A stretch of 64,000 bases of DNA from Bacteroidia bacterium. GTDB taxonomy: Bacteria > Bacteroidota > Bacteroidia > B-17B0 > Aurantibacillaceae. Where the stretch lies: positions 1-64,000 of the forward strand of contig JAEUTQ010000012.1 in the NCBI GenBank assembly GCA_016787445.1, written 5' to 3'. The notes under the pieces were generated by a model. The model was given only the letters and a program-made list of their open reading frames with translations. It was not told where the DNA came from and searched no databases. Numbering within the stretch: position 1 is the stretch's first letter; each line of letters begins with the position of its first letter. The translations under genes were made by a program, and so were the position numbers. Below, piece after piece: positions 1-64,000 of the stretch.

Positions 1-33
1 GTGTCCATCACTGCAACATCTACAATTAATTGC

Positions 34-52
34 GCTTAATTGCCAATTAAGC
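34..52. repeat. Perfect 9-bp inverted repeat
   Basis: The arms gcttaattg (34-42) and caattaagc (44-52) are exact reverse complements around a single base. The structure sits just upstream of the terminator at 62-86 and may be the 3' end of an upstream transcript. Its role is unknown. Confidence 0.5.
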
Positions 53-61
53 AATTATAAG

Positions 62-86
62 AACCCCGAATTTTTCGGGGTTTTTT
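62..86 (+). terminator. Rho-independent terminator
   Basis: The stem aaccccgaa (62-70) pairs with ttcggggtt (74-82) around a ttt loop and is followed by a run of T (81-86). It most likely ends a plus-strand transcript whose gene lies upstream of the window. A 14-bp perfect palindrome (aaagtttaaacttt, 109-122) follows closely. Apart from the candidate micro-ORF at 160-198, the rest of the 388-base leader before fhs is AT-rich. I see no riboswitch-like conserved structure in it. Confidence 0.8.
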
Positions 87-159
87 GTTTTATACATGGC
101 ACTAAGACAAAGTTTAAACTTTTGGGAGATTTGAGGTTAATTGGGAAGGAGGTTAAAAT

Positions 160-198
160 ATGGCTTTTTTGAAGCGTTTTTTAGCCTATTTATTTTGA
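160..198 (+). CDS. Candidate 12-codon micro-ORF with Shine-Dalgarno
   Basis: An ATG at 160 is preceded at 146-152 by aaggagg, a full Shine-Dalgarno sequence with 7-nt spacing. Such sites are rare in Bacteroidota and absent before nearly all other genes here. The frame encodes MAFLKRFLAYLF and stops at 196-198. The peptide would be hydrophobic with two positive charges. It lies between an upstream terminator and fhs (start 389), so it could be a small membrane peptide, a leader peptide or a chance match. Nothing beyond the start context supports translation. Confidence 0.2.
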   Translation: MAFLKRFLAYLF

Positions 199-388
199 GA
201 TTCGGATAATTTTCGCAATATTGAAGGTATAAAAATCAATGTTTCTTTTTCATGATTAGATTACTTGCTTTTAATTTAAGTCTGATTTATTTTTACTCAT
301 CGTTATTTACTCATCATAATACTATAAAGCAAAGTTCAACGATTTAAAACAACATAAACACCAGCGATTATAAAAATCCAAAATTAAT

Positions 389-2071
389 ATGACAGCAAAA
401 CCAAAATCAGATCTTGAGATTGCACAAAGTGCAAAAATTGATCATATCAATAACATTGCTAAAAAAATCAACATTAACGTTGACGATCTCGAGCATTATG
501 GAAAATACAAAGCGAAATTACCGCTTTCACTTATTAATGAGGAGAAAATTAAAAAGGCGAAATTAATTTTGGTTACTGCAATTAGTCCCACTCCTGCAGG
601 TGAAGGAAAAACAACAACCTCTATTGGCTTAACAGAGGGAATGAATAAAATCGGTAAGAAAACAATAGTTGTTTTACGCGAACCTTCTTTAGGGCCTGTA
701 TTCGGAATTAAAGGTGGCGCTGCCGGCGGCGGATATTCTCAGGTTATTCCTATGGAGGATATTAATCTGCATTTCACAGGTGATTTTAATGCTATTGAAA
801 AAGCGAATAATTTATTATCAGCTTTAATCGACAATAACATTCAAAGTAAAACCCGCAATTTGAATATCGATCCGCGTACCATTGTATGGAAACGTGTTAT
901 GGACATGAACGATCGTTCGCTTCGCGACATTGTAATTGGTTTGGGAGGTACCGCTAATGGAATTCCTCGTCAGGATGGATTTAATATTACGCCAGCCTCT
1001 GAGGTGATGGCGATTCTTTGCATGTCGAAGAATTTTGAAGATTTAAAAACTAAACTCGGTAATATTTTTATTGGATTTACATTCGATAAAAAACCAATTT
1101 ATGCGCGTGATTTAAATGCACAAGGCGCAATGGCTATACTTTTAAAAGATGCTATTAAGCCGAATTTAGTTCAAACGCTTGAAGGAAATCCTGCGATTTT
1201 GCATGGCGGACCTTTTGCTAATATTGCTCAGGGAACCAATACAATCATCGCTACTAAAATGGGATTATCATTAGGTGATTATGTTGTAACAGAGGCTGGT
1301 TTTGGTGCTGATTTAGGTGCTGAAAAGTTTATGGACATAAAATGTGGTTACGGCAATTTAGCTCCGGATGCAATTGTATTAGTGGCCACCGTTCGCGCAT
1401 TACGTCATCATGGCGGCGCTAAAAAGGAAGAATACAACACAGCAAGTTTAGATCGCGTTAAAAAAGGATTCGAAAACTTGGAGAAGCACATGGAGAATTG
1501 CATGAAATTCGGAATTACTCCTGTAGTTGCAATCAATAGTTTTATCAGCGATTCAAAAGAAGAAACGGATTATATCATTCAACAATGCGCTGCTAAAGGT
1601 GTGAAATGTATCCTTAGCGAATGCTGGGCAAAGGGTGGAGAAGGTACAACCGACTTAGCAAAAGCGGTGGTTGAAACCATTGAGTCAGGTAAAAATAAAT
1701 TCAAACCACTTTACGATTGGAATTTATCCATTGAAGATAAAATCAAAACTATTGCTACAGAAATTTATGGAGCAGATAACGTAGAGTACACCGCGGCAGC
1801 TCGTGCGGGATTGAAGAATATTAAAGAGTTAGGTTACGATAAAATGCCTGTTTGTATGGCGAAAACGCAAAAATCGTTTTCCGATAATGAAACTAAGATA
1901 GGCCGACCACGTAACTTCAATATTACTGTTCGAGAGTTTGAATTTGCTGCCGGTGCCGGATTTGTCATTCCAATTTTAGGTGAAATGATGCGAATGCCTG
2001 GTTTGCCTGCTATTCCTGCTTCAGAGGGAATGGATATAGATGCTAACGGAAAAATTACAGGTTTATCTTAA
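389..2071 (+). CDS. fhs: Formate-tetrahydrofolate ligase
   Basis: This enzyme joins formate to tetrahydrofolate using ATP, giving 10-formyl-THF in the cytoplasm. The 560-residue length matches the family (about 556). A P-loop-like motif TPAGEGKTT lies at residues 68-76, and long glycine-rich stretches typical of the family follow (KGGAAGGGYSQV near 110, GGPFANIAQGTN near 275). The stop overlaps the fdhD start by one base (TAATG), so the two are translationally coupled. Two formate dehydrogenase subunits follow. The context suggests that formate can be either oxidised or fed into one-carbon metabolism. No clear promoter or ribosome-binding site is visible. Confidence 0.97.
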   Translation: MTAKPKSDLEIAQSAKIDHINNIAKKININVDDLEHYGKYKAKLPLSLINEEKIKKAKLILVTAISPTPAGEGKTTTSIGLTEGMNKIGKKTIVVLREPSLGPVFGIKGGAAGGGYSQVIPMEDINLHFTGDFNAIEKANNLLSALIDNNIQSKTRNLNIDPRTIVWKRVMDMNDRSLRDIVIGLGGTANGIPRQDGFNITPASEVMAILCMSKNFEDLKTKLGNIFIGFTFDKKPIYARDLNAQGAMAILLKDAIKPNLVQTLEGNPAILHGGPFANIAQGTNTIIATKMGLSLGDYVVTEAGFGADLGAEKFMDIKCGYGNLAPDAIVLVATVRALRHHGGAKKEEYNTASLDRVKKGFENLEKHMENCMKFGITPVVAINSFISDSKEETDYIIQQCAAKGVKCILSECWAKGGEGTTDLAKAVVETIESGKNKFKPLYDWNLSIEDKIKTIATEIYGADNVEYTAAARAGLKNIKELGYDKMPVCMAKTQKSFSDNETKIGRPRNFNITVREFEFAAGAGFVIPILGEMMRMPGLPAIPASEGMDIDANGKITGLS

Positions 2072-2886
2072 TGGAAATTAAATTATATAGTGGCATATGC
2101 TTTAATGAAAATAAATTTTCCGAAACTTCGGATTTTATTTCTATTGAAGTTCCACTCAGTATTGCCGTAAATAATATTCCGTTTACTGTTACCATGCAAA
2201 CTCCGGGCAACGAAGCAGATCTTGCCAGAGGATTGTTATTTACAGAGAATATTTTCAAAAGCCAGGAGTGTAGTCCGCTTATTGAAGTGATATCAAAAAA
2301 TGGTGAAGGTTATATCGAATCGATTAATGTTCAGATACCATCTAAGTTTATTCTTAAAGATTTTGCGGGAACAAGAAATGTGATTTCAGCTTCCTCATGC
2401 GGAGTTTGTGGAAAAACTACACTGGATGATACACATTGTGAAACCGTAAATAATTCAGATAAATTACAGGCAGAACTTGTTCCGGAAATGTTCCGATTAA
2501 TAAATGAGGGGCAAAAACATTTTCGGAAATCAGGAGGAACTCATGCTGCCGGAGCTTTTACCATTAACGGAAAGCTACTTGTGCTTCACGAGGATATTGG
2601 TAGACATAATGCCGTTGATAAGGTTATAGGTTTTCTCATTCATAACAGATTAATGGAAAAGGCTAAATGTATCACGGTTAGTGGAAGGTTATCGTATGAA
2701 ATTGTCGAAAAGGCAAAATCAGCAAACATTCCTTTCATCGCAGCGGTTTCCGCACCATCTACGCTTGCAATTGATAATGCACAAGAGTCAGGGATTACTT
2801 TAATGGCTTTTTGCAGAAATGATAAATTCACAGTTTATTCAAATCCTCACCAGATTTTAATTAACACAAATGTCCCGGTGAAGTAA
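2071..2886 (+). CDS. fdhD: Formate dehydrogenase accessory sulfurtransferase FdhD
   Basis: FdhD passes sulfur from a cysteine desulfurase to the bis-MGD molybdenum cofactor, a step formate dehydrogenases need for activity. The protein has 271 residues. The sulfur-carrying CxxC is present as CGVC (Cys110 and Cys113), and the conserved HEDIGRHNAVDK motif begins near residue 173. It overlaps fhs by one base and lies 18 bases upstream of the dehydrogenase flavoprotein gene, so all four genes probably form one operon. Its presence supports the view that the downstream alpha subunit is a genuine molybdenum or tungsten formate dehydrogenase. Confidence 0.96.
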   Translation: MEIKLYSGICFNENKFSETSDFISIEVPLSIAVNNIPFTVTMQTPGNEADLARGLLFTENIFKSQECSPLIEVISKNGEGYIESINVQIPSKFILKDFAGTRNVISASSCGVCGKTTLDDTHCETVNNSDKLQAELVPEMFRLINEGQKHFRKSGGTHAAGAFTINGKLLVLHEDIGRHNAVDKVIGFLIHNRLMEKAKCITVSGRLSYEIVEKAKSANIPFIAAVSAPSTLAIDNAQESGITLMAFCRNDKFTVYSNPHQILINTNVPVK

Positions 2887-2904
2887 AAACTAAAATAAAG
2901 AACG

Positions 2905-4554
2905 ATGTCAGAAAACTTAAGTCATTTATTAGGCCGTAAAGGATTAGCGAAAAATTTGTTTGAAGAACTTGGTATTGCGGCACAGGCAAAAGGTACGCCT
3001 GATGCAGAGGTTTTAGAAAAACTGCGACAAGATTTTCTAGTTGGAAAATCAAGTGTTTTCGGAACCGTTTCCTTTTACGATTTTCTTAAGCCTGAAAATA
3101 GGGGAAAGAAAGTTTACGTATGTAGTGGAAGTGCCTGTATGACGGCTGGAACTCAAAAGAGTGTATATAAAAAATTAAGCGTTCATTATAAGGAAAAAGA
3201 AATTGGTGAAATGTGTTGTTTGGGGCGTTGTCACGAGAATAGTGCTTTTCATGCGAATGGTTTGAATTACTCAGGAAAAGACATTAACGATATTGCTAGG
3301 ATTAAAAAAGGAAGTAAAACAAAAGAAAAGTATAATGTTGGAAGTACCGGCGCTGCAATTTTAACTTCTGATTACGGATCGATTGAGGAGTATTATAAAA
3401 TTTTAGCAAACACAATCAAAAGACCCGCAACTGAATTATTATCTGAATTGAAAGATGCTGGAATCCGTGGGCGCGGTGGTGCAGGATTTTCGATGGCGTT
3501 CAAATTGGATTCGTGCAGAAGCGCAAAAGATGATGTGAAATTCATTGTTTGTAATGCAGATGAAGGTGATCCCGGCGCTTATTCTGACAGGTATATTCTT
3601 GAGCAACGACCACATTCACTATTAATGGGAATGATAATTGCCGGTTACATTACCGGAGCAAATTACGGAGTTGTTTATATTAGAGGAGAATATCCTGAAT
3701 CGGTGACAATTATTTCGGATGCTATTTCAGAATTACAGAAACGAAATTTAACCGGAAAAAATATTTTGGGAAGCACCTTCAACTTCGAGTTTAAATTAAT
3801 CAAAGCACAAGGCGCTTATATTTGTGGAGAAGAAACTGCACTACTTTCTTCTATAGAGGGTCAACGCCCGGAAGTTCGCGTTCGCCCACCTTATCCAACT
3901 CAAAAAGGACTATTCAATAAACCAACTGTTGTAAATAACGTTGAAACATTGGCTAATTTGCCTTTCATAATGAAACATGGAGGAAAAAAATTCGCAGATA
4001 TTGGAACACAAAAGTCAACAGGCACAAAATTAATCTCATTGGATGGTTATTTTAAAAATCCTGGCATTTACGAAGTAGATATGGGAACTCCGCTAAGTGT
4101 TGTAGTTAAAAAACTAGGTGGTGGTTTTAAAAAGTCGGTAAAAGCAATGCATATTGGCGGACCACTTGGCGGCTTGGTTCCGATTAATAAAATTGATTCG
4201 CTTACTATTGATTTTGATTCCTTCGCAAAAGAAGGTTTTTTATTAGGACATGCGTCAGTTGTTTGTATTCCGAAAGATTTTCCTTTGATTAAATATATTG
4301 AACACTTATTTAAATTTACTGCGCATGAAAGCTGTGGTAAATGTTTCCCTTGCCGATTGGGTTCAACTAGAGGCGCAGAGTTGGTTGAAAAAGCTCAGAG
4401 GGAAAATTATAAAATAGATCGCCAGTTAATGAACGATCTTTTAGAAACTATGGAAACGGGTTCACTTTGTGCTTTAGGTGGGGGACTCCCATTGCCTGTC
4501 AAAAATGCCTTGCAATACTTCGATAAAGAATTAAAACAATATTTCACTAAATAA
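2905..4554 (+). CDS. NAD-dependent formate dehydrogenase flavoprotein (NuoE-NuoF fusion)
   Basis: This is the diaphorase subunit that passes electrons from formate dehydrogenase to NAD+. Residues 1-135 form a NuoE-like thioredoxin-fold [2Fe-2S] domain with Cys73, Cys78, Cys105 and Cys109. From about residue 155 there is a NuoF domain: the glycine-rich FMN/NAD motif GRGGAGF (189-195), NADEGDPGAYSDR (about 217-229), and a C-terminal [4Fe-4S] site with Cys477, Cys480, Cys483 and Cys522. At 549 residues it matches FdsB-type fusions rather than a Complex I subunit, and no other nuo genes are nearby. It lies between fdhD and the catalytic subunit, with 8 bases to the next gene. No separate NuoE-type gene is present or needed. 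Confidence 0.92.
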   Translation: MSENLSHLLGRKGLAKNLFEELGIAAQAKGTPDAEVLEKLRQDFLVGKSSVFGTVSFYDFLKPENRGKKVYVCSGSACMTAGTQKSVYKKLSVHYKEKEIGEMCCLGRCHENSAFHANGLNYSGKDINDIARIKKGSKTKEKYNVGSTGAAILTSDYGSIEEYYKILANTIKRPATELLSELKDAGIRGRGGAGFSMAFKLDSCRSAKDDVKFIVCNADEGDPGAYSDRYILEQRPHSLLMGMIIAGYITGANYGVVYIRGEYPESVTIISDAISELQKRNLTGKNILGSTFNFEFKLIKAQGAYICGEETALLSSIEGQRPEVRVRPPYPTQKGLFNKPTVVNNVETLANLPFIMKHGGKKFADIGTQKSTGTKLISLDGYFKNPGIYEVDMGTPLSVVVKKLGGGFKKSVKAMHIGGPLGGLVPINKIDSLTIDFDSFAKEGFLLGHASVVCIPKDFPLIKYIEHLFKFTAHESCGKCFPCRLGSTRGAELVEKAQRENYKIDRQLMNDLLETMETGSLCALGGGLPLPVKNALQYFDKELKQYFTK

Positions 4555-4562
4555 ATTACGCC

Positions 4563-7292
4563 ATGAACAAAAATATTGCCTACATCGACAATAAGCCGTA
4601 CGAGATTAACGAAGGCGAAACGATTCTTGCGTTTTTAAAAAGAAATTTCGGAAAGGATTATGTCCCAACTCTCTGCGATGCACCCAACCTCGACCCCTTT
4701 GGTTCGTGTCGTGTTTGCAGCGTTGATGTGGCATTGAAAGAAAATGGTCCGGTGAAATCACAGGCGTCTTGTCATACTCCGGTGATGGCAGGTTCATATA
4801 TTTTCCCGCATTCAGAGCGTATTCAAAAATTACGTAAAAATATTGTGGAATTAGTTTTAACGGATCATCCACTCGATTGTTTAACTTGTGAAGTAAATAA
4901 TAACTGCGAACTGCAAACTGTTGCTGCAAAGGTAGGGGTAAGAGGCGTTAGATATCCGGAAGGGAAAAACCATCTCGATAGAAAAAAAGACTTAAGTCAT
5001 CCATATATGACTTCTGATTTATCTAAGTGTATTAATTGTTACAGATGCGTTCGCGCTTGTGATGAAGTTCAAGGGGAGTTAGTGTTGAATATGATGGGAA
5101 GAGGCTTTGATAGTCAGATTATAAAAAGTAATAATGATTCATTTTTTGATTCGGATTGCGTAAGTTGCGGAGCCTGTGCGCAAGCTTGTCCTACTTCTGC
5201 CATATCAGATGTATTCGAATCTAAATCAGTTGCAAAGGTAAATAAAACGCGTACAATTTGTACTTATTGCGGCGTTGGCTGTAATTTGGAAGTCGCTACT
5301 GTAAATGGTAAAATTAAATCTATACAAGCACCGTATAATGCAGAAGTAAATAAAGGCCATACCTGTTTAAAAGGCCGTTACGCATTTAAATTTTATGATC
5401 ATCCTGACCGCCTCAAAACTCCCTTAATAAAGCGAAACGGAAAATTTGAACCCGCAACTTGGGATGAGGCGTATGATTTTATCGCAGGTAACTTTAAAAC
5501 AATCATTAGTACTAATGGTCCTGATGCCATAGGCGGTATTTCATCTGCACGAACACCGAATGAAGAAAATTATTTAATGCAGAAATTTATTCGTGCAGTA
5601 ATCGGAACCAATAATATTGATTGTTGCGCGCGTGTTTGTCATTCACCAACCGCATTAGGCATGCAACGTACTTTCGGAACCGGTGCAGCAACAAACTCAA
5701 TTGAAGACCTAGATTACACGGATTGTATTTTTGTTATTGGTGCTAATCCAAATGCAGCGCATCCCGTAACCGGAGCTAAGATTAGACAAAAAATGATGAA
5801 AGGGGTTGTTGGTATAGTTGCTGATCCGCGTAAAACAGATTTAACAAAATATGCAACGTATCATTTGCAATTACGACCGGGTACCAATGTGGCTTTATTA
5901 AATATGATGTTGTATTACATTATCGCGGCAGGCGCTGAAGATAAAGAATTCATTGCATCGCGATGCGAAGGGTATGAAGAGATGAAGGCTGAGATATTAA
6001 AGCTAAATATGGATGAGCATGAAAAAGTAACCGGTGTTAAAAAGGAATTAGTGCGAGAGGCGGCATTGGCTTATGCGAAGGCTGATGCGGCTATGGAGTT
6101 TCACGGATTAGGTGTAACTGAACAATATCAGGGAACATTTACCGTGCAATTAATTGCCGATTTAGCGATGATTACCGGAAATATTGGAAAGAAAGGAGCA
6201 GGTGTAAATCCATTACGTGGACAAAACAATGTACAGGGTGCCGCAGATATGGGCGCACAACCGCATCAAGGCGCAGGATACCTTGATGTTACCAATCCGG
6301 AAGTAAATGCGCGATACAATCAGTTTTATGGTGTAAATGTGCCTAGTCATATCGGTTACAAAATTCCTGAAATGTTTGAAGCAGCAATTGACGGAAAATT
6401 AAAGGCACTTTGGATTATTGGAGAAGATGTTGTGCAAACGGATCCTAATACCCAAAAGGTAATGAAAGCTCTAACAAGTTTAGATATGTTAGTGGTATCT
6501 GAAATATTTATGACGGAAACAGCAAAACTCGCAACCGTAATTTTGCCTGCATCATCCTTCCTTGAAAAAGAAGGAACATTTACTAATGGCGAGAGAAGGA
6601 TACAGAAAGTACAGAGGGTAGTACAACCAATTGAAGGGACAAAACCTGACGGACAAATTATTGTTGAGATGATGCGTAAGATGGGTTATGAGCAGTGCGA
6701 CTACACGGCAGATAATATGTTGAAGGAAATTTCACAAATTGTTCCATTCTTTGCTGGTGTTAAATGGGATGAGTTGGGTGATAACGGGAAGCAATGGCCT
6801 GTATTAGCTGATGGTCGTGACACTAAGATTATGCATGAGAAGGAATTCAAGAGAGGGAAGGGTAAATTTTATTTTATTCCTTTTGAAGAGAGTAAGGAAA
6901 TTCAGAAGAACAGCAAAGAATATCCTTACATTATCACCACAAACAGAGAGCTAGAGCATTACAATTGCGGAACTATGACAAGAAGAACTGGTAACGTTAA
7001 AATTTTAACCGAAGATGTTTTGCTCATAAACCCAGCAGATGCGCAGTTGAAAAAAATTGTTGACGGTGATATGGTTTGTGTTGAAAGTGCGAGAGGGAAG
7101 ATAGATATTAAGGCTAAGATTAGTGAAGATGTTAAGCCAGGTATTTTAAGTTCAACATTTCACTTCCCCGAAATTATGCTTAATAATATTACTTCTGACG
7201 AGCACGATAGTGAAGCATTATGTCCTGAATATAAAGTTGTGGCCGTAAACATTCGAAAAAGTAAAGGAAAGTTTAAAAACCAGAAGAATTAA
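4563..7292 (+). CDS. Formate dehydrogenase alpha subunit, Cys-type, molybdopterin
   Basis: This is the catalytic subunit, oxidising formate to CO2. Domains in order: an N-terminal [2Fe-2S] ferredoxin (Cys38, 49, 52, 70); a NuoG-type His-Cys cluster (His102, Cys106, 109, 115); two [4Fe-4S] ferredoxin sites (Cys156/159/162/166 and Cys199/202/205/209); then the molybdopterin domain with its own [4Fe-4S] site (Cys233, 236, 240, 268). The metal ligand in the motif CCARVCH is Cys359, encoded by TGT at 5637-5639, where E. coli FdhF has selenocysteine, so no selenium is needed. At 909 residues it resembles FdsA/FdhA of soluble NAD-dependent enzymes, and no twin-arginine signal is seen. The main uncertainty is whether the in vivo direction is oxidation or CO2 reduction. 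Confidence 0.94.
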   Translation: MNKNIAYIDNKPYEINEGETILAFLKRNFGKDYVPTLCDAPNLDPFGSCRVCSVDVALKENGPVKSQASCHTPVMAGSYIFPHSERIQKLRKNIVELVLTDHPLDCLTCEVNNNCELQTVAAKVGVRGVRYPEGKNHLDRKKDLSHPYMTSDLSKCINCYRCVRACDEVQGELVLNMMGRGFDSQIIKSNNDSFFDSDCVSCGACAQACPTSAISDVFESKSVAKVNKTRTICTYCGVGCNLEVATVNGKIKSIQAPYNAEVNKGHTCLKGRYAFKFYDHPDRLKTPLIKRNGKFEPATWDEAYDFIAGNFKTIISTNGPDAIGGISSARTPNEENYLMQKFIRAVIGTNNIDCCARVCHSPTALGMQRTFGTGAATNSIEDLDYTDCIFVIGANPNAAHPVTGAKIRQKMMKGVVGIVADPRKTDLTKYATYHLQLRPGTNVALLNMMLYYIIAAGAEDKEFIASRCEGYEEMKAEILKLNMDEHEKVTGVKKELVREAALAYAKADAAMEFHGLGVTEQYQGTFTVQLIADLAMITGNIGKKGAGVNPLRGQNNVQGAADMGAQPHQGAGYLDVTNPEVNARYNQFYGVNVPSHIGYKIPEMFEAAIDGKLKALWIIGEDVVQTDPNTQKVMKALTSLDMLVVSEIFMTETAKLATVILPASSFLEKEGTFTNGERRIQKVQRVVQPIEGTKPDGQIIVEMMRKMGYEQCDYTADNMLKEISQIVPFFAGVKWDELGDNGKQWPVLADGRDTKIMHEKEFKRGKGKFYFIPFEESKEIQKNSKEYPYIITTNRELEHYNCGTMTRRTGNVKILTEDVLLINPADAQLKKIVDGDMVCVESARGKIDIKAKISEDVKPGILSSTFHFPEIMLNNITSDEHDSEALCPEYKVVAVNIRKSKGKFKNQKN

Positions 7293-7322
7293 CAGGATTT
7301 AAATACCTTATTAAATGCAAAC

Positions 7323-7354
7323 AAAAACGGCTGCCTAAAAGACAGCCGTTTTTT
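7323..7354. terminator. Bidirectional terminator between fdh operon and tRNA-Arg
   Basis: The stem aaaaacggctg (7323-7333) pairs with cagccgttttt (7343-7353) around a 9-base loop. A T run follows on the plus strand, and an A run precedes the stem, giving a T run on the minus strand. It can end the formate operon and also the convergent tRNA-Arg, whose 3' end lies 2 bases away at 7356. Confidence 0.85.
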
Positions 7355-7355
7355 G

Positions 7356-7429
7356 TGGTACCGTAGGGAGTCGAACCCCAAACCTTCTCATCCGTAGTGA
7401 GATGCTCTATCCAGTTGAGCTACGGAACC
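7356..7429 (-). tRNA. tRNA-Arg, anticodon ACG
   Basis: The 74-nt cloverleaf reads on the minus strand. The D stem is GCTC/GAGC. The anticodon stem is TCTCA/TGAGA around loop CTACGGA, giving anticodon ACG (read as ICG after A34 deamination). A 5-nt variable loop is followed by a T arm with TTCGACT. The acceptor arms GGTTCCG and CGGTACC pair except for a U-U mismatch at 4:69, and the discriminator is A. CCA is not encoded. The 3' end abuts the shared terminator. Confidence 0.95.
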
Positions 7430-7461
7430 TAAAAATATCGGCTGCAAATATACACTATTTT

Positions 7462-8271
7462 CTAGTTGATAGCAAGAATTTCCTTAACCATGGCCGGATT
7501 ATTTGTGATAATGCCATCAATCTTCCTCTTTTTCAGCTTTCTGGCCCATCTGGCATTATTTACCGTCCAGGCGTACACGGTTTTCCCTTCCTTATGAAGT
7601 TTACGAATCAGTCGCTTGGAGGTGAATCTGTAATAGGAATTAACGCCCTGCCAATTTTTAAAATTGTCTTTATCCCACCTCCCTGAAAAGGTAAAGCTTC
7701 CCAAAGGCAATCTGAAAATGATTAATTTTTGCAGCTTAGCTCCGGTTTTTTGTTCCTGTAACTGTAATAAAGATTTTTTATCAAAGGAATGAATGACATC
7801 CACCCAACTCTCAGCATTGTTTTGCTGAATAATTTCAAGAATGTTTTTTTCGATTCCCGGATAATACGCGTTGCCCTTTTTTAATTCTATTAATAATTTA
7901 CATCTTCCATTGATGAGCTTAATGGCTGAATCGAGTGTAGGAGGAGAAAAGGTTTGCCCTTTTATTTTTAATTCTAAAAATTCACTCAGCTTTAGTTCCT
8001 TTATCAAAACCTTTTTATTCTTATTGATTTTATTCGGCAATTCGCAGGTTCTGTTAACACTTAAATCGTGCATGATAACCACTTTCCCGTCTGAAGTTTG
8101 ATGCACATCCGTTTCAATATAATCTGCCCCGGCTTTAATGGCTTCTTCAAATGCCGGAAGTGTATTCTCAGGTGAAATTGCACTGGCTCCTCTGTGTGCT
8201 ATGACTAAAATCTGCGAATGAAATGGATTAAACACAAGAACAGATATAAATATGTAGAAGGCTTTTCTCAA
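7462..8271 (-). CDS. Exported glycerophosphodiester phosphodiesterase
   Basis: A GDPD-family enzyme that would hydrolyse glycerophosphodiesters to glycerol 3-phosphate plus an alcohol. Residues 1-20 form a signal peptide ending at FHSQ, so it probably acts in the periplasm or outside. The family hallmarks are all present: IAHRG with His26-Arg27, the ENT motif near 35, ETDVH with metal ligands Glu53 and Asp55, and His68 in the MHD motif. The 269-residue length fits a single TIM barrel. It stands alone, convergent with nothing and divergent from dapD across 81 bases. The substrate cannot be told from sequence. Confidence 0.9.
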   Translation of the reverse strand: MRKAFYIFISVLVFNPFHSQILVIAHRGASAISPENTLPAFEEAIKAGADYIETDVHQTSDGKVVIMHDLSVNRTCELPNKINKNKKVLIKELKLSEFLELKIKGQTFSPPTLDSAIKLINGRCKLLIELKKGNAYYPGIEKNILEIIQQNNAESWVDVIHSFDKKSLLQLQEQKTGAKLQKLIIFRLPLGSFTFSGRWDKDNFKNWQGVNSYYRFTSKRLIRKLHKEGKTVYAWTVNNARWARKLKKRKIDGIITNNPAMVKEILAIN

Positions 8272-8352
8272 TGAAGTACAATATTATAAATTACCATTTG
8301 TTTCATCGGCATAAAAGCTAAATATTTAGTAACTTGCATCGAAATTTATACT

Positions 8353-9162
8353 ATGCAATCAGTTATTGAAGCGGCCTGGACTAACCGCGAATTATTAAAA
8401 GAAGCCTCGACTCAAAAAGTAATTAATGAGGTAATTGAATTATTGGATAAAGGTACCTTGCGTGTGGCTGAGCCATTGAGCGATGGCAGTTGGAAGGTAA
8501 ATGATTGGGTGAAGAAAGCAGTTATTATGTACTTCCCGATTAGAAAAATGGAAACCATTGAGGTGGGGCCGTTTGAGTTTCATGATAAAATGGCGCTTAA
8601 AAAGGATTACGCGAAGTTAGGTGTGCGTGTAGTGCCTCATGCTATAGCACGATATGGTTCTTATTTAGCACCTGGCGTAATTATGATGCCAAGTTATGTA
8701 AACATCGGCGGTTATGTAGATAGCGGAACGATGGTGGATACCTGGGCAACAGTTGGAAGTTGTGCTCAAATAGGAAAAAATGTTCATTTGAGTGGTGGAG
8801 TAGGAATTGGCGGAGTGTTAGAGCCAGTGCAAGCTGCTCCGGTAATTATTGAAGATGATTGTTTCGTTGGTTCGCGTTGTATTGTGGTAGAAGGCGTAAG
8901 AGTAGGGAAGCAGGCGGTTTTAGGAGCGAATGTGGTATTAACGATGTCGACAAAAATTATTGATGTTACCGGTAAGGAGCCAATTGAAACGAAAGGATTT
9001 GTTCCGGAGCGATCAGTTGTAATTCCGGGTTCTTATACAAAGCAATTTGCCGCAGGTGAATATCAGGTGCCATGCGCTTTAATTATTGGTAAAAGAAAAG
9101 AAAGTACAGATTTAAAAACCTCCTTAAATGATGCTCTTCGCGAGCATAATGTAGCTGTGTAA
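8353..9162 (+). CDS. dapD: Tetrahydrodipicolinate N-succinyltransferase
   Basis: This enzyme transfers succinyl from succinyl-CoA to tetrahydrodipicolinate in the succinylase branch of diaminopimelate and lysine synthesis, supplying peptidoglycan. The 269-residue length is typical. An N-terminal helical domain is followed from about residue 95 by left-handed beta-helix hexapeptide repeats (PGVIMMPSYVNIGGYVDSG, then VDTWATVGSCAQIG) and the family motif GGVLEP. It is monocistronic or co-transcribed with the lipoprotein starting 23 bases downstream. A weak -7-like TAACTTGC lies at 8330-8337. No other lysine genes are nearby. Confidence 0.96.
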   Translation: MQSVIEAAWTNRELLKEASTQKVINEVIELLDKGTLRVAEPLSDGSWKVNDWVKKAVIMYFPIRKMETIEVGPFEFHDKMALKKDYAKLGVRVVPHAIARYGSYLAPGVIMMPSYVNIGGYVDSGTMVDTWATVGSCAQIGKNVHLSGGVGIGGVLEPVQAAPVIIEDDCFVGSRCIVVEGVRVGKQAVLGANVVLTMSTKIIDVTGKEPIETKGFVPERSVVIPGSYTKQFAAGEYQVPCALIIGKRKESTDLKTSLNDALREHNVAV

Positions 9163-9185
9163 CGGTTTTTTCCTAACTTTAGTGT

Positions 9186-10499
9186 ATGAGAGATACTAGA
9201 ATAATAGCTATATGTTTGTTATTCTTGACTCTTATTATATTCAGTTGTAAAAAGGAAAGTCATTTTATTGGCGGATCAATTCCGAATGAAGCAATTGAGT
9301 TCAATTGTGGACGACCAAAATTCATTGATACGTTAACCGTAAATTTTGGAAGTACAACTAAAATAAATGCTACTATTTCAGGAGCAAACAATATTTATAT
9401 TTCGAGCGTTGGCTCAACTACTTTAAATATTTTAAAAGTTAATTGTGATGCAGCTTTTCTTTGGCAAAAGAATTATTCTTTTCCTGGAGAGAAAGTTATT
9501 TCAGTAAATGCGAGAGAGAATGGGGATAACTTTTATGTCTTAACCGCTAGTGATAATTTTACGATTAATGCGGTAGATACATTGAAGGCTTGGGTATGTG
9601 AAGGTGTTAATCTTCAAAAGGACTCCGTTTCTTGTAGCAGAACTTCATTAGCTTATTCATTTATTCCTAATTATATCACAGGTACCAGAGTCACATTATC
9701 AAACTATTCTAAAATTTATAAGTACGATTCAAACGGGAATCTGGTATGGCAAAAGATTCTGCCCGGCAACTATTATGAAAATAAGGGAATAAGCATCGGC
9801 TCTAATAATGCTGTTTATGTTTTAACTGCTTCAAGAAAGTCTTATAACTCCTATATGGAACCAAGTATGCAAGGGGTATATCCTGCTTATTTAGCACCAT
9901 TAGATTCTAATTCGTTTGCAATTTATAAGTTTGACTCGCTAGGAAATCAATTGGCTTCTGCGACAATTGACAAAGTATTCTCATTTGGCTCTAATTACTT
10001 TAATCCGCAAATAAGTGTTACTGCATCGAATGTTAATGTAATCTGTGACCGAGTTGTTTATTGTTTTGATTCAAATCTCGGAAACATAGGATCTTTTTCT
10101 CCATTTAATCCTTTTTGTGACGGAAAGAATGTCGTGCCTTTGGAGAACCCAAAACTAAGCGAATCTGTTTTTAACATTAAAGTAATAGATGGATTAAACG
10201 TAAATTATTATAGGGAACATTACAACGCTACAAGCAAGGTGTTAAGTTATAATTATGGAAGTTCAGCTTGCTTATATACTGAATCTGCTATAGATGATAA
10301 AAAAAACATTTACTTTGTAAGACCTGATTGTATATCAAAGTATGATAACTTAGGTGGGCTTAAGTACAATAAAACTCTAAGTTTCCCGCCAGTTTATATA
10401 ACTGATTTAGCAACGGTAGAGGATCAAATATATTATTTCTATTATAACACATTAGGACAATTGTACATTATAAAAACAGATATCAATGGGAATTATTAA
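9186..10499 (+). CDS. Lipoprotein with beta-propeller-like repeats
   Basis: I do not recognise a named family. A lipoprotein signal peptide ends in LIIFSC with the lipid-accepting Cys21. The body contains short repeated units of the form YDSNGNLVWQK, ISIGSNNAVYVLTA and KFDSLGNQLASA, resembling Bacteroidota proteins that read like WD/SBBP-type beta-propellers, so a propeller fold at the outer membrane is inferred. The start has TAACTTTA (9174-9181), one base off the -7 consensus, about 4 bases before the ATG. The last 14 bases overlap the next gene. Confidence 0.6.
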   Translation: MRDTRIIAICLLFLTLIIFSCKKESHFIGGSIPNEAIEFNCGRPKFIDTLTVNFGSTTKINATISGANNIYISSVGSTTLNILKVNCDAAFLWQKNYSFPGEKVISVNARENGDNFYVLTASDNFTINAVDTLKAWVCEGVNLQKDSVSCSRTSLAYSFIPNYITGTRVTLSNYSKIYKYDSNGNLVWQKILPGNYYENKGISIGSNNAVYVLTASRKSYNSYMEPSMQGVYPAYLAPLDSNSFAIYKFDSLGNQLASATIDKVFSFGSNYFNPQISVTASNVNVICDRVVYCFDSNLGNIGSFSPFNPFCDGKNVVPLENPKLSESVFNIKVIDGLNVNYYREHYNATSKVLSYNYGSSACLYTESAIDDKKNIYFVRPDCISKYDNLGGLKYNKTLSFPPVYITDLATVEDQIYYFYYNTLGQLYIIKTDINGNY

Positions 10500-10881
10500 T
10501 CCGGTTAGTACTATACTAATTATATTCATAGTGCATTTCCTGGCCGACTTTGTGTTTCAAACATCACAAATGGCAACCGGGAAAAGTAAAAGTTTAAAAT
10601 GGCTGAGTATACATGTTGGTGTTTATGCTTTGGTTTCATTGATAAGCTTTGTGATTGTAGCTAAATTTCTTGATAATTATTACATGGCCTTTGCATGGTG
10701 GATTGGTAACGTGGCCTTACATTTTGTAACGGATTTCATTACGTCAAAAATTACATCCAAATTCTGGGAGTCGAAAAATTACCGTTTCTTTTTTGTGATG
10801 ATAGGTTTAGATCAATTAATACATAATTTATGTTTGGTAGGAACGTTATATGCAGTAAAAACGTTTATCCACATGATTTAG
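10486..10881 (+). CDS. DUF3307 integral membrane protein
   Basis: A 131-residue protein made mainly of hydrophobic helices (about residues 5-25, 40-62, 68-85 and 105-125). The N-terminal HFLADFVFQT and central WWIGNVALHFVTDFITS fit the DUF3307 family of inner-membrane proteins of unknown function, which keep paired His/Asp residues in the membrane helices. It overlaps the upstream lipoprotein gene by 14 bases and precedes a glycosyltransferase by 4 bases, which suggests co-transcription. Function is not known. Confidence 0.75.
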   Translation: MGIINPVSTILIIFIVHFLADFVFQTSQMATGKSKSLKWLSIHVGVYALVSLISFVIVAKFLDNYYMAFAWWIGNVALHFVTDFITSKITSKFWESKNYRFFFVMIGLDQLIHNLCLVGTLYAVKTFIHMI

Positions 10882-10885
10882 TAAT

Positions 10886-11866
10886 TTGAAAAGCGATTTT
10901 AAAAATATCTTAGTTATACAAACAGCATTCATCGGTGATGCTATTTTGGCCAGTTCGGTACTTGAAAAGTTACACGCTTGTTTTCCAAATGCGTCACTTT
11001 CTATTTTGGTGCGAAAGGGAAATGAATCTCTCTATACTCAGCATCCTTATTTAAAGGAAGTACTGATTTGGAATAAGCAAGAAGGTAAATACGCATCCCT
11101 TTTCAAACTCAGAAAGCAAATAAAAAATAATCATTACGATGCGGTGATTAATTTGCATCGTTATGCGAGCTCCGGATTTCTTACCGCATTTTCAGGCGCG
11201 AAAATGAAAGCCGGATTTGATAAAAATCCTTTTTCATTCTTATTTACAAAAAAAGTAAAGCATGTTATTGGTGACGGACGACATGAAACTGAACGTTATA
11301 ATTCTTTAATCGAAGAAATTACTGATAAGAGTGTGGCGCGACCAAAATTATATCCATCGAAGCGAGATTTTGACAAAGTAGCTGAATATAAAACCGGTAA
11401 ATATGTTTGCATGTCACCTTCGTCGGTTTGGTTTACCAAGCAATTACCCGAGAGCAAATGGATTGAATTAATTAATCTTCTGTCATCAGATGTTACTGTT
11501 TATTTGTTAGGAGCCAAAGGGGATGTTGAATTGTGCAATCGAATTAAATCGCAAGATAGCAGGGCCAACACAAAAGTATTAGCGGGCGAATTAAATTTGT
11601 TGCAATCTGCAGCATTGATGAAGGACGCACAAATGAATTATGTAAACGACAGCGCTCCTTTGCATTTATGTTCTGCCATGAATGCGCCTGTTACCTCATT
11701 TTTTTGTTCTACAGTTCCTGCATTTGGTTTTACGCCTTTGTCTGATCAGACAAAAATTGTTGAGGTGAAAAATCTGGATTGCCGTCCTTGCGGTTTACAC
11801 GGATATAAATCATGCCCTAAAGGACATTTCAAGTGTGGTAATGAAATGGATGTAAAAGGTCTGTGA
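10886..11866 (+). CDS. Family 9 glycosyltransferase (heptosyltransferase-like)
   Basis: A GT9 member resembling ADP-heptose:LPS heptosyltransferases, likely adding a sugar to lipid A core or a related surface glycan at the cytoplasmic face. The N-terminal motif QTAFIGDAILASS (about residues 12-24) and the C-terminal NDSAPLHLCSAMNAPV are diagnostic. A Cys-rich tail (DCRPCGLHGYKSCPKGHFKC) is common in Bacteroidota members. Translation starts at TTG (10886), which puts the usual short N-terminus before the first beta strand. The gene is 4 bases after the DUF3307 gene and ends one base before a convergent gene. Confidence 0.88.
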   Translation: MKSDFKNILVIQTAFIGDAILASSVLEKLHACFPNASLSILVRKGNESLYTQHPYLKEVLIWNKQEGKYASLFKLRKQIKNNHYDAVINLHRYASSGFLTAFSGAKMKAGFDKNPFSFLFTKKVKHVIGDGRHETERYNSLIEEITDKSVARPKLYPSKRDFDKVAEYKTGKYVCMSPSSVWFTKQLPESKWIELINLLSSDVTVYLLGAKGDVELCNRIKSQDSRANTKVLAGELNLLQSAALMKDAQMNYVNDSAPLHLCSAMNAPVTSFFCSTVPAFGFTPLSDQTKIVEVKNLDCRPCGLHGYKSCPKGHFKCGNEMDVKGL

Positions 11867-12229
11867 TTATTCTACCACAGTTACAATAAACTTTTTCTGC
11901 TGAATAGTGTCTTGTTGTTGACGCTTGAAAAAATAAAGCGTATCAGTTCCTTTATTCTTTGCAAGGAAATTAAAATAAATGCCTTTTTCATTTCCATGCC
12001 AAACCGAATTAAGAGCTTCAACGGCTACAAATTGTTTCTGTGTAGCGTGCCAAAACGAAGTCTCATTGTGGTTTTCAGGAAGGATAACGCAGAATTTTTC
12101 TCCTTGTTTGATTTCATTTGATTGAGGGAAGGGGTTTTTTATTTCCTGAAAAGAACAAGCTTGTAAAATAAAAAGGAGAAAAAGCACAATGGCCTTTTCT
12201 CCTCTTAATTGTTTAAATTTATTCAGCAT
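11867..12229 (-). CDS. Small lipoprotein, possibly chagasin-like
   Basis: A 120-residue exported lipoprotein with signal peptide ending LFILQAC (Cys25). The mature part, with GEKFCVILPENHNETSFWHA, a central loop and YFNFLAKNKGTDTLYFFKR, is reminiscent of the chagasin (I42) cysteine-protease-inhibitor fold, where a strand-loop-strand pattern ends in a G-x-T-x-L-x-F segment. This is pattern resemblance only and the family's key loops are not all present. Its start overlaps the rny stop by one base (TAATG on the minus strand), so it is translationally coupled to RNase Y. Confidence 0.45.
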   Translation of the reverse strand: MLNKFKQLRGEKAIVLFLLFILQACSFQEIKNPFPQSNEIKQGEKFCVILPENHNETSFWHATQKQFVAVEALNSVWHGNEKGIYFNFLAKNKGTDTLYFFKRQQQDTIQQKKFIVTVVE

Positions 12230-13791
12230 TATTTCGCGTAAGAAGTTGCTCTTGTTTCACGGATCACAGTTACTTTTACCTGACCCGGATATGTCATCTC
12301 CGTTTGAATTTTCTGAGAAATATTAAATGCCAATTCTTCTGCTTTAGCATCGGTTACTTTTTCACTTGTAACAATAACACGTAATTCGCGACCGGCCTGA
12401 ATAGCATATGTTTTTTCTACACCATCGTAGGATAAAGCAAGTGCTTCCAGATCCTTTAAACGTTTCATGTATTGTTCCGCAATTTCGCGGCGGGCACCTG
12501 GACGGGCACCGCTAATAGCATCACACACCTGAATGATTGGTGAGTATAATGAAGTCATTTCAATTTCGTCGTGGTGAGCACCAATGGCATTGCAAACTTC
12601 CGCTTTCTCTTTATATTTCTCAGCGAGTTTCATACCAAGGATTGCGTGTGGTAATTCAGGCTCATCATCAGGTACTTTTCCAATATCATGTAATAAGCCC
12701 GCACGTTTTGCCACCTTAGGATTGAGTCCCATTTCGCTGGCCATGATAGCGCAAAGATTAGCTACCTCGCGTGAGTGCTGCAATAAATTTTGTCCGTAAG
12801 AAGAACGGTATTTCATACGTCCCACCATACGTATTAGTTCCGGATGTAATCCATGAATACCTAAGTCGATGCAAGTACGTTTACCGGTTTCAATGATTTC
12901 TTCTTCAATCATTTTTTTCGTTTTCTCAACTACTTCTTCAATACGAGCCGGGTGAATACGTCCGTCGCTTACTAATTGATGTAAAGCTAAACGGGCAATT
13001 TCACGACGGATAGAATCGAAGCAAGAAAGAGTAATAGCATCCGGCGTATCGTCCACAATAATCTCTACACCGGTTGCTGCTTCAAGGGCACGGATGTTAC
13101 GACCTTCACGTCCAATAATTCTACCCTTCATTTCATCACCTTCAATATGGAAAACAGTAACTGAATTCTCGATAGCCGTTTCGGTGGCAACACGCTGAAT
13201 GGATTGAATAACGATACGCTTCGCTTCTTTGTTAGCGGTCATTTTCGCTTCATCCATAATATCTTTAATGTAAGCCATAGCCTGTGTTTTTGCTTCAGCT
13301 TTTACACTTTCCACTAATTGAGCTTTGGCATCATCAGCTTTTAATCCGGAAACTTTCTCAAGCATTTCAACTTGTCGGCGGTGTAATTTTTCCACCTCTT
13401 CGTTACGTTGCTTATAAAGTTCGATTTGCTGACTAGCCTGATTCTTTAAATTTTCGAGCTCCTTATCTTTGCGGTTATTCTCTTCAATCTTTTTCGAAAG
13501 CTCGTTTTCCTTTTGCTTTAACTTGTTTTCTGTTTGCGAAATCTGGTGATTTTTTTCTTGCACCGACTTATCATGTTCAGATTTAAGTTGAAGGAATTTT
13601 TCTTTGGCTTGTAAAATTTTCTCTTGTTTAAGAGCTTCCGTTTTTACTTCAGCTTCCTTGATAATGTTTTCCTTTTCCTTTTGCGCGGTTCGGTTAAGAC
13701 GCGAGTTGGCAATTATAAAGCCAACAATCAGCCCGAGGATAAGCCCCCCGGCAATAATGCTGATTTCTATAATGTTTAAGTCTAAATTCAT
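12229..13791 (-). CDS. rny: Ribonuclease Y
   Basis: An endoribonuclease that starts mRNA decay at the membrane. Domains in order: an N-terminal transmembrane helix (residues 9-29), a long coiled coil (about 35-200), a KH RNA-binding domain with [11 protein letters not shown] (223-233), and an HD domain with catalytic His368-Asp369 in GLLHDIGK. The 520-residue length is typical. It lies 135 bases downstream of zapA on the same strand, separated by a terminator-like hairpin (13858-13900), so part of its expression may depend on read-through. The downstream lipoprotein overlaps its stop. Confidence 0.96.
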
Positions 13792-13846
13792 TTTTCTAAA
13801 TTTTTAGTTTTAGTACAACCTTTCGGCAATCAACTTCACAATCCCA

Positions 13847-13900
13847 CAAAATAAAAACGCACAAACTTTATTTCGATGAAACGATAATAAAATTTGTGCG
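13847..13900 (-). terminator. Terminator or attenuator between zapA and rny
   Basis: On the minus strand the arms at 13886-13900 and 13858-13872 form a 15-bp stem with one G-U pair (as DNA on the plus strand: one mismatch). It is followed by TTTTTATTTT. This fits a rho-independent terminator for the zapA transcript that also lies in the leader of rny. A smaller inverted repeat, tagcc-cgt-ggcta, sits at about 13914-13926. Confidence 0.7.
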
Positions 13901-13926
13901 TGATAAAATTGTGTAGCCCGTGGCTA

Positions 13927-14235
13927 TTATTCGTCTATTTTTTTAATGCTATCGAGATGTTCTTGTAACATCATCTCCACATCAATTAATAGTATCTTAA
14001 AATGGCTTAATTCTTTTTCGGCTTCTTCAGCTTTCTGATAATATTGAGAAACAAGCTGCAACATTACCATCGCCAAAACATCCTTTTTATCCTTAACTGC
14101 ATAAGTTTTTTCAAACTCATCAATTTTAGTATTTATTAAACTAACAACCCTTACTACGTTTTCCTCGTCTTCGGCTTTGATTTTCAGGGGATATAATCCC
14201 CCTGCAATTTCTACTTTTATACTAACCTCATTCAT
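13927..14235 (-). CDS. zapA: Cell division protein ZapA
   Basis: ZapA bundles FtsZ filaments at midcell. The 102-residue protein has the family layout: an N-terminal beta domain (SIKVEIAGGLYPLKIKAEDEE) followed by helices ending in a coiled coil (AEEAEKELSHFKILLIDVE). It lies 24 bases downstream of the giant coiled-coil gene and upstream of rny, an arrangement of zapA and rny that is common in Bacteroidota as I recall. Its direct partner in E. coli is the coiled-coil protein ZapB, which makes the adjacent coiled-coil gene of interest. Confidence 0.9.
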   Translation of the reverse strand: MNEVSIKVEIAGGLYPLKIKAEDEENVVRVVSLINTKIDEFEKTYAVKDKKDVLAMVMLQLVSQYYQKAEEAEKELSHFKILLIDVEMMLQEHLDSIKKIDE

Positions 14236-14259
14236 TGAAAACAGTTAGGGCGTTAAAAA

Positions 14260-16599
14260 TTAAGCACTTAGTAAAGCAATACACTTATCAATTTCACGCA
14301 CCAATTCGTTAATTTGTTTCTTCATGGAACTGCTGTCACTCAAGTTACCATTGGAAGACTTTGCTAATATAACATTCTTCCTGTGATTATTCAAATCGTT
14401 AACATCAATATTCTGACTGTCAACATGTTGAGAAATACCACTAATCACATCATTCATTTTTAACAACTGTTCAGCCATTTGTTCTTTCTCGTTCAACAAA
14501 GTTAAGCGCTCATCATTTAACGCATCAATTTGTTTGAATAAGCGATCGATATATTCATCCTGATCGTTTGAACTAGTAGTTGAAGAAGTCATTTCCGCCA
14601 TTCTACTCTCGTAATCTGAAATTTTAGAATTTAGATTTTCAATTTCAGATTTAAAGTTACCTACCGTTGAGTTTAACTCTTCTAGTTGAAAAATTAAGCT
14701 TTCATTTTCTGCACTGATAGTGTTGTACTTGTTTTCCCAGTTTGAAATTTCTTCAGCTGATGATGAAGCACTTTCTAATTTAGCTGCAAGTTCAATGTTC
14801 TCAGATTTTACTTGTGTTAACTCATTACTTAATGCGGCATTGTTAGCCGATAAAGTAGTGATTTCATAGTTTTTAGAATTTAATACTTCTTTTAATTCTG
14901 AAACACGTGATTCAATTCCGGAATTCGATTCTTCTAATTCTGCTTTTAATAAGGCCAATTCAGATTCTTGAGCTTCCAGCTTTTCTTGGGCTGAATCAAT
15001 TTCTGAGATAAGGCTAGTGTTTTCGTTTAATAATTTCTGGAACTCAATATCCTTATTTTGTAATTGTTGTTGCGTAATGATTTCCAATTCGTTTTTGAAA
15101 CTCTCAAACGATGCTTCTTTTTCACTCCATTCAGAAATATTCTTGCTTAATTCATTATTTAATCTTTCGATTTCAGACTTAGTATATCCTAATTCTGCCG
15201 ATTTTGATGAAACACTTGAATTTAATTCGGCAATCGTATTGTTTTTAATTTCTAAATCCGACTCTAATGCACTGATTGTTTCTGTTAAACGAGATAGTTC
15301 AGCCGTTAAATTTTGAACTTGCTCACTTTGCGATTGTAATTGTGAGGCTTTGTAAGTTTCAAATTCAGAAGTTAAACTGTTATACTTTTCAGTTTGAGCA
15401 GTAATTTCAGAGTTTTTGATTTCAATTTCACGGGCTAAGTCTTCAATTTTTGTGTTTTGTCCATCAATATGGTGAATCATTTCACGGATTTTCTCCTTGA
15501 AATGCTCATTCTCAATCACAAACTTGTTTAACTCTTCTGTTAATTTACTGTTTTGCTCATTTGAATGTATTAATGTGTTAGAAAGTTTGCTTTCATATTC
15601 AGCTCTTACCGATTCAACATCCGAGCTGGCTAGAGACTTTAATTCATTAATCTGACTTTCAAAACCGGCTTTTAAAGACTCCATATTACTTTCGGCCAAA
15701 GCATTTAATTCTGCAATGCGCCCTTCGTAAGTTGAAATCAATTCTTGTTCCTTATTAGTAAACTCAGAAGTTAAACTTTCAATAGTACTGTTATATTCTG
15801 ATGTTAAAGTGTTCTTTTGATTTTCGATAGCCGACTCTAATTCAGAAATTCTGGATTCATACGAAGAAGTACTTTCGTTTAAAGAAGCTGTTAAGCTGTC
15901 TTCCAAACGTTTTAATTTACCTTCGTACTCGTTTGTTAAGGTTTCAATTTGTGAAGAAGTTGAACTTGATGTTTCAGAAATGCGACTTTCGTAGTTAGAC
16001 TTGATAGTCTCAATTTGCTGGAAGTACTCACTTCTTAAGTTACTGATTTCTGATTCGTGCTTTGAAGTTAATTCAATCTCTTTATCTAATAAAAGCTGGC
16101 TAAGCTCATTAATCTTTAATTCATATTCATCACGTATGCCAATTTCGCGGTAGTGGCCATTAGAACGTAATTCATCAATTTGTGTCGTTAATTCTTTTTT
16201 AACCGCATCCAATTCTTCATACGAAGCTGTTTTTACCGATTCAATACGCGCTTCATACTCGGCAGCGATACTATCCATTTGAGATTTTAAAGACTCAATT
16301 TCGCTTAAGTAATTATTAATCTCTTCTTGTTTGGCTTGTAATTGCTCTTTAATACTTGCGCGTAGTTCTTTAAATGCAGCTAATTCAGCTTTATAATTCT
16401 GATTATCGCGATCAAGCACTTCCATCTTCGTATTTAATACATCAATGGTTACTTGTAAACGTTTACAGTCTTCGTCGCGTTCAATCAGTTGATTACGGTA
16501 ATCACTTAAAGAACGTTTCAAATCATTATACTCTTTTCTAAGAGCTAAATCATTATCGAAAACTTGTTTTAAATCGGATTTTAAATTTTCTGCATTCAT
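14260..16599 (-). CDS. Giant coiled-coil protein with 22-residue repeats
   Basis: A 779-residue protein that is almost wholly alpha-helical coiled coil, with no signal peptide or membrane segment. Residues 115-334 are ten exact 22-residue repeats: starts at 115, 137, 159, 181, 203, 225, 247, 269, 291 and 313, each beginning (Y/F/H/L)-x-x-x-(I/L), with a partial copy at 335. Hydrophobic positions recur every 11 residues (for example 207, 218, 229, 240, 251). The rest is more ordinary, Ser/Glu-rich coiled coil. The C-terminus (INELVREIDKCIALLSA) looks like the short coiled-coil proteins found before zapA in other Bacteroidota, from memory. It is probably co-transcribed with zapA. A division scaffold role is inferred from position only. 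Confidence 0.75.
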   Translation of the reverse strand: MNAENLKSDLKQVFDNDLALRKEYNDLKRSLSDYRNQLIERDEDCKRLQVTIDVLNTKMEVLDRDNQNYKAELAAFKELRASIKEQLQAKQEEINNYLSEIESLKSQMDSIAAEYEARIESVKTASYEELDAVKKELTTQIDELRSNGHYREIGIRDEYELKINELSQLLLDKEIELTSKHESEISNLRSEYFQQIETIKSNYESRISETSSSTSSQIETLTNEYEGKLKRLEDSLTASLNESTSSYESRISELESAIENQKNTLTSEYNSTIESLTSEFTNKEQELISTYEGRIAELNALAESNMESLKAGFESQINELKSLASSDVESVRAEYESKLSNTLIHSNEQNSKLTEELNKFVIENEHFKEKIREMIHHIDGQNTKIEDLAREIEIKNSEITAQTEKYNSLTSEFETYKASQLQSQSEQVQNLTAELSRLTETISALESDLEIKNNTIAELNSSVSSKSAELGYTKSEIERLNNELSKNISEWSEKEASFESFKNELEIITQQQLQNKDIEFQKLLNENTSLISEIDSAQEKLEAQESELALLKAELEESNSGIESRVSELKEVLNSKNYEITTLSANNAALSNELTQVKSENIELAAKLESASSSAEEISNWENKYNTISAENESLIFQLEELNSTVGNFKSEIENLNSKISDYESRMAEMTSSTTSSNDQDEYIDRLFKQIDALNDERLTLLNEKEQMAEQLLKMNDVISGISQHVDSQNIDVNDLNNHRKNVILAKSSNGNLSDSSSMKKQINELVREIDKCIALLSA

Positions 16600-16740
16600 G
16601 CGATTATATTTTTTTGCGAAATTGTTAATTAACTTTTGCTAAAAATAGATAAGATATCAAGGCGAAACCTTTTGCGAATAATTATGTCTCAACACGTTAA
16701 TGTTAATTAAGTACAGTCGTAATTAAACGTCAATTGTTAA

Positions 16741-16769
16741 TAAAGTTGATTGCTTCCGATTCAACTTTA
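16741..16769. repeat. 9-bp dyad in divergent intergenic region
   Basis: taaagttga (16741-16749) and tcaacttta (16761-16769) are perfect reverse complements 11 bases apart. They lie between the divergent coiled-coil gene and the DegT aminotransferase gene. The position would suit an operator, but the dyad may be chance in AT-rich DNA. Confidence 0.35.
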
Positions 16770-16831
16770 CTCCGTTCAATGAGGGTTTAGCTGCTTTAAT
16801 TTTCGTTAATTTGCATTACAAAACAATTGGT

Positions 16832-18040
16832 ATGATTCCATTTTCGCCACCACGCATCGATGATGAAATTTGCAACGAGGTAGTCGCTGCACTTAAGTCG
16901 GGTTGGATTACAACAGGTCCGCGCACCAAAGAATTTGAAAAGCAAATTACTTCCTACTGCGGTAACAAGAACACCCTTTGTTTAAACTCGGCAACAGCTG
17001 GTCTTGAAATCATATTAAGATGGTTTGGTGTTGGTCCGGGCGATGAGGTTATTCTTCCTGCCTATACTTATAGCGCTACTGCAAATGTAATTATGCATTG
17101 TGGTGCAACTCCGATATTTACAGACGTTAATGAAAGTGATTTTAATATCAGTGTAGAGGCGATCGAAAAGGCTATTACGCCAAAGACAAAAGTAATTATG
17201 CCGGTTGATTTTGCAGGATGGCCTTGTGATTTTGATGCTATTAATAATCTATCTGAGAAGTATCGTTCAAAGTTTATTGCAGCAAACGATATTCAAAAGC
17301 AACTCGGGCGCATATTAATATTATCGGATGCCGCTCATTCATTTGGTGCTTCCTATAAAGGAAAGAAAACAGGCTCTTTGTGTGATGTTTCAGTTTTCTC
17401 TTTTCATGCTGTAAAAAATCTAACAACAGCCGAAGGCGGAGCTGTTGCCTTAAACCTTCCTTCTCCTTTTAATAATGAAGAGGTATATAAATACTTATGC
17501 ATTAAAACACTTCATGGACAAAACAAAGATGCTTTAGCCAAAACACAAAAAGGGAACTGGAAATATGATGTGATTGAAGCCGGCTATAAATGCAATATGA
17601 CGGATATTGCTGCAGCAATCGGTTTAATAGAATTAAAGCGTTACGATAATGATACTTTAGTGCGCCGCCGCGAAATTTTTGATCGCTATTCGGATGGTTT
17701 TAAAAACGATACACGGTTTATCTTACCTATTTATCAAACCAACGAAAAAACCGGATGTTATCATTTATATCCTTTAAGGATTAAAAATATAACTGAAGAG
17801 CAGCGTGATTTAATCATAAAAGAAATTTTTGATCAGGATGTTTCGGTGAACGTGCATTTTATTCCCGTGCCAAGCATGAGTTATTATAAAGGCCTGGGAT
17901 ATTCCATTCAAAACTATCCTCAAACGTTTAAAAATTACAGTTGCGAAATTTCTTTGCCTGTGTATTACGACTTGGATAACAAAAAGGTAGACACGGTAAT
18001 TAAAGCAGTACTACATGCTGTAAATAAAGTATTGTGCTAA
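16832..18040 (+). CDS. DegT/DnrJ/EryC1 family sugar aminotransferase
   Basis: A PLP-dependent aminotransferase acting on a nucleotide-linked keto-sugar, for surface polysaccharide or glycan synthesis. Family motifs are clear: NSATAGLEI near the cofactor phosphate, ILSDAAHSFGA with the cofactor Asp, and SFHAVKNLTTAEGG with the Schiff-base Lys. A large insert holding QKQLGRILI occurs before the DAAHS motif. The ATG at 16832 is preferred over an in-frame TTG at 16811, because MIPFSPPRI is the usual N-terminus and the TTG falls in TTAATTTG, a near match to the -7 promoter element. It overlaps the following sugar transferase gene by 7 bases. Confidence 0.92.
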   Translation: MIPFSPPRIDDEICNEVVAALKSGWITTGPRTKEFEKQITSYCGNKNTLCLNSATAGLEIILRWFGVGPGDEVILPAYTYSATANVIMHCGATPIFTDVNESDFNISVEAIEKAITPKTKVIMPVDFAGWPCDFDAINNLSEKYRSKFIAANDIQKQLGRILILSDAAHSFGASYKGKKTGSLCDVSVFSFHAVKNLTTAEGGAVALNLPSPFNNEEVYKYLCIKTLHGQNKDALAKTQKGNWKYDVIEAGYKCNMTDIAAAIGLIELKRYDNDTLVRRREIFDRYSDGFKNDTRFILPIYQTNEKTGCYHLYPLRIKNITEEQRDLIIKEIFDQDVSVNVHFIPVPSMSYYKGLGYSIQNYPQTFKNYSCEISLPVYYDLDNKKVDTVIKAVLHAVNKVLC

Positions 18041-18630
18041 AAAGATTATTTGATATTATCTGTTCTTTAGTCGGGATTATATTCCTCTTCCCTGTATTCC
18101 TTATCATAGTTTTGGCTATCGTTATTAATTCCGGGTTCCCGATTTTTTATTTCCAAACCAGAGTCGGGAAGAATAACCGAGATTTTAAATTATTTAAGTT
18201 TAGAACCATGCATACTGATGCCGATAAAAAGGGATTGTTAACTGTTGGAGGTCGCGACCCGAGAGTAACACCGGTTGGGTATTATTTGCGGAAATTTAAA
18301 CTGGATGAATTGCCTCAGCTTTTTAATGTATTATTCGGAAGTATGAGTTTGGTAGGACCGCGACCGGAAGTCCGCAAATATGTGGAGATGTATAACGAAG
18401 AACAAAAAAGGGTTTTAGAAGTAAAGCCAGGAATTACCGATTACGCCTCCTTGGAATACATCAACGAAAATGAATTATTGGCAAAGTCGGAGAATCCTGA
18501 ACAAACCTATATTCAGGAAATCATGCCAGCTAAACTGAAACTAAACATGCGTTATAAAGAGGAAACGGGATTGTTAACCGATTTAACCATCATTACACGT
18601 ACTGTTCAGAAAATTGTGAGTGGCAATTAA
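18034..18630 (+). CDS. Initiating sugar-phosphate transferase
   Basis: A bacterial sugar transferase (WcaJ/PglC type) that moves a sugar-phosphate from a nucleotide sugar to undecaprenyl phosphate, starting glycan assembly. One N-terminal membrane helix (about 10-32) is followed by the diagnostic motifs FKFRTMHTDA, RKFKLDELPQLFNVL and SLVGPRPEV. At 198 residues it is the short PglC-like form. Translation starts at GTG and overlaps the DegT stop, so the pair probably makes and loads an amino-sugar. The 3' end overlaps the convergent SirB1 gene by 4 bases. Confidence 0.93.
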   Translation: MLKRLFDIICSLVGIIFLFPVFLIIVLAIVINSGFPIFYFQTRVGKNNRDFKLFKFRTMHTDADKKGLLTVGGRDPRVTPVGYYLRKFKLDELPQLFNVLFGSMSLVGPRPEVRKYVEMYNEEQKRVLEVKPGITDYASLEYINENELLAKSENPEQTYIQEIMPAKLKLNMRYKEETGLLTDLTIITRTVQKIVSGN

Positions 18631-19517
18631 ATGTTTTTGAGAAGCGACTTAAGCTCGTTTACTTTCTCAACATAACCTAGTTTTTCATATGAATAAACCA
18701 GATTGTGAAGCATGCGCTTCATGATTTCGAGGTTACTGCACGGAAGATAATATTTATTCTCCGGTTCAATATTAAGTTGTTTTAAGAAGGAATCTATATC
18801 GCCTTGATTAAAGATAAGGCCTTTACTAAATGGATTGATATAGAATAAAATGTTATCGGATAAAGTCTTATGATTGGTGTCGTACAGATTAGCGAAATCG
18901 TTTACATAAGCCAAAACAAAATGCTGAGGTAAATTAACCCCGTATACCGGAATATTCAGCTCTTTACACACCAAGGCATAAACCACACTTAACATAACCG
19001 GATTCCCTTTCTTAGTTTCAAGCACTACATTTAAAAAGGAATTTTGCGGAGCATGATAATTCGTGATATTACCGCTAAACTGATGTACTTCAAATAAGAT
19101 GTGGTTAATGATTTTAACTTTTTCAAGTCCGGTTAAATCATCATGAATTTCCAACCAAACATCTTGTTTGATTTGCTGAAGTTGCTTCTTTAATTTGTTT
19201 TCATCCAAATCAGGATATTGGTAACGTGCTAAAATGCACATTCCTTTAAACAGATCTTCTTGTTCGTGTTCGGCCCAATTACGAAGTGCTTTATTTAAAG
19301 CTTCAAAATTGATATTGTGGATGATGCCTTCGATGCGTTTTTGCATCAGCATGTCGAAACTATTTTCCCAGGCAGTCTCTAAATGTGGGATGGCCGGAGG
19401 GCCAAGCATAATGAAACGTTCTTTTACCTGCGTATAGATGGTTTCATCCGGGTCGTCGAGCAAAGTAATTAAGGCAATTACTTCCTTTAAGTTCATTTGG
19501 TTTTTACCTGCTCTCAT
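18627..19517 (-). CDS. SirB1/transglutaminase-like protein
   Basis: A 296-residue protein of the SirB1 family (transglutaminase-like core). The conserved stretch NSFLNVVLETKKGNPVMLSVVYALV resembles the core of this family, but serine stands where active transglutaminases have the nucleophilic cysteine, as in many SirB1 proteins. The motif NLPQHFVLAY with its His follows. Helical repeats fill the N-terminal half. A second Met at residue 8 (19496) may be the true start. It lies downstream of the nucleoside phosphorylase gene on the same strand. Function is unknown. Confidence 0.7.
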   Translation of the reverse strand: MRAGKNQMNLKEVIALITLLDDPDETIYTQVKERFIMLGPPAIPHLETAWENSFDMLMQKRIEGIIHNINFEALNKALRNWAEHEQEDLFKGMCILARYQYPDLDENKLKKQLQQIKQDVWLEIHDDLTGLEKVKIINHILFEVHQFSGNITNYHAPQNSFLNVVLETKKGNPVMLSVVYALVCKELNIPVYGVNLPQHFVLAYVNDFANLYDTNHKTLSDNILFYINPFSKGLIFNQGDIDSFLKQLNIEPENKYYLPCSNLEIMKRMLHNLVYSYEKLGYVEKVNELKSLLKNI

Positions 19518-19527
19518 AGTTTAACAG

Positions 19528-19555
19528 AAACAAAAATAGCCCAAGTGCATGGGCC
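19528..19555 (-). terminator. Weak terminator-like hairpin
   Basis: On the minus strand gccca (19554-19550) pairs with tgggc (19543-19539) around a 6-base loop and is followed by TATTTTTGTTT. It could end the nucleoside phosphorylase transcript before the SirB1 gene. The stem is only 5 bp, so this is uncertain. Confidence 0.35.
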
Positions 19556-19586
19556 ATTTGAAGAGCAGTTTATTATTTTTTAACAA

Positions 19587-20456
19587 TCAGGCTGTTAATC
19601 GCTCTAAACTATTTTTTATTAATAACTCTACGCTTTGCTTGTAATCTTTGGTAAACTCTTTCCTTACTCGGTTGGCAATAATGACACAAGCTGTTAGGCA
19701 ATTGTGACCCAACATCTTCCCTAAACCATAAATGGCTGAGGTTTCCATCTCGAAGTTGGTAATCTGCAAACCGTTATAATTAAAGGCAGTAAGCAAGTCA
19801 TTCAGATTTTTAGAACTGGCTTTTAAACGAATCTCGCGACCTTGCGGACCATAAAACCCGGGCGCGGTGGCGGTTATGCCAACATGGTTTCCACTTTTAA
19901 AAAGTTCGAGTAATTTTTCGGAGCCCTTCACGCAATAAGGATAAGGTAAATTACTCTGCCAGTTCACATGTTTAATAAAAGCATCACTGATGTTGTTTTC
20001 GCAAACATTTTCCCAGCCTTCATAAAAATTCAATAATCCATCTAATCCTAATCCATGCGAACTAACAACAATGCCATTCACCGGAATATTTCCCTGTAAA
20101 GCCCCGCTGGTACCAAAGCGAATGATATTTAAACTGCGAAGAGTAGGGTTTAGTTCACGTGTTTCCGGATTGATATTTACAGCAGCATCCAGTTCATTCA
20201 TGACAATATCAATATTGTCAGTTCCTATACCAGTAGAAAGTACGGTAACTCGTTTTCCGTTAAACCAACCGGTGTGTGTAATGAATTCGCGGTGTTCGGT
20301 TTTAAAATCTATTTTGCTGAAGAAGCTGCTGATTTGAGCTACGCGTCCCTGATCTCCTACAACAATAACCGTATCGGCAATGTCTTCATTTTTCAAATTG
20401 ATGTGATATACACGTTTGTCTTCCGTTAAAATCAATTCGGTTTCCGCAAATCTCAT
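19587..20456 (-). CDS. Uridine phosphorylase-type nucleoside phosphorylase
   Basis: A NP-I family enzyme that splits nucleosides with phosphate to base and ribose 1-phosphate, in nucleoside salvage. The 289-residue protein has the phosphate-binding GDQGR near residue 35, a central STGIGTDN (about 95) and the nucleoside-binding FEMETSAIYGL near residue 240, which is typical of uridine phosphorylases. Purine specificity cannot be excluded. It lies 4 bases downstream of dgkA on the same strand. Together with the nearby upp it points to pyrimidine salvage. Confidence 0.85.
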   Translation of the reverse strand: MRFAETELILTEDKRVYHINLKNEDIADTVIVVGDQGRVAQISSFFSKIDFKTEHREFITHTGWFNGKRVTVLSTGIGTDNIDIVMNELDAAVNINPETRELNPTLRSLNIIRFGTSGALQGNIPVNGIVVSSHGLGLDGLLNFYEGWENVCENNISDAFIKHVNWQSNLPYPYCVKGSEKLLELFKSGNHVGITATAPGFYGPQGREIRLKASSKNLNDLLTAFNYNGLQITNFEMETSAIYGLGKMLGHNCLTACVIIANRVRKEFTKDYKQSVELLIKNSLERLTA

Positions 20457-20460
20457 AATG

Positions 20461-20811
20461 TTATGTATTAATTAAATCAATAAAATATTTATAGAAAATG
20501 ATGCTTCCGCACACAGCCGCAATAATAGCTCCAACTAAGGTTGCACCGGCGGAGATGTCTTTTATTTGTCCTGCAATTTTGTTTTTCTCCGGACTTACAT
20601 AATCCACCCATCTTTCTATAGCTGTGTTAATCATTTCGAGGGAAAGAACTAAGCCTATATTTAAAATAATGATCAGCCATTCAAAAGAAGTTACCTTAAA
20701 ATAAGTGCCTGCAATAATGACTAAAGTAGCGGCAATAAGATGAATTTTAAAATTCCTTTCCTTTAAGCATACGCTTATTCCCCAAATTGCATATTTAAAA
20801 GATTTCAACAA
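20461..20811 (-). CDS. Diacylglycerol/undecaprenol kinase family protein
   Basis: A small DgkA-type membrane kinase (116 residues) that would phosphorylate diacylglycerol or undecaprenol at the inner membrane. The hallmark EMINTAIERWVDYV (near residue 60-73) carries the catalytic Glu and metal-binding residues, followed by KDISAGATLVGAI. Three membrane helices are visible. Gram-positive homologues act on undecaprenol, and which lipid is used here is not decided by sequence. It is upstream of the nucleoside phosphorylase gene with a 4-base gap. Confidence 0.88.
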   Translation of the reverse strand: MLKSFKYAIWGISVCLKERNFKIHLIAATLVIIAGTYFKVTSFEWLIIILNIGLVLSLEMINTAIERWVDYVSPEKNKIAGQIKDISAGATLVGAIIAAVCGSIIFYKYFIDLINT

Positions 20812-20919
20812 GATATAATCGGCTCATAAAGATAATCTTATTATTTCAAAAATGAGGCTTTTTGTCTATGTAAAAGTGTATATTTACTAAGGTATTTTGA
20901 ATAAATAAAAACCGAAAAA

Positions 20920-22485
20920 ATGATGAGAAAATTTGGCTTTTTTGTTGGGATGTTATTTGCCGCAAATGTGTTTGCTCAGAGCGGCGAAGATAAGTCTCTT
21001 GCAGTGGAAGCAGAAGAAAAAATGAAGGCAGGTAATTACGAGGATGCCCTGGAAGACTATTTACAGTTACTTTCAGGAGACGCGAAGAATGAGATTTATA
21101 ATTACAATACCGGTGTTTGTTACCTGAATACGAATATTAATAAAGCAAAGGCGGTGCCTTATTTGGAAATTGTGACCCGTAAGGAAAAGCATAATCCCAA
21201 TGCCGACTTTTTATTAGGACGCGCTTACCAATATGCAAATCGTTTTGAGGATGCCATTCAGAGTTTTAATAAATTCAAGGAATTATCAAAAGGTTCTTCT
21301 GATAATTTAAGTGCCGTTGAGCAGGAAATTCAATACTGTTTAAATGCAAAGGAGCTTATTAAGTTTCCGGTGGATGTGATGTTTCAATCTTTAGGTAAAA
21401 ACATTAATTCACCTTTTTCAGATTATTATCCATTTGTTACCGATGATGAAGCCTACATGGTTTTTAATTCGAAGCGACCTGTAAAAAAAGATGCTCAAAA
21501 ATTGGAGAATGCTCAATATCAAAACTCCATTTTTTTATCAAAGGTGATTAATGGTACGTATGCAGAAGCGGCGGTTATCGGTGAGCCAATTTGCGAGGGC
21601 AATACCGGTGAAGAAGTGATTGGCATGAGCGGCAAGGGAGATATATTGCTCATTTATAAAGCCGATAAAAGTGGAAAAGGAAGAATTTATATCAGTAAAA
21701 TGAATGCGCAGGGTTATTTCTCTAAACCGGATTTATTACCTGAACCAATTAATGGCGAAGGTGATGAGATCGCCGCCTGTATTTCGGCTGATGGTAACGA
21801 AATTTATTTTGCCAGCGACCGAAAAGGAGGATTTGGAGGAACTGATATTTATGTGTGCCGCAAATTACCAAATGGTAAATGGAGTGATATTAAAAATTGT
21901 GGAGTAGGTGTTAACACTCCCATGAATGAAGATTTTCCTAACTTATCTCCGGATGGAAAAACACTTTATTTCAGTTCTAAAGGCCATGCGAGCATGGGTG
22001 GTTATGATATCTTTAAAGCCACATTGGATGAGGAACAAAAGCGTTTTGTGAATCCCAGAAATTTAGGTTACCCGATTAATACCTCTTATGACGATATGAA
22101 TTTCCGTATTTCTAAATCAGGTAAGTATGGTTATCTGGCTTCTGTTCGAGGAGGAGGTACAGGCGATAATGATATTTACCGCGTTTCATTTAATGATGCA
22201 GATGTAGATTATACCGTTGTAATCGGACAACTCACATCAAAAGACAAATCAGAAATTAATTACCGTGATGTTTTCATGACTGTGAATGATATGGTTACAA
22301 ATGAGGTCATCGGTAATTACATGCCAAATCCCGCGAATGGGAGATGTATCATCATTTTACCTCCCGGAAAATACAATTTAAATGTGGAAGCTCCCGGTTT
22401 CCAAAATTTAACTTTGCCTATTCAGATTTACGATAAATCATCATATCAATCACAAAAGAATTTAGTAATTGAACTTAAAAAGTAA
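20920..22485 (+). CDS. TPR/PD40 beta-propeller envelope protein, PorE-like
   Basis: A secreted 521-residue protein. The signal peptide (1-20) ends at VFAQ. Then TPR-like helices (about 25-140), a PD40/WD40-like propeller (about 165-420) with blades such as ISADGNEIYFASDRKGG and LSPDGKTLYFSSKG, and a C-terminal carboxypeptidase-regulatory-like beta domain (about 430-515). This order matches PorE of the type IX secretion system and similar outer-membrane-associated proteins, but the OmpA-type peptidoglycan-binding domain that PorE carries at its end is missing, so a different anchoring is expected. It lies 5 bases upstream of upp. Confidence 0.75.
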   Translation: MMRKFGFFVGMLFAANVFAQSGEDKSLAVEAEEKMKAGNYEDALEDYLQLLSGDAKNEIYNYNTGVCYLNTNINKAKAVPYLEIVTRKEKHNPNADFLLGRAYQYANRFEDAIQSFNKFKELSKGSSDNLSAVEQEIQYCLNAKELIKFPVDVMFQSLGKNINSPFSDYYPFVTDDEAYMVFNSKRPVKKDAQKLENAQYQNSIFLSKVINGTYAEAAVIGEPICEGNTGEEVIGMSGKGDILLIYKADKSGKGRIYISKMNAQGYFSKPDLLPEPINGEGDEIAACISADGNEIYFASDRKGGFGGTDIYVCRKLPNGKWSDIKNCGVGVNTPMNEDFPNLSPDGKTLYFSSKGHASMGGYDIFKATLDEEQKRFVNPRNLGYPINTSYDDMNFRISKSGKYGYLASVRGGGTGDNDIYRVSFNDADVDYTVVIGQLTSKDKSEINYRDVFMTVNDMVTNEVIGNYMPNPANGRCIIILPPGKYNLNVEAPGFQNLTLPIQIYDKSSYQSQKNLVIELKK

Positions 22486-22490
22486 GACTT

Positions 22491-23141
22491 ATGGTACACA
22501 ACATGTCACAAACCAATTCTCTGTTCACTCGTTACATTAACGAAATCAGGGATAAAGAAATTCAGAAAGACTCGATGCGTTTTCGCCGCAATTTGGAGAG
22601 AATGGGTGAGATTTACGCTTATGAAATTTCTAAAACATTGCAATTTGTTCCCTGCGAAACGACGACACCGCTTGGTGTAGCCGAATCGTTTGACTTGAAG
22701 GAAGAGCCAATTATTGCTACCATTTTGCGTGCAGGTTTGCCTCTTCATTTTGGTATTTTGAATTTTTTCGACAGAGCAGAAAATGCATTTATCAGCGCTT
22801 ACCGTAAACATCATAAGGATAATTCGTTTGAAATTGCTCTCGAATACGTTGCGGCTCCTGATATAAACGATAAAGTACTTATTCTTTGTGATCCGATGTT
22901 AGCAACAGGTTCATCCATGACTCTTACCTATAAACAACTTCTGTTACGCGGTAAACCAAAGCACACGCATTTAGTTTCGCTGATCGCAAGTAAGCAAGGT
23001 GTTGATTATGTAAAAACGCATATGCCGGATAATAACTATACCCTTTGGTGTGGTGCTATTGATGAAGAATTAACAGCGCACGCGTATATCGTTCCTGGCT
23101 TGGGTGATGCCGGAGATTTAGCATTTGGAAATAAGTTGTAA
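22491..23141 (+). CDS. upp: Uracil phosphoribosyltransferase
   Basis: This enzyme makes UMP from uracil and PRPP. The 216-residue protein has the PRPP-binding motif LCDPMLATGSSM (near residue 127-138), ATILRAGLPL, and the uracil-binding C-terminal GLGDAGDLAFG. It is a somewhat divergent, Bacteroidota-type member. It sits between the TPR/PD40 gene and bshC, 3 bases before the latter, so it is likely in one transcript. A second Met at residue 5 is an alternative start. Confidence 0.93.
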   Translation: MVHNMSQTNSLFTRYINEIRDKEIQKDSMRFRRNLERMGEIYAYEISKTLQFVPCETTTPLGVAESFDLKEEPIIATILRAGLPLHFGILNFFDRAENAFISAYRKHHKDNSFEIALEYVAAPDINDKVLILCDPMLATGSSMTLTYKQLLLRGKPKHTHLVSLIASKQGVDYVKTHMPDNNYTLWCGAIDEELTAHAYIVPGLGDAGDLAFGNKL

Positions 23142-23144
23142 TAA

Positions 23145-24743
23145 ATGCTAGCGCATAAAACTTTACCGATTAAAAAAGAACTGTTCAGCAGTTTGATGTA
23201 TGATTATTTAAGTCGCCATGAAGGACTCAAGGAATTTTATTCTTTTTATCCCGATAAAGACGGCTTTAAAAATGCTATTCAGCAAATAGCTTCTTACACA
23301 TGCGATCGTGGTTTATTGGTATCTGAAATAAAAAAGCAAAATGAGTTAGTATCGAATACTTCTGAAAAGTCAAAAGCTAATTTAGAATTACTACTCAACG
23401 AAAATACTTATACCATCACCACCGGTCATCAATTGTGTTTGTTTACCGGTCCGCTTTATTTCATTTATAAAATTTTTTCGGTTATTAATCTGGCTGAAAA
23501 ACTGAAGACAGAATTTCCTGCTAATAATTTTGTTCCGGTATATTGGATGGCTTCGGAAGATCATGATTTTGCTGAGGTGAATCATTTAAGTGTATATGGT
23601 AAAAAGCTGGAGTGGAATTCAGATGAAAAAGGGGCCGTGGGTGATTTTTCTACAGCAGGACTAAAAGAAGTGGTTGTGCAGCTGAAAGAAATTCTTGGTG
23701 ATGGTGTAAATGCCTCCCGATTAATTCAACTGTTTGAAGAAGCTTATTTAAAACACACCAATCTGGCATTGGCCACGCGTTTTTTGGTGAATGAACTTTT
23801 TGGGAAGTACGGTTTGATTGTTTTGGACGGTAACAGTGCGGATTTAAAAAAGAGTTTTGCTGCTTTTTTTGAAAAGGATATTTTCGAAAATACCCCATTT
23901 CAAAAGGTAGATTCCAGCATAAAGAAATTAACACAAAGCAAGTATGAAGCGCAGGTGAATCCCCGTGAAATCAATAGTTTTTACATGGAAAAAGGGCTTC
24001 GCGCCCGTATAGAAAAGTCAGGAAATTCATATAAGGTAATTGATACTTCGCTTGAGTTTTCGGAAGCTCAACTTAAAGACTTGATTTTCAAATCTCCCGA
24101 AAAAATCAGTCCGAACGTAGTGTTGCGTCCTTGTTATCAGCAGTATATTTTGCCCAATTTATCGTATGTGGGCGGACCCGGCGAGTTGGCTTATTGGTTA
24201 GAGTACAAAGAAATGTTTGAGGCATTAGGACTGTTTTTTCCGGTGTTAACACCTCGAAAATTTGTTACTATTTTGGATATAAATTCATTGAATAAATTAA
24301 GTAAATTAGGGTTGGAAATGGAGAATATCATGGAAAACGAACAAGAGATGATTAAGTTGTATTTAGAGAAAAACAACAAATCTTTTAACCTGGAAGAGTA
24401 TAAAAAATCAATCGAAAATTTATTTCAGAGCATTTCATCTGAAATGAATAAGATCGATAAAACTTTGGTTTCATCGGCAGAAGCTGAGAAACAAAAAAAC
24501 CTGAATTCATTGTCGGTATTAGAGCAAAAAGCTACGCGTGCGATTAAGGCAAAATCCGACACTGAAGTGAATCAAATCAAAAACATCAAATCAAAATTAT
24601 ATCCGAACGGCGTTCCTCAAGAGCGTGTAGAAAATTTCGCGGCGCATTATGCAAAATGGGGCGATGATTTTATGAATGTGCTAAAGGATAAATTAACCTA
24701 CGATTTAAATAAAAACACAATTGATATTGTGTTCGAGAATTAA
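23145..24743 (+). CDS. bshC: Bacillithiol biosynthesis cysteine-adding enzyme BshC
   Basis: This enzyme adds cysteine to glucosaminyl-malate in the last step of bacillithiol synthesis. The 532-residue protein carries the typical motif TTGHQLCLFTGPLYFIYK (near residue 91-108), then VPVYWMASEDHDFAEVNH, and NVVLRPCYQQYILPNLSYVGGPGE, followed by a C-terminal coiled coil. It implies that the organism uses bacillithiol or a related thiol. bshA and bshB are not in the window. The 3' end overlaps the convergent flippase gene by 4 bases. Confidence 0.93.
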   Translation: MLAHKTLPIKKELFSSLMYDYLSRHEGLKEFYSFYPDKDGFKNAIQQIASYTCDRGLLVSEIKKQNELVSNTSEKSKANLELLLNENTYTITTGHQLCLFTGPLYFIYKIFSVINLAEKLKTEFPANNFVPVYWMASEDHDFAEVNHLSVYGKKLEWNSDEKGAVGDFSTAGLKEVVVQLKEILGDGVNASRLIQLFEEAYLKHTNLALATRFLVNELFGKYGLIVLDGNSADLKKSFAAFFEKDIFENTPFQKVDSSIKKLTQSKYEAQVNPREINSFYMEKGLRARIEKSGNSYKVIDTSLEFSEAQLKDLIFKSPEKISPNVVLRPCYQQYILPNLSYVGGPGELAYWLEYKEMFEALGLFFPVLTPRKFVTILDINSLNKLSKLGLEMENIMENEQEMIKLYLEKNNKSFNLEEYKKSIENLFQSISSEMNKIDKTLVSSAEAEKQKNLNSLSVLEQKATRAIKAKSDTEVNQIKNIKSKLYPNGVPQERVENFAAHYAKWGDDFMNVLKDKLTYDLNKNTIDIVFEN

Positions 24744-26194
24744 ATTCTTTTTCCCGTATACTGAAAGTAAACAGTTCGAATCTCGTTTTTAAAAATCAAG
24801 TAGAATATTATGCTGAAAAATATAAATTCAGCTAAGTATGCTATTATACTATATTCTGGTACAAATTGGAACATAATCACATTAGTAATAATGTAAATAA
24901 TAGGGATGCCAAGTATCTTTGTGTAATTGAAATTGTATTCGAAAATATTTTTAGTTAAAAGCCAGGCAAAAAACACATGTGTTAGTTTGGTGATGATTCC
25001 TGCATAAATGGCACCTATTAAGCCATAATGTTTAACAAAAAAGTAAGTTGTAATAAGTTGAATAATCGAACTGTATCCAAATATTTTTATTAATAAAACA
25101 GTTTGTTTTGAATACAAAATCGTAGATAAGTAAAAATTAATTATACTTCTTGTCGCATAACCTGCAGCTATTATCCCTATAAAGGAAAAGCTTTGATAGT
25201 AACTTACTTTAAGTGGAACAGCAATTTTTATGATAATTGGAATTAGAAAGCAAAATAGAATTAGAAGCATTATGCTAATTGCAGTAAATACATTATAGTA
25301 TCTGTTAGACTCAGGCGTTGTAGCGTTACGTTTGTTATTCGTCCAAATTTCAAATATTTTGGGAAATATTGTGGCAGTTAATGAGTTCTGAACAAATTCG
25401 AAACCAAGAAAACAAGTTAGAAGAAGAACATAAGCTGCTAAAGATTCAGCTTCAATCTGTGATTTTAAAAAATAGCGATCAAGATTTCCCAAAATCCACA
25501 AAAAAAGAACAAACATTATATAAGGTGTACAAAAATGTCGTAAATCTTTCAGGTATTTTTTATCAAACGTAAACTCAGAATGTTTTTTGAACCCTTTGAT
25601 AGCAAGAATAAAAATAACCAAACCCGATATAAATCGGGCGTATAGAGGACCGTTTAGTGAATTTGGAGAAATGTAAAGTCCGCCAACGGATAACCCAACA
25701 GTTAGAATAAAGTTAATGCTATTATAGGTGATGAAAGTTTTTGGCTCTTTAAAGTATATGAGTGCGTTTGTCCCTGCCTTAAAATAAGAATTAAAAAATG
25801 CCGTTACTATAGACATTAAACCAAAAGGCCAAAAATGCACTTGGTCCAAATCCGTAAATATTAGCGGGAATAAAAAGGGACCAATAATAGCAGACAAAAT
25901 TATTATTGATAAACCAATTAATATTAAAAGATTGGAAATAGTACCGGTAAATCTTTTTTGTTCTTCAGTGCTTCCTGAAAGCTGTGAATATTTTACACCA
26001 AAGTATGAGTCAATTGAGTAAGAAAAGAGAATTTGAAAGAGTAAGGAAATCCCTATATAGAAATTTAACGCATTAAACTCTCTTGGATTTAAAAAACCAA
26101 CATAAAACGGAAGTAAAATAAAACTAGCGGCCATGGGCAAAGCGCCCCCAATGGTGTAAATTATTGAAGATTTTAGAAAGGATTTACTAATCAT
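24740..26194 (-). CDS. Wzx-like oligosaccharide flippase
   Basis: A 484-residue membrane protein of the MATE/Wzx superfamily, likely moving lipid-linked glycans across the inner membrane. It has about 12-14 hydrophobic helices. Residue preferences are unusually rich in Ile, Phe, Asn and Lys, and the gene is more AT-rich than its neighbours, as is common for horizontally variable surface genes. It is followed upstream (higher coordinates) by a methyltransferase gene on the same strand with a 19-base gap. Confidence 0.8.
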   Translation of the reverse strand: MISKSFLKSSIIYTIGGALPMAASFILLPFYVGFLNPREFNALNFYIGISLLFQILFSYSIDSYFGVKYSQLSGSTEEQKRFTGTISNLLILIGLSIIILSAIIGPFLFPLIFTDLDQVHFWPFGLMSIVTAFFNSYFKAGTNALIYFKEPKTFITYNSINFILTVGLSVGGLYISPNSLNGPLYARFISGLVIFILAIKGFKKHSEFTFDKKYLKDLRHFCTPYIMFVLFLWILGNLDRYFLKSQIEAESLAAYVLLLTCFLGFEFVQNSLTATIFPKIFEIWTNNKRNATTPESNRYYNVFTAISIMLLILFCFLIPIIIKIAVPLKVSYYQSFSFIGIIAAGYATRSIINFYLSTILYSKQTVLLIKIFGYSSIIQLITTYFFVKHYGLIGAIYAGIITKLTHVFFAWLLTKNIFEYNFNYTKILGIPIIYIITNVIMFQFVPEYSIIAYLAEFIFFSIIFYLIFKNEIRTVYFQYTGKRI

Positions 26195-26213
26195 TGATGT
26201 CGCCTAGTTGTAT

Positions 26214-26903
26214 TCAGGCAGTTTTTTCGTAAATATAAAAGTCAGATAAAGAGCCCTTTTCTTTATAGGTAGAAACAGGATATTTATTTTTAATGATTTC
26301 TTTAAGCTTCCAGCCTTTGATATTTTTTTCTACAAAATCAGTGAAACTTCTTCTGTTCTCATGCTGGTGTACAGGCTCTTCAGCTTGATTATAATCAGAA
26401 GCATAAATAATCACATATTTGTCGGCAGCAGCAAATAAATGCAAAAGGTAGTTTTCGAAAATTTCTCTTTCTACTAAGTGATATAATACATCAAGTGACA
26501 TGGTTAAATCCGCTTTAAACAAACGCGCGTTATCTACAAAAGCCATGCTGTTATAAACGTAAAAACTTTTCGTTTTGTCTGCCTTAAAAATATTATAACA
26601 TAATTTAACGGCAGTTGGAGAAACATCTAATCCGATGTATTGAGGGTATTTTGCAATTTTTAATTGGTTGCCATCTCCGCAACCAAATTCCATCACGGTT
26701 TTTATATTGTTCTTCGCAACAAAATCATTTATCACATCTGCTTTGTATTCGGCCAGATGATCATAGGAACCTGTTCCTGAATTATCGCCGCGTTGATAAC
26801 GGTCGTCCCAATATTTTTCAGATCCCTGAAATTTCTTTTTTTCCTGATTACGTTTCCAGTTCTTAACAAAGGGTATTTCTAAAATGGCCTGCTTTAATCC
26901 CAT
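26214..26903 (-). CDS. Class I SAM-dependent methyltransferase
   Basis: A 229-residue methyltransferase with SAM-binding motif I VMEFGCGDGN (near residue 70), followed by YIGLDVSPTAV and the motif II region LTMSLDVLYHLV. The target is unknown. Its place between a flippase and a divergent GT4 glycosyltransferase suggests it methylates a sugar or another surface-glycan component, which is inference from context. Confidence 0.82.
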   Translation of the reverse strand: MGLKQAILEIPFVKNWKRNQEKKKFQGSEKYWDDRYQRGDNSGTGSYDHLAEYKADVINDFVAKNNIKTVMEFGCGDGNQLKIAKYPQYIGLDVSPTAVKLCYNIFKADKTKSFYVYNSMAFVDNARLFKADLTMSLDVLYHLVEREIFENYLLHLFAAADKYVIIYASDYNQAEEPVHQHENRRSFTDFVEKNIKGWKLKEIIKNKYPVSTYKEKGSLSDFYIYEKTA

Positions 26904-26921
26904 AGTGTTGACTTTATTGCT

Positions 26922-26929
26922 TAAATTTG
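26922..26929 (+). promoter_or_regulatory. -7 element TAAATTTG upstream of GT4
   Basis: This is a full match to the Bacteroidota -7 consensus TAnnTTTG, 40 bases upstream of the GT4 start. No TTTG -33 element is seen at the right distance, so the call is tentative. Confidence 0.4.
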
Positions 26930-26969
26930 TTTGCTTTAAGGCTCTAATTTACAAAAAACGACTGATTAA

Positions 26970-28085
26970 ATGAAAGTGCTTTTTATTTCGGCCTGGTATC
27001 CTAATTCGGTTCAACCGTTAAAAGGTATTTTCGTAAAAAAGCACGCAGCGGCCATCAAAGCGGCAGGTAATGACATTCAGGTAGTGGCCATCACTATAAG
27101 TTATTCATCCAAAACTTTTGAGCGTAAAATTTATTCGGAAGTTGATGAGAACGGAATTTTAACTCACCATATCGAAATCAACTCAAGGTTTTATAAATGG
27201 ATTCATTTAAATCTGTTTTTTCAATATCGCGCCATTAGCAAGTATGTTGAGAAAGAGGTTATACCTACTTTTAAACCGGAGCTCATTCATTCCAATGTGC
27301 TTTATCCGGCCGGGATTTTAGGATATAAAATCTCTAAACGATATAATTTACCTCATGTTATCACAGAGCATTGGAGTAAAGTAGATAAATTCATGTCGCA
27401 AAGTTTGTTCAGTTATATCGGTAAAAAGGCTTACAATAATGCCAAATCCGTTACGGTTGTTTCTGATTTTTTGAAGAAAAGTATTTCAAAACATATTACC
27501 AATACCTCAAGTATTAAAATTGTACCAAATGTTATTAATCAGAAAGTTTTCACTTTTCAGCCTAAAGTAAGCGGCAATTCCATTGTATTTACATGTGTAG
27601 CGCATTGGACTAACCCAAAACGACCTGATTTAATATTTAATGCTTTAAATGAGATTTCGAAAGAATCGAATAAAAGTATTAAGTTGAATGTTGTAGGAGA
27701 AGGGATTTTATTAGAAAAATTAAAGCCACTTAAATGGAATTTTGAAATAAATTACCTTGGAAATTTAATACCTGAAAATCTGGCAAAGACTTTACAGCAA
27801 AGTAATTATTTTCTTCATGCCAGTGAAATAGAAACATTTTCAATTGTGATAGCGGAAGCTTTAGCTTCCGGAACTCCGGTGTTAGCTTCTAATGTGGGCG
27901 CTATTCCGGAGTTAATTAATTCCTCCAATGGAGTAGTAGTTCAGAATGATATACAAAGTTGGGTTGATGGGTTAAAAAAAATAATTACAATGAATGATTT
28001 TAATTTAAAAAAAATTAGCGAGGCTTGTGAGAAATTCAGCCTCGCTAATATTGGAAATGATTTTACGAAAATCTATTCAGAATAG
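26970..28085 (+). CDS. Family 4 glycosyltransferase
   Basis: A GT-B fold retaining glycosyltransferase of 371 residues. The N-terminal LFISAWYPNSVQPLKGIFVKK and the C-terminal EX7E motif (ASEIETFSIVIAEALASG, Glu residues near 288 and 296) are typical of GT4. It probably adds a sugar to a lipid-linked surface glycan. Near its 3' end the coding sequence contains an 11-bp hairpin that works as a terminator for the opposite strand (28007-28048). The gene ends 3 bases before the convergent T9SS protein gene. Confidence 0.88.
   Translation: MKVLFISAWYPNSVQPLKGIFVKKHAAAIKAAGNDIQVVAITISYSSKTFERKIYSEVDENGILTHHIEINSRFYKWIHLNLFFQYRAISKYVEKEVIPTFKPELIHSNVLYPAGILGYKISKRYNLPHVITEHWSKVDKFMSQSLFSYIGKKAYNNAKSVTVVSDFLKKSISKHITNTSSIKIVPNVINQKVFTFQPKVSGNSIVFTCVAHWTNPKRPDLIFNALNEISKESNKSIKLNVVGEGILLEKLKPLKWNFEINYLGNLIPENLAKTLQQSNYFLHASEIETFSIVIAEALASGTPVLASNVGAIPELINSSNGVVVQNDIQSWVDGLKKIITMNDFNLKKISEACEKFSLANIGNDFTKIYSE
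28007..28048 (-). terminator. Terminator embedded in opposing gene
   Basis: On the minus strand the arms at 28038-28048 (ttagcgaggct) and 28015-28025 (agcctcgctaa) form a perfect 11-bp stem with a 12-base loop, followed by eight T (28014-28007). It would end the transcript of the convergent T9SS protein gene (28089-29072). It lies entirely inside the last coding part of the GT4 gene. Confidence 0.8.
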
Positions 28086-28088
28086 TCA

Positions 28089-29072
28089 TTATTCTTTAAT
28101 GAATTTTTTAGTTCCTATTACGCGACCTTCATTATAAAATACAGCAAAATACATACCATTATTCAATGAAGAAATATTGATGGATTGTGCATTTTCTAGC
28201 ACTCCTGAATTTAGAACCTCTCTCCCTTCAATTGTGTAAAGTTTTACTTCCTCAATATTATTTTTAGAACTAGCGAAATTTAAAGTTCCTGAGGTTGGAT
28301 TTGGATAAATATCTACACTATTGTTGAGCGCCGCGAGCTCAGAAATACTTTGTGGAGTTTCATTAGTTAATACTTCAATGTCATCAAAGTAATAGCGGGC
28401 ATATGACGAATTAGGCCCACTTGTACCACTAAAAGTGAACGTTGGTGTGTTTTGAGAATCAGATCTAAACGAGCCAATGGTAATGTGTTGCCATGCTGCA
28501 GTAGCAGTAACTGTAAATGTATATTGTTGCCAGGTTGTTCCACCAACCAATGTTGTAACTTCACACTGAGGTGTAAGAGCAATTAAGCCCCAGCCTGTTT
28601 GGCTTAAAGGAGCGGTTGAAAGATTCACTCCAATGTTCTTGATGAGATATGGCGAGTATGGAGTACTGCCGTTTGTTACCCAAAAAGAAACAGTATACGT
28701 ATTACCAATTGTCATTGGTGATGTTAACTGCGTAGCAAAGTACTCACGGTAGTCAGGATAAGGTACGTTATACAGTACTACACTCATAAAACCATTTCCG
28801 GTTCGAGGTGAACAGATACCTGAAAAAGTATTCGGAGGCGCACAGTTGTATCCTAACGTAGCGGAACCACAGGCATGAAAGAAGTCGGGTGTCCCAACAC
28901 TTGGATTATTATAGACTAAATTTACATTATTCCATCCCGTTGCGCGGTTAGTTTGCCCGGGATAATCGGGACAAGGTGAGGCAATCTCAAAACCAGGATT
29001 AGGAACAAGATTAGTTTGAGCATTTACTATAGCAAATGCACCGATAAACAAAAAAGTGTATATTTTTTTCAT
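28089..29072 (-). CDS. Secreted protein with type A T9SS sorting domain
   Basis: A 327-residue exported protein. The signal peptide ends near IVNAQ (residue 19). A beta-rich, Cys-containing ectodomain begins NLVPNPGFEIASPCPDY, resembling Bacteroidota proteins with a carbohydrate-binding-like jelly roll. The C-terminal domain (about 250-327) has DIYPNPTSGTLNF and ends GTKKFIKE, the hallmark of type A cargo of the type IX secretion system. Related in layout to the protein at 39627-40892, which starts its mature part almost the same way. No enzyme motif is seen. Confidence 0.85.
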   Translation of the reverse strand: MKKIYTFLFIGAFAIVNAQTNLVPNPGFEIASPCPDYPGQTNRATGWNNVNLVYNNPSVGTPDFFHACGSATLGYNCAPPNTFSGICSPRTGNGFMSVVLYNVPYPDYREYFATQLTSPMTIGNTYTVSFWVTNGSTPYSPYLIKNIGVNLSTAPLSQTGWGLIALTPQCEVTTLVGGTTWQQYTFTVTATAAWQHITIGSFRSDSQNTPTFTFSGTSGPNSSYARYYFDDIEVLTNETPQSISELAALNNSVDIYPNPTSGTLNFASSKNNIEEVKLYTIEGREVLNSGVLENAQSINISSLNNGMYFAVFYNEGRVIGTKKFIKE

Positions 29073-29166
29073 AGGCTTATATTTTAAATAAAAATAGTGT
29101 TTTTTATTTAAAATACAATATTTAAGAGTTATTTGAGGAATAATTTTTTACTTTGTGTATTAGTTC

Positions 29167-30171
29167 ATGAGTCTGAGTAAAAGTATAGCAAGAAAAGTGA
29201 TCTTTCCATTCATTACAGGAGTAGGAATTGACAAATTGTTCCTAATGAAAGCTAGAAAGAAATCAATTATAATCAACTTTCATGGTGTAACAAGTGTTAT
29301 TGGAAATCGGTTTAATAATAGGCATTTTGATGTGTCTGATTTTGAAAAGACACTTGTCTATTTAAAGCACAATTTTAATATTGTTTCTCTAAGCGAAATT
29401 TTTAAAAATCATCAATCAGGAGTTGCGCCTCAAAAAAAGACAGTCGCTTTAACTTTTGATGATGGATATTTAAATAATTTTACAGTTGCCCTTCCCATAT
29501 TAAAAAAACATAATATTCCGGCTACTTTTTATCTTATATCAAAAGGATTGCAAGATGATAGTTATTATGTTTGGCCTGATATTGTTGATTTGATACAGAA
29601 AAATATAAGAAAAGATATTATCCTTAACTCTTATGTTTTCAAATTTCCTGGCTTCTATTGCGAAGAGTTAGACAAAAGCCTAGTTGATTTTATTAAGTCT
29701 TCCGGATATAGTAGAGATACTTACATAAATGAGCTTGCATTAGCATATCCGTATTATAAAACCACTGCCAAGCAATTTCCTGAATTAATTGAGCTCATAA
29801 GAAAGGATGATTTTAGTAAATACTCCCAAGAGCCATTAATTGAATACGGCTCTCATACACACGCACATTATAACCTCGAATATCTGACTGACGAGGAGTC
29901 TAGGTTTGAAATGGGAGAGTCAAAACGGATAATTGTGGAATTAACAGGCAAAAAAGTCATTTCAATAGCTTTTCCGGATGGAAGCTATTCTAAGAGGACA
30001 CTTGAGCTTGCTAAGGAAGCAGGTTATGAGAATCTTGTAGCTGTTGAGTATAAGTTCAAAGAGAATAATCAACAAAGCGGACTTTTATCCCGTTTTACAA
30101 TAAGCAATTCTACCACGCCGGAATCTAATATGTTGCGATTGGCCATGCAGTTTGATAAATACGCTTTTTAA
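29167..30171 (+). CDS. Polysaccharide deacetylase family protein
   Basis: A NodB-homology carbohydrate esterase 4 protein (334 residues) that would remove N-acetyl groups from a polysaccharide. Motif 1 TFDDGY (near residue 97) holds the catalytic Asp and a metal Asp, and motif 2 is SHTHAH (near 227) with the metal His residues. There is no clear signal peptide, although the N-terminus is basic and hydrophobic, so its location is uncertain. It overlaps the convergent GNAT gene by 4 bases. Confidence 0.88.
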   Translation: MSLSKSIARKVIFPFITGVGIDKLFLMKARKKSIIINFHGVTSVIGNRFNNRHFDVSDFEKTLVYLKHNFNIVSLSEIFKNHQSGVAPQKKTVALTFDDGYLNNFTVALPILKKHNIPATFYLISKGLQDDSYYVWPDIVDLIQKNIRKDIILNSYVFKFPGFYCEELDKSLVDFIKSSGYSRDTYINELALAYPYYKTTAKQFPELIELIRKDDFSKYSQEPLIEYGSHTHAHYNLEYLTDEESRFEMGESKRIIVELTGKKVISIAFPDGSYSKRTLELAKEAGYENLVAVEYKFKENNQQSGLLSRFTISNSTTPESNMLRLAMQFDKYAF

Positions 30172-31106
30172 AAAGTGTCAAAATCAGACGATTGATAAGC
30201 GTAAAGTTCTCCATTTGTAAGCGGGTTTAGATTTAAACAGCCGACCGCGTTTTTATAATACGGTTTGGCATACTCACTTAAATATTTGTCGTAAAGACTA
30301 TTTTCAAAAACCGAAAAGTGTATCGTTGAGCAATGTATTTTTTTGGCTAGTAATAGAAGAGCATTCACCGTTTCTTTGAATTTCTTTTCATTACAAAATT
30401 CAATGTCTCCAACCCATAAACGTCCGTCTATTTTTATCCAGCATTTTACGCCATTAAGATTCAGAATGTAATTGGAATAATAGGTCTTATAATTCCTGTA
30501 ATTACTATCATGTATCACAAAACCGTAATCACCTTGTTTTTCCATCGAATTATAAAAGACCTCTTCTGTAATTAATGGTTTTAATGTTTTTTGGATAATC
30601 CTATTATGCAAAGGTTTAAATACAGAATATTTTTTTGCCAATTTTTCGAGAGGCAAGGCTCCTGTTTTAATTTTATAATTGTTTATATCGGCATAATGAT
30701 TCCAGTCGAGCTTTTTTACAAAACCCGGATAGGAATTCTCATTAGGAAATCCGAATACAAAACTTACTCCTTCCTGTTTGGATAAATCGTAAGTCATTTT
30801 TGCCAAAGTAATAAATAATCCTTTTCCTCTATGGTTCGGATGGGTCATAGTGTCTCCCGATTGCGCAGCCAGATATTCTTTATTCTGATACTTTACTTTT
30901 ATTGGAAAAACGCCATAGTATGCAGCGGGTTCGCTATTATTAACAGAATAAGCAATGTAACCTGTGTATTTTAAACCGAATGCCTCAGTGGCATATTTTT
31001 TCTCAATAAAATGAATGTCTGTAATTTCATTGAACGAGTGTTTATACAAATAGATTAAATCTTTTAAATTATAGTTGTTTAATCGTTCAAATCTATACTC
31101 GTTCAT
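30168..31106 (-). CDS. GNAT family N-acetyltransferase
   Basis: A GNAT acyltransferase of about 312 residues from the preferred ATG at 31106. This start avoids overlapping proC, whose stop lies just one base upstream, while the longer in-frame start (31118) would overlap it. The acetyl-CoA pyrophosphate loop is HPNHRGKGLF (near residue 92), followed by FVFGFPNENSYPGFVKKLDW. Such Bacteroidota GNATs often act on glycan or amino-sugar substrates, and the neighbouring deacetylase and glycosyltransferases agree, but the substrate is not shown. Confidence 0.8.
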   Translation of the reverse strand: MNEYRFERLNNYNLKDLIYLYKHSFNEITDIHFIEKKYATEAFGLKYTGYIAYSVNNSEPAAYYGVFPIKVKYQNKEYLAAQSGDTMTHPNHRGKGLFITLAKMTYDLSKQEGVSFVFGFPNENSYPGFVKKLDWNHYADINNYKIKTGALPLEKLAKKYSVFKPLHNRIIQKTLKPLITEEVFYNSMEKQGDYGFVIHDSNYRNYKTYYSNYILNLNGVKCWIKIDGRLWVGDIEFCNEKKFKETVNALLLLAKKIHCSTIHFSVFENSLYDKYLSEYAKPYYKNAVGCLNLNPLTNGELYAYQSSDFDTF

Positions 31107-31107
31107 T

Positions 31108-31911
31108 TTACTTCCCAATTTTTTTATACGCTTCCGTTATGCCTTTTATGAGAGAAGAGGAGAGTCCGTTATGCTCCATTTCGTTTAATCCGGTAATGGT
31201 TACGCCTTTTGGGGTTGTAACTTTATCGATTTCCTGTTCAGGATGGGTGCCTTTTTTGATTAGTAAATCGGCAGCACCTTTTACTGTTTGAGCAACAATG
31301 GTTCTTGCGGTATTCGCATCAAACCCTATTTCGATTCCGCCTTGTATGTTCGCTCTGATATAACGCATGGCAAAGGCAGTTCCGCAAGCACCAATAATCG
31401 TAGCTGCTTCCATTAATTTCTCTTCAATTACCACGGTCTTACCTAACTTATCGAATAGCTGACAAACAGTTTGAATTTGTTTGGAGTTGGCATTGTTGTA
31501 AGAAATGCAAGTCATGCTCTCAGAAATTGCTATCGCTGTATTTGGCATAGCTCTGAATATCGACATGCCCGATTCGTTTTTTTTCTTACGAAGAATGTCT
31601 TCAATATCCTGAATACTAACACTGCTAACCACCGAAATTAATATTTGTTTAGAGTGGAGGGAAGGTGCAATTTCTTTTACAACATCTTTTATCTGAAATG
31701 GTTTTACACATAACAAAATCAATTCGGCACCCTTTACCGCCTTACTGTTATCACTTTCAATTTTTACACCTTGCTTTTTTAATGCATCTAGCAAGGAAAC
31801 ATTTCTGCGGGTAACAGTAATATCACTCGCTTTAGTATGCTTTGAGCTGATTAATCCTTCAGCGATAGCAGTGCCTAAGTTTCCTCCGCCTATGATGGTA
31901 ATTTTTGCCAT
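31108..31911 (-). CDS. proC: Pyrroline-5-carboxylate reductase
   Basis: The last step of proline synthesis, reducing pyrroline-5-carboxylate with NAD(P)H. The 267-residue protein starts with the Rossmann motif GGGNLGTAIAEGL, contains the family MPNTAIAISESMT (near residue 120), and ends with a typical C-terminal dimer domain (GVTITGLNEMEHNGL). It overlaps the alaS stop by one base (TAATG on the minus strand), so the pair is coupled, and the GNAT gene follows. Confidence 0.95.
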   Translation of the reverse strand: MAKITIIGGGNLGTAIAEGLISSKHTKASDITVTRRNVSLLDALKKQGVKIESDNSKAVKGAELILLCVKPFQIKDVVKEIAPSLHSKQILISVVSSVSIQDIEDILRKKKNESGMSIFRAMPNTAIAISESMTCISYNNANSKQIQTVCQLFDKLGKTVVIEEKLMEAATIIGACGTAFAMRYIRANIQGGIEIGFDANTARTIVAQTVKGAADLLIKKGTHPEQEIDKVTTPKGVTITGLNEMEHNGLSSSLIKGITEAYKKIGK

Positions 31912-34574
31912 TATATAATTGCTTTTGCTTTATTGATAGCGCTGTCTAATCCTTCAGCTTTACTGCCACCTGCTTGCGCATAAAATGCTTGTCCGCCACC
32001 GCCGCCGTTAATTTCTTTGGCTAACTCGCGCACAATATTTCCGGCGTTTAGATTTTTTTCTTTTACTAAATTATCACTGATGATAACTGAAATACTTGGC
32101 TTACCCTTTACTTCTGCACCTAAAACAACAAAACAGTTTTCTACTTCGTTCTTTATTTCAAATAATAAATTTTTGATTTCTTCCGCACTGTCGAACGAAA
32201 TTTTTTCAGTAATAATATTGATGCCGTCCTTCTTTTGAATTTTAGCCACCAATTCTTTTTTAATCATGCCGGCTTTTTCTTTTAAAAGTTGCTGTAATTG
32301 TTTTTGAAGCTCAGAGTTTTCTTCTAATAATCCATTTACACTCTTCACCACATCTTTACTGCCTTTTAATACCGTTTTTAATTCATTTAGAACGGCAATT
32401 TGATTTTCAAAATATTCTTCTGCTTTCTCAGATGTAACAGCTTCAATACGGCGTATACCGGCAGCCACCGCACCTTCACTTACAATTTTGAAATAGCCAA
32501 TTTGTCCTGTAGCCGGAACGTGTGTACCACCACATAGTTCTATAGAGTAATTTTTATCAAAGGTTACCACGCGCACAACATCACCATATTTCTCTCCAAA
32601 CAAAGCCATCGCCCCGGTTTTCTTCGCGTCTTCAATGCCCATCAACTGTATGTTGGAAGCAATGTTTTCGCGGATTTTATTATTGACAATACGTTCTATT
32701 TGTTTAATTTCTTCATCTGTAATTTTCGAGAAATGCGAAAAGTCGAAACGTAAATGTTCATCATTCACTAAACTTCCTTTTTGCTCCACATGTGTACCTA
32801 ATACGGATCTTAAGGCTGCATGTAACAAATGTGTTGCACTATGATTATTGGTAGTTAATAAACGTTTTGATTTATCAACTTTTGAAAAATATTCTGCATT
32901 GATGTTTTCAGGTAGTCTATCGCAAAAATGAATGATCACACCATTTTCTTTTTTGGTATCATTAATCACTATTTTTTCGTTGATGCTTTCTAAAACACCT
33001 GTGTCGCCCACTTGCCCGCCACTCTCTGCATAAAATGGTGTTTTGTTTAACACCAAGTGATATTGTTCTTTGTTTTTTGCCTTTACTTTCCGGTAGCGGA
33101 CAATTTTACTCTGAATTTCCTGCTCTTCATAGCCAACAAAATTGGTTTCGTTTTCGCCTTGAAGTGTTTTTCCAAATTCTGTATAAATCCAATCTTCCGT
33201 ATCTACACTCGTGGCAGCACGCGATCTGTTTTTTTGTTCTTCTAAATATTTATTGAAGGCTTCTTCATCAATGGTTAAGTCATAACTGCGCGCAATCAAT
33301 GAAGTTAAATCCACCGGGAAACCAAAGGTATCATACAATTCAAAAACTATTTTCCCGTCAATCACAGTTCCTTTTTTCGAATTGGCTAAATCAATACAAA
33401 CCTGATCGATTCGCTTTAATCCGATTTCCAATGTTTTGTAGAATGAAATTTCTTCTTCCTTAATTACTTTTTCAATCAATAATTTCTGACTTACCAATTC
33501 AGGAAATGCTTGTCCCATTTGATTCGCCAATGTTGGTACCAAACGGTGCATGAATGGCTCTTTTAAATTCAATGACTGATAACCGTAGCGAATGGCACGA
33601 CGTAAAATACGACGGATTACATATCCGGCTCCTGTATTACTTGGTAATTGTCCGTCAGAAATAGAAAACGAAATCGCACGAATGTGATCTGCAATCACAC
33701 GCATCGCAATATTGATGATTAACTGTTTTTTGTGTTTTTCTTCTTCTTCCGGTTTATAACGGTGACCGGACAATTCCTCAATCTTATTGATGATAGGCAT
33801 GAATACATCCGTGTCATAATTACTTTGTTTGCCTTGTAATACAACACATAAGCGTTCAAAGCCCATACCTGTATCCACATGTTGTTTCGGAAGTTTAACT
33901 AAGGATCCATCGGCCTTGCGTTCAAATTCCATAAACACGTTGTTCCAAATTTCAATTACCTGTGGATGTCCGGTGTTTACCAATTGTTTTCCCGGCACCA
34001 ACATACGATCCTCCGGTTTACGGATATCACAGTGAATTTCGCTGCATGGTCCACAAGGCCCCATATCACCCATCTCCCAGAAATTATCTTTTTTGTTTCC
34101 ACGTAAAATGCGGTCCTCAGAAATATATTTTTTCCAGGTATCATAAGCTTCCTGGTCAAATGGAATTCCTTCTTTCTCATCACCTTCAAAAACGGTAACG
34201 TATAAGCGGAAAGGATCAATTTTATAAACTTTGGTTAATAATTCCCATGCCCATTCAATAGCTTCCTTCTTAAAATAATCACCAAAGCTCCAATTTCCCA
34301 ACATCTCAAACATAGTGTGGTGATAGGTGTCAACACCTACTTCTTCCAAATCATTGTGCTTACCACTTACACGCAAACATTTTTGAGTATCCGCAATACG
34401 AGGGTATTTGATAGGCGCATTTCCTAAGAAAATATCTTTAAACGGAGCCATTCCGCTATTGTTGAACATTAGAGTAGGGTCACCCTTTACAACCATAGGT
34501 GCAGATGGCACAATTTCGTGCTGTTTGCTTTTGAAAAAATCTAAGAATGTCTGACGTACTTTACTTGCTTCCAT
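31911..34574 (-). CDS. alaS: Alanyl-tRNA synthetase
   Basis: The synthetase charges tRNA-Ala. From the preferred ATG at 34574 it has about 887 residues, the usual length; a longer in-frame ORF upstream adds 21 residues with no family counterpart. The N-terminal catalytic core has [20 protein letters not shown]. The editing domain has [10 protein letters not shown]-type zinc residues, with [13 protein letters not shown] later. A C-terminal C-Ala domain ends [17 protein letters not shown]. The upstream M23 peptidase gene is divergent. Confidence 0.97.
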
Positions 34575-34712
34575 GCGTATTAGAAAAAGAGTGCTAAGAT
34601 AACAAAAAGCATAGGTTTTAAGGGCTAAATTTTCCACATTTTAAACCTTTTAATTGGGATTTTTGCCCTATATTGTAAAGGTTTTTTAACGTTTAAGGCA
34701 GGTGATAAATAT

Positions 34713-34720
34713 TATTTTTG
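34713..34720 (+). promoter_or_regulatory. -7 element TATTTTTG upstream of M23 gene
   Basis: This matches TAnnTTTG fully and lies 15 bases before the ATG at 34736, giving a leader of only about 12 bases. No convincing -33 TTTG is seen. The call rests on the -7 match and position. Confidence 0.45.
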
Positions 34721-34735
34721 TCCTGCATTTAAATT

Positions 34736-35707
34736 ATGTCAAAGGTTAAGTATAGATTTAATACCAAATCGCTCACTTACGAGAAAGTAAAAGTTACTTT
34801 TTCCGAACGGTTATGGCGTTTTATGTCGTATTTAGCAATCGGATTGGTATTCGCAACTGTTACCATTATTTTAGCTTTTAAATTTTTAGACTCCCCAAAG
34901 GAAAAAATGCTTCGTCGTGAGATTGAGGCCTTACAACTTCAATATGATTTATTGCATAAAAAAATGAATCAGGTACAGGTTGTTTTGAACGACATGCAAG
35001 ACAGGGACGATAATATTTACCGTGTGATTTTTGAAGCAGAGCCTATTCCGAATACCATTCGCAATGCGGGATTTGGAGGCAGTGAGCGTTACGAGGTTTT
35101 TGATAATTATGAAAATGCCGATTTATTAAAACGTACGACAGAGCGTTTGGATAAAATTACCAAGCAATTATACATTCAGTCCAAATCGTTTGACGAAGTG
35201 GTAAAAATGGCTCGCGACAAAGAAAAACTTTTAGCTTCTATTCCTGCCATCATGCCGATTAATAATAAAGATTTGCGTCACCAGGCAGGTGGATTTGGTT
35301 GGAGAACGCACCCTATTTATAAAACACCGGAGTTTCATCCGGGAATGGATTTTTCAGCTGAGCAGGGAACACCAATTTACGCTACCGGTGATGGCGTGGT
35401 AGAAGTGGCCGATGCCAATGCACAAGGTTACGGTAATCACGTGGTGTTAAATCATAGTTTTGGTTATAAAACTTTATACGGCCATATGAGTAAAATGGCA
35501 GTGAAAGTTGGGAAGGTGGTTAAACGCGGAGAGCTCATTGGTTATGTAGGAAGCACCGGTTTAAGTACGGCGCCTCACGTTCACTATGAAGTAATAAAGA
35601 ATGGTGAGAAAGTGAATCCGATTAACTTTTACTATAACGACTTAACGCCGGAGCAATATCAAATTATGCTCGAAATGTCTTCTAAGTCAACCCAATCGTT
35701 CGACTGA
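34736..35707 (+). CDS. M23 family metallopeptidase
   Basis: A membrane-anchored LytM-type peptidase of 323 residues that would cut or regulate cutting of peptidoglycan cross-links. An N-terminal membrane helix (about residues 30-51) is followed by coiled coil (about 60-90) and a C-terminal M23 domain. The zinc residues are in HPGMDF and HVHYE, and both are intact, so it may be active. Its stop overlaps the APC permease start by one base (TGATG). In other flavobacteria this gene commonly sits next to alaS, as I recall. Confidence 0.9.
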   Translation: MSKVKYRFNTKSLTYEKVKVTFSERLWRFMSYLAIGLVFATVTIILAFKFLDSPKEKMLRREIEALQLQYDLLHKKMNQVQVVLNDMQDRDDNIYRVIFEAEPIPNTIRNAGFGGSERYEVFDNYENADLLKRTTERLDKITKQLYIQSKSFDEVVKMARDKEKLLASIPAIMPINNKDLRHQAGGFGWRTHPIYKTPEFHPGMDFSAEQGTPIYATGDGVVEVADANAQGYGNHVVLNHSFGYKTLYGHMSKMAVKVGKVVKRGELIGYVGSTGLSTAPHVHYEVIKNGEKVNPINFYYNDLTPEQYQIMLEMSSKSTQSFD

Positions 35708-37011
35708 TGACTAACACTCAAAAAATTGGTTTTGCGACTGCTATTTCATTGGTAATTGCCAATATGATTGGTACCGGTGTATTTACAAGTTTGGGATTTC
35801 AGGTGTTGGATATAGAATCGGGTTTCGCTATTATGATGCTTTGGATTGTGGGCGGTATTCTGTCATTATGCGGTGCATTAACTTACGGAGAAATTGGTTC
35901 TGCATTTCCGCAGAGTGGAGGAGAGTATAATTATCTTTCTAAATTATATCACCCTTCGGTTGGATTTTTATCGGGTTGGGTTTCCGTTACTGTTGGATTT
36001 GCAGCGCCGGTAGCTGCCGCATCTACTGCATTAGGTTTGTATGTAAATAAAATTTACGGCTCGGTAAATCCACAGATTTTAGCAGTATCGGTAATTTTAT
36101 TGCTTACCATTGTTCACTCCATCAATTTAAAATTGGGAAGTGCCGTTCAGCGCGCGTTTACACTTATCAAAGTGGTGATAATAGTGATGTTTGTTGGATT
36201 TGGATTGTTTCATCATCCTGAACACAGCGTTTCTTTTTCTCCTACTAGTGAAAGCTTTTCGCAAATGATGTCATCGGCTTTTGCTGTTTCTTTGGTATTT
36301 GTGACGTATGCTTATTCAGGCTGGAATGCGGCAGCTTATATTGCCGGTGATTTACGCGAGCCGCAGAAAAATTTACCAAAAGCACTGATATGGGGAACTC
36401 TCATTGTGATGGTGATTTATACCGCTTTAAATTTTATTTTTCTGTATTCGGTGCCAATTAATGAATTGAAGGGTGTAGTGGAAGTTGGTTATCTGAGTGC
36501 CAATAAAATCTTTGGTTCCGATTTAGGAAGATTCATGAGTTTAGTGATTGCTCTACTACTTGTTTCTACGGTAAGCGCCATGATTTTAGCCGGACCAAGA
36601 GTCATGCACGCCATGGGCAATGACATCCCACAATTAAAAATATTTTCTACTTCTAATAAAAACAATGTGCCTTATGTAGCGGTAATATTTCAGTCGGTGA
36701 TTTCAATTGTCTTAGTTCTCACTTCTTCTTTTGAATCATTGATTACTTATGTAGGTTTCACTCTTAATCTTTTTACTTTCCTTACTGTATTCGGTATTTT
36801 TATTTTGAGAGCTAAACATAAAGAAATTAAAACCGAGTATAAAACACCTTTGTATCCGATTCCTCCTATTTTGTTTTTACTGATTAGCGGATGGATTTTA
36901 TTTTTTATCTTTAAGAATAAAACCATGGAATCCTTATTTGGATTAGGTACTGTAGCTTTTGGTTTTTTAGTGTATTGGATTAGTGAAAAATACAAGCAAA
37001 ACGATAACTAA
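35707..37011 (+). CDS. APC family amino acid permease
   Basis: A 434-residue amino-acid transporter with about 12 membrane helices. The APC consensus is seen in the first helix as IGTGVFTSLGFQ and in GFATAISLVIANM. The substrate is not clear from sequence. It overlaps the M23 gene by one base upstream and the serine hydrolase gene by 29 bases downstream, so it is in a tight operon. Confidence 0.88.
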   Translation: MTNTQKIGFATAISLVIANMIGTGVFTSLGFQVLDIESGFAIMMLWIVGGILSLCGALTYGEIGSAFPQSGGEYNYLSKLYHPSVGFLSGWVSVTVGFAAPVAAASTALGLYVNKIYGSVNPQILAVSVILLLTIVHSINLKLGSAVQRAFTLIKVVIIVMFVGFGLFHHPEHSVSFSPTSESFSQMMSSAFAVSLVFVTYAYSGWNAAAYIAGDLREPQKNLPKALIWGTLIVMVIYTALNFIFLYSVPINELKGVVEVGYLSANKIFGSDLGRFMSLVIALLLVSTVSAMILAGPRVMHAMGNDIPQLKIFSTSNKNNVPYVAVIFQSVISIVLVLTSSFESLITYVGFTLNLFTFLTVFGIFILRAKHKEIKTEYKTPLYPIPPILFLLISGWILFFIFKNKTMESLFGLGTVAFGFLVYWISEKYKQNDN

Positions 37012-38251
37012 ACTATTTTTCTTAAGCTTCATTAGCTTTCACTGCGCATTTATTTATTCTCAATCGCCCTTTAATCTCCAAGAGTATCTCAGGGCTACAT
37101 TATCACAGCATGCCTCGATTCTGAATAATCCCAAGACACATAAATTGCAGATTGTTTATACGCAAATCAATCGCGATGAAAACAATCAACCCGCATTTCA
37201 AACTTACAATTACATTCCCTTCAAAGCTTACGTTTATCCCGCCAGCACCGTAAAACTGCCTGTTACAGTGGGCGCACTGATTAAGTTAAATCAACTCAAA
37301 GAGACCAAACTTTCTTTGCAAAGCCCCATGTTAACTGACAGTATTTTTCCTTGCCATCGAAAAGTCACAAAGGATACAAGCTCTGTCTCCAAACTACCGT
37401 CATTAGAATACTATCTAAAAAAAATGTGGTTGGTGAGCGATAATCTTTCCTGTGCACGTGTGTATGAATTTGTAGGTTGTGATTATCTGCATAAGCAGTT
37501 AAGTAATTATGGATTCAAAAATGTACGTATCCATAATAAATTGGATATATCCTGTGAGGTAGATACAGCGAAAATTTCACCGCCAATAGTTTTCCTGTCT
37601 CCAAATGGCGATACAATCTATAAGCAGGCATCCCTTCTTGCTACATATAGGGAACCGCATCCTATAGCAAAATCAGAAGCAGGAACCACACATCGAAATA
37701 CGAAAGGAAAAAAGCAAGTTGGCCCGAAAGATTTTTCCCTTCATAACTATTTTCACATAGAGGATTTGCATGAAATGATGAAGCGTTTGGTTTTTAGTCC
37801 TTATTTAAAACCGGAAGAACAATTTCCAATCAGCAATTCAGATCGTCTTTTTGTATTAAAGCAAGCGGGTATGATGCCAAGAGAAAGCGAGTCGCCGGTG
37901 TACAACAAAAAGCAGTATTATGATTCATATAAGAAGTATTTCATTTATGGAAGTTCGGTAGCTACTATTAAAGGTGATAGCCTACGCGTATTTAACATCG
38001 TAGGTAGGGCTTACGGATTTTTGATTGATTGTGCTTACATCGTTGATTATAAAAACAAGATTGAATTTTTGCTGACTGCTGCCGTATTTGTCAATCAGCG
38101 CAATGATATTGGGGGCGGTAGGTACGAATATGAATTGAAGGGTTTGCCTTTTTTGCGCGATCTTTCACTTAGCTTATACGATTTAGAACGCCAACGTAAA
38201 AAAAAGGTTATTCCCGACTTAAAAGAGTTTAATTTATTTGACGGGCATTAG
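36983..38251 (+). CDS. Class A beta-lactamase-like serine hydrolase
   Basis: An exported 422-residue protein starting at GTG (36983), 29 bases inside the APC gene; no later in-frame start keeps the signal peptide (residues 1-27, ending FIYSQ). It has the penicillin-recognising fold signatures SxxK as STVK (near residue 80) and SDN (near 138). The third class A triad, K-[ST]-G, is represented by I-V-G in FNIVGRAYGFLID (Ile339), so the basic residue is missing. It may be a degenerate hydrolase, a carbohydrate esterase-like or a substrate-binding protein. It is not a proven antibiotic-resistance gene. A lipoprotein gene follows. Confidence 0.75.
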   Translation: MKNTSKTITKLFFLSFISFHCAFIYSQSPFNLQEYLRATLSQHASILNNPKTHKLQIVYTQINRDENNQPAFQTYNYIPFKAYVYPASTVKLPVTVGALIKLNQLKETKLSLQSPMLTDSIFPCHRKVTKDTSSVSKLPSLEYYLKKMWLVSDNLSCARVYEFVGCDYLHKQLSNYGFKNVRIHNKLDISCEVDTAKISPPIVFLSPNGDTIYKQASLLATYREPHPIAKSEAGTTHRNTKGKKQVGPKDFSLHNYFHIEDLHEMMKRLVFSPYLKPEEQFPISNSDRLFVLKQAGMMPRESESPVYNKKQYYDSYKKYFIYGSSVATIKGDSLRVFNIVGRAYGFLIDCAYIVDYKNKIEFLLTAAVFVNQRNDIGGGRYEYELKGLPFLRDLSLSLYDLERQRKKKVIPDLKEFNLFDGH

Positions 38252-38269
38252 ATAAAATCAATACCTTTG
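38237..38269 (+). promoter_or_regulatory. Promoter TTTG-N21-TACCTTTG
   Basis: A -33 TTTG (38237-38240) and a -7 TACCTTTG (38262-38269) are 21 bases apart, a full match to the Bacteroidota sigma consensus. It lies at the end of the serine hydrolase gene and 11 bases before the lipoprotein ATG (38281), so the mRNA leader would be about 8 bases. Confidence 0.7.
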
Positions 38270-38280
38270 GCCACCTGTTT

Positions 38281-39537
38281 ATGAGAACATTATTAGCAAT
38301 CGTTATAATCATTTTTCTCTCTTGCACTTCAAATGATGCAAAGAAGGAAATCAATTCACAAAATTTAAAAAAGGATTCTGTAATTCCTCCCGTTAAGGAA
38401 GTAGAGCCGGTAAAAGATTCGGTTATTACTGAAGTGATAGCAAATGAACCTGCATTAAATTATATTCCTTTTAACGCCGACAACTATTTTAATAACGTTA
38501 CTTCAGTATTAAGCGGACTAAAAGGTCAGGCACATAAATTCAATTATTTATTTGATTCGGTGGCCTGGAGTCGCCATCAATTTTATGTTGACAGCAGCTG
38601 GAAAAAACTAGAAGCACGCCGATTAAAAGCTATGCGTAATTGGGCAGCTACGGAATTTTCTACACCTAACACCATTTGCAAAACCGTTTTCTATCCTTTC
38701 TCCGGCCCTGATTTTTTAACAGCAACTACTTTCTTTCCTAATGCTGATAAATACATCATGTTGGGATTGGAACCCGTTGGGAAATTACCTGAATTCAAAA
38801 AATTCAAACCGGGTGATCACACAGTTTATTCGGCGCACTTTAAGCAATCTTTAGGCGATATTTTTGTGAAGAGTTATTTTATTACCCGTAAAATGTTGCA
38901 GGATTTTAGCTCTCAAAAAGTAAATGGTTTATTGCCTATACTAACTTTTTTCATTCGTAAAACAGGGCATGAGATTTCCGATATTAAGTATGTATACCGT
39001 TATAAGCAAGATTCGATTGTAGAAAGACCTTATGATGTAAAAATGCCCGACATTGAAGACGGAGGCACTAAAAAACCATTTGGAGTAAGAGTGGATTTTG
39101 TGCAGGATGGCAAAAACAAATCGGTGTATTATTTTAAATACGACGTAAGCAATAAAAAGTTTAATGATACCTGTGCATTTTATAATTACATCAACAAAAG
39201 CAAGAACGTAGTTACTTACATCAAGAGCGCTTCGTATCTATTGCATAACAATTTCATGAGCAACATGCGCGATTTGATTTTAAACAATTCAAGTTATGTG
39301 ATACAGGATGATACAGGCATTCCTTATAAATTCTTTACCGAGAATAATAATTGGGAGATGAAGTTATACGGACAATACACCAAACCTGTGAGTGATTTTA
39401 CTTATTTAAGTATGCAAAAACCTTTGGAAGAAGCCTATCAAAAAGACAGTGCAAAAATCGGTAAGTTGCCATTCCATTTAGGTTACCACTGGGGCAGCAA
39501 AAAAGACGTGATTATATACGCGAGTAAGAAGAAGTAG
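38281..39537 (+). CDS. Lipoprotein of unknown function
   Basis: A 418-residue protein with lipoprotein signal peptide (LAIVIIIFLSC, Cys16). I recognise no known domain. The mature part is alpha/beta with PFSGPDFLTATTFFPNADKYIML, then DVKMPDIEDGG and a C-terminal LGYHWGSKKD. It is probably anchored to a membrane. A separate promoter precedes it. The upstream serine hydrolase gene and downstream secreted protein gene give no functional clue. Confidence 0.55.
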   Translation: MRTLLAIVIIIFLSCTSNDAKKEINSQNLKKDSVIPPVKEVEPVKDSVITEVIANEPALNYIPFNADNYFNNVTSVLSGLKGQAHKFNYLFDSVAWSRHQFYVDSSWKKLEARRLKAMRNWAATEFSTPNTICKTVFYPFSGPDFLTATTFFPNADKYIMLGLEPVGKLPEFKKFKPGDHTVYSAHFKQSLGDIFVKSYFITRKMLQDFSSQKVNGLLPILTFFIRKTGHEISDIKYVYRYKQDSIVERPYDVKMPDIEDGGTKKPFGVRVDFVQDGKNKSVYYFKYDVSNKKFNDTCAFYNYINKSKNVVTYIKSASYLLHNNFMSNMRDLILNNSSYVIQDDTGIPYKFFTENNNWEMKLYGQYTKPVSDFTYLSMQKPLEEAYQKDSAKIGKLPFHLGYHWGSKKDVIIYASKKK

Positions 39538-39626
39538 GAATTAATTCGAATTGCAAACGTCTAGAAGGATTTATGTTCATTCCATAGAATGGCTTTCAAT
39601 TTATTTCGTAAATTTAATAAGTAAAA

Positions 39627-40892
39627 ATGGGCAAAGTTCGATTAAAAAACTTGTTATCTGTCGCTAGAATTATATTTAATGAAATTAAGCTTGTGTTTTT
39701 TTTCATTCTTTTTGTTTTTTTTCAACTTAGTCTATTTTCTCAGATAAATCACGTAGGCAATCCATCATTCGAAGATACTGTGTCAACAACATTTCCTAAT
39801 TGTATTTCAAAGGTAAAGTATTGGACAACTATTGACTCTTCTTGGTTGTGTGGAGGAGGTAAGGTGATTAGTACTTACTATGGAAATGTTCCATATAGTA
39901 GCAATTCTTGGCAATATCCAAGGACTGGAAATGCGTATTTAATGACTACTCAATTTTGCATGAGTCCTTGTGTGTCGCCAAACATAGTGCAGTACCCGAA
40001 GAATAGACTCAAAATACCTTTAGTAAACGGTAAGGTGTATTGTGCAAAAATGTATGTTAATATTAATAATAGTGCTCCCTATGGAAACGATGCGTTCGGA
40101 ATTTATTTTGGCGACTCATCAATAGATACGATAAAATACTGTTCTGTACACTTAACTTATTTAACTCCTCAAGTTAAAAACACAACGGGTAATATAATAA
40201 CTGATACTTTGAATTGGATAGAAGTTAGTGGCACATTTACCGCCACAGGAACTGAAAAATATATGGTCCTTGGAAATTTTGAAGCTGATGCAAATGTAAA
40301 TAAGACTTTTATAAATGGGACTTATCCAGGAGTTTGGACAGATATGTCTTACGACGATGTTTCCGTCATCGATTTCAATCTTGCAGCGAATGCGGGTCCT
40401 GATAAAAATATTACTTTAGGAGATAGTGCTTTTATAGGCATACCTCCTGAGGTGGGATTGGAATGTGTTTGGGCAAGCGGTACAACAATGATCGGTACAG
40501 GAGGAGGTTTATGGGTTAAGCCAACAAGCGTGGGCACATTTAGCTATGTAGTTACACAAAACATTTGCGGTAATATAAAAAAGGATACAGTGAATGTAAA
40601 TGTGAGTCCGGGTAGTGTGAGCGAGAATGAAATATTTGCACAAAGCATTTCTTTTTATCCCCAGCCCGCGCAGGAATATCTTTCCGTTTATTTTCATTCA
40701 TATTATGATGCAAACATAAATTGTTTAATTCAAGACATAAACGGTAAGGAAGTTTTAAGACGAGAATTACCGGTAAATCAGTTTAAAGCCCAATTGGATT
40801 TATCGGGTTTAGATAATGGAGTTTATTTTTTACATTTTAAAACTCCCAATGATAGAATCGCAATAAAACGATTGGTTATTGCCGGCAACTAA
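39627..40892 (+). CDS. Secreted protein with type A T9SS sorting domain
   Basis: A 421-residue exported protein with a long hydrophobic N-terminus (about residues 22-38) ending at LFSQ. The mature part begins INHVGNPSFEDT and has a jelly-roll-like beta layout. The C-terminal domain (about 345-421) has ISFYPQPAQEYLSVYF, LSGLDNGVYFLHF and a basic end, typical of type A cargo of the type IX secretion system. The N-terminus of the mature region closely mirrors the protein at 28089-29072, so the two may be paralogues of one glycan-binding type. No enzyme motif is seen. Confidence 0.83.
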   Translation: MGKVRLKNLLSVARIIFNEIKLVFFFILFVFFQLSLFSQINHVGNPSFEDTVSTTFPNCISKVKYWTTIDSSWLCGGGKVISTYYGNVPYSSNSWQYPRTGNAYLMTTQFCMSPCVSPNIVQYPKNRLKIPLVNGKVYCAKMYVNINNSAPYGNDAFGIYFGDSSIDTIKYCSVHLTYLTPQVKNTTGNIITDTLNWIEVSGTFTATGTEKYMVLGNFEADANVNKTFINGTYPGVWTDMSYDDVSVIDFNLAANAGPDKNITLGDSAFIGIPPEVGLECVWASGTTMIGTGGGLWVKPTSVGTFSYVVTQNICGNIKKDTVNVNVSPGSVSENEIFAQSISFYPQPAQEYLSVYFHSYYDANINCLIQDINGKEVLRRELPVNQFKAQLDLSGLDNGVYFLHFKTPNDRIAIKRLVIAGN

Positions 40893-40938
40893 TGAAAGTT
40901 TGCAGTGTTATTTAGGTTAAAACCTTGTTAATAACTCC

Positions 40939-40958
40939 ATTAGCCCTTCTTGGCTAAT
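40939..40958. promoter_or_regulatory. Dyad between the merR promoter elements (candidate operator)
   Basis: attagcc (40939-40945) and ggctaat (40952-40958) are perfect reverse complements around a 6-base loop. They are 5 bases upstream of a -7 element TACATTTG (40964-40971). MerR proteins bind dyads in promoter spacers, so autoregulation is plausible. The hairpin plus tatttt could instead be a terminator for the upstream T9SS gene. Confidence 0.45.
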
Positions 40959-40963
40959 TATTT

Positions 40964-40971
40964 TACATTTG
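40964..40971 (+). promoter_or_regulatory. -7 element TACATTTG of merR
   Basis: This is a full TAnnTTTG match that ends 4 bases before the ATG at 40975. Transcription would start at about the first base of the ATG, giving a leaderless mRNA. Confidence 0.45.
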
Positions 40972-40974
40972 GTT

Positions 40975-41313
40975 ATGTCTTTACAAAAAGAGCAAACCGA
41001 TAAATTATATTATTCTATCAGCGAAGTGTCTGATATGTTTGAAGTAAATGCTTCAACCATCCGTTTCTGGGAAAAGGAGTTTGATATTTTAAAGCCCACC
41101 AAAAACAAGAAGGGAAATCGTCTTTTCACTCAAAAAGACATTGAAAATCTTCGTTTGATAGTTCACTACGTAAAAGAAAAGGGATACACCCTCAGCGGAG
41201 CAAAAGACGCTCTTAAAAACGGCTCTCCGGAGCTTGATAACGTTAAACTGGAAGTGATTGAAAAGCTAAAGCAAATCAAAGACAAGTTGAACGATATCAA
41301 ATCACAGTTGTAA
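40975..41313 (+). CDS. MerR family transcriptional regulator
   Basis: A 112-residue DNA-binding protein. It has the MerR N-terminal helix-turn-helix: YYSISEVSDMFEVNASTIRFWEKEF, followed by a wing (GNRLFTQKDIENL) and a C-terminal helix for dimerisation. No metal-binding or effector domain is present. The ATG at 40975 is preferred to a TTG two codons upstream. The adjacent dyad (40939-40958) may be its operator. In many flavobacteria a similar MerR gene lies close to the M23 peptidase gene near alaS; here other genes intervene. Confidence 0.88.
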   Translation: MSLQKEQTDKLYYSISEVSDMFEVNASTIRFWEKEFDILKPTKNKKGNRLFTQKDIENLRLIVHYVKEKGYTLSGAKDALKNGSPELDNVKLEVIEKLKQIKDKLNDIKSQL

Positions 41314-41332
41314 TTTATTATTTATTTTTCAT

Positions 41333-41818
41333 GTCACTTTTTGGTTCGCCAAAAAGTAACCAAAAAACTCTTGATGCCGAAAGGCGATTTTGCGCAAAAG
41401 GCAGGCGCAAACCGCGGTTAAAATTGCCGTCGGCTTAGGCCTCGGAGAAGGCAATTTTCCCGCTATCGCTGCCCGGCATCAACCCTCCGAATATCATTTT
41501 ATTCCATTTTAATAGTGCGTTCCCAATATTCAACATTACTTCATTCGGAGAGATCATCGAAGACGATACAGCCGTAATCCGGCCTCATTTTATTCGGTTT
41601 TTTATGCGCAACAAATTGCGTTAAGCCAAATGGGAAGCTCCGCAGGTGGACCAAGGAGATCACCCATTTGGTAGCTTGCCAGCGTTAAGAAAATGTGTAG
41701 TGCACATTTTTAGCGCCCGGCAATGGCTGTTGCGCATAAAAAATTACGACCGTAGGCAGTAAAGAATAAAATGAAGCCTTGACTTCTTTGTTACTTTCTG
41801 CGTCAAGGCAGAAAGTAA
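41333..41818. repeat. Palindrome-packed structured element, possible mobile element or large RNA
   Basis: This gene-free 626-base gap is richer in G and C than its surroundings, and it is built of inverted repeats. The left-end hairpin is 41336-41344/41349-41357 with a TTCG loop. The nested arms are 41371-41379/41474-41482 enclosing 41420-41428/41450-41458. Next are 41485-41492/41543-41550, then the larger fold 41581-41595/41764-41778 (14 of 15 matching) around the perfect 16-bp arms 41598-41613/41728-41743, which contain 41626-41634/41663-41671 and 41690-41697/41703-41710. The right-end hairpin is 41791-41801/41808-41818. The 5' part of both end hairpins is similar (ACTTTTTGG vs TTACTTTCTGC). 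Both ends having hairpins recalls IS200/IS605-type derived elements, but no transposase, repeats of the target site or second copy is seen in the window. The remaining 41819-41939 shows nothing notable. Confidence 0.65.
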
Positions 41819-41939
41819 ATGAATGATTTATGATGGTAGCAAAAAAGAAATAACATAACCTTATCAAAATCCCATTGTGAAAAAGTTAAAATCTCATTTA
41901 TCTTATCAGTAAGTCTTTTGGCTAATATTATAGCTTAAT

Positions 41940-43463
41940 ATGAGCCATCGCCCTCATCATACTTTGTTTTTTCTGGGAGCAGTATTTGCCCTAATGGGCA
42001 TAGTGTCGTTCGTATTTCCGAAAGAAGGATTAAGTCTGGGCAGCGGAATGGCTATCAATTTTCCTTCGCTTCAAAGCTTATTTGGTGAAAATGAGAAAAC
42101 CAAAAAGGCAGATATTTCTAAAATTATTGCATTGGCTGATGCCGAAGATAAAATGAGCGACAGTCTGATGGCAGTGAATAATACTAAAACTAATCTTCCT
42201 GAAAAAACAGACAGCATAAAATCGTTTGCTAAAAAAGGCCCGGTACCTAATGATACACCATATGGTAATGATTCTACGGTACGTTTAAATACAAGCATTC
42301 AGTATAAGAACGCTTCTAAAACTGCCATGATTAATTTTTTCAATTCACTTAACAATATTGCAGGCGAAAGTAAAAGTATTCGTGTTTTGCATTACGGCGA
42401 TTCACAAATTGAAGGCGACCGTATTAGCGATTATCTCCGCATGAAACTACAAAACCAATTTGGCGGCGAAGGTCCGGGCTTAATTTCATTAATACCAATT
42501 GCACCAAGTGTGATTAATAGAATTACGTGCAGCAGTGGTTGGGACCGTTATGGTGTATTTGCATTTAAAGATAAGCGCGTTCCTCATAATAATTTTGGAG
42601 CAATGGCGCAACTGTGTCGTTATTGTAGTTATAAGCAAGTAGGGGATAGTGCTTCGAATACAAAACAGGCATGGGTGAAAATACAAACAACTAAATCCGG
42701 CGGACCAAAAGCAGCGGCTTACAATAAATTAAAAATGTTTTACGGTGGTGCTAAAACAAAGGTGTTGTGTGAGTTTTACGATGGCGGAGTCTTTAAAGCC
42801 AGTGATAGTTTAAATGTTGGAGGAAATTTCAATATTAAAGAATATGCAGTTACTCCGGGTTCATTAAATCATGAATTTCAATTCAGCGGAGTTGACAGTC
42901 CTGACTTTTATGGCGTATCGCTAGAAGGTAATAGAGGTGTGATGGTAGATAATGTTGGATTAAGAGGAAGCTCCGGAACCTTTTTTAATCAAATTAATTA
43001 TGGGCAATTGAAACAGTTCTACGATCACTTGAATGTACGTTTAGTGATCTTGCAGTTTGGAGGCAATACTTTACCTTACTTAAAGGACAAAGCAATGGCG
43101 GATAATTTTGGTGGTTATCTAAAAGCACAAATTGCAACCATTAAAAAAATTGCTCCGAATGCATCCATTTTAGTAATAGGTCCGGCCGATATGAGTGTAA
43201 AGGAAGGAACTGAATATGTAACACATCCATTACTCGAAGATTTGAGAGATGCTATTCGTAAAGCAGCGTTTGATATGGATTGCGCTTTTTTTGATATGTA
43301 CGATTGTATGGGTGGCAGAAACAGTATGGTAAGTTGGGTAGAGGCAGGTATAGCAGCAAAGGATTATATACATTTTAGTCCTGGTGGCGCGCGTAAAATC
43401 GCTACGCTTTTATATTCATCATTAATTAACGATTATAACACATTTGTAAGAAGTGCACAGTAA
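41940..43463 (+). CDS. SGNH/GDSL hydrolase, first of pair
   Basis: An exported 507-residue SGNH-type esterase or acyltransferase. The N-terminal segment LFFLGAVFALMGIVSFVFP is a signal or membrane anchor. The catalytic block I is HYGDSQIEGDRI (Ser near residue 154), Gly/Asn come in QFGGNT, and the C-terminal HFSPGG supplies the His (residue ~482). Such proteins with an MBOAT partner attach acyl groups to surface glycans. It overlaps the next SGNH gene by 11 bases. A low-complexity linker (about 60-105) separates the anchor from the domain. Confidence 0.85.
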   Translation: MSHRPHHTLFFLGAVFALMGIVSFVFPKEGLSLGSGMAINFPSLQSLFGENEKTKKADISKIIALADAEDKMSDSLMAVNNTKTNLPEKTDSIKSFAKKGPVPNDTPYGNDSTVRLNTSIQYKNASKTAMINFFNSLNNIAGESKSIRVLHYGDSQIEGDRISDYLRMKLQNQFGGEGPGLISLIPIAPSVINRITCSSGWDRYGVFAFKDKRVPHNNFGAMAQLCRYCSYKQVGDSASNTKQAWVKIQTTKSGGPKAAAYNKLKMFYGGAKTKVLCEFYDGGVFKASDSLNVGGNFNIKEYAVTPGSLNHEFQFSGVDSPDFYGVSLEGNRGVMVDNVGLRGSSGTFFNQINYGQLKQFYDHLNVRLVILQFGGNTLPYLKDKAMADNFGGYLKAQIATIKKIAPNASILVIGPADMSVKEGTEYVTHPLLEDLRDAIRKAAFDMDCAFFDMYDCMGGRNSMVSWVEAGIAAKDYIHFSPGGARKIATLLYSSLINDYNTFVRSAQ

Positions 43464-44679
43464 GATTTTTAAAATAGTTAGTTTCATTTTGTTTTCTACG
43501 ACAGTGATTCGAGCTCAGCAAGCGCCGGCTGTACGAACTTATTCATTCATTAATTATAATGAGAATTATCTGCGTCATTCAAAAGACAGTAGCTTAACCT
43601 TGAACTTTTATAAAAAAATGGACGAGTTACGAAGCGGTAAACGGAATAAAGTAGTCATTGCACACTATGGAGGTTCGCATATACAAGCCGGAAATTGGGG
43701 TGATAAATTAATGCTGAACTTTCAAGGCATGGGAAATTTTGAAGGTGGAGGTATATGGGCATTCCCATATAAAATTGCAAAAACAAACAGTCCGCATTTT
43801 TTTAAATCTTACACCGATGGTAAATGGAAGCGATTCCGTTGCGCTACTTATAAAGAGATGTGCGTAAATTTAGGAATGGCCGGAATAGCCGCTGTTACAA
43901 ATGACAGTGCGAATACATTTGGCGTGAAGCTAACGAAGAATAAACATCACGAAAAATTTAATACCATTAAGGTGTATCACAATTTTAATGAGAGTTTTGA
44001 TTTTGTGTTGGCGCCCCACATTTCAGTTTGCTCCCGAATGGATAGTGTAGAAAAGGGTTTTACCAAATTTGTGTTTGATGATTTTATCGATTCAGTAAAT
44101 TTTATTCTATGGCGTAAAGACACAATAAAAAAGGATTTTATGCTTTATGGTTTCAGTCTCGAAAATTCAAAACCCGGATTTTATTACGCTAGTTTTGGTG
44201 TGAACGGAGCGGCTAGTGATTCGTATTTGAAATGCAATTTATTTTCTGATCAGTTAAGTACCATTAAACCTGATTTGGTGATTTTTTCATTAGGCGTAAA
44301 TGATACGCAAGGTAAAGATTTCACAAAGGAAGATTACATCGAAAATTATGACAGTTTAATTGCTGCAGTGCGAGCCGTGTCTCCTGACTGCGCTATTCTT
44401 TTAACCACAACAAGTGATAATTACATCCGTCGGAAAACAGCTAATAAACGTCCGATTAAAGCGCAAGATGCCATGTTTGAATTAATGGAAAAACACAAAG
44501 CCTCTGTGTGGGATTTGTATGCCGTGATGGGTGGTTATAAATCAATTTACAAATGGTATAGAGTTGGTTTAGCCTCAAAGGACAAAGTACATTTTAGTCC
44601 CAGGGGATATCAAATATTAGGGCAAATGATGTTTGATGCCATTGATAAAAGTTATAAAGCCAATTCTAAATTGAAATAA
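43453..44679 (+). CDS. SGNH/GDSL hydrolase, second of pair
   Basis: A 408-residue exported SGNH-family protein starting at GTG and overlapping the first by 11 bases. A signal peptide (about 1-23, ending IRAQ) is present. Block I reads HYGGSHIQAGNW, with GGSH instead of GDSQ; block III is SLGVNDT; the His block is HFSPRGY. The block I change (Gly for Asp before Ser) differs from the first copy, suggesting specialisation. It is clearly a diverged partner of the upstream gene, and it is followed immediately by the MBOAT gene. Confidence 0.85.
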   Translation: MHSKIFKIVSFILFSTTVIRAQQAPAVRTYSFINYNENYLRHSKDSSLTLNFYKKMDELRSGKRNKVVIAHYGGSHIQAGNWGDKLMLNFQGMGNFEGGGIWAFPYKIAKTNSPHFFKSYTDGKWKRFRCATYKEMCVNLGMAGIAAVTNDSANTFGVKLTKNKHHEKFNTIKVYHNFNESFDFVLAPHISVCSRMDSVEKGFTKFVFDDFIDSVNFILWRKDTIKKDFMLYGFSLENSKPGFYYASFGVNGAASDSYLKCNLFSDQLSTIKPDLVIFSLGVNDTQGKDFTKEDYIENYDSLIAAVRAVSPDCAILLTTTSDNYIRRKTANKRPIKAQDAMFELMEKHKASVWDLYAVMGGYKSIYKWYRVGLASKDKVHFSPRGYQILGQMMFDAIDKSYKANSKLK

Positions 44680-46347
44680 TTGGGAGAAAGTGTATTAAAA
44701 TATCTGCACGACGTTTTTTCTTTCACAGAAGGAAAGCCGCTGTTGTTTACGCAATTATTTTTCTGGGGATTTTTTGCCGTTGTGTTGCTTTTTTATTCTT
44801 TGGTGTATAAAAAAATTGCCCTAAGGAATATTTACTTATTGGCGGTTAGTTTTTTCTTTTACTACAAAACCAGCGGAGTTTTTCTGATTCTTTTAATTTT
44901 TACCATCTGCAGTGATTATAATTGGGGACGATTAATCTATCAAGCCAAAACCAAGCGTGCCAAAAAAATCTTCATGGGCATAAGTGTTACTTTAAACCTC
45001 TTACTGCTCAGTTATTTCAAGTACGCTTATTTCTTCACAGACAGTTGCAATCAGTTATTTAGTACGGATATAGAATTCTTTAATCATTTTTCACATTTCA
45101 CCAATACATTTTTCGGTACACATTTCTCAGTAGATAAATTAATATTACCGGTTGGTGTTTCGTTTTTCACCTTTCAGTCAATTTCCTATACGGTGGATTT
45201 ATACAGGGGAAATGTTACACCTGTAAAAAACATTTTCGATTATGGCTTTTTCGTGTGTTTCTTCCCGCATTTAGTGGCAGGTCCGATTGTAAAGGCACAT
45301 GATTTCATTTATCAGATTTATTTGCCCTATGATTTAAAGCGAAAAGAATTCGGAATGGCTGCCTTCTGGATTGTAAACGGTTTAGCAAAGAAAATTCTTG
45401 CTGACTATATCGCAGTAAATTTCATCGATCGGATTTTTGATAATCCTAATTACTACTCAGGTGTAGAAGTCGTACTTGGTACTTTAGGATATTCTCTTCA
45501 GATTTACGCAGATTTTTCAGGATATACCGATATGGCGATTGGTATTGCATTACTTCTTGGTTTCCGTTTAAAAACTAATTTTAATTCACCTTACAAAGCA
45601 CAAAACGTAAGCGACTTCTGGAAGCGTTGGCATATTTCATTGTCATCTTGGCTTCAGGAATATTTATACATTCCTCTTGGAGGAAACCGACAAGGTACTG
45701 TTGGCTCTTATATTGCTATCTCAATTTTATCGATAGTGTTAGTTATGTTAACAGGTAAATTATGGTTGCTGTTGGTGTTATTTGGTGTTGCTATTGTATT
45801 CGCATTAATAGCTTATTTCAGTGCTTCATTTCGTAAATCCATCAACACAAACATCAACTTAATGGTAACCATGTTGCTCGGAGGATTATGGCATGGCAGT
45901 AGTTGGTTGTTCATTATTTGGGGTGGATTGAACGGATTGGGTTTAGTGATACATAAGTTGTGGTTAAAAGTAGTTCCGAAGGATTCTCGTAAATCCATTT
46001 TGATGAAAGCTTTTCATGTTTTGATAACGCTTTTATTCATCAGTTTCACCCGTATATTTTTCCGAAGTGACACCATGGATACGGTTGTTTTGTTATTTGA
46101 TCGTTTGAGTAACCATTTCGGAATTGAATTAACGTTTCAAATTTTACAGGGATATGCCGGAGTGTTATCGTTAATTTTATTGGGTTATTTCATTCATTGG
46201 ATTCCGGCTAACTATAAAGAGAAATACCGTTCATGGTTTGCGGGTTTACCCCTTTATGCCATGGGTTTAGTGATATTCGCGGTAGTGTTTGTTTTATACC
46301 AATTAATGAGCAACGAAATGCAGCCGTTTATTTACTTCCAATTCTAA
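44680..46347 (+). CDS. MBOAT family membrane O-acyltransferase
   Basis: A 555-residue polytopic protein (about 10-12 helices) of the AlgI/PatA/DltB type. These proteins carry an acyl group across the inner membrane for glycan O-acylation. The MBOAT signatures are the conserved YADFSGYTDMAIG (near residue 270), the invariant-His region LLGGLWHGSSW (near 405) and VSDFWKRWHISLSSWLQEYLYIPLGG (near 310). Translation begins at TTG directly after the SGNH stop. With two SGNH partners it resembles an alginate or PatA/PatB-like O-acetylation cassette; the acceptor polymer is unknown. Confidence 0.93.
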   Translation: MGESVLKYLHDVFSFTEGKPLLFTQLFFWGFFAVVLLFYSLVYKKIALRNIYLLAVSFFFYYKTSGVFLILLIFTICSDYNWGRLIYQAKTKRAKKIFMGISVTLNLLLLSYFKYAYFFTDSCNQLFSTDIEFFNHFSHFTNTFFGTHFSVDKLILPVGVSFFTFQSISYTVDLYRGNVTPVKNIFDYGFFVCFFPHLVAGPIVKAHDFIYQIYLPYDLKRKEFGMAAFWIVNGLAKKILADYIAVNFIDRIFDNPNYYSGVEVVLGTLGYSLQIYADFSGYTDMAIGIALLLGFRLKTNFNSPYKAQNVSDFWKRWHISLSSWLQEYLYIPLGGNRQGTVGSYIAISILSIVLVMLTGKLWLLLVLFGVAIVFALIAYFSASFRKSINTNINLMVTMLLGGLWHGSSWLFIIWGGLNGLGLVIHKLWLKVVPKDSRKSILMKAFHVLITLLFISFTRIFFRSDTMDTVVLLFDRLSNHFGIELTFQILQGYAGVLSLILLGYFIHWIPANYKEKYRSWFAGLPLYAMGLVIFAVVFVLYQLMSNEMQPFIYFQF

Positions 46348-46403
46348 AGGCCCTAATCTAATTTTATTCTCCTTATTTACAAGTAATTTCATTTTATTTT
46401 GAG

Positions 46404-46435
46404 TTTGTAATTAACTTAATATTCGGTTAAATTTG
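46404..46435 (+). promoter_or_regulatory. Promoter TTTG-N20-TAAATTTG
   Basis: A -33 TTTG (46404-46407) and a -7 TAAATTTG (46428-46435) are 20 bases apart, a full match to the Bacteroidota consensus. The start of the DUF349 gene (46483) is about 44 bases beyond the expected transcription start. Confidence 0.7.
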
Positions 46436-46482
46436 GTTTAATAATAAAAAATGAAATTGATGATTATTTGAAACTTTGTAAA

Positions 46483-48198
46483 ATGAAGAACGAAATTATT
46501 GCAAAATTAGAAGAGCTGCTTTCAAAAAGCGCAGGTGAAGTTGCTAACGATGTGCGAACTCTGCAAAAGGAGTACCAAAAGTTATGGACCGCCGAATTTG
46601 AAACCGCGAAGCAGGCATTTATCGACGAGGGCGGTAAAGCAAAAGAATTTATTTACGAAAAGAGTGCTGAAGATAAGCGCATCGGAGATCTTATTGAGAA
46701 ATTCAATAAGCTGAAAAAAGATGAAGAGCAAAAGGTGGCGCAAGAACAACATAAGAATTTTCTAATACGTCAGGAAATTGTAGCGAAGATAAACGACCTG
46801 AGTGAAGTAAATAGTAATGTGGGTGCCGTTGTAAAAAAACTGCAGGAGTTACAAACGCAATGGAAAGAGACCGGTGCAGTTTCTTCACATAAATACAAGG
46901 AAATTCAGGCTGAATACAGTAAGGCTGTTGAAAATATTTATTATAATCTTAAAATTTTCAGAGAGCTTCAGGATCATGATTTGAAAAAGAATTATGAATT
47001 GAAAAAGGAACTCATTGAAAAAATGAAAGGCATTCAATCTCTTGATAATATTAAAGAAGCCGAGCGATTGATAAAAGTATACCGCAACGATTGGGAAGAT
47101 ATTGGTCCGGTGCCAAATGAAAAGTGGGAAGAGTTGAAAGGTGAATATAGAGCCGTGTTAGATGATACCTATACAAAGATTAAGGCTTATTATAATTCGG
47201 TTGAGGAAATTAAGGAAGAGAATTTAGCTGCTAAGAAAGCCCTCGTGGAGAAAGTAAAAGCTATTTTAGATTTGGATTTAAAGTCGGTTCAATCCTGGAA
47301 TGAAAACACGGACAAAATTATTGAAACTCAAAATGAGTGGAAAACCATAGGGCGTGCGAATCAAAAAGAGAATGATGCAGTTTGGTCGGAATTCCGTGAG
47401 GCATGCGATGCTTTTTTCGCAAGAAAGAAGGAATACTTCAATGTGTTGCATGAACAACAAGGTTCTGTAAAACAAAAGAAGAATGAATTAATTGAAAAGG
47501 CTGAGGCTATTCAAAATAGTACCGATTGGCAAAAAACTACTCAGGATATGATTCGCTTACAGGATGAATGGAAAAAACATCATCTGGTAAATGAGCGCGA
47601 AGAATCGAAAATGTTTTTCCGTTTCCGCAAAGCATGCAATACTTTTTTTGATGCTAAAAAAGCGCATCATGATGCCATTAACGCCTCCATGGAAGGCAAT
47701 GTGAAGGCTAAGGAAGAATTAGTGGAAAAAATCAATGCATTCACTTTAGGTGAAGATGCATCTGAAAACCTTAAGCAATTAAAGGAGTTTTCTACGCAAT
47801 GGAATTCAGGCGGACAAGTTCCGTTCAAAGAGCGTAAACGATTGAATGAAGCGTTTTATAATAAATTAGATGAATTGTATGAGAAATTAAATCTGAATAA
47901 ATCAGAGAAACTCATGATGCAATTTAAAAATAAAATCGAACGACTTGTTTCAGCCGAAAATGCCTCTGAATTATTAAAACGCGAAGCGGATTATTTGAAA
48001 AAGCAAATCGATGAAGCAAACAATAATATCAAAACCTATGATAACAACATGGGCTTTTTCAAAAATGCAAAAAGTGATAATCCATTATTTAAAGATGTAA
48101 ATCAAAAGATGGATGCTGAGAAGCAAAAAATTGCAGACTTCACGGCCAAACGCAAATTGGTAATTGAGGAAATGAATAAATTAAGACAAAACGCTTAG
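46483..48198 (+). CDS. DUF349 repeat protein
   Basis: A cytoplasmic coiled-coil protein of 571 residues with five DUF349-like repeats. Each carries a W-x(3-4)-G/H block: Q-W-KETGAV, D-W-EDIGPV, E-W-KTIGRA, E-W-KKHHLV and Q-W-NSGGQV, with tryptophans about 77-82 residues apart (near 127, 204, 286, 363, 440). Function is unknown. The ATG at 46483 is preferred to the upstream TTG (46468), because MKNEIIAKLEELL is the typical N-terminus. A separate promoter precedes it and a terminator follows. It is not linked to its neighbours. Confidence 0.85.
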   Translation: MKNEIIAKLEELLSKSAGEVANDVRTLQKEYQKLWTAEFETAKQAFIDEGGKAKEFIYEKSAEDKRIGDLIEKFNKLKKDEEQKVAQEQHKNFLIRQEIVAKINDLSEVNSNVGAVVKKLQELQTQWKETGAVSSHKYKEIQAEYSKAVENIYYNLKIFRELQDHDLKKNYELKKELIEKMKGIQSLDNIKEAERLIKVYRNDWEDIGPVPNEKWEELKGEYRAVLDDTYTKIKAYYNSVEEIKEENLAAKKALVEKVKAILDLDLKSVQSWNENTDKIIETQNEWKTIGRANQKENDAVWSEFREACDAFFARKKEYFNVLHEQQGSVKQKKNELIEKAEAIQNSTDWQKTTQDMIRLQDEWKKHHLVNEREESKMFFRFRKACNTFFDAKKAHHDAINASMEGNVKAKEELVEKINAFTLGEDASENLKQLKEFSTQWNSGGQVPFKERKRLNEAFYNKLDELYEKLNLNKSEKLMMQFKNKIERLVSAENASELLKREADYLKKQIDEANNNIKTYDNNMGFFKNAKSDNPLFKDVNQKMDAEKQKIADFTAKRKLVIEEMNKLRQNA

Positions 48199-48234
48199 AA
48201 GGTTTTTCCTTCCGTTTTTTCAATATTTTCTTTT

Positions 48235-48265
48235 AAAAAGCCGGGAATACCGGCTTTTTCTTTTT
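48235..48265 (+). terminator. Rho-independent terminator after DUF349 gene
   Basis: aaaaagccgg (48235-48244) and ccggcttttt (48250-48259) form a perfect 10-bp stem with a gaata loop. T-rich sequence follows. Confidence 0.85.
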
Positions 48266-48388
48266 AAGGGCGTCGTTGCTATATAAACTGCCTTTCATAC
48301 TGTTTTTTGCATACAGAAATTGGCTTTAATCCGTTCATAAAATTTAAAATATGGCATTCAAATACAACTTATCTTTACCTATCAAATT

Positions 48389-49345
48389 ATGGAGCCAATT
48401 TTAGAGGTAAGAAATGTTACCAAAAAATATTCGAATCACATCGCCTTAAATGATGTGAGTTTAACTGTTCCCCGTCAGTCTGTTTTCGGTCTATTAGGAC
48501 CAAATGGCGCGGGTAAAACATCACTAATTCGAATCATCAATCAGATAACCGCACCTGATTCGGGTGAAGTGTTTCTGAATGGAGAAAAGCTAAATCCTAA
48601 ACATGTGGATTTAATTGGATACTTACCGGAGGAACGCGGATTGTATAAAAAAATGCCGGTGGGCGAACAAGCTTTATACCTCGCGCAATTAAAAGGGTTA
48701 AAGAAAGCGGAAGCTAAGAAACGTTTACTCTACTGGTTTGAGAAATTTGAAATGCAAACCTGGTGGAATAAAAAAATTGAAGAGTTGAGTAAAGGGATGC
48801 AGCAAAAAGTTCAGTTTATCGTAACTGTTTTACATGAGCCTTCATTGCTTATTTTAGATGAGCCTTTCAGCGGTTTTGATCCTATCAATGCGCAATTAAT
48901 TCGTAATGAAATTTTAGAATTGAGAAAAAAGGGCTCAACCATTATTTTCTCCACGCATAATATGGGAAGTGTTGAGGAGTTGTGTGATCATATCGCTCTG
49001 ATTAACCGTTCAAAAAATATTTTAGATGGTTCGGTTAAGGAGATTCGGAAAACACATAGAAGTAATACGTATAAAATTTCTTTTAAAGGAAATATGCTTG
49101 GGTTTACGAATGCATTATGGACTGGCGCTGAATTGTTAGATAAAGGTAAAGATGATGAAGAGGTAAATTGGGCTTTAATTAAAATTGCGCCGCAAGTTAA
49201 ATCAAGTCAGTTATTACAATCAATATTGCCGGTTTGCGAGATAGTTTCATTTAACGAAGTCATTCCAAGCATGAATGATATATTTATCTCAAAGGTAAAT
49301 TCGGAAAATGGTGTCATTGGTACTCAAAGTAATTTTACAGAATAA
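48389..49345 (+). CDS. ABC transporter ATP-binding protein
   Basis: A 318-residue ABC ATPase with Walker A GPNGAGKTS (near residue 39), signature LSKGMQQ, Walker B LLILDEPFSGFDP and the C-terminal extension seen in the NatA-like ABC-2 exporters. It pairs with the permease starting 2 bases downstream. An exporter role is inferred; the substrate is unknown. A near -7 element TATCTTTA (48369-48376, one mismatch) lies upstream. A second ATPase is not needed, as ABC-2 exporters work as dimers. Confidence 0.9.
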   Translation: MEPILEVRNVTKKYSNHIALNDVSLTVPRQSVFGLLGPNGAGKTSLIRIINQITAPDSGEVFLNGEKLNPKHVDLIGYLPEERGLYKKMPVGEQALYLAQLKGLKKAEAKKRLLYWFEKFEMQTWWNKKIEELSKGMQQKVQFIVTVLHEPSLLILDEPFSGFDPINAQLIRNEILELRKKGSTIIFSTHNMGSVEELCDHIALINRSKNILDGSVKEIRKTHRSNTYKISFKGNMLGFTNALWTGAELLDKGKDDEEVNWALIKIAPQVKSSQLLQSILPVCEIVSFNEVIPSMNDIFISKVNSENGVIGTQSNFTE

Positions 49346-49347
49346 TT

Positions 49348-50688
49348 ATGGGAAAGATTGGATTAATTATACAACGAGAGATTGTTTCTAAATTAAGAAA
49401 CAAAACTTTCATCATCATGACCTTTTTAGCTCCTGTGCTAATTGCAGGTTTTTTTGCCATGATTATTTGGTTAAGCATGAGTGATAAAGCAGATCAAAAA
49501 ATATTAGTTATTGATGAAACTACTTTTTTCAGAGATAAATTAGCCGGTAACGATTACATCACATTTACTTTTTCGGATCGGAAATTAGATGATGCCCTCA
49601 CGGATTTCTATACATCAGAAAACACATGTATTCTTTACATTCCTAATAATTTAATTAGCGGAGCGGGGGGAACAATAAAGGTTTTCTATAAGAAAGCGCC
49701 GGGTTTTGCGGTTCAAACAGATATAAAGAACCAGGTTGAGAAGGTGTTGTACGAGTATAAATTAAAAGCGAATAACATTGACCCCACTATTATTCATAAT
49801 GCTAAGCAATCCGTAAAAATGATTACGGAAAAGGTAAACGAAAAAGGGGAGAGTGCCGAGCAATTAACAGGATTTGCCAGCTTGTTTGGTTTTTTGAGTG
49901 GTGCATTAATGTTCATCTTTATCATTATGTATGGTATGATGGTATTTAGAAGTGTGATGGAAGAAAAAACCAATCGTATTGTAGAAATTATTGTGTCGTC
50001 GGTGAAGCCTTTTCAGTTAATGCTTGGAAAGATATTGGGAATCGCCATTCTAGGTATTTGTCAGTTTATCGTTATGGGAATCATCACCACAATTCTCACC
50101 ACTGCTTTATCAGCCACTTTATTAAAGGATGTCAAATCTGACTTGGCTAAATTTCAGAAGCAGCAGCAAGAAGTTTTTAAAAATGGCGCCAGTGCCGATT
50201 TAGAAAAATACGATAAGATGCAGGATAAACTAGAGACTTTTGAAATACTTCAGCAGGTACAAAAATTAAATTTTGTAGAAATAGCGATTTGTTTCTTGTT
50301 GTATTTCATTGGAGGATATTTATTCTTTAGTTCTATTTTAGCGGCGATAGGAAGTGCCGTAGATGCCGAATCTGACGCGCAGCAATTTATGATGCCTGTG
50401 ATGTTACCATTGATGGCGGGCTATTTCATTGCGGCAAAAATGATGACAAATCCCGAAGGCGCTTTAGCATTTTGGGGTTCCATCATACCGTTTACTTCCC
50501 CGATAGTTATGATGGCACGTTTACCTTTTGGAGTTCCATTCTGGCAAATCGCATTGTCGGTTACTCTGCTGTATGTTTCATTTATTGGAGCAACATGGCT
50601 AGCCGGTAAAATTTACCGCACCGGCATTTTAATGTACGGTAAAAAAGTTAGCTGGAAAGAACTAAGCAAATGGGTTTTTTATAAGTAA
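49348..50688 (+). CDS. ABC-2 type permease
   Basis: A 446-residue membrane protein with one N-terminal helix (about 20-40), a large exported domain, and five or six helices in the C-terminal half. This is the ABC-2/NatB layout. The stretch MVFRSVMEEKTNRIVEIIVSSV (near 210) is the typical coupling region. It pairs with the upstream ATPase gene and is not joined to the minus-strand gene downstream (11-base gap). Confidence 0.88.
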   Translation: MGKIGLIIQREIVSKLRNKTFIIMTFLAPVLIAGFFAMIIWLSMSDKADQKILVIDETTFFRDKLAGNDYITFTFSDRKLDDALTDFYTSENTCILYIPNNLISGAGGTIKVFYKKAPGFAVQTDIKNQVEKVLYEYKLKANNIDPTIIHNAKQSVKMITEKVNEKGESAEQLTGFASLFGFLSGALMFIFIIMYGMMVFRSVMEEKTNRIVEIIVSSVKPFQLMLGKILGIAILGICQFIVMGIITTILTTALSATLLKDVKSDLAKFQKQQQEVFKNGASADLEKYDKMQDKLETFEILQQVQKLNFVEIAICFLLYFIGGYLFFSSILAAIGSAVDAESDAQQFMMPVMLPLMAGYFIAAKMMTNPEGALAFWGSIIPFTSPIVMMARLPFGVPFWQIALSVTLLYVSFIGATWLAGKIYRTGILMYGKKVSWKELSKWVFYK

Positions 50689-50698
50689 GGATTAGATT

Positions 50699-51244
50699 TT
50701 ACAAATTAGTTTTTGTAGTCAAATTACTTTTTACTAATTCCCACACAACAATTCCTAAACTAACGGAGATGTTCAATGAGTGTTTGCTTCCAAGTTGTGG
50801 AATTTCGATGCTGCCATTGCAAATATTCACTACATCTTGTTCAACGCCGTAAACTTCATTGCCAAACACTAAAGCTAATTTGGAATTATCCTTGTTTCTG
50901 AATTCTTGCAAGTAAGTACTATTTTCAACTTGTTCAATCGCGTAAACTTTATAACCGTTTTTTTGTAATTCATTTACACAATCCACTGTGTTATCATAAT
51001 GTTTCCAACTAACGGTCTCCGTAGCGCCCAAAGCGGTTTTTTCAATTTCCTTGTTAGGAGGAGTTCCTGTTACACCGCATAAATAGATAGCTTCAATTAA
51101 AAAAGCGTCAGCAGTTCTAAAGGCTGAACCTACATTATTGAGACTGCGTATGTTATCCAATACCAGAATAATTGGTGTTTTCTCAGCTTGTTTAAATTCC
51201 TCAATGCTTTTACGTCCTAAATCTTCGTTTTTTATTTTTTGCAT
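50699..51244 (-). CDS. TrmH/SpoU-family RNA methyltransferase
   Basis: A 181-residue 2'-O-methyltransferase of the SPOUT class with a trefoil knot. The motif NVGSAFRTADAF, LALVFGNEVYGV and IPQLGSKHSLNISVSLGI are characteristic. Whether the target is tRNA or rRNA is not clear from sequence. The gene is divergent from the MCE gene. A full TAnnTTTG match on the minus strand (51249-51256) lies 4 bases before the ATG. Confidence 0.88.
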   Translation of the reverse strand: MQKIKNEDLGRKSIEEFKQAEKTPIILVLDNIRSLNNVGSAFRTADAFLIEAIYLCGVTGTPPNKEIEKTALGATETVSWKHYDNTVDCVNELQKNGYKVYAIEQVENSTYLQEFRNKDNSKLALVFGNEVYGVEQDVVNICNGSIEIPQLGSKHSLNISVSLGIVVWELVKSNLTTKTNL

Positions 51245-51248
51245 AGGG

Positions 51249-51256
51249 CAAAAATA
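51249..51256 (-). promoter_or_regulatory. -7 element TATTTTTG of the SPOUT gene
   Basis: On the minus strand this is a full TAnnTTTG match, 4 bases before the ATG (51244). The mRNA would be almost leaderless. No -33 match is visible. Confidence 0.4.
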
Positions 51257-51298
51257 GCTATCTTTAAGCTTTAATTTTCTATTTAATTATTTGTATTT

Positions 51299-52279
51299 GT
51301 GAAGATTAGTAAAGAATTTAAAATAGGCGCCGTAGTTATTTGCGCAATTGCCGCATTTATATGGGGTTTAAATTTCTTAAAGGGTTACGATATACTTTCA
51401 CGCAAAAATGTACTTTATGCCGTTTATCCTCAAATCGACGGTTTAATTGAGGCCAATCCTTTAATGGTGAAAGGGTATAAAATCGGACAGGTTAACCAGA
51501 TTACCTTGATGAAGAAGGGCGGAGAATACCAGGTGTTGGTTAAATTTTTAATTACCGAAGATGTAAAGATTCCAAAGCATTCCGTTGCAAAAGCGGTGAG
51601 CTCCGATTTATTGGGATCAAAGGCTGTTGAAATTATTTACAGTAACGAAACAGAATTTGTTCAATCCGGAGATACTTTATTGGCGGCATCAGAAGAAGAT
51701 TTAAAAACAGCAGTTGATAAGCGATTAACACCTTTGCAAAAGAAAGCGGAAGGTTTATTGTCTTCAATCGACTCTGTAATGGTAATTGTTGAAACGGTTT
51801 TAAATGCAAATACCCGCGATAACTTAAGTAAGTCATTCGAAAGTATTAAGAAAGCACTTACAAGTTTGGAACAAACAAGCTATAAGTTGGATGATTTAGT
51901 AGCTTCTGAAAAGGCTAAGATATCTTCAATTCTTTCTAAGCTTAACACAGTAGCAGGAATGTTAGAACAAAACACCGGAAAGATTGAAAATATTATCACG
52001 AATGTATCTAACCTATCCGATAGTCTTGCCAAAGCACAGTTAAAGGATGCTATCGCTAATGCAGATAAAACACTGAAGGAATTAAATGTTTTAATAGCGC
52101 AGATAAATTCCGGGCAAGGTACATTGGGTAAACTTGCAAAGAATGATTCTCTTTATAATAATTTAAACAAGGCCAGTGCAGATTTAGATAAGTTGATGAA
52201 AGATTTACGTATTAATCCGGAACGTTATATCCACTTCTCAGTATTCGGAAGGAAGGAAAAAAACAAACCAAAAGACTAG
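51299..52279 (+). CDS. MCE/MlaD-family protein
   Basis: A 326-residue MCE-domain protein, starting at GTG. It has an N-terminal membrane helix (about residues 8-25) followed by the MCE beta-barrel domain (YPQIDGLIEANPLMVKGYKIG at about 42-62) and a long helical tail (about 140-310). MCE proteins help carry lipids between membranes. No MlaE or MlaF partners lie beside it here, though they may be elsewhere. Downstream genes are Fe-S proteins. The gap to the next gene is 4 bases. Confidence 0.87.
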   Translation: MKISKEFKIGAVVICAIAAFIWGLNFLKGYDILSRKNVLYAVYPQIDGLIEANPLMVKGYKIGQVNQITLMKKGGEYQVLVKFLITEDVKIPKHSVAKAVSSDLLGSKAVEIIYSNETEFVQSGDTLLAASEEDLKTAVDKRLTPLQKKAEGLLSSIDSVMVIVETVLNANTRDNLSKSFESIKKALTSLEQTSYKLDDLVASEKAKISSILSKLNTVAGMLEQNTGKIENIITNVSNLSDSLAKAQLKDAIANADKTLKELNVLIAQINSGQGTLGKLAKNDSLYNNLNKASADLDKLMKDLRINPERYIHFSVFGRKEKNKPKD

Positions 52280-52283
52280 TAGT

Positions 52284-53591
52284 ATGATAAGTTCTATTGC
52301 CTTTATTATTCTGTTTGTTGCCGCAACAGCTTTTTTTATTTACAACGCTCGCAAAGTTCGCCGTAACATTTTACTGGGGAAAAACATCGACTTAAGCGAT
52401 AATCGAGCTGAGCGTATAAAAACCATGACCATGGTAGCCCTTGGCCAAAGTAAGATGGTAACTCGTCCGGTTTCGGCTACCATGCATATTTTGGTTTATG
52501 TCGGCTTCGTTTTAATTAATGTTGAAGTGCTGGAAATGTTTGTAGATGGAATTTTTCATCAGCACCGTGCGTTCTCTTTCATGGGAGGTTTTTATAATTT
52601 CTTAATCGGATTCTTCGAAATTTTAGCGCTTGGCGTTTTTATTGGTGTTGTTGTTTTTTGGTTCAGAAGAAATGTGGTGAAGGTGAAACGTTTCTTGAAT
52701 AATGAATTGAAAGGTTTTCCAAGTTTTGATGCCAATGCTATTTTGATAGCTGAAACATTATTAATGAGTGCATTGTTTTTAATGAACGCTGCAGATCAGG
52801 TATTGCAATTCCGCGGTCACGATCATTATCACCAGGCCGGCTCATTCCCGGTAAGTCAGATTTTAGTTCCGGCTGTTGCAGGCTTATCGGATGGTACCTT
52901 AATTTTCATTGAGCGATTCTGCTGGTGGTTTCACATTATCGGAATTTTTGCCTTCTTAAATTGGTTGCCATATTCTAAACATTTCCATATTATATTGGCT
53001 TTCCCTAATACATTTTTCTCTAATTTAAAAGCAAAGGGAAGTTTCAAAAATTTATTTGAAGTAACAGATGTGGTGAAACCAAATTTCGATCCTGCCTATC
53101 AACCACAATTAGATCCTAATGCTCCGGTAAAATTCGGTGCTAAAGATGTTACCGATTTAACATGGAAACAATTACTCGATGCATACACCTGTACCGAATG
53201 CGGACGATGTACCAGTTCTTGTCCGCAGAATATCACCGGTAAAAAATTGTCTCCACGTAAAATTATGATGGATACCCGCGACCGATTAGTGGAAGTTGGG
53301 AAAAACATCGATAAGAATGGCGGAACATTTGTAGATGATGGAAAATCATTAATGGGAGATTATATTACATCAGAAGAAATTTGGGCATGCAACACCTGCA
53401 ATGCTTGTGTTCAGGAATGCCCGGTGAATATCGATCCATTATCAATCATTATGGATTTAAGACATCAATTAGTATTAGAACAAAGTTCTGCACCAACCGA
53501 ACTAAACGGTATGTTCAGTAACTTAGAAAATAACGGCGCTCCTTGGCAGTTTTCTCCTGCTGATCGCGCTAATTGGATTAACGAAAATTAA
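52284..53591 (+). CDS. Membrane Fe-S oxidoreductase (HdrC/NarI-like)
   Basis: A 435-residue protein with an N-terminal integral-membrane part (about five helices, residues 1-240) with His residues that could bind haem, and a C-terminal dicluster ferredoxin domain. The two [4Fe-4S] sites are CTECGRCTSSCP and CNTCNACVQECP. The layout matches HdrC/GlpC-like subunits joined to a NarI-like membrane segment. It likely passes electrons to or from the quinone pool with the HdrB-like protein two genes downstream. The redox partner is unknown. Confidence 0.85.
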   Translation: MISSIAFIILFVAATAFFIYNARKVRRNILLGKNIDLSDNRAERIKTMTMVALGQSKMVTRPVSATMHILVYVGFVLINVEVLEMFVDGIFHQHRAFSFMGGFYNFLIGFFEILALGVFIGVVVFWFRRNVVKVKRFLNNELKGFPSFDANAILIAETLLMSALFLMNAADQVLQFRGHDHYHQAGSFPVSQILVPAVAGLSDGTLIFIERFCWWFHIIGIFAFLNWLPYSKHFHIILAFPNTFFSNLKAKGSFKNLFEVTDVVKPNFDPAYQPQLDPNAPVKFGAKDVTDLTWKQLLDAYTCTECGRCTSSCPQNITGKKLSPRKIMMDTRDRLVEVGKNIDKNGGTFVDDGKSLMGDYITSEEIWACNTCNACVQECPVNIDPLSIIMDLRHQLVLEQSSAPTELNGMFSNLENNGAPWQFSPADRANWINEN

Positions 53592-53599
53592 TAAGGAAT

Positions 53600-54016
53600 A
53601 TGAGTAAGTTGATTGAAATTGAAGAGAACGGAATGAAATTAAGTCCGGTTTTACCTGAGCATATTAAAAATTATTTGATTGATATTGATGGTACTATTTG
53701 TGATGATATTCCCAATGAAGAACCGGAAAGAATGGCTACTGCTCAATTGTATCCGGAAGCATTGGTTACTTTAAACAAATGGTTTGATGAAGGACATGTC
53801 ATTACTTTTTTTACCAGCCGTACCGAAGAGCACAGAGCTGTAACGGAGCAATGGTTAAAAGATAACGGATTTAAATATCATGGCTTATTAATGGGTAAAC
53901 CCCGTGGTGGAAATTATCATTGGGTGGATAACCATATGGTGCGTGCAACCCGTTACACAGGGAGGTTTACAGATTTAGTAGAGAAAGAAACAACAATTCA
54001 AGTATTTCAGAATTAA
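53600..54016 (+). CDS. Small HAD-family phosphatase
   Basis: A 138-residue HAD-like hydrolase. Motif I is IDIDGTICDD (nucleophile Asp near residue 31), motif II is the FFTSR region with Thr/Ser, and motif III or IV includes WVDNHM. It is too short to carry a large cap domain. It sits between the two Fe-S genes with 8- and 12-base gaps, so it is very likely co-transcribed with them, but no functional link is obvious. Confidence 0.75.
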   Translation: MSKLIEIEENGMKLSPVLPEHIKNYLIDIDGTICDDIPNEEPERMATAQLYPEALVTLNKWFDEGHVITFFTSRTEEHRAVTEQWLKDNGFKYHGLLMGKPRGGNYHWVDNHMVRATRYTGRFTDLVEKETTIQVFQN

Positions 54017-54028
54017 TCAGCATTTACA

Positions 54029-54823
54029 ATGAGTAATACGCCAATTAAAGTACCAACCATGGCCGAGATGATGGCAAATGGTGAAACGCCTGAGGTTTTA
54101 TTTTGGGTGGGTTGTTCCGGAAGTTTCGATGACCGTGCAAAAAAAATAACGAAGGCTATCGTTCGAATTTTGAATCATGTTAACATTAAGTTTGCTGTTT
54201 TAGGAACTGAGGAAACTTGTACTGGCGACCCTGCAAAGCGCGCCGGTAATGAGTTTTTATTTCAAATGCAGGCTTTCCAAAACATCACTGTACTTAATAA
54301 TTATAACGTTAAGAAGATTGTAACCGGTTGTCCGCATTGTTTCAATACATTAAAGAATGAATATCCTGAATTGGGCGGTAAATACGAAGTGGTGCATCAT
54401 ACACAATTGGTACAGGATTTAATCAATCAAGGTAAATTGAAAGTGAACGGCGGTTCATTCAAAGGAAAGAAGATTGTTTATCACGACCCTTGTTATTTAG
54501 GAAGAGCTAATGATGTTTATGAAGCGCCGCGTGAGGTGATTCAGAAGTTAGATGTGGAATTGGCAGAAATGAAACGCAGTAAAGCAAGAGGATTATGTTG
54601 CGGAGCAGGCGGAGCACAAATGTTTAAGGAAGCAGAGAAGGGAAATAAGGAAGTAAGCACCGAAAGAGCAGAGGAGGCTTTAGCATTAAATCCGGATGTA
54701 ATTGCGGTTGGTTGTCCGTTTTGCAATACCATGATGACAGATGGCGTTAAACATTTTAATAAAGAGGATAAAACAAAAGTATTGGACGTTGCGGAACTTA
54801 TTGCAACTGCCAACGATTTATAA
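54029..54823 (+). CDS. HdrB-like CCG-domain Fe-S oxidoreductase
   Basis: A 264-residue protein with two CCG-type cluster motifs: GCPHC-type Cys in TGCPHCFNTL (near 105) and CCGAGG (near 191), plus GCPFCNTM (near 236). These Cys-rich motifs bind unusual [4Fe-4S] clusters in HdrB and GlpC-like reductases. With the HdrC-like protein at 52284-53591 it forms a putative membrane-bound electron-transfer pair. It is likely the last gene before the TPR lipoprotein, after a 38-base gap. Confidence 0.85.
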   Translation: MSNTPIKVPTMAEMMANGETPEVLFWVGCSGSFDDRAKKITKAIVRILNHVNIKFAVLGTEETCTGDPAKRAGNEFLFQMQAFQNITVLNNYNVKKIVTGCPHCFNTLKNEYPELGGKYEVVHHTQLVQDLINQGKLKVNGGSFKGKKIVYHDPCYLGRANDVYEAPREVIQKLDVELAEMKRSKARGLCCGAGGAQMFKEAEKGNKEVSTERAEEALALNPDVIAVGCPFCNTMMTDGVKHFNKEDKTKVLDVAELIATANDL

Positions 54824-54861
54824 AACCAATTGCTTTCCCCGGGCAATATAATTTTAATAGC

Positions 54862-55893
54862 ATGAAAATTTTGAAATCAGTTACGGTAATTCTTGCCGCA
54901 TTCTTGATGTTTTCCTGTAAATCGGGCGAAAACAAAGAAGTAGTTAAACAAGAAATCAAAGATTCGTTAATAGAAAAATTAAATTCACCTGAATTAAAAG
55001 CAGTGAATGAAAAATTAAAGAACGATCCTAATAATGCCGAATTATATAATGAACGGGCTAAGATTTATATTCGTTTAAAGCAGTTCGATGCGGCCATTGG
55101 TGATGCACAACGTTCGTTGAAAATTGATAGTACGAATGCCAACTATCATCTTACGTTGGTAGATGCTTATTTTGCCGATAACAAAACGCGTCAGGCAAAG
55201 GAAACATTGGAGTTAGTAGCAAAAAAATTTCCTGATAACATAGAAGGTCTTTTAAAATTAGGAGAGCTCTTCTTTTTGGTGCGCCAATATGAAAGTGCGT
55301 TAACGCAAATTAATAAAGCATTAAAGATTGATGAAAACATGGCACGAGCCTATTATTTGAAAGGTTCTGTATTTAAAGAGATGGGCGATACAACCAAAGC
55401 CATCTCGAGTATGCAAACAGCCATTGAACAGGATAACAAATATTTTGACGCTTTTGTGGATGTAGGGTTGCTTTATGCAGTGAAGAAAAATCCTCTCGCA
55501 TTTCAATATTTCGATAATGCTCTTCGCTTAAAGCCGGGTAATGATAATGTAATGTATGCAAAGGCAAAACTTTTGCAGGATATGAATAAAATTCCGGAAG
55601 CCATTGCTGAATATGAAAGAATGCTCGCTATCAATAAAGATAATACCATGGTACTCTATAACATGGGAGCTATTTATCTGGATAGAAAGAAAGATGCAGA
55701 GAAAGCGGTTGATTATTTTTCAAAAGCCATTGCTGTGGATCCAAAATATACCGAAGCCTATTTCGCGAGAGGAGTTTGTTATGAAGTATTGAAGGATATT
55801 TCAAACGCTAAAGCCGACTATAACATGTGTTTGCAGGTTACTCCAAATTACGAGATGGCTATTGAGGCATTGAATAATCTCGAGAAGAAATAA
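54862..55893 (+). CDS. TPR lipoprotein
   Basis: A 343-residue lipoprotein with signal peptide ending LMFSC (Cys19). About eight TPR repeats follow (about residues 55-340), such as ALTQINKALKIDENMARAYYLKG. TPR repeats bind partner proteins; the partner is unknown. The 3' end is 1 base from the convergent M42 gene. Confidence 0.82.
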   Translation: MKILKSVTVILAAFLMFSCKSGENKEVVKQEIKDSLIEKLNSPELKAVNEKLKNDPNNAELYNERAKIYIRLKQFDAAIGDAQRSLKIDSTNANYHLTLVDAYFADNKTRQAKETLELVAKKFPDNIEGLLKLGELFFLVRQYESALTQINKALKIDENMARAYYLKGSVFKEMGDTTKAISSMQTAIEQDNKYFDAFVDVGLLYAVKKNPLAFQYFDNALRLKPGNDNVMYAKAKLLQDMNKIPEAIAEYERMLAINKDNTMVLYNMGAIYLDRKKDAEKAVDYFSKAIAVDPKYTEAYFARGVCYEVLKDISNAKADYNMCLQVTPNYEMAIEALNNLEKK

Positions 55894-55894
55894 A

Positions 55895-56842
55895 TCAGAG
55901 TTCTTTCATTAACATTTTGTAGAGCGATAACATGCTCTCAATATCTTTCTTGTGTACTTTTTCATCCGGTGTGTGTACGTTTTGCTCTCCGGCACCTACA
56001 AAGCACCAATCCCACGGATGTTCCGACATTTGTAATTCTTTCGCGTCACTGCCACCGCTTCCTTCTACTTCCAGTTGATGCGGAATATTATGTTTTTTGG
56101 CAAGATGAATAATCTTATTCACGAAACTTCTTCTTGGAACTAAACTATCGCGTAGCGAAATAACAGCGCCTTTACCGGCATGGACTCCATCGGATATCCA
56201 TGATATATCTGAAATGAGTGCTTGAAACACATTGTATTTTTCAGCTAAAAATTTTTGCAAAAATGTAACGCTGCCTCCGCCATGTTCTTCCCAACAACTA
56301 AATACGATGGCTCCGTCTTTTAAAGTTTCTGCGGTTTTTAAAGCATTGTAAATTCCTAATCGATTATCCATGTAGCAACACTGAATGTAATCTTTGTCTT
56401 CTCTCCAATTAGGTTTAAATGTAAGTTCGGTACCTCTTTCTAAATCGCGTTTGAATTTATAAGCTAGAGTAGAGTAGCCATGCTTATCTTTTTTAACATC
56501 GAGTTCCACTTCTGCTTTTCCCTTTGAATCTTCTCCCACTAATTTAAATCCGCTTTTACAAAGTGGTCCGCCAATTTTCACTAACTGTTTTCCGTATCTA
56601 ACGGTGAAGCCAATACTGTCCATGTGCGCAAAAACAGCAGTACGCGGTTTACCGAAAATTAATACAATGCAATCTTGAAAGCCTTTACCGTGAAAAATTT
56701 TAGGTTGGTGCTTCCAGTTTTTTTTATTTTTTTTAATGTATTCCAATAAAAAATCTTTCATGGCCACTTCATTTCCTGAAGGAGCATGAATAGAGCACAT
56801 CGTTTTTACAAGTTCGTAATCGGATTTTTTTGTCTTTGTCAT
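55895..56842 (-). CDS. M42-family aminopeptidase-like metallohydrolase
   Basis: A 315-residue zinc-type peptidase of the M42 family (glutamyl aminopeptidase/cellulase M). The motifs in order are HMDSIG (first metal His/Asp), CCYMDNRLG with the bridging Asp, EEHGG with catalytic Glu residues, SDIS with a metal Asp, and NVHTPDE with the final His. All metal residues are present. The preceding IMPACT gene shares one base with it (56842), so the two are likely coupled. Substrate specificity is unknown. Confidence 0.85.
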   Translation of the reverse strand: MTKTKKSDYELVKTMCSIHAPSGNEVAMKDFLLEYIKKNKKNWKHQPKIFHGKGFQDCIVLIFGKPRTAVFAHMDSIGFTVRYGKQLVKIGGPLCKSGFKLVGEDSKGKAEVELDVKKDKHGYSTLAYKFKRDLERGTELTFKPNWREDKDYIQCCYMDNRLGIYNALKTAETLKDGAIVFSCWEEHGGGSVTFLQKFLAEKYNVFQALISDISWISDGVHAGKGAVISLRDSLVPRRSFVNKIIHLAKKHNIPHQLEVEGSGGSDAKELQMSEHPWDWCFVGAGEQNVHTPDEKVHKKDIESMLSLYKMLMKEL

Positions 56843-57456
56843 TAGTGCGTTTTTAGGTACGTGAATTTTATTGGCGTAAGTTTCAGAATCTGTTCTTCAA
56901 CTTGGTCATTATAACTTTTTCTTACATCAAATATAATCACACAATTTGATTCGTAATCATTTGAAATTATTTTACAATGATTGTCACGCAAGACGCGCAT
57001 TACAGAATTCATTTGCTCGAAGCTAAATTCTACTCTATACTGGAATAAAATGTGTTTCTCAATAATTTCTGCATTTTTAAGTGCATCGGCCGCTGCTTCC
57101 CGATAGGCATTAATTAAACCGCTAACACCAAGTAATGTTCCGCCAAAGTATCGGGCAACAACAATCAGAACATCCGTTAAATCTTTGGACTGTATTTGCC
57201 CGAGTATAGGTTTGCCTGCTGAATTATTTGGCTCTCCATCGTCATTAGCCCTGTAAGCAGCTTTATCGGCACCTAAACGCCAGGCGTAGCAATGATGATT
57301 AGCCCCATGATGTTCTTTTTTTAATTGACTAATAATTTCTTTGATTTCAGCTTCTGTTTTTACAGGGAAAGCAAAGCCTAAAAACTTGCTACCCCTGTCT
57401 TTGAAGACGCCTTCTGATGCTTTTTGGATTGTAAAATATGAGTCGTCGAAGAGCAT
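56842..57456 (-). CDS. IMPACT (YigZ) family protein
   Basis: A protein of about 204 residues from the preferred ATG at 57456. An in-frame longer form begins at 57522, but its first 22 residues are unlike the family. Motifs KFLGFAFPV, HHCYAWRLG and DDGEPNNSAGKPILGQI identify the UPF0029/IMPACT domain, with an EF-G-like C-terminal domain. Function is poorly known; eukaryotic IMPACT regulates translation. It is coupled to the M42 gene. Confidence 0.88.
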   Translation of the reverse strand: MLFDDSYFTIQKASEGVFKDRGSKFLGFAFPVKTEAEIKEIISQLKKEHHGANHHCYAWRLGADKAAYRANDDGEPNNSAGKPILGQIQSKDLTDVLIVVARYFGGTLLGVSGLINAYREAAADALKNAEIIEKHILFQYRVEFSFEQMNSVMRVLRDNHCKIISNDYESNCVIIFDVRKSYNDQVEEQILKLTPIKFTYLKTH

Positions 57457-57717
57457 TATTAATATCGCAAAGCAAGTTAATTTTATCAATAAATGCCAGA
57501 TGAAACAGTAAATAATCTGCAAGGGGGCAGCACCTAACTAAAATATTTATTTTCAGTCAAATAGTTCAGGATTTTACCTCAAATTCTGTTCATAAGCTGT
57601 TAATTATAGCCGACTGGCCATTCTATTGAGTGAAACATAGGCTTGCCTTATTTGAAAATGGGGTAATTCCCTCCCTATTTCACTAAATTTATTACAATGA
57701 TTGCAAAAATCCATCCC

Positions 57718-60700
57718 ATGAAGAATCTTATTAAATTTTCGGCCATTGCATTTGCTATGTTAACTGTTAACTTGGTAAATGCTCAAATAAAAAATGAACC
57801 GCTTTGGGGTACGCCATGTAAAGAATGTTTAGAGCCTGTAGGGAATTCTCAAAAGGGTTCTCCTGCGTCAGTTCAAAACGGAAACGCAACGATTGCTACA
57901 AGTTATACAACTACAGCATGCGGATTAAATTTTACGACAGCGAGTGTTCGATTGCATGCCCGTTCGTTTGGTGCAGTTACACCTGCAACAGGTCTTGCTC
58001 AACCAGCCACAATGGCTATTTCAGGGATGCCAGCCTGTTTCCAAGTTTTAAAAGCTTTTTTATATATAGGTGGTTCCGGTAACGGTAGCGCTTTTAATGT
58101 GAATTTTACTAATCCGGCAGCAACTGCAAGTACAGTTCCTGCTACTATGATAGGAAGTGACGTAGATAAATGTTGGAGTTTCCCAGGAACTTATAATTAT
58201 CGTTGCGATGTTACAGCATTGATTTCAGGGAATGGTAATTATGTTATTAGTGGAGTTCCTGTAAATGCAACAGCTAAAACTATGGATATGGATGGCGCAA
58301 CTTTATTTATTATTTATTCTGATCCAAATCAAACCTTTACCGGAAGTATTATGATCGGTGATGGTTGTATGGTAATGAAAGGCGGAACTAAAACAGCAAA
58401 CCTTACAGGTTTTAATGTTTGTGGACCTACATCTTTGACAACAAATTTTATGGCGGTTACTGATTTGCAAAAAATCGCAGCTACTCCTGTTTACCTTAAC
58501 TCAGCAACTGCGAATTTCACACAGCCTGTGGCTAGTCAGCAAGTGTATGACTACATTCAACAACCTGGTGCTCCAGCCGTAGCAGGACAAACATCCGCAA
58601 CTTACGGTGTTCAAAATTCAAGTGACTGTTGGAATTTAGTTTTCGCAGGTATGTATTGGAGAACTGCTTGTAACGTTTGTACAATTTCTAACCTTACTGT
58701 TTCGGCTGTTACTTCTTCTTCTTGTTCGGCCGGTTCTGCAACTGCTAATGTATCCGGTGGTACAGCTCCATATTCTTACACTTGGAGTCCTGCAGGTGGA
58801 AACGCACAAAGTATTACCAATATGCCTTCAGGTACATATACTGTTAATGTGAAGGATGCTACAGGTTGTAAAACAGGAACAGCTACAGTGTTGGTAAATG
58901 CAGCAGCTGGACCTACAATTACAGCTAACGCAGGCACTATTTGCGCAGGTAGTTCAGTGAACTTAACTGCTAACGGTGCTTCTACCTATACGTGGAGCCC
59001 TGGTACCGGATTGAATACAACTAACGGTCCGGCTGTAACGGCAAATCCTGCTGCTACTACAGTTTATTCTATCAGTGGAACGAATGCTTTAGGTTGTGTT
59101 GCCACCATTACAACACAGGTAACCGTAAATCCAATGCCTGTACCGGTTATTAATAGTAATAGCCCCGTTTGTTTAAATGCACCATTGAATTTAACTTCTG
59201 GTGGAGGAACAACTTATGCATGGAGCGGACCAAACGCTTTCACTTCAACATTACAAAATCCTACAGTTGCAGCCGCTACAACAGCTGATGCCGGAGTGTA
59301 TACAGTGACTGTAACTTCATTAGGATGTTCATCAACAGCTACAACTAACGTTGCGGTATTAACGCCTTCAACAACGGCTACTAATACCGGAGCGTATTGT
59401 GCCGGTGCAACTATTCAATTAAATGGTGGCGCAGCAACATCTTATAGCTGGACGGGCCCGGGTGGATTTACATCTAACTTACAAAACCCAACTATTGCTG
59501 CTTCAACAACTGCGATGAGTGGAACTTATAATTTATTAGTTTCAATTGGTTCATGTACTGCAGCAGCTTCAACTAACGTTGTTGTTAATGCGTTGCCGGT
59601 TCCAAACGCAATTAGTAATAGTCCGGTTTGTGCGAACGATCAAATTACATTCACAGGTTCAGGTGGAACAACGTATACATGGACTGGCCCTGCTTATAAC
59701 TCTAATCAACAAAATCCGGTAATAGCTTCTTCAACTGCTGCAAATGCCGGTACATATACATTAACGGTAACCGATGCTAATAGCTGTGTAAACTCAACAA
59801 CAGTAAATGTTGTTGTAAATCCGCTTCCTTTTATAACGGTTAACAGCCCTGTAACTTGTTTGAATACTTCATTTACTTTATCTGCAACTGGTGGCTCAAC
59901 ATATGCATGGAGTGGTCCGGGTGGATTTACTTCTAACCAGCAAAATGCGGTTCTTACCAATGCAGCGGCATCTATGTCTGGTGTTTATACTGTTACCGTA
60001 ACTACTGCGAATAACTGTGTGTCAACCGCCACAACTAACGCGCAAGTATTACCATTGCCTAATCCTCAAATCAACAGCAACTCACCTGTTTGTGTGGGTA
60101 ACGCGTTAATTTTAACAGGAAGTGGTGGTGCAACATTTGCTTGGAGCGGCCCGAATAGTTTTGTAAGTGCTCAACAAAATCCAACAATAGCAAACGTAAC
60201 ATTAGCTGAAGCCGGCGTTTATACTTTATTAGTTTCTTCCGGAACTTGTACTGCAAGTACTACTGCTACAATTGTTATAAATCCATTACCAACTCCGCAA
60301 ATCGTAGTAAATACTCCGGTTTGTGTTGGACAAACTTTAAACTTTAGTGGTAGTGGTGGTGTAACCTATAGCTGGAACGGTCCGGGCTTTATTAATAACA
60401 CGCAAAACCCTTCAATTCCTGCCGCCACAATGTTTAATAATGGAACATTTGTGTTAACAGTTACCGATGCAAATAATTGTACTAATTCAACCACTCAGAA
60501 TGTGGTGGTAAATCCTTTACCAAATGTAAATGCAACCGGCGCAACGGTGTGTGAAAACGCTAATGCAACTTTAAGCGCAGGCGGTGGAGTTACTTATTCA
60601 TGGAGTGGCCCCAATGGATTTACTTCAAATAGTCAAAATCCAATGCTGTCAAATGCACAATTGAATGTTTCAGGTCAATACACAGTTTTAGTGACGGATG

Positions 60701-61767
60701 CAAATACTTGTACGAATACAGCGGTAGCAACAATTATTGTAAATCCTGCTCCTGTGGCAACAATTAATAACAATAGCCCGATTTGCGTAAACAGCATGTT
60801 AAGCTTAAGTGGTTCGGGTGGAGTTAGCTATAGCTGGACAGGACCGAATGGATTTATTTCTACTTCTCAAAATCCAAACTTCAATGCAAGTTCAACAGCT
60901 TACTCAGGAAATTATGTGCTCACAATTACAGATGCTAATGGATGTACTGCTTCTGCAACAACTGCAGCAACTATTAATCCGATTCCGAGTGTAGCAATTA
61001 ATGCGGTTCCTAATAGAGGATGTGCGCCTCTCTGTACTTCATTTAACTTAAATACAAGTCCTGGTATTCAAACCTACAATTGGAATTTAGGAAATGGAAT
61101 TACCGGAAATAGTGCAACACAACAAACATGTTATGGAACAACAGGAGTTTATACTGTGAACGTTGTTGTATCAGATGCCATTGGTTGTACCAATAGCGCT
61201 TCTTACACCGTTGAAGTATTCCCTCAACCGGTTGCTGACTTTAACCATGCGCCAATTAAACCAATTATTAATGTGGATCCTGAAGTAACATTTACAGATG
61301 CTTCACATGGAGATTCGATTGTTAAATGGCAATGGTATTTCATGAATAATGCACAGTATACATCGACACAACAAAATCCAACATTCATGTATTCTGATCC
61401 GGGTACTTATGCGGTGGCCTTGGTTGTTACAAGTGATAAAGGTTGTATCGATACATTAGTGAGAATCGTTGAGGTAGGTGAAGACTTCGGAATTTACGTT
61501 CCAAATGCATTTACACCTAATGCCGATGGATTAAATGATGTGTTCCAGCCAAAAGGATTTGGCATTGTAAAATATCAATTACAAATCTTTGATCGTTGGG
61601 GTGAGAGAGTGTTTGAGACCAAGGAGTTTGAAAAGGGATGGGATGGAAAATTTGTTGGTCGCGGTGATAATATTTGCGAGCAAGGAACTTATACCTGGTT
61701 GATAAATGCAGTGAGTGTATTTGGAAAAGCTCACGAATTAAAAGGTCACGTAACCCTCATAAAATAA
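57718..61767 (+). CDS. Giant secreted Ig-like repeat protein with type B T9SS domain
   Basis: A 1349-residue exported protein from the ATG at 57718 (a start 7 codons earlier is possible, but this one begins the signal peptide MKNLIKFSAIAF...). The N-terminal 330 residues form a beta-rich head. A SprB-like repeat (TVNVKDATGC) lies at about 58700-58910. Then about nine Ig-like repeats of 72-78 residues follow (about 58915-60990), each with the pattern NSPVC, (W)SGPNGF, QNP, GxYTxxVTDxNxC and NPLP. Two PKD-like repeats come before the CHU_C/gliding-associated C-terminal domain (IYVPNAFTPNADGLNDVF, FDRWGERVFE). It is a likely surface adhesin or matrix protein exported by T9SS. Confidence 0.9.
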   Translation: MKNLIKFSAIAFAMLTVNLVNAQIKNEPLWGTPCKECLEPVGNSQKGSPASVQNGNATIATSYTTTACGLNFTTASVRLHARSFGAVTPATGLAQPATMAISGMPACFQVLKAFLYIGGSGNGSAFNVNFTNPAATASTVPATMIGSDVDKCWSFPGTYNYRCDVTALISGNGNYVISGVPVNATAKTMDMDGATLFIIYSDPNQTFTGSIMIGDGCMVMKGGTKTANLTGFNVCGPTSLTTNFMAVTDLQKIAATPVYLNSATANFTQPVASQQVYDYIQQPGAPAVAGQTSATYGVQNSSDCWNLVFAGMYWRTACNVCTISNLTVSAVTSSSCSAGSATANVSGGTAPYSYTWSPAGGNAQSITNMPSGTYTVNVKDATGCKTGTATVLVNAAAGPTITANAGTICAGSSVNLTANGASTYTWSPGTGLNTTNGPAVTANPAATTVYSISGTNALGCVATITTQVTVNPMPVPVINSNSPVCLNAPLNLTSGGGTTYAWSGPNAFTSTLQNPTVAAATTADAGVYTVTVTSLGCSSTATTNVAVLTPSTTATNTGAYCAGATIQLNGGAATSYSWTGPGGFTSNLQNPTIAASTTAMSGTYNLLVSIGSCTAAASTNVVVNALPVPNAISNSPVCANDQITFTGSGGTTYTWTGPAYNSNQQNPVIASSTAANAGTYTLTVTDANSCVNSTTVNVVVNPLPFITVNSPVTCLNTSFTLSATGGSTYAWSGPGGFTSNQQNAVLTNAAASMSGVYTVTVTTANNCVSTATTNAQVLPLPNPQINSNSPVCVGNALILTGSGGATFAWSGPNSFVSAQQNPTIANVTLAEAGVYTLLVSSGTCTASTTATIVINPLPTPQIVVNTPVCVGQTLNFSGSGGVTYSWNGPGFINNTQNPSIPAATMFNNGTFVLTVTDANNCTNSTTQNVVVNPLPNVNATGATVCENANATLSAGGGVTYSWSGPNGFTSNSQNPMLSNAQLNVSGQYTVLVTDANTCTNTAVATIIVNPAPVATINNNSPICVNSMLSLSGSGGVSYSWTGPNGFISTSQNPNFNASSTAYSGNYVLTITDANGCTASATTAATINPIPSVAINAVPNRGCAPLCTSFNLNTSPGIQTYNWNLGNGITGNSATQQTCYGTTGVYTVNVVVSDAIGCTNSASYTVEVFPQPVADFNHAPIKPIINVDPEVTFTDASHGDSIVKWQWYFMNNAQYTSTQQNPTFMYSDPGTYAVALVVTSDKGCIDTLVRIVEVGEDFGIYVPNAFTPNADGLNDVFQPKGFGIVKYQLQIFDRWGERVFETKEFEKGWDGKFVGRGDNICEQGTYTWLINAVSVFGKAHELKGHVTLIK
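58915..60990 (+). repeat. Tandem coding repeats of about 220-235 bp
   Basis: The Ig-like repeats of the giant protein form a tandem array at the DNA level. Recurring blocks include tggagtggcccgaat-like segments and caaaatccaac-like segments. Copies differ at many positions, so they are old or diversifying. Such arrays may misassemble with short reads. Confidence 0.8.
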
Positions 61768-61783
61768 TTGAGACAATAATCTT

Positions 61784-61814
61784 AAAAAGCCGCTTCCAAA
61801 GAAGCGGCTTTTTT
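61784..61814. terminator. Bidirectional terminator, giant protein / EamA gene
   Basis: aaaaagccgcttc (61784-61796) pairs perfectly with gaagcggcttttt (61801-61813) around caaa, giving a 13-bp stem. The A and T runs allow termination in both directions, for the giant protein gene and the convergent EamA gene. Confidence 0.9.
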
Positions 61815-61816
61815 AT

Positions 61817-62701
61817 TTATAATGTGATTAAGAAAATTGCAACAACGGCGAGCGCTAATCCGATTTTATTTTGAGTCGATAAATTTTCTTTGAAAATCAA
61901 AACACCTATAAGAGCTGAAAGAACCACATTGGAGATGTTAAGCACAGGAAACAATTGAGCGCTGTTTAATACATTCGACTCAAGGGCTTTAATAATAAAA
62001 AAAATACTAAAATAGTTCGGTATCCCAAGAATAATACCTGCGAGAATACTTTTTGGTTCGAAGAAAGCTGTTTCTTTTTTTTGTGATGTGTGTTTATAGA
62101 ATGTATAGATTAAAACAAAAATTCCAATCACAAAGGCACAGAAAAAGGAAGTAATCGTAAACATCTCGCTGTCTTGTTCATTCTTGATGTAAAACGCATT
62201 CGTGGCATTAATGGCGGTGTCAATTAAACCGCTGCCCAGAAATACAAGCAAGGGCAACCAAATAAGTTTTTTATCGATATGTTTGTTTTCATCATTAGAA
62301 CGTGTGGCAAAATATAATGCAGCAAGTGCCAATACGATTCCTGCGACCTTGATCATGGTAAGCTCTACATTTAATACAAGCACTGAGAATAAGACAGGCA
62401 TTGCTACACTCATTTTATTTGCAACCGATGCTGTTGATATGCTGATTTTTTGAGTGGTAAGTGATATTAAGTTAAAAATAGAAATTAGTAAAAAGCCAAG
62501 AGGAATGCTTACAAATATCCACTTGGAATGATAGAGCGTTTCTAAATCAAAACTGTGTTTGGAGAATAAAAGTCCGGTTACGGAAGCAGTGATATAATTC
62601 ACAATAATGGCATGCAGCGAATTTACTTTGAACTTATCAAACAATTTAAAAATTACAAGTAGTACTACGCTGGCGAGAATATTTAGTAGAATGTAAATCA
62701 C
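61817..62701 (-). CDS. EamA/DMT-family transporter
   Basis: A 294-residue protein with about ten membrane helices, of the EamA family of drug/metabolite transporters. The two repeats of five helices can be seen. The C-terminal NVVLSALIGVLIFKENLSTQNKIGLALAVVAI is typical. Its substrate is unknown. It is directly downstream of ribD on the same strand (adjacent bases), so it could be a riboflavin-related transporter only by context; this is not supported by sequence. Confidence 0.85.
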   Translation of the reverse strand: MIYILLNILASVVLLVIFKLFDKFKVNSLHAIIVNYITASVTGLLFSKHSFDLETLYHSKWIFVSIPLGFLLISIFNLISLTTQKISISTASVANKMSVAMPVLFSVLVLNVELTMIKVAGIVLALAALYFATRSNDENKHIDKKLIWLPLLVFLGSGLIDTAINATNAFYIKNEQDSEMFTITSFFCAFVIGIFVLIYTFYKHTSQKKETAFFEPKSILAGIILGIPNYFSIFFIIKALESNVLNSAQLFPVLNISNVVLSALIGVLIFKENLSTQNKIGLALAVVAIFLITL

Positions 62702-63748
62702 TTATGAATTATTGGTGAAAGAGAATAATAAGTCTGTTCCTGAATTACTTTGTACACCTTTACTTAAATCAAATTCAGGAGCAGCAATTCCGTTTTTAAA
62801 TTCCAAATCCGGATTTACAAAAACACGTGCTTCATCCCATAATCCGGACTTAATAATTGAATCCAATAACAATGCGCCACCTTCAACAAACACACTGGAT
62901 ATGTTTTGTTTTGCTAAGGATTCAAAAATATTTTTAACGGTAAAATGAGCCTTATCTAAAGTTAAATAACTAATGTTGTTATTATTTTCTTTTTCTTTTT
63001 CACTAACCACAATCGTTTTTGCATCGCTATTAAATACATTTAATCCGTTGTCCAATTTTAATTGTCGGTCAATAACAATACGTATTGGGTTATTGCCTTT
63101 TACATGCCTCACTGTTAGTTCGGGATTATCGTTAATGGCCGTGTTAGTTCCAATCATAATCGCTTGTTCATGTGATCTCCATTCGTGAACCAGTAATTTT
63201 GATTGGTGGCACGTTATCCAGTTATCTTCTTTAATATCCGAAAGCGGCCATCGGCTGATAAATCCATTCGCTGTTTGTGCCCATTTTAAAATAATGTAAG
63301 GCCTTTTTTTCTCATGAAAAGTAAAAAACCGCTTATTTAAATCACGCCCTTCTTTTTCTAAAACTCCTGCAACAACTTCTATACCGGCTTTCTTTAATTT
63401 TTCAATTCCTTTTCCGGCCACCAAAGGATTCGTATCTAAGTTTCCAATAATTACTTTCTTGATTTTTTTATCAATTATTAAATCGGAGCAAGGGGGTGTT
63501 TTTCCATGATGTGAACAAGGTTCGAGATTCAAATACAATTCGCAATCGCTATAATCAAAATTATCTGGTAAATTCTTGATGGCGTTTACTTCGGCATGGG
63601 CTTCGCCATATTTTTTGTGCCAGCCTTCCGAAATTATTTCTCCTCCTTTTACAATTACACATCCCACCATTGGATTGGGAGCCACGAAGCCAAGACCGTT
63701 TATGGCCAACTCATGGCAGCGTTTTATGTATTTATCGTGATTTTGCAT
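62702..63748 (-). CDS. ribD: Bifunctional riboflavin deaminase/reductase RibD
   Basis: This enzyme performs the second and third steps of riboflavin synthesis: deamination of diaminohydroxyphosphoribosylaminopyrimidine, then reduction of the ribosyl group. The N-terminal deaminase has the zinc motifs HAEVNA (near residue 49) and PCSHHGKTPPCS (near 75). The C-terminal reductase (about 146-348) has ILKWAQTANGFIS and VFVEGGALL. At 348 residues the length is typical. It is upstream of the EamA gene. No other rib genes are in the window. Confidence 0.96.
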   Translation of the reverse strand: MQNHDKYIKRCHELAINGLGFVAPNPMVGCVIVKGGEIISEGWHKKYGEAHAEVNAIKNLPDNFDYSDCELYLNLEPCSHHGKTPPCSDLIIDKKIKKVIIGNLDTNPLVAGKGIEKLKKAGIEVVAGVLEKEGRDLNKRFFTFHEKKRPYIILKWAQTANGFISRWPLSDIKEDNWITCHQSKLLVHEWRSHEQAIMIGTNTAINDNPELTVRHVKGNNPIRIVIDRQLKLDNGLNVFNSDAKTIVVSEKEKENNNNISYLTLDKAHFTVKNIFESLAKQNISSVFVEGGALLLDSIIKSGLWDEARVFVNPDLEFKNGIAAPEFDLSKGVQSNSGTDLLFSFTNNS

Positions 63749-63803
63749 GTGTAAAGTCCTTCAATTTTACTGAATTATTTGAAATTTAACCAACAATAAA
63801 TCT

Positions 63804-63831
63804 TTTGATGGCTTTTTCACTCTTAATTTTG
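63804..63831 (+). promoter_or_regulatory. Promoter-like TTTG-N16-TAATTTTG upstream of ffh
   Basis: TAATTTTG (63824-63831) matches the -7 consensus fully. TTTG (63804-63807) is upstream but with 16-base spacing, a little short. The start codon follows 27 bases later. Confidence 0.5.
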
Positions 63832-63858
63832 TAAATTTACCTTCTATTTTTACCTATT

Positions 63859-64000
63859 ATGTTCGATAATTTAAGTGATAAGTTAGACAGGGCCTTTAAA
63901 GTTTTAAAAGGTCATGGAAAGATTACAGAAATAAACGTTGCTGAAACTTTAAAAGAGGTTCGTAAAGCTTTATTAGATGCTGACGTTAACTATAAAGTTG
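63859..64000 (+). CDS. ffh: Signal recognition particle protein Ffh, N-terminal part
   Basis: The first 47 codons of the SRP GTPase that targets membrane proteins, cut by the window edge. The start [18 protein letters not shown] and the conserved N-domain helix [16 protein letters not shown] are typical of Ffh. Ftsy homologues have a different N-terminus, so ffh is the better call. The G and M domains lie beyond the window. Confidence 0.93.

Follow-up and report, generated by a model that had tools for sequence, protein, structure and literature searches.

The window analysed here, a stretch of 64,000 nucleotides from a Bacteroidia bacterium, carries directly before zapA a gene for a 779-residue coiled-coil protein. 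By profile and alignment comparison we show that this protein descends from a small, zapA-linked coiled coil, and that it has conserved ends and a long helical rod sequence of changing length. We think it probable, on balance, that the protein is the Bacteroidia counterpart of ZapB/ZauP, lengthened into a strut of ~60-135 nm whose C-terminus is tied to the Z-ring. In this group of uncultured Bacteroidia, the rod is a promising candidate for a division-ring strut of adjustable length, with putative ZapA binding, a putative partner at its other end, and a putative function as a ruler.

Z-ring organisation in Bacteroidota is hardly described in the open-licence literature. Open-licence PMC full texts yielded no account of a Bacteroidota ZapA partner, of the REIDKCIALL family, or of any long, hendecad-bearing partner of ZapA. 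Likely to be new here are a family of likely coiled-coil ZapA partners and its unusual, quantised length in one order. The short members of this family, of ~97 aa with a REIDKCIALL tail, give a name to a likely class-wide ZapA partner, whose knockout is possible in cultivable species.

The coiled-coil gene and zapA lie in that order on the same strand, separated by a 24-nt gap. The features of the locus are as follows:

14260..16599, minus strand: coiled-coil gene (open reading frame and translation), 779 aa, the long form of the zapA-upstream family
16510..16599, minus strand: conserved N-terminal end, residues 1-30, MxxxxxKxxLxxxxxxDxxxRxxxxxxxR (alignment A5)
16288..16599, minus strand: N-terminal heptad coiled coil, residues 1-104, period 3.494, power 13.1
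15565..16287, minus strand: hendecad coiled coil of variable length, residues 105-345, period 3.666, power 37.7
14605..15564, minus strand: heptad or near-heptad coiled coil, residues 346-665, periods 3.540, 3.544 and 3.478
14263..14550, minus strand: C-terminal module, residues 684-779, homologous by profile comparison to an entire ~97-aa Bacteroidia protein
14263..14331, minus strand: terminal motif helix, residues 757-779, KKQINELVREIDKCIALLSA, a predicted helix of its own beyond a hinge
13927..14235, minus strand: zapA, 24 nt downstream of the coiled-coil gene, matching PF05164 at 54.6 bits
12229..13791, minus strand: open reading frame of the downstream neighbour, which we take from its sequence to be the ribonuclease Y gene rny

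At the N-terminal end, M1, K7, L10, D17, R21 and R29 are each present in at least 90% of the 31 N-termini of A5. Promoter matches came out no higher than in shuffled sequence, and a terminator between the coiled-coil gene and zapA was not clearly placed.

A short family upstream of zapA and its long form

ZapA was present in 111 of 119 sampled Bacteroidia genomes, and 60 of these 111 zapA loci were examined, three inside the window's order and 57 outside it. Outside the order, 49 of the 57 loci have a profile-bearing open frame that ends no more than 250 nt upstream of zapA, a figure to be read as a uniform count rather than an independent test, because the profile was derived from 41 of these loci. 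The frames encode 92-148 aa, with one exception of 211, and their usual size is ~97 aa; one of the eight loci without such a frame is a contig end.

The short proteins end in a REIDKCIALL-like motif. For example, L080 ends '...KLKINEMVREIDKCIALINK'. Within this motif E, D and C are near invariant among 43 short proteins, and all three are present at the C-terminus of the window protein, in INELVREIDKCIALL. A profile of the last 45 residues (A2), built from 41 of 42 motif-bearing tails with no row from the window's order, had a sole match in the window's genome, namely the C-terminus of the window protein (E 4.1e-14). Across a sample of the phylum it matched 26 of 118 genomes, with every listed match in class Bacteroidia. 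Further, hhalign (A1 against A6) aligned the whole short family with the C-terminal 100 residues of the long proteins over 93 columns, at a probability of 99.4 (E 2.1e-21), against a probability of 65 (E 6e-5, 52 columns) in a control with the coiled-coil N-terminus.

By these comparisons, the short protein is homologous over its full length to the C-terminal ~96 residues of the window protein. The long protein is thus a member of the short family at its C-terminus, preceded by a large added N-terminal coiled coil. Gene position is the same in both. The small size of the short family is not shared by the window protein, which at 779 aa is a long form, and the window's order as a whole has gained 300-800 residues of coiled coil over the short family, in most genera with a hendecad block of variable length. 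In the course of this change, the body and terminal helix motif of the short family were kept at the C-terminus, and the long coiled coil, with a conserved N-terminal end of its own, was added on the N-terminal side. No Pfam or NCBIfam model for the short family appeared among the listed matches, a plasmid search with one short protein returned nothing, and the C-terminal module, when compared with solved structures, matched nothing beyond weak coiled coils (E 0.0027 or worse).

A scan of genome contigs recovered 18 relatives of the window protein, 39-63% identical by BLAST, with zapA directly downstream in 17 and the remaining one at a contig edge. The window's order, represented by 87 genomes of a single family, has a match to the window protein in 81 of them (62 of 62 among the good-quality genomes), and zapA was detected in 79. 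The original prediction had named a lack of conservation beside zapA as the observation that would count against it. The neighbourhood is kept: the coiled-coil gene lies 4-33 nt upstream of zapA in 69 of 71 loci, and the two loci without a zapA open reading frame represent a contig end (L018) and a loss of zapA (L140). Once a 5'-open protein (L017) had been excluded, 68 proteins remained, and the 57 distinct complete proteins among them range from 415 to 910 aa. Residues 1-100 and blocks of the C-terminal half are strongly conserved across much of the order, and the C-terminal module is among the best-conserved parts of the protein. An A5 profile search for the N-terminal end as a separate gene gave no clear case. 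It matched in 10 of 99 genomes, where the three strong matches are all family members, and the seven others, at E 1.7e-7 or weaker, we take for generic coiled coils.

Hendecads and stepwise change of length

Residues 115-334 of the window protein divide into ten gapless units of 22 residues, each opening (Y/F/H/L)xxx(I/L), with a partial eleventh that ends at residue 345. These had been described as ten exact 22-residue repeats. The gapless division stands, as does a resemblance between units well above that of shuffled sequences: mean pairwise identity is 5.64 of 22 residues (25.7%), against a mean of 2.12 (9.6%) and a maximum of 2.91 (13.2%) over 5000 shuffles. The word 'exact' does not, since individual pairs share from 1 to 13 of 22 residues, and no tandem repeat was detected in the DNA over the repeat region.

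The unit itself also has to be revised. Sequence periods of 11, 22, 33 and 44 are all prominent in the window protein, and alternation of aromatic residues between hendecads is weak among relatives, where an aromatic position is followed by an aromatic in the next hendecad at a frequency of 0.53 and in the next but one at 0.65, compared with 0.62 overall. Further, the length differences among relatives include odd multiples of 11 alongside even ones. The repeat unit is therefore 11 residues, not 22. The block also extends further than had been thought: units do run from residue 115, but the hendecads begin about one hendecad earlier, near residue 105.

The recurrence of hydrophobic residues every 11 positions, by contrast with the 22-residue unit, is borne out. 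Over residues 105-345 their best period is 3.666, equal to 11/3, with a power of 37.7, where the 99% limit in shuffles is 7.6. Elsewhere in the protein the period is heptad or near-heptad (3.494 for residues 1-104, 3.540 for 346-440, 3.544 for 440-560 and 3.478 for 560-700). From these segment periods, the hendecad coiled coil makes up one third of the rod, with heptads on both sides, so that the unusual geometry foreseen for the protein is supported for that third and the remainder is heptad.

Taking the 38 proteins in register together, an aromatic residue or histidine (Tyr, Phe, His) occupies hendecad position 1 in 62% of cases, and hydrophobic residues fill position 5 in 76% (Ile, Leu) and position 8 in 92% (Leu). 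According to PMC9858780, the core residue of a hendecad that faces the bundle axis has to be small, such as alanine, unless the oligomer is of higher order. Since the axis-facing position normally has this requirement, Tyr, Phe or His at the hendecad core may point to an oligomer with more than two chains, or to a dimer whose core is unusual. The family represents a clean natural case of hendecad-quantised coiled-coil evolution, with core aromatics where earlier examples favour alanine.

A comparison of repeat number across species, proposed with the original prediction, bears this quantisation out. Measured between flanking sequence anchors, the lengths of the block are exact multiples of 11 apart in 38 of 38 proteins, the 19 of the 57 proteins without a strict anchor having been left out. 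There are 11 distinct lengths, from 224 to 345, at odd and even multiples of 11. An alignment-based count, which omits the 10 of 57 proteins without a block of that length, places 44 of 47 proteins in one class modulo 11, with L051, L152 and L144 outside it. On a tree built from ZapA and the parts of the protein outside the block (45 rows, with 19 of 41 inner branches well supported), hendecad number underwent at least 21 separate changes among 43 proteins, or 54 hendecads if counted stepwise. This count is made without L051 and L152, and L130 and L144, which lack the N-terminal anchor, stand outside the tree. The hendecad block has been gained and lost by whole 11-residue steps.

Lengthening does not need hendecads, because proteins of the genera g85, g87 and g89 are long (415-561 aa) with the block absent. 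In genus g83 the block is weak and at a different position. In the C-terminal half, inter-anchor lengths differ from the reference by -25, -7, +11, +18, +40 and +42, which we infer to be sums of 7, 11 and 18 that preserve the coiled-coil phase. A second C-terminal stretch, from anchor to end, is less regular, with differences of -83 to +19.

Whole multiples of a unit arise even where length is not selected, because repeats that duplicate by recombination give them anyway, and the multiples of 11 may stem from unequal recombination of repeats rather than from selection on length. Taken to its end, this argument would make the added coil a passive leftover with no length-dependent function, drifting through recombination among degenerate 33-nt repeats, while the C-terminal 96 residues do the ancestral job of a ZapA partner. 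We regard this as quite improbable. Drift would fit both the natural yield of multiples of 11 and the wide variation in length, from 415 to 910 aa, which bears no relation to genome size (42 genomes chosen by hand, rho 0.10, p 0.54). However, it does not fit the strong conservation, in a large part of the order, of residues 1-100 and of blocks within the C-terminal half, the preservation of helical phase by indels in at least 21 changes, or the persistence of the rod even after the loss of zapA.

Co-occurrence with zapA and likeness to known systems

The A2 motif profile was found in 0 of 12 zapA-less genomes, which come from few lineages, and in 16 of 20 zapA-bearing genomes, which were hand-chosen with low-scoring ZapA and unclear neighbours over-represented. 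The four zapA-bearing genomes without the motif (G046, G058, G092 and G072) have the four lowest ZapA scores among 111. Of 13 genomes searched for FtsZ, 12 have it, namely the window's own and 11 of the 12 zapA-less ones. By itself, the co-absence of zapA and motif is modest evidence and partly trivial, since adjacent genes are easily lost together.

Adjacency to zapA is likewise weak evidence on its own, because the order pheT / zapA / rny is common in class Bacteroidia, with open reading frames of ~800 aa present upstream. The short family and the long form could instead act with the product of another neighbouring gene, or with FtsZ directly, in which case the linkage to zapA would be no more than inherited operon order. 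The four zapA-bearing genomes without a detectable motif would be consistent with such an arrangement. We nevertheless consider it very unlikely. Those same four genomes hold the lowest-scoring ZapA matches of 111, motif and zapA are jointly absent in 12 of 12 genomes even though 11 of these have FtsZ, and the motif decays alongside the loss of zapA with the coiled-coil gene still in place.

More telling than co-absence, this decay is seen in two genomes of genus g84 (G158 and G159), which have FtsZ and no longer have zapA; a ZapA-profile search of their loci gave no credible match. In both, rny comes immediately after the long coiled-coil gene, whose products are 672 and 727 aa long and keep the hendecad block. 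The decayed terminal motifs read VNELNTQLTTLFNEKLN and VNDLNTQLNQILNEKLS, the preceding stretch is retained as NLDAHRKSTIFA and NLDADRKNTIFA (in the window, DLNNHRKNVILA), and the N-terminal end has lost its first ~13 residues. Because the rod and its hendecad block survive here, the rod has a role that does not need ZapA. Judged from these two loci, then, the end motifs go with ZapA and the rod retains some role without it. The decay is one event in one genus, and it does not point cleanly to a single cause, because the N-terminal end has decayed as well as the C-terminus.

A rod that is retained without zapA in one genus might also suggest a self-assembling cytoskeletal filament, similar to crescentin or to FilP and Scy, that runs along the cell or septum and has only a minor or regulatory link to ZapA. 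We see this as a rather unlikely alternative. FilP and Scy, DivIVA-like proteins of Streptomyces, are described in PMC9858780 as division-related rods whose heptads are expanded by hendecads, and the window protein, with its period of 3.666 over residues 105-345, is likewise a long rod in which heptads and hendecads are mixed. Weak matches to Pfam Filament and NCBIfam SMC profiles, as any coiled coil gives, would agree with a filament too. In contrast, the dimer cores of FilP and Scy are rich in alanine (PMC9858780), whereas the corresponding core position in the window protein is Tyr, Phe or His in ~62%, and its gene is linked to zapA. The gene has remained beside zapA in the order, and the ZapA-linked C-terminal module is among the best-conserved parts of the protein. 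A DivIVA-like N-terminal domain was not found in the window protein, where the motif GYDxxEVD is absent from the translation and no DivIVA family is among 25 of 28 families listed. ATG16 passes the Pfam cut-off for the window protein (38.2 against 33.7 bits); this match, SMC and the other Pfam and NCBIfam matches of the long protein were judged to be generic coiled-coil matches.

The comparison that we favour is with ZapB and ZauP. The original prediction had spoken of a ZapB-like scaffold, and in kind this description suits the protein, because its C-terminal ~96 residues are homologous to a small coiled coil adjacent to zapA and because the A2 profile is absent from every zapA-less genome searched. 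It does not suit in the sense of membership of Pfam ZapB. Like ZapB of Escherichia coli (PF06005), the window protein is all coiled coil; it would probably act with ZapA and be placed on the inner side of the Z-ring. It differs in its length, 779 aa where ZapB has ~81, and in its conserved C-terminal REIDKCIALL motif. PF06005 is the Pfam family most often matched by short members (11 of 43 at E <=0.01, best 5.9e-8), but the four scores seen, 15.0-20.0 bits, are below the 31.5-bit cut-off, and 0 of 21 genomes pass it, the window's own included. For the window protein PF06005 is absent among 25 of 28 families listed, and it is also absent among those listed for the C-terminal 100 aa. A MatP partner was considered and rejected: PF06303 was not found in the window's genome, and the control E. 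coli was matched.

In Caulobacter crescentus, zauP and zapA form an operon that is named in that order (PMC7858052). The window has the same arrangement, with the coiled-coil gene first and zapA second, as known from gene order and the 24-nt gap. The likeness is one of gene order, and for the long form and hendecads of the window protein no ZauP counterpart was seen. A search with PF13747, which we take to be the family model of ZauP, gave no match in the window's genome, nor in any control genome.

A putative strut and its predicted dimensions

Both ZapB-MatP and ZauP-ZapT link the Z-ring to the chromosome terminus (PMC12754632, PMC7188993, PMC7858052), and in E. coli, ZapB is placed ~40 nm inside FtsZ with MatP ~30 nm further (PMC4388696). 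For the Bacteroidia protein, we propose that the C-terminal motif helix would join ZapA, directly or via oligomers, and through it the FtsZ ring, much as ZapB does in E. coli and ZauP in Caulobacter. The rod would then extend inward, bearing its conserved N-terminal end, and this end could contact a second structure, for example the nucleoid or an inner division-machinery layer, or else other rods.

Hendecads deviate by 0.03 residues per turn from an undistorted helix and have very little twist, as set out in the account of hendecads in PMC9858780. Because a hendecad bundle is nearly untwisted, each added hendecad would lengthen the rod by ~1.6 nm with almost no rotation between its ends, and length could be retuned in evolution with the geometry of the ends intact. 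It is possible, if rather doubtful, that the strut sets the distance between the Z-ring and a second structure, with ZapA at its C-terminus and the second structure at its N-terminus, and that evolution has adjusted this distance on at least 21 occasions, each time by one or more hendecads of ~1.6 nm, without rotating the ends. The natural series of rods, from 415 to 910 residues and in most genera with whole-hendecad differences, allows us to ask whether rod length sets the distance from the Z-ring to an inner structure. Computed at the helix rise of 0.1485 nm per residue, the window chain would measure 115.7 nm if fully extended, and its relatives 61.6-135.1 nm.

The protein is predicted to be helical almost throughout: an AlphaFold2 model made with 49 sequences places helices at residues 3-206, 218-417, 428-665, 684-723 and 757-778 (mean pLDDT 73, pTM 0.24). 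Since the 11-residue register continues through the first of the two interruptions (207-217 and 418-427), both are probably artefacts that arise when a lone chain folds back on itself in the model. A read-through model of the tail with ZapA, made with 38 sequences (pLDDT 79.9, pTM 0.36), predicts a helical tail that is interrupted after model residue 63, then a terminal helix set apart from it, and next a good ZapA fold; at this pTM the relative placement of the parts is uninformative on docking. A fold search was uninformative outside the ZapA part of the model, and that part matches the ZapA folds of E. coli and Klebsiella with Z of 10.7-10.8.

Shorter putative partners of zapA

A profile search recovered the short coiled-coil partner (usually about 97 residues) upstream of zapA at L053, L055, L059 and L083, loci at which the mechanical choice of open reading frames alone overlooks it, either through overlapping frames or a wider gap. 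A zapA partner of intermediate length, a 202-aa protein encoded upstream of zapA, occurs at locus L094 (genome G054, family f14). Judging from its sequence, which contains an internal near-duplicate stretch of approximately 50 residues, this protein looks like a smaller lengthening of the partner that arose independently in another family.

Absence of ZapA

Among the 119 Bacteroidia genomes sampled, no match to ZapA was detected in G007, G013, G017, G024, G041, G068, G078 and G108, all eight of which possess FtsZ. Three of the eight belong to a single family, f41, and one of these three is a single contig; ZapA loss in this family is therefore probably genuine.

Genus g84 also lacks zapA, yet retains the long coiled-coil rod before rny (the ribonuclease Y gene):

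L140, 1864-4047: long rod gene, before rny
L161, 1501-3519: long rod gene, before rny

Both rods have lost the conserved N- and C-terminal ends.

A repeat protein elsewhere in the window

57697-61767: 1356-aa protein, many Ig-like repeats

The repeats are of the type 'SPVCxxxxLxLxGSGGxTYxWxGPNGFxSxxQNP', and the protein has a gliding-type C-terminal domain.

What the first reader, a model, noticed from the sequence alone, without database searches (positions are those of the whole stretch)
41333..41818. A 485-bp palindrome-built element between merR and the O-acylation genes
Seen directly: at least nine inverted repeats fill this gap, including perfect 16-bp arms at 41598-41613 and 41728-41743, surrounded by 15-bp arms (41581-41595, 41764-41778; one mismatch). 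The element is bounded by a hairpin at each end (41336-41357 with a TTCG loop and 41791-41818), and both begin with a similar ACTTT(T/C)TG core. It is more GC-rich than its surroundings and has no credible ORF. Established knowledge: elements with subterminal hairpins and no protein are moved by IS200/IS605-type TnpA or RAYT enzymes, and large multi-stem RNAs can also look like this. Inference: a non-autonomous mobile element or a large structured RNA. I recall similar hairpin ends in other Bacteroidota genomes, but I cannot verify this.
Basis: partly seen in the sequence, partly recalled or inferred. Interest (0 to 1): 0.7.

Follow-up and report, generated by a model that had tools for sequence, protein, structure and literature searches.

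The report
Modular hairpin-ended mobile repeat, Bacteroidota-wide
The 485-bp gap holds one copy of a protein-less, strongly folded, mobile DNA repeat whose halves are mixed and matched between copies; its folded end module recurs across the phylum Bacteroidota, and I found no description of it in the paper library I could search.

Summary
The segment folds far better than chance (z -10.1), is more GC-rich than its surroundings and has no long ORF. It is a repeat, not decayed sequence: about 15 full or partial copies in its own genome (many at contig ends), a 93% copy in a sister species, and presence/absence at orthologous sites.

Copies are two-part mosaics: a left module (A or A') and a right module (B, B' or B'') joined by a linker. 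All four A/A' x B/B' combinations occur in one genome. At the merR site the sister species has a different, inverted copy.

Loop and strand match in 82/82. The stem changes sequence between genera but still pairs. In one relative, ~385-bp units have inverted ends and 5-bp target duplications, so they transpose.

Mismatches in stems are not biased to G-U on either strand, which favours DNA over RNA, weakly. No transposase was linked; resident RAYT genes carry other repeats.

Best reading: a non-autonomous, hairpin-ended, modular mobile DNA element, a new family resembling MITEs and REP/BIME composites. The mobilising enzyme is unknown.

The parts
41333..41818 (.). whole element, mosaic of type A-linker-B
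41336..41357 (+). left terminal hairpin (A type), ACTTTTTGG-TTCG-CCAAAAAGT
   Evidence: 8 copies in the own genome, none in the reversed-pattern control
41371..41482 (+). left folded domain A closed by TTGATGCCG / CGGCATCAA; with the hairpin, 97.5% identical among 10 copies
41485..41566 (.). linker joining left and right modules; 80% identical among the same copies; A/A' and B/B' reassort across it
41581..41778 (-). right folded domain B: long-range stem P2 (arms 41581-41595 and 41764-41778) enclosing stem P3 (arms 41598-41613 and 41728-41743)
   Evidence: P2 shared across genera
41676..41723 (-). 48-bp nested mini-palindrome TTGCCAGCGTTAAG..TAGCGCCCGGCAA; absent from the short B form, free-standing between genes in relative G001
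41778..41783 (-). strand complementary to the terminal loop (on the minus strand GTCAAG pairs with loop CTTGAC)
   Evidence: sequence; Y/R linkage 82/82 in relatives
41791..41818 (-). right terminal hairpin P1; its loop 41802-41807 is complementary to 41778-41783
41832..41850 (+). 3' half of a B'-type terminal hairpin (GATGGTAGCAAAAAAGAAA), 13 nt outside the right end: remnant of an earlier occupant
   Evidence: the same arrangement at 12-16 nt outside 7 right ends

Best explanation
The segment is a non-autonomous mobile DNA element with no gene of its own. It belongs to a Bacteroidota-wide family built on a folded end module: a terminal hairpin P1, a short strand complementary to the P1 loop, and a long-range stem P2 that begins right after it. 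SHOWN: the repeat is multi-copy; it is present or absent at orthologous sites; halves reassort through a shared linker; related Filimonas units have inverted ends and 5-bp target duplications. INFERRED: the folded ends are recognised, as duplex, cruciform or single strand, by an enzyme supplied in trans; sites are reused, the earlier occupant leaving half of its terminal hairpin; small palindromes insert into the hairpins, and recombination between copies at the linker makes new combinations. The enzyme is not identified, and no role for the host is shown.
For: Copies: 14 strong places in the own genome, many at contig ends; 93% copy in G007. Polymorphism: C16 copy of G000 absent from G007 between flanks 93% or more identical; C62 and C52 copies also absent from G007, the C52 site being filled by another repeat family; merR gap without element in G002 and G006, filled by an inverted A'-B copy in G007. 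Mosaicism: A-B (C64, C58/C5, C44, C19), A-B' (C63, C52, C75), A'-B (C38, C43), A'-B' (C16), A'-B'' (C1). Family: at least 111 stretches, nearly all Bacteroidota; loop and strand complementary in 82/82 though the pattern let Y and R vary independently; P2 of 9 bp or more in 18 of 35 genomes against 6% when 5' and 3' sides are swapped between genomes and 2.4% after shuffling. Transposition: Filimonas units ~385 bp with 19-bp inverted ends, 5-bp duplications exact in 9 of 21 against 0.42 expected. Constraint: within Filimonas, P1/P2/P3 stems 97-100% identical, right spacer 66%, terminal repeats 79-86%. Half-hairpins 12-16 nt outside right ends in 7 loci.
Against: No target duplication was seen for the window's own subfamily, and the outer inverted repeat of Filimonas is not recognisable around it; mobility there rests on copies, empty sites and homology of one module. 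No transposase was found with these ends. Copies at the same site in sister species could reflect gene conversion of an old resident rather than new insertion. Covariation in long palindromes can come from template-switch correction of quasi-palindromes, so pairing does not by itself prove selection.
Confidence: 0.78

Rival explanations
1. A large structured non-coding RNA, or a regulatory RNA at the ends of transcripts, copied to many places.
For: Very stable fold; folded core nearly invariant while spacers drift; pseudoknot-capable end module conserved across genera.
Against: No Rfam match. Single mismatches inside stems show no G-U preference on either strand: 5 G-T, 6 A-C, 17 other; P2 9 G-T, 7 A-C; the counts are small. 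Whole element inverted at the orthologous site. Left and right halves swap freely. No fixed orientation to the neighbouring genes.
Confidence: 0.12
2. REP/BIME-like palindromes moved by a RAYT or IS200/IS605 TnpA enzyme, such as subclass 2.6 of Bacteroidetes, whose genes are reported to be flanked by atypical structures (PMC6006769).
For: Hairpin ends, intergenic location, modular palindromes; Y1_Tnp genes in all 8 genomes of the genus.
Against: The four Y1_Tnp genes of G000 and two of G007 that were inspected carry other palindromes (TCCCGTAGGGACGACC, GGGCTTTAGCCC, CGGATTATAAATCCG) and none of the A or B hairpins. Target duplications in Filimonas do not fit IS200/IS605 chemistry. Element length is 385-500 bp.
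Confidence: 0.2
3. Intergenic terminator or insulator kept at fixed sites, with sequence shuffled by recombination.
For: The small terminator-like hairpin after merR in G002 and G006 is replaced by the element in G000 and G007; several loci stay occupied in both sister species; divergent gaps are slightly avoided, 6 of 60 against 30 of 132.
Against: Only 14 of 60 gaps are convergent; clear presence/absence differences; long size and duplications in Filimonas are not explained.
Confidence: 0.1

Closest known systems
MITEs (e.g. MITECca01 of Cardinium, derived from an IS982 element; PMC9769881)
   Same: Non-autonomous, protein-less, multi-copy, intergenic; the Filimonas family has inverted ends and target duplications.
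   Different: No parental IS found; the internal folded core is better conserved than the terminal repeats and is shared across genera while the outer repeats differ from genome to genome; halves are modular.
REP / BIME repeats with RAYT enzymes (PMC6006769, PMC3733652)
   Same: Palindromic, intergenic, composite and nested arrangements.
   Different: 385-500 bp instead of 20-40 bp units; no RAYT gene carries these repeats here; target duplications in one family.
IS200/IS605 end structures
   Same: Hairpins at both ends and a short internal strand able to pair near the hairpin.
   Different: Here the strand pairs with the hairpin loop, the two ends are mirror images, and relatives make target duplications.

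Membership tests
MITE | no coding capacity, multiple copies per genome | tested here: met
MITE | terminal inverted repeats | tested here: met
   19-bp outer repeats in Filimonas; in the window family only the end hairpins are similar (I4, 82%)
MITE | target-site duplication | tested here: inconclusive
   met in Filimonas, 9 of 21 exact against 0.42 expected; none recognised for the window's own subfamily
MITE | parental IS with the same ends in the genome | tested here: not met
   no longer end pair in Filimonas at 3 mismatches or fewer; no recurrent neighbouring gene in 80 loci
IS200/IS605 or RAYT-mobilised element | same hairpins flank a TnpA/RAYT gene | tested here: not met
   (four genes of G000, two of G007); RAYT genes of other relatives were not inspected
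IS200/IS605 or RAYT-mobilised element | no target duplication | tested here: not met
   duplications in the Filimonas relative
Rfam structured RNA | match to a curated covariance model | tested here: not met
Structured RNA (any) | G-U tolerated on the transcribed strand | tested here: not met
   small numbers
Structured RNA (any) | transcription | not testable with these tools
   no expression data held

The most novel reading that the evidence does not exclude
A phylum-wide class of bacterial mobile DNA that moves through folded ends: a hairpin whose loop pairs with an internal strand is the recognition structure, an enzyme cuts at the inner side of the hairpin loop, earlier occupants leave half-hairpin footprints that mark reusable sites, and exchangeable left and right folded halves are shuffled between copies.
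Probability: 0.25. Interest if true: 0.85.

Novelty: new variant of a known kind. Interest (0 to 1): 0.62.

Why it matters
Bacteroidota genomes carry a widespread repeat that breaks assemblies, can give spurious short ORFs and rearranges intergenic regions, yet I found no description of it. Its conserved folded end module, exchangeable halves and half-hairpin footprints make the mode of movement and the identity of the enzyme directly testable in cultured genera named here (Foetidibacter, Mucilaginibacter, Myroides, Dyadobacter).

Tried and rejected
Rfam at gathering and relaxed thresholds: nothing meaningful. Plasmids, phages and viral contigs: no match. Resident RAYT/Y1 transposases as movers: flanks carry other palindromes. 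Autonomous Filimonas copy with the same ends: none. Recurrent neighbouring gene in 80 loci: none beyond ordinary host genes. Mirror-image right end in all genera: found in only 4 of 82, so most families have a different right end. A-C excess in P1 (11 to 0) was discarded because my search pattern fixed one arm. Copies with the outer repeats but no core in G148: none. Literature: no paper found by topic or by sequence strings, in an open-access library only. The same copy-number search in the Foetidibacter genome was not possible, as that genome is not held.

Full report
OBSERVATION. The segment folds much more stably than shuffled sequence (z -10.1), is more GC-rich than its surroundings and has no long ORF.

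IT IS A REPEAT. Blasting the segment against its own genome gives 14 strong places plus fragments. Several end exactly at contig ends, as expected of a repeat that breaks assembly. The sister species G007 (6 contigs) has a 93% copy at another locus, orthologous to the copy split between contigs C58 and C5 of G000.

IT IS A MOSAIC. Reading the copies shows a left module (A as here, or an unrelated A' of the same architecture), an ~82-bp linker, and a right module (B as here, in a long or short form, or B', or B''). In one genome A-B, A-B', A'-B, A'-B' and A'-B'' all occur. The A module, hairpin included, is 97.5% identical between copies while the linker is 80%. Small palindromes are inserted inside the modules: a 48-bp mini-unit in B (window 41676-41723), a palindrome CCCGATAGCTATCGGG and a ~29-bp hairpin in A.

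IT COMES AND GOES. Between merR and the SGNH gene, relatives G002 and G006 have only a small terminator-like hairpin, G003 has another folded insert, and G007 has an inverted copy of different composition (A'-B) between nearly identical flanks. The G000 copy on contig C16 is absent from G007, whose flanks there are continuous; the copies on C52 and C62 are also absent from G007, and the C52 site holds a different repeat family. Beyond seven right ends, 12-16 nt outside, lies the loop and 3' arm of a terminal hairpin of the other type, including window 41832-41850. I read these as footprints of earlier occupants; that is an inference.

THE END MODULE IS PHYLUM-WIDE. On the minus strand the right end reads hairpin (loop CTTGAC), linker, GTCAAG, then a stem GGCTTCATTTTATTC / GAATAAAATGAGGCC. 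One MAG labelled Williamsia and one labelled Margulisiibacteriota are probably mis-binned (not tested). Loop and downstream strand are complementary in 82 of 82 although Y and R could vary independently. Right after that strand starts a long-range stem, P2, whose sequence differs between genera; 18 of 35 genomes have a perfect stem of 9 bp or more, against 6% when the two sides are swapped between genomes and 2.4% after shuffling. The left A hairpin has the same linker sequence but lacks the loop pairing.

TRANSPOSITION IN A RELATIVE. In a Filimonas MAG the module sits inside ~385-bp units bounded by ATCATTGTTGTCCGACTAA and its reverse complement (73 half-sites, no longer pairs). Of 21 units, 9 have an exact 5-bp direct repeat at the junctions and 12 have 4 or more of 5 matching; permutation expects 0.42 exact, with a maximum of 5 in 20,000 trials. 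These are target-site duplications. Within these copies the P1, P2 and P3 stems are 97-100% identical, the P3 loop 83%, the right spacer 66% and the terminal repeats 79-86%. The folded core is thus better conserved than the transposition ends, which is unusual for a MITE. Foetidibacter and Mucilaginibacter-like copies have other outer inverted repeats around the same core.

DNA OR RNA. If one strand acted as RNA, G-U pairs should exceed A-C mismatches on that strand. In the stems I count 5 G-T, 6 A-C and 17 other single mismatches, and for P2 9 G-T and 7 A-C. This favours DNA-level symmetry, on small numbers. Arm-to-arm correction of palindromes during replication could also produce such compensated changes, so pairing alone is not proof of selection (established knowledge on quasi-palindrome mutagenesis).

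WHO MOVES IT. Y1 transposase (RAYT-like) genes exist in all 8 genomes of the genus, but the six inspected, in G000 and G007, carry other palindromes. No gene recurs next to the elements in 80 loci. The enzyme is unknown.

LITERATURE. [quoted passage not shown] I could not compare sequences, and the Y1 genes inspected here do not carry this module. PMC9769881 describes an IS982-derived MITE in Cardinium, of a different build. Topic and sequence-string searches of the open-access library found no description of this family; this does not exclude one elsewhere.

VERDICT. A real, mobile, non-autonomous, folded and modular DNA repeat; a new family of a known general kind, with unusual features: loop-pairing end module, exchangeable halves, half-hairpin footprints, and a core conserved beyond the terminal repeats.

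Noticed in passing
G000:C27, C3, C38, C29; G007:C1, C5 (L059, L064, L070, L074, L060, L066): Y1_Tnp genes, several of the Y..Q..HH type that PMC6006769 says generally lacks flanking structures, are here surrounded by arrays of their own palindromes (GTCCCGTAGGGACGACC, GGGCTTTAGCCC).
   Followed up: partly
L279, L280, L282, L283, L095 (G007): A second intergenic repeat family (ACCCCTCTGTC..GACATCTCCCCTTAGCAGGGGAGAAATC / GGACAGCTTCTCCCCCTGCGAAGGGGGAG) occupies some orthologous sites in place of the window-type element.
   Followed up: no
L004, L009, L094; L145 and L183 (Foetidibacter): Small palindromes (CCCGATAGCTATCGGG; a ~29-bp hairpin; a ~23-nt palindrome in the P1 loop) are inserted inside the hairpins of the larger element, in Russian-doll fashion.
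   Followed up: partly
G148:C45:45876-46041: The outer inverted-repeat arm of the element is present in triplicate with 72-bp spacing beside one copy.
   Followed up: no
L103 (G001:C6): The 48-bp mini-palindrome of the B module stands alone between two genes.
   Followed up: partly
59210-60872: Five ~49-nt direct repeats inside a 1356-aa predicted secreted protein with repeated domains.
   Followed up: no
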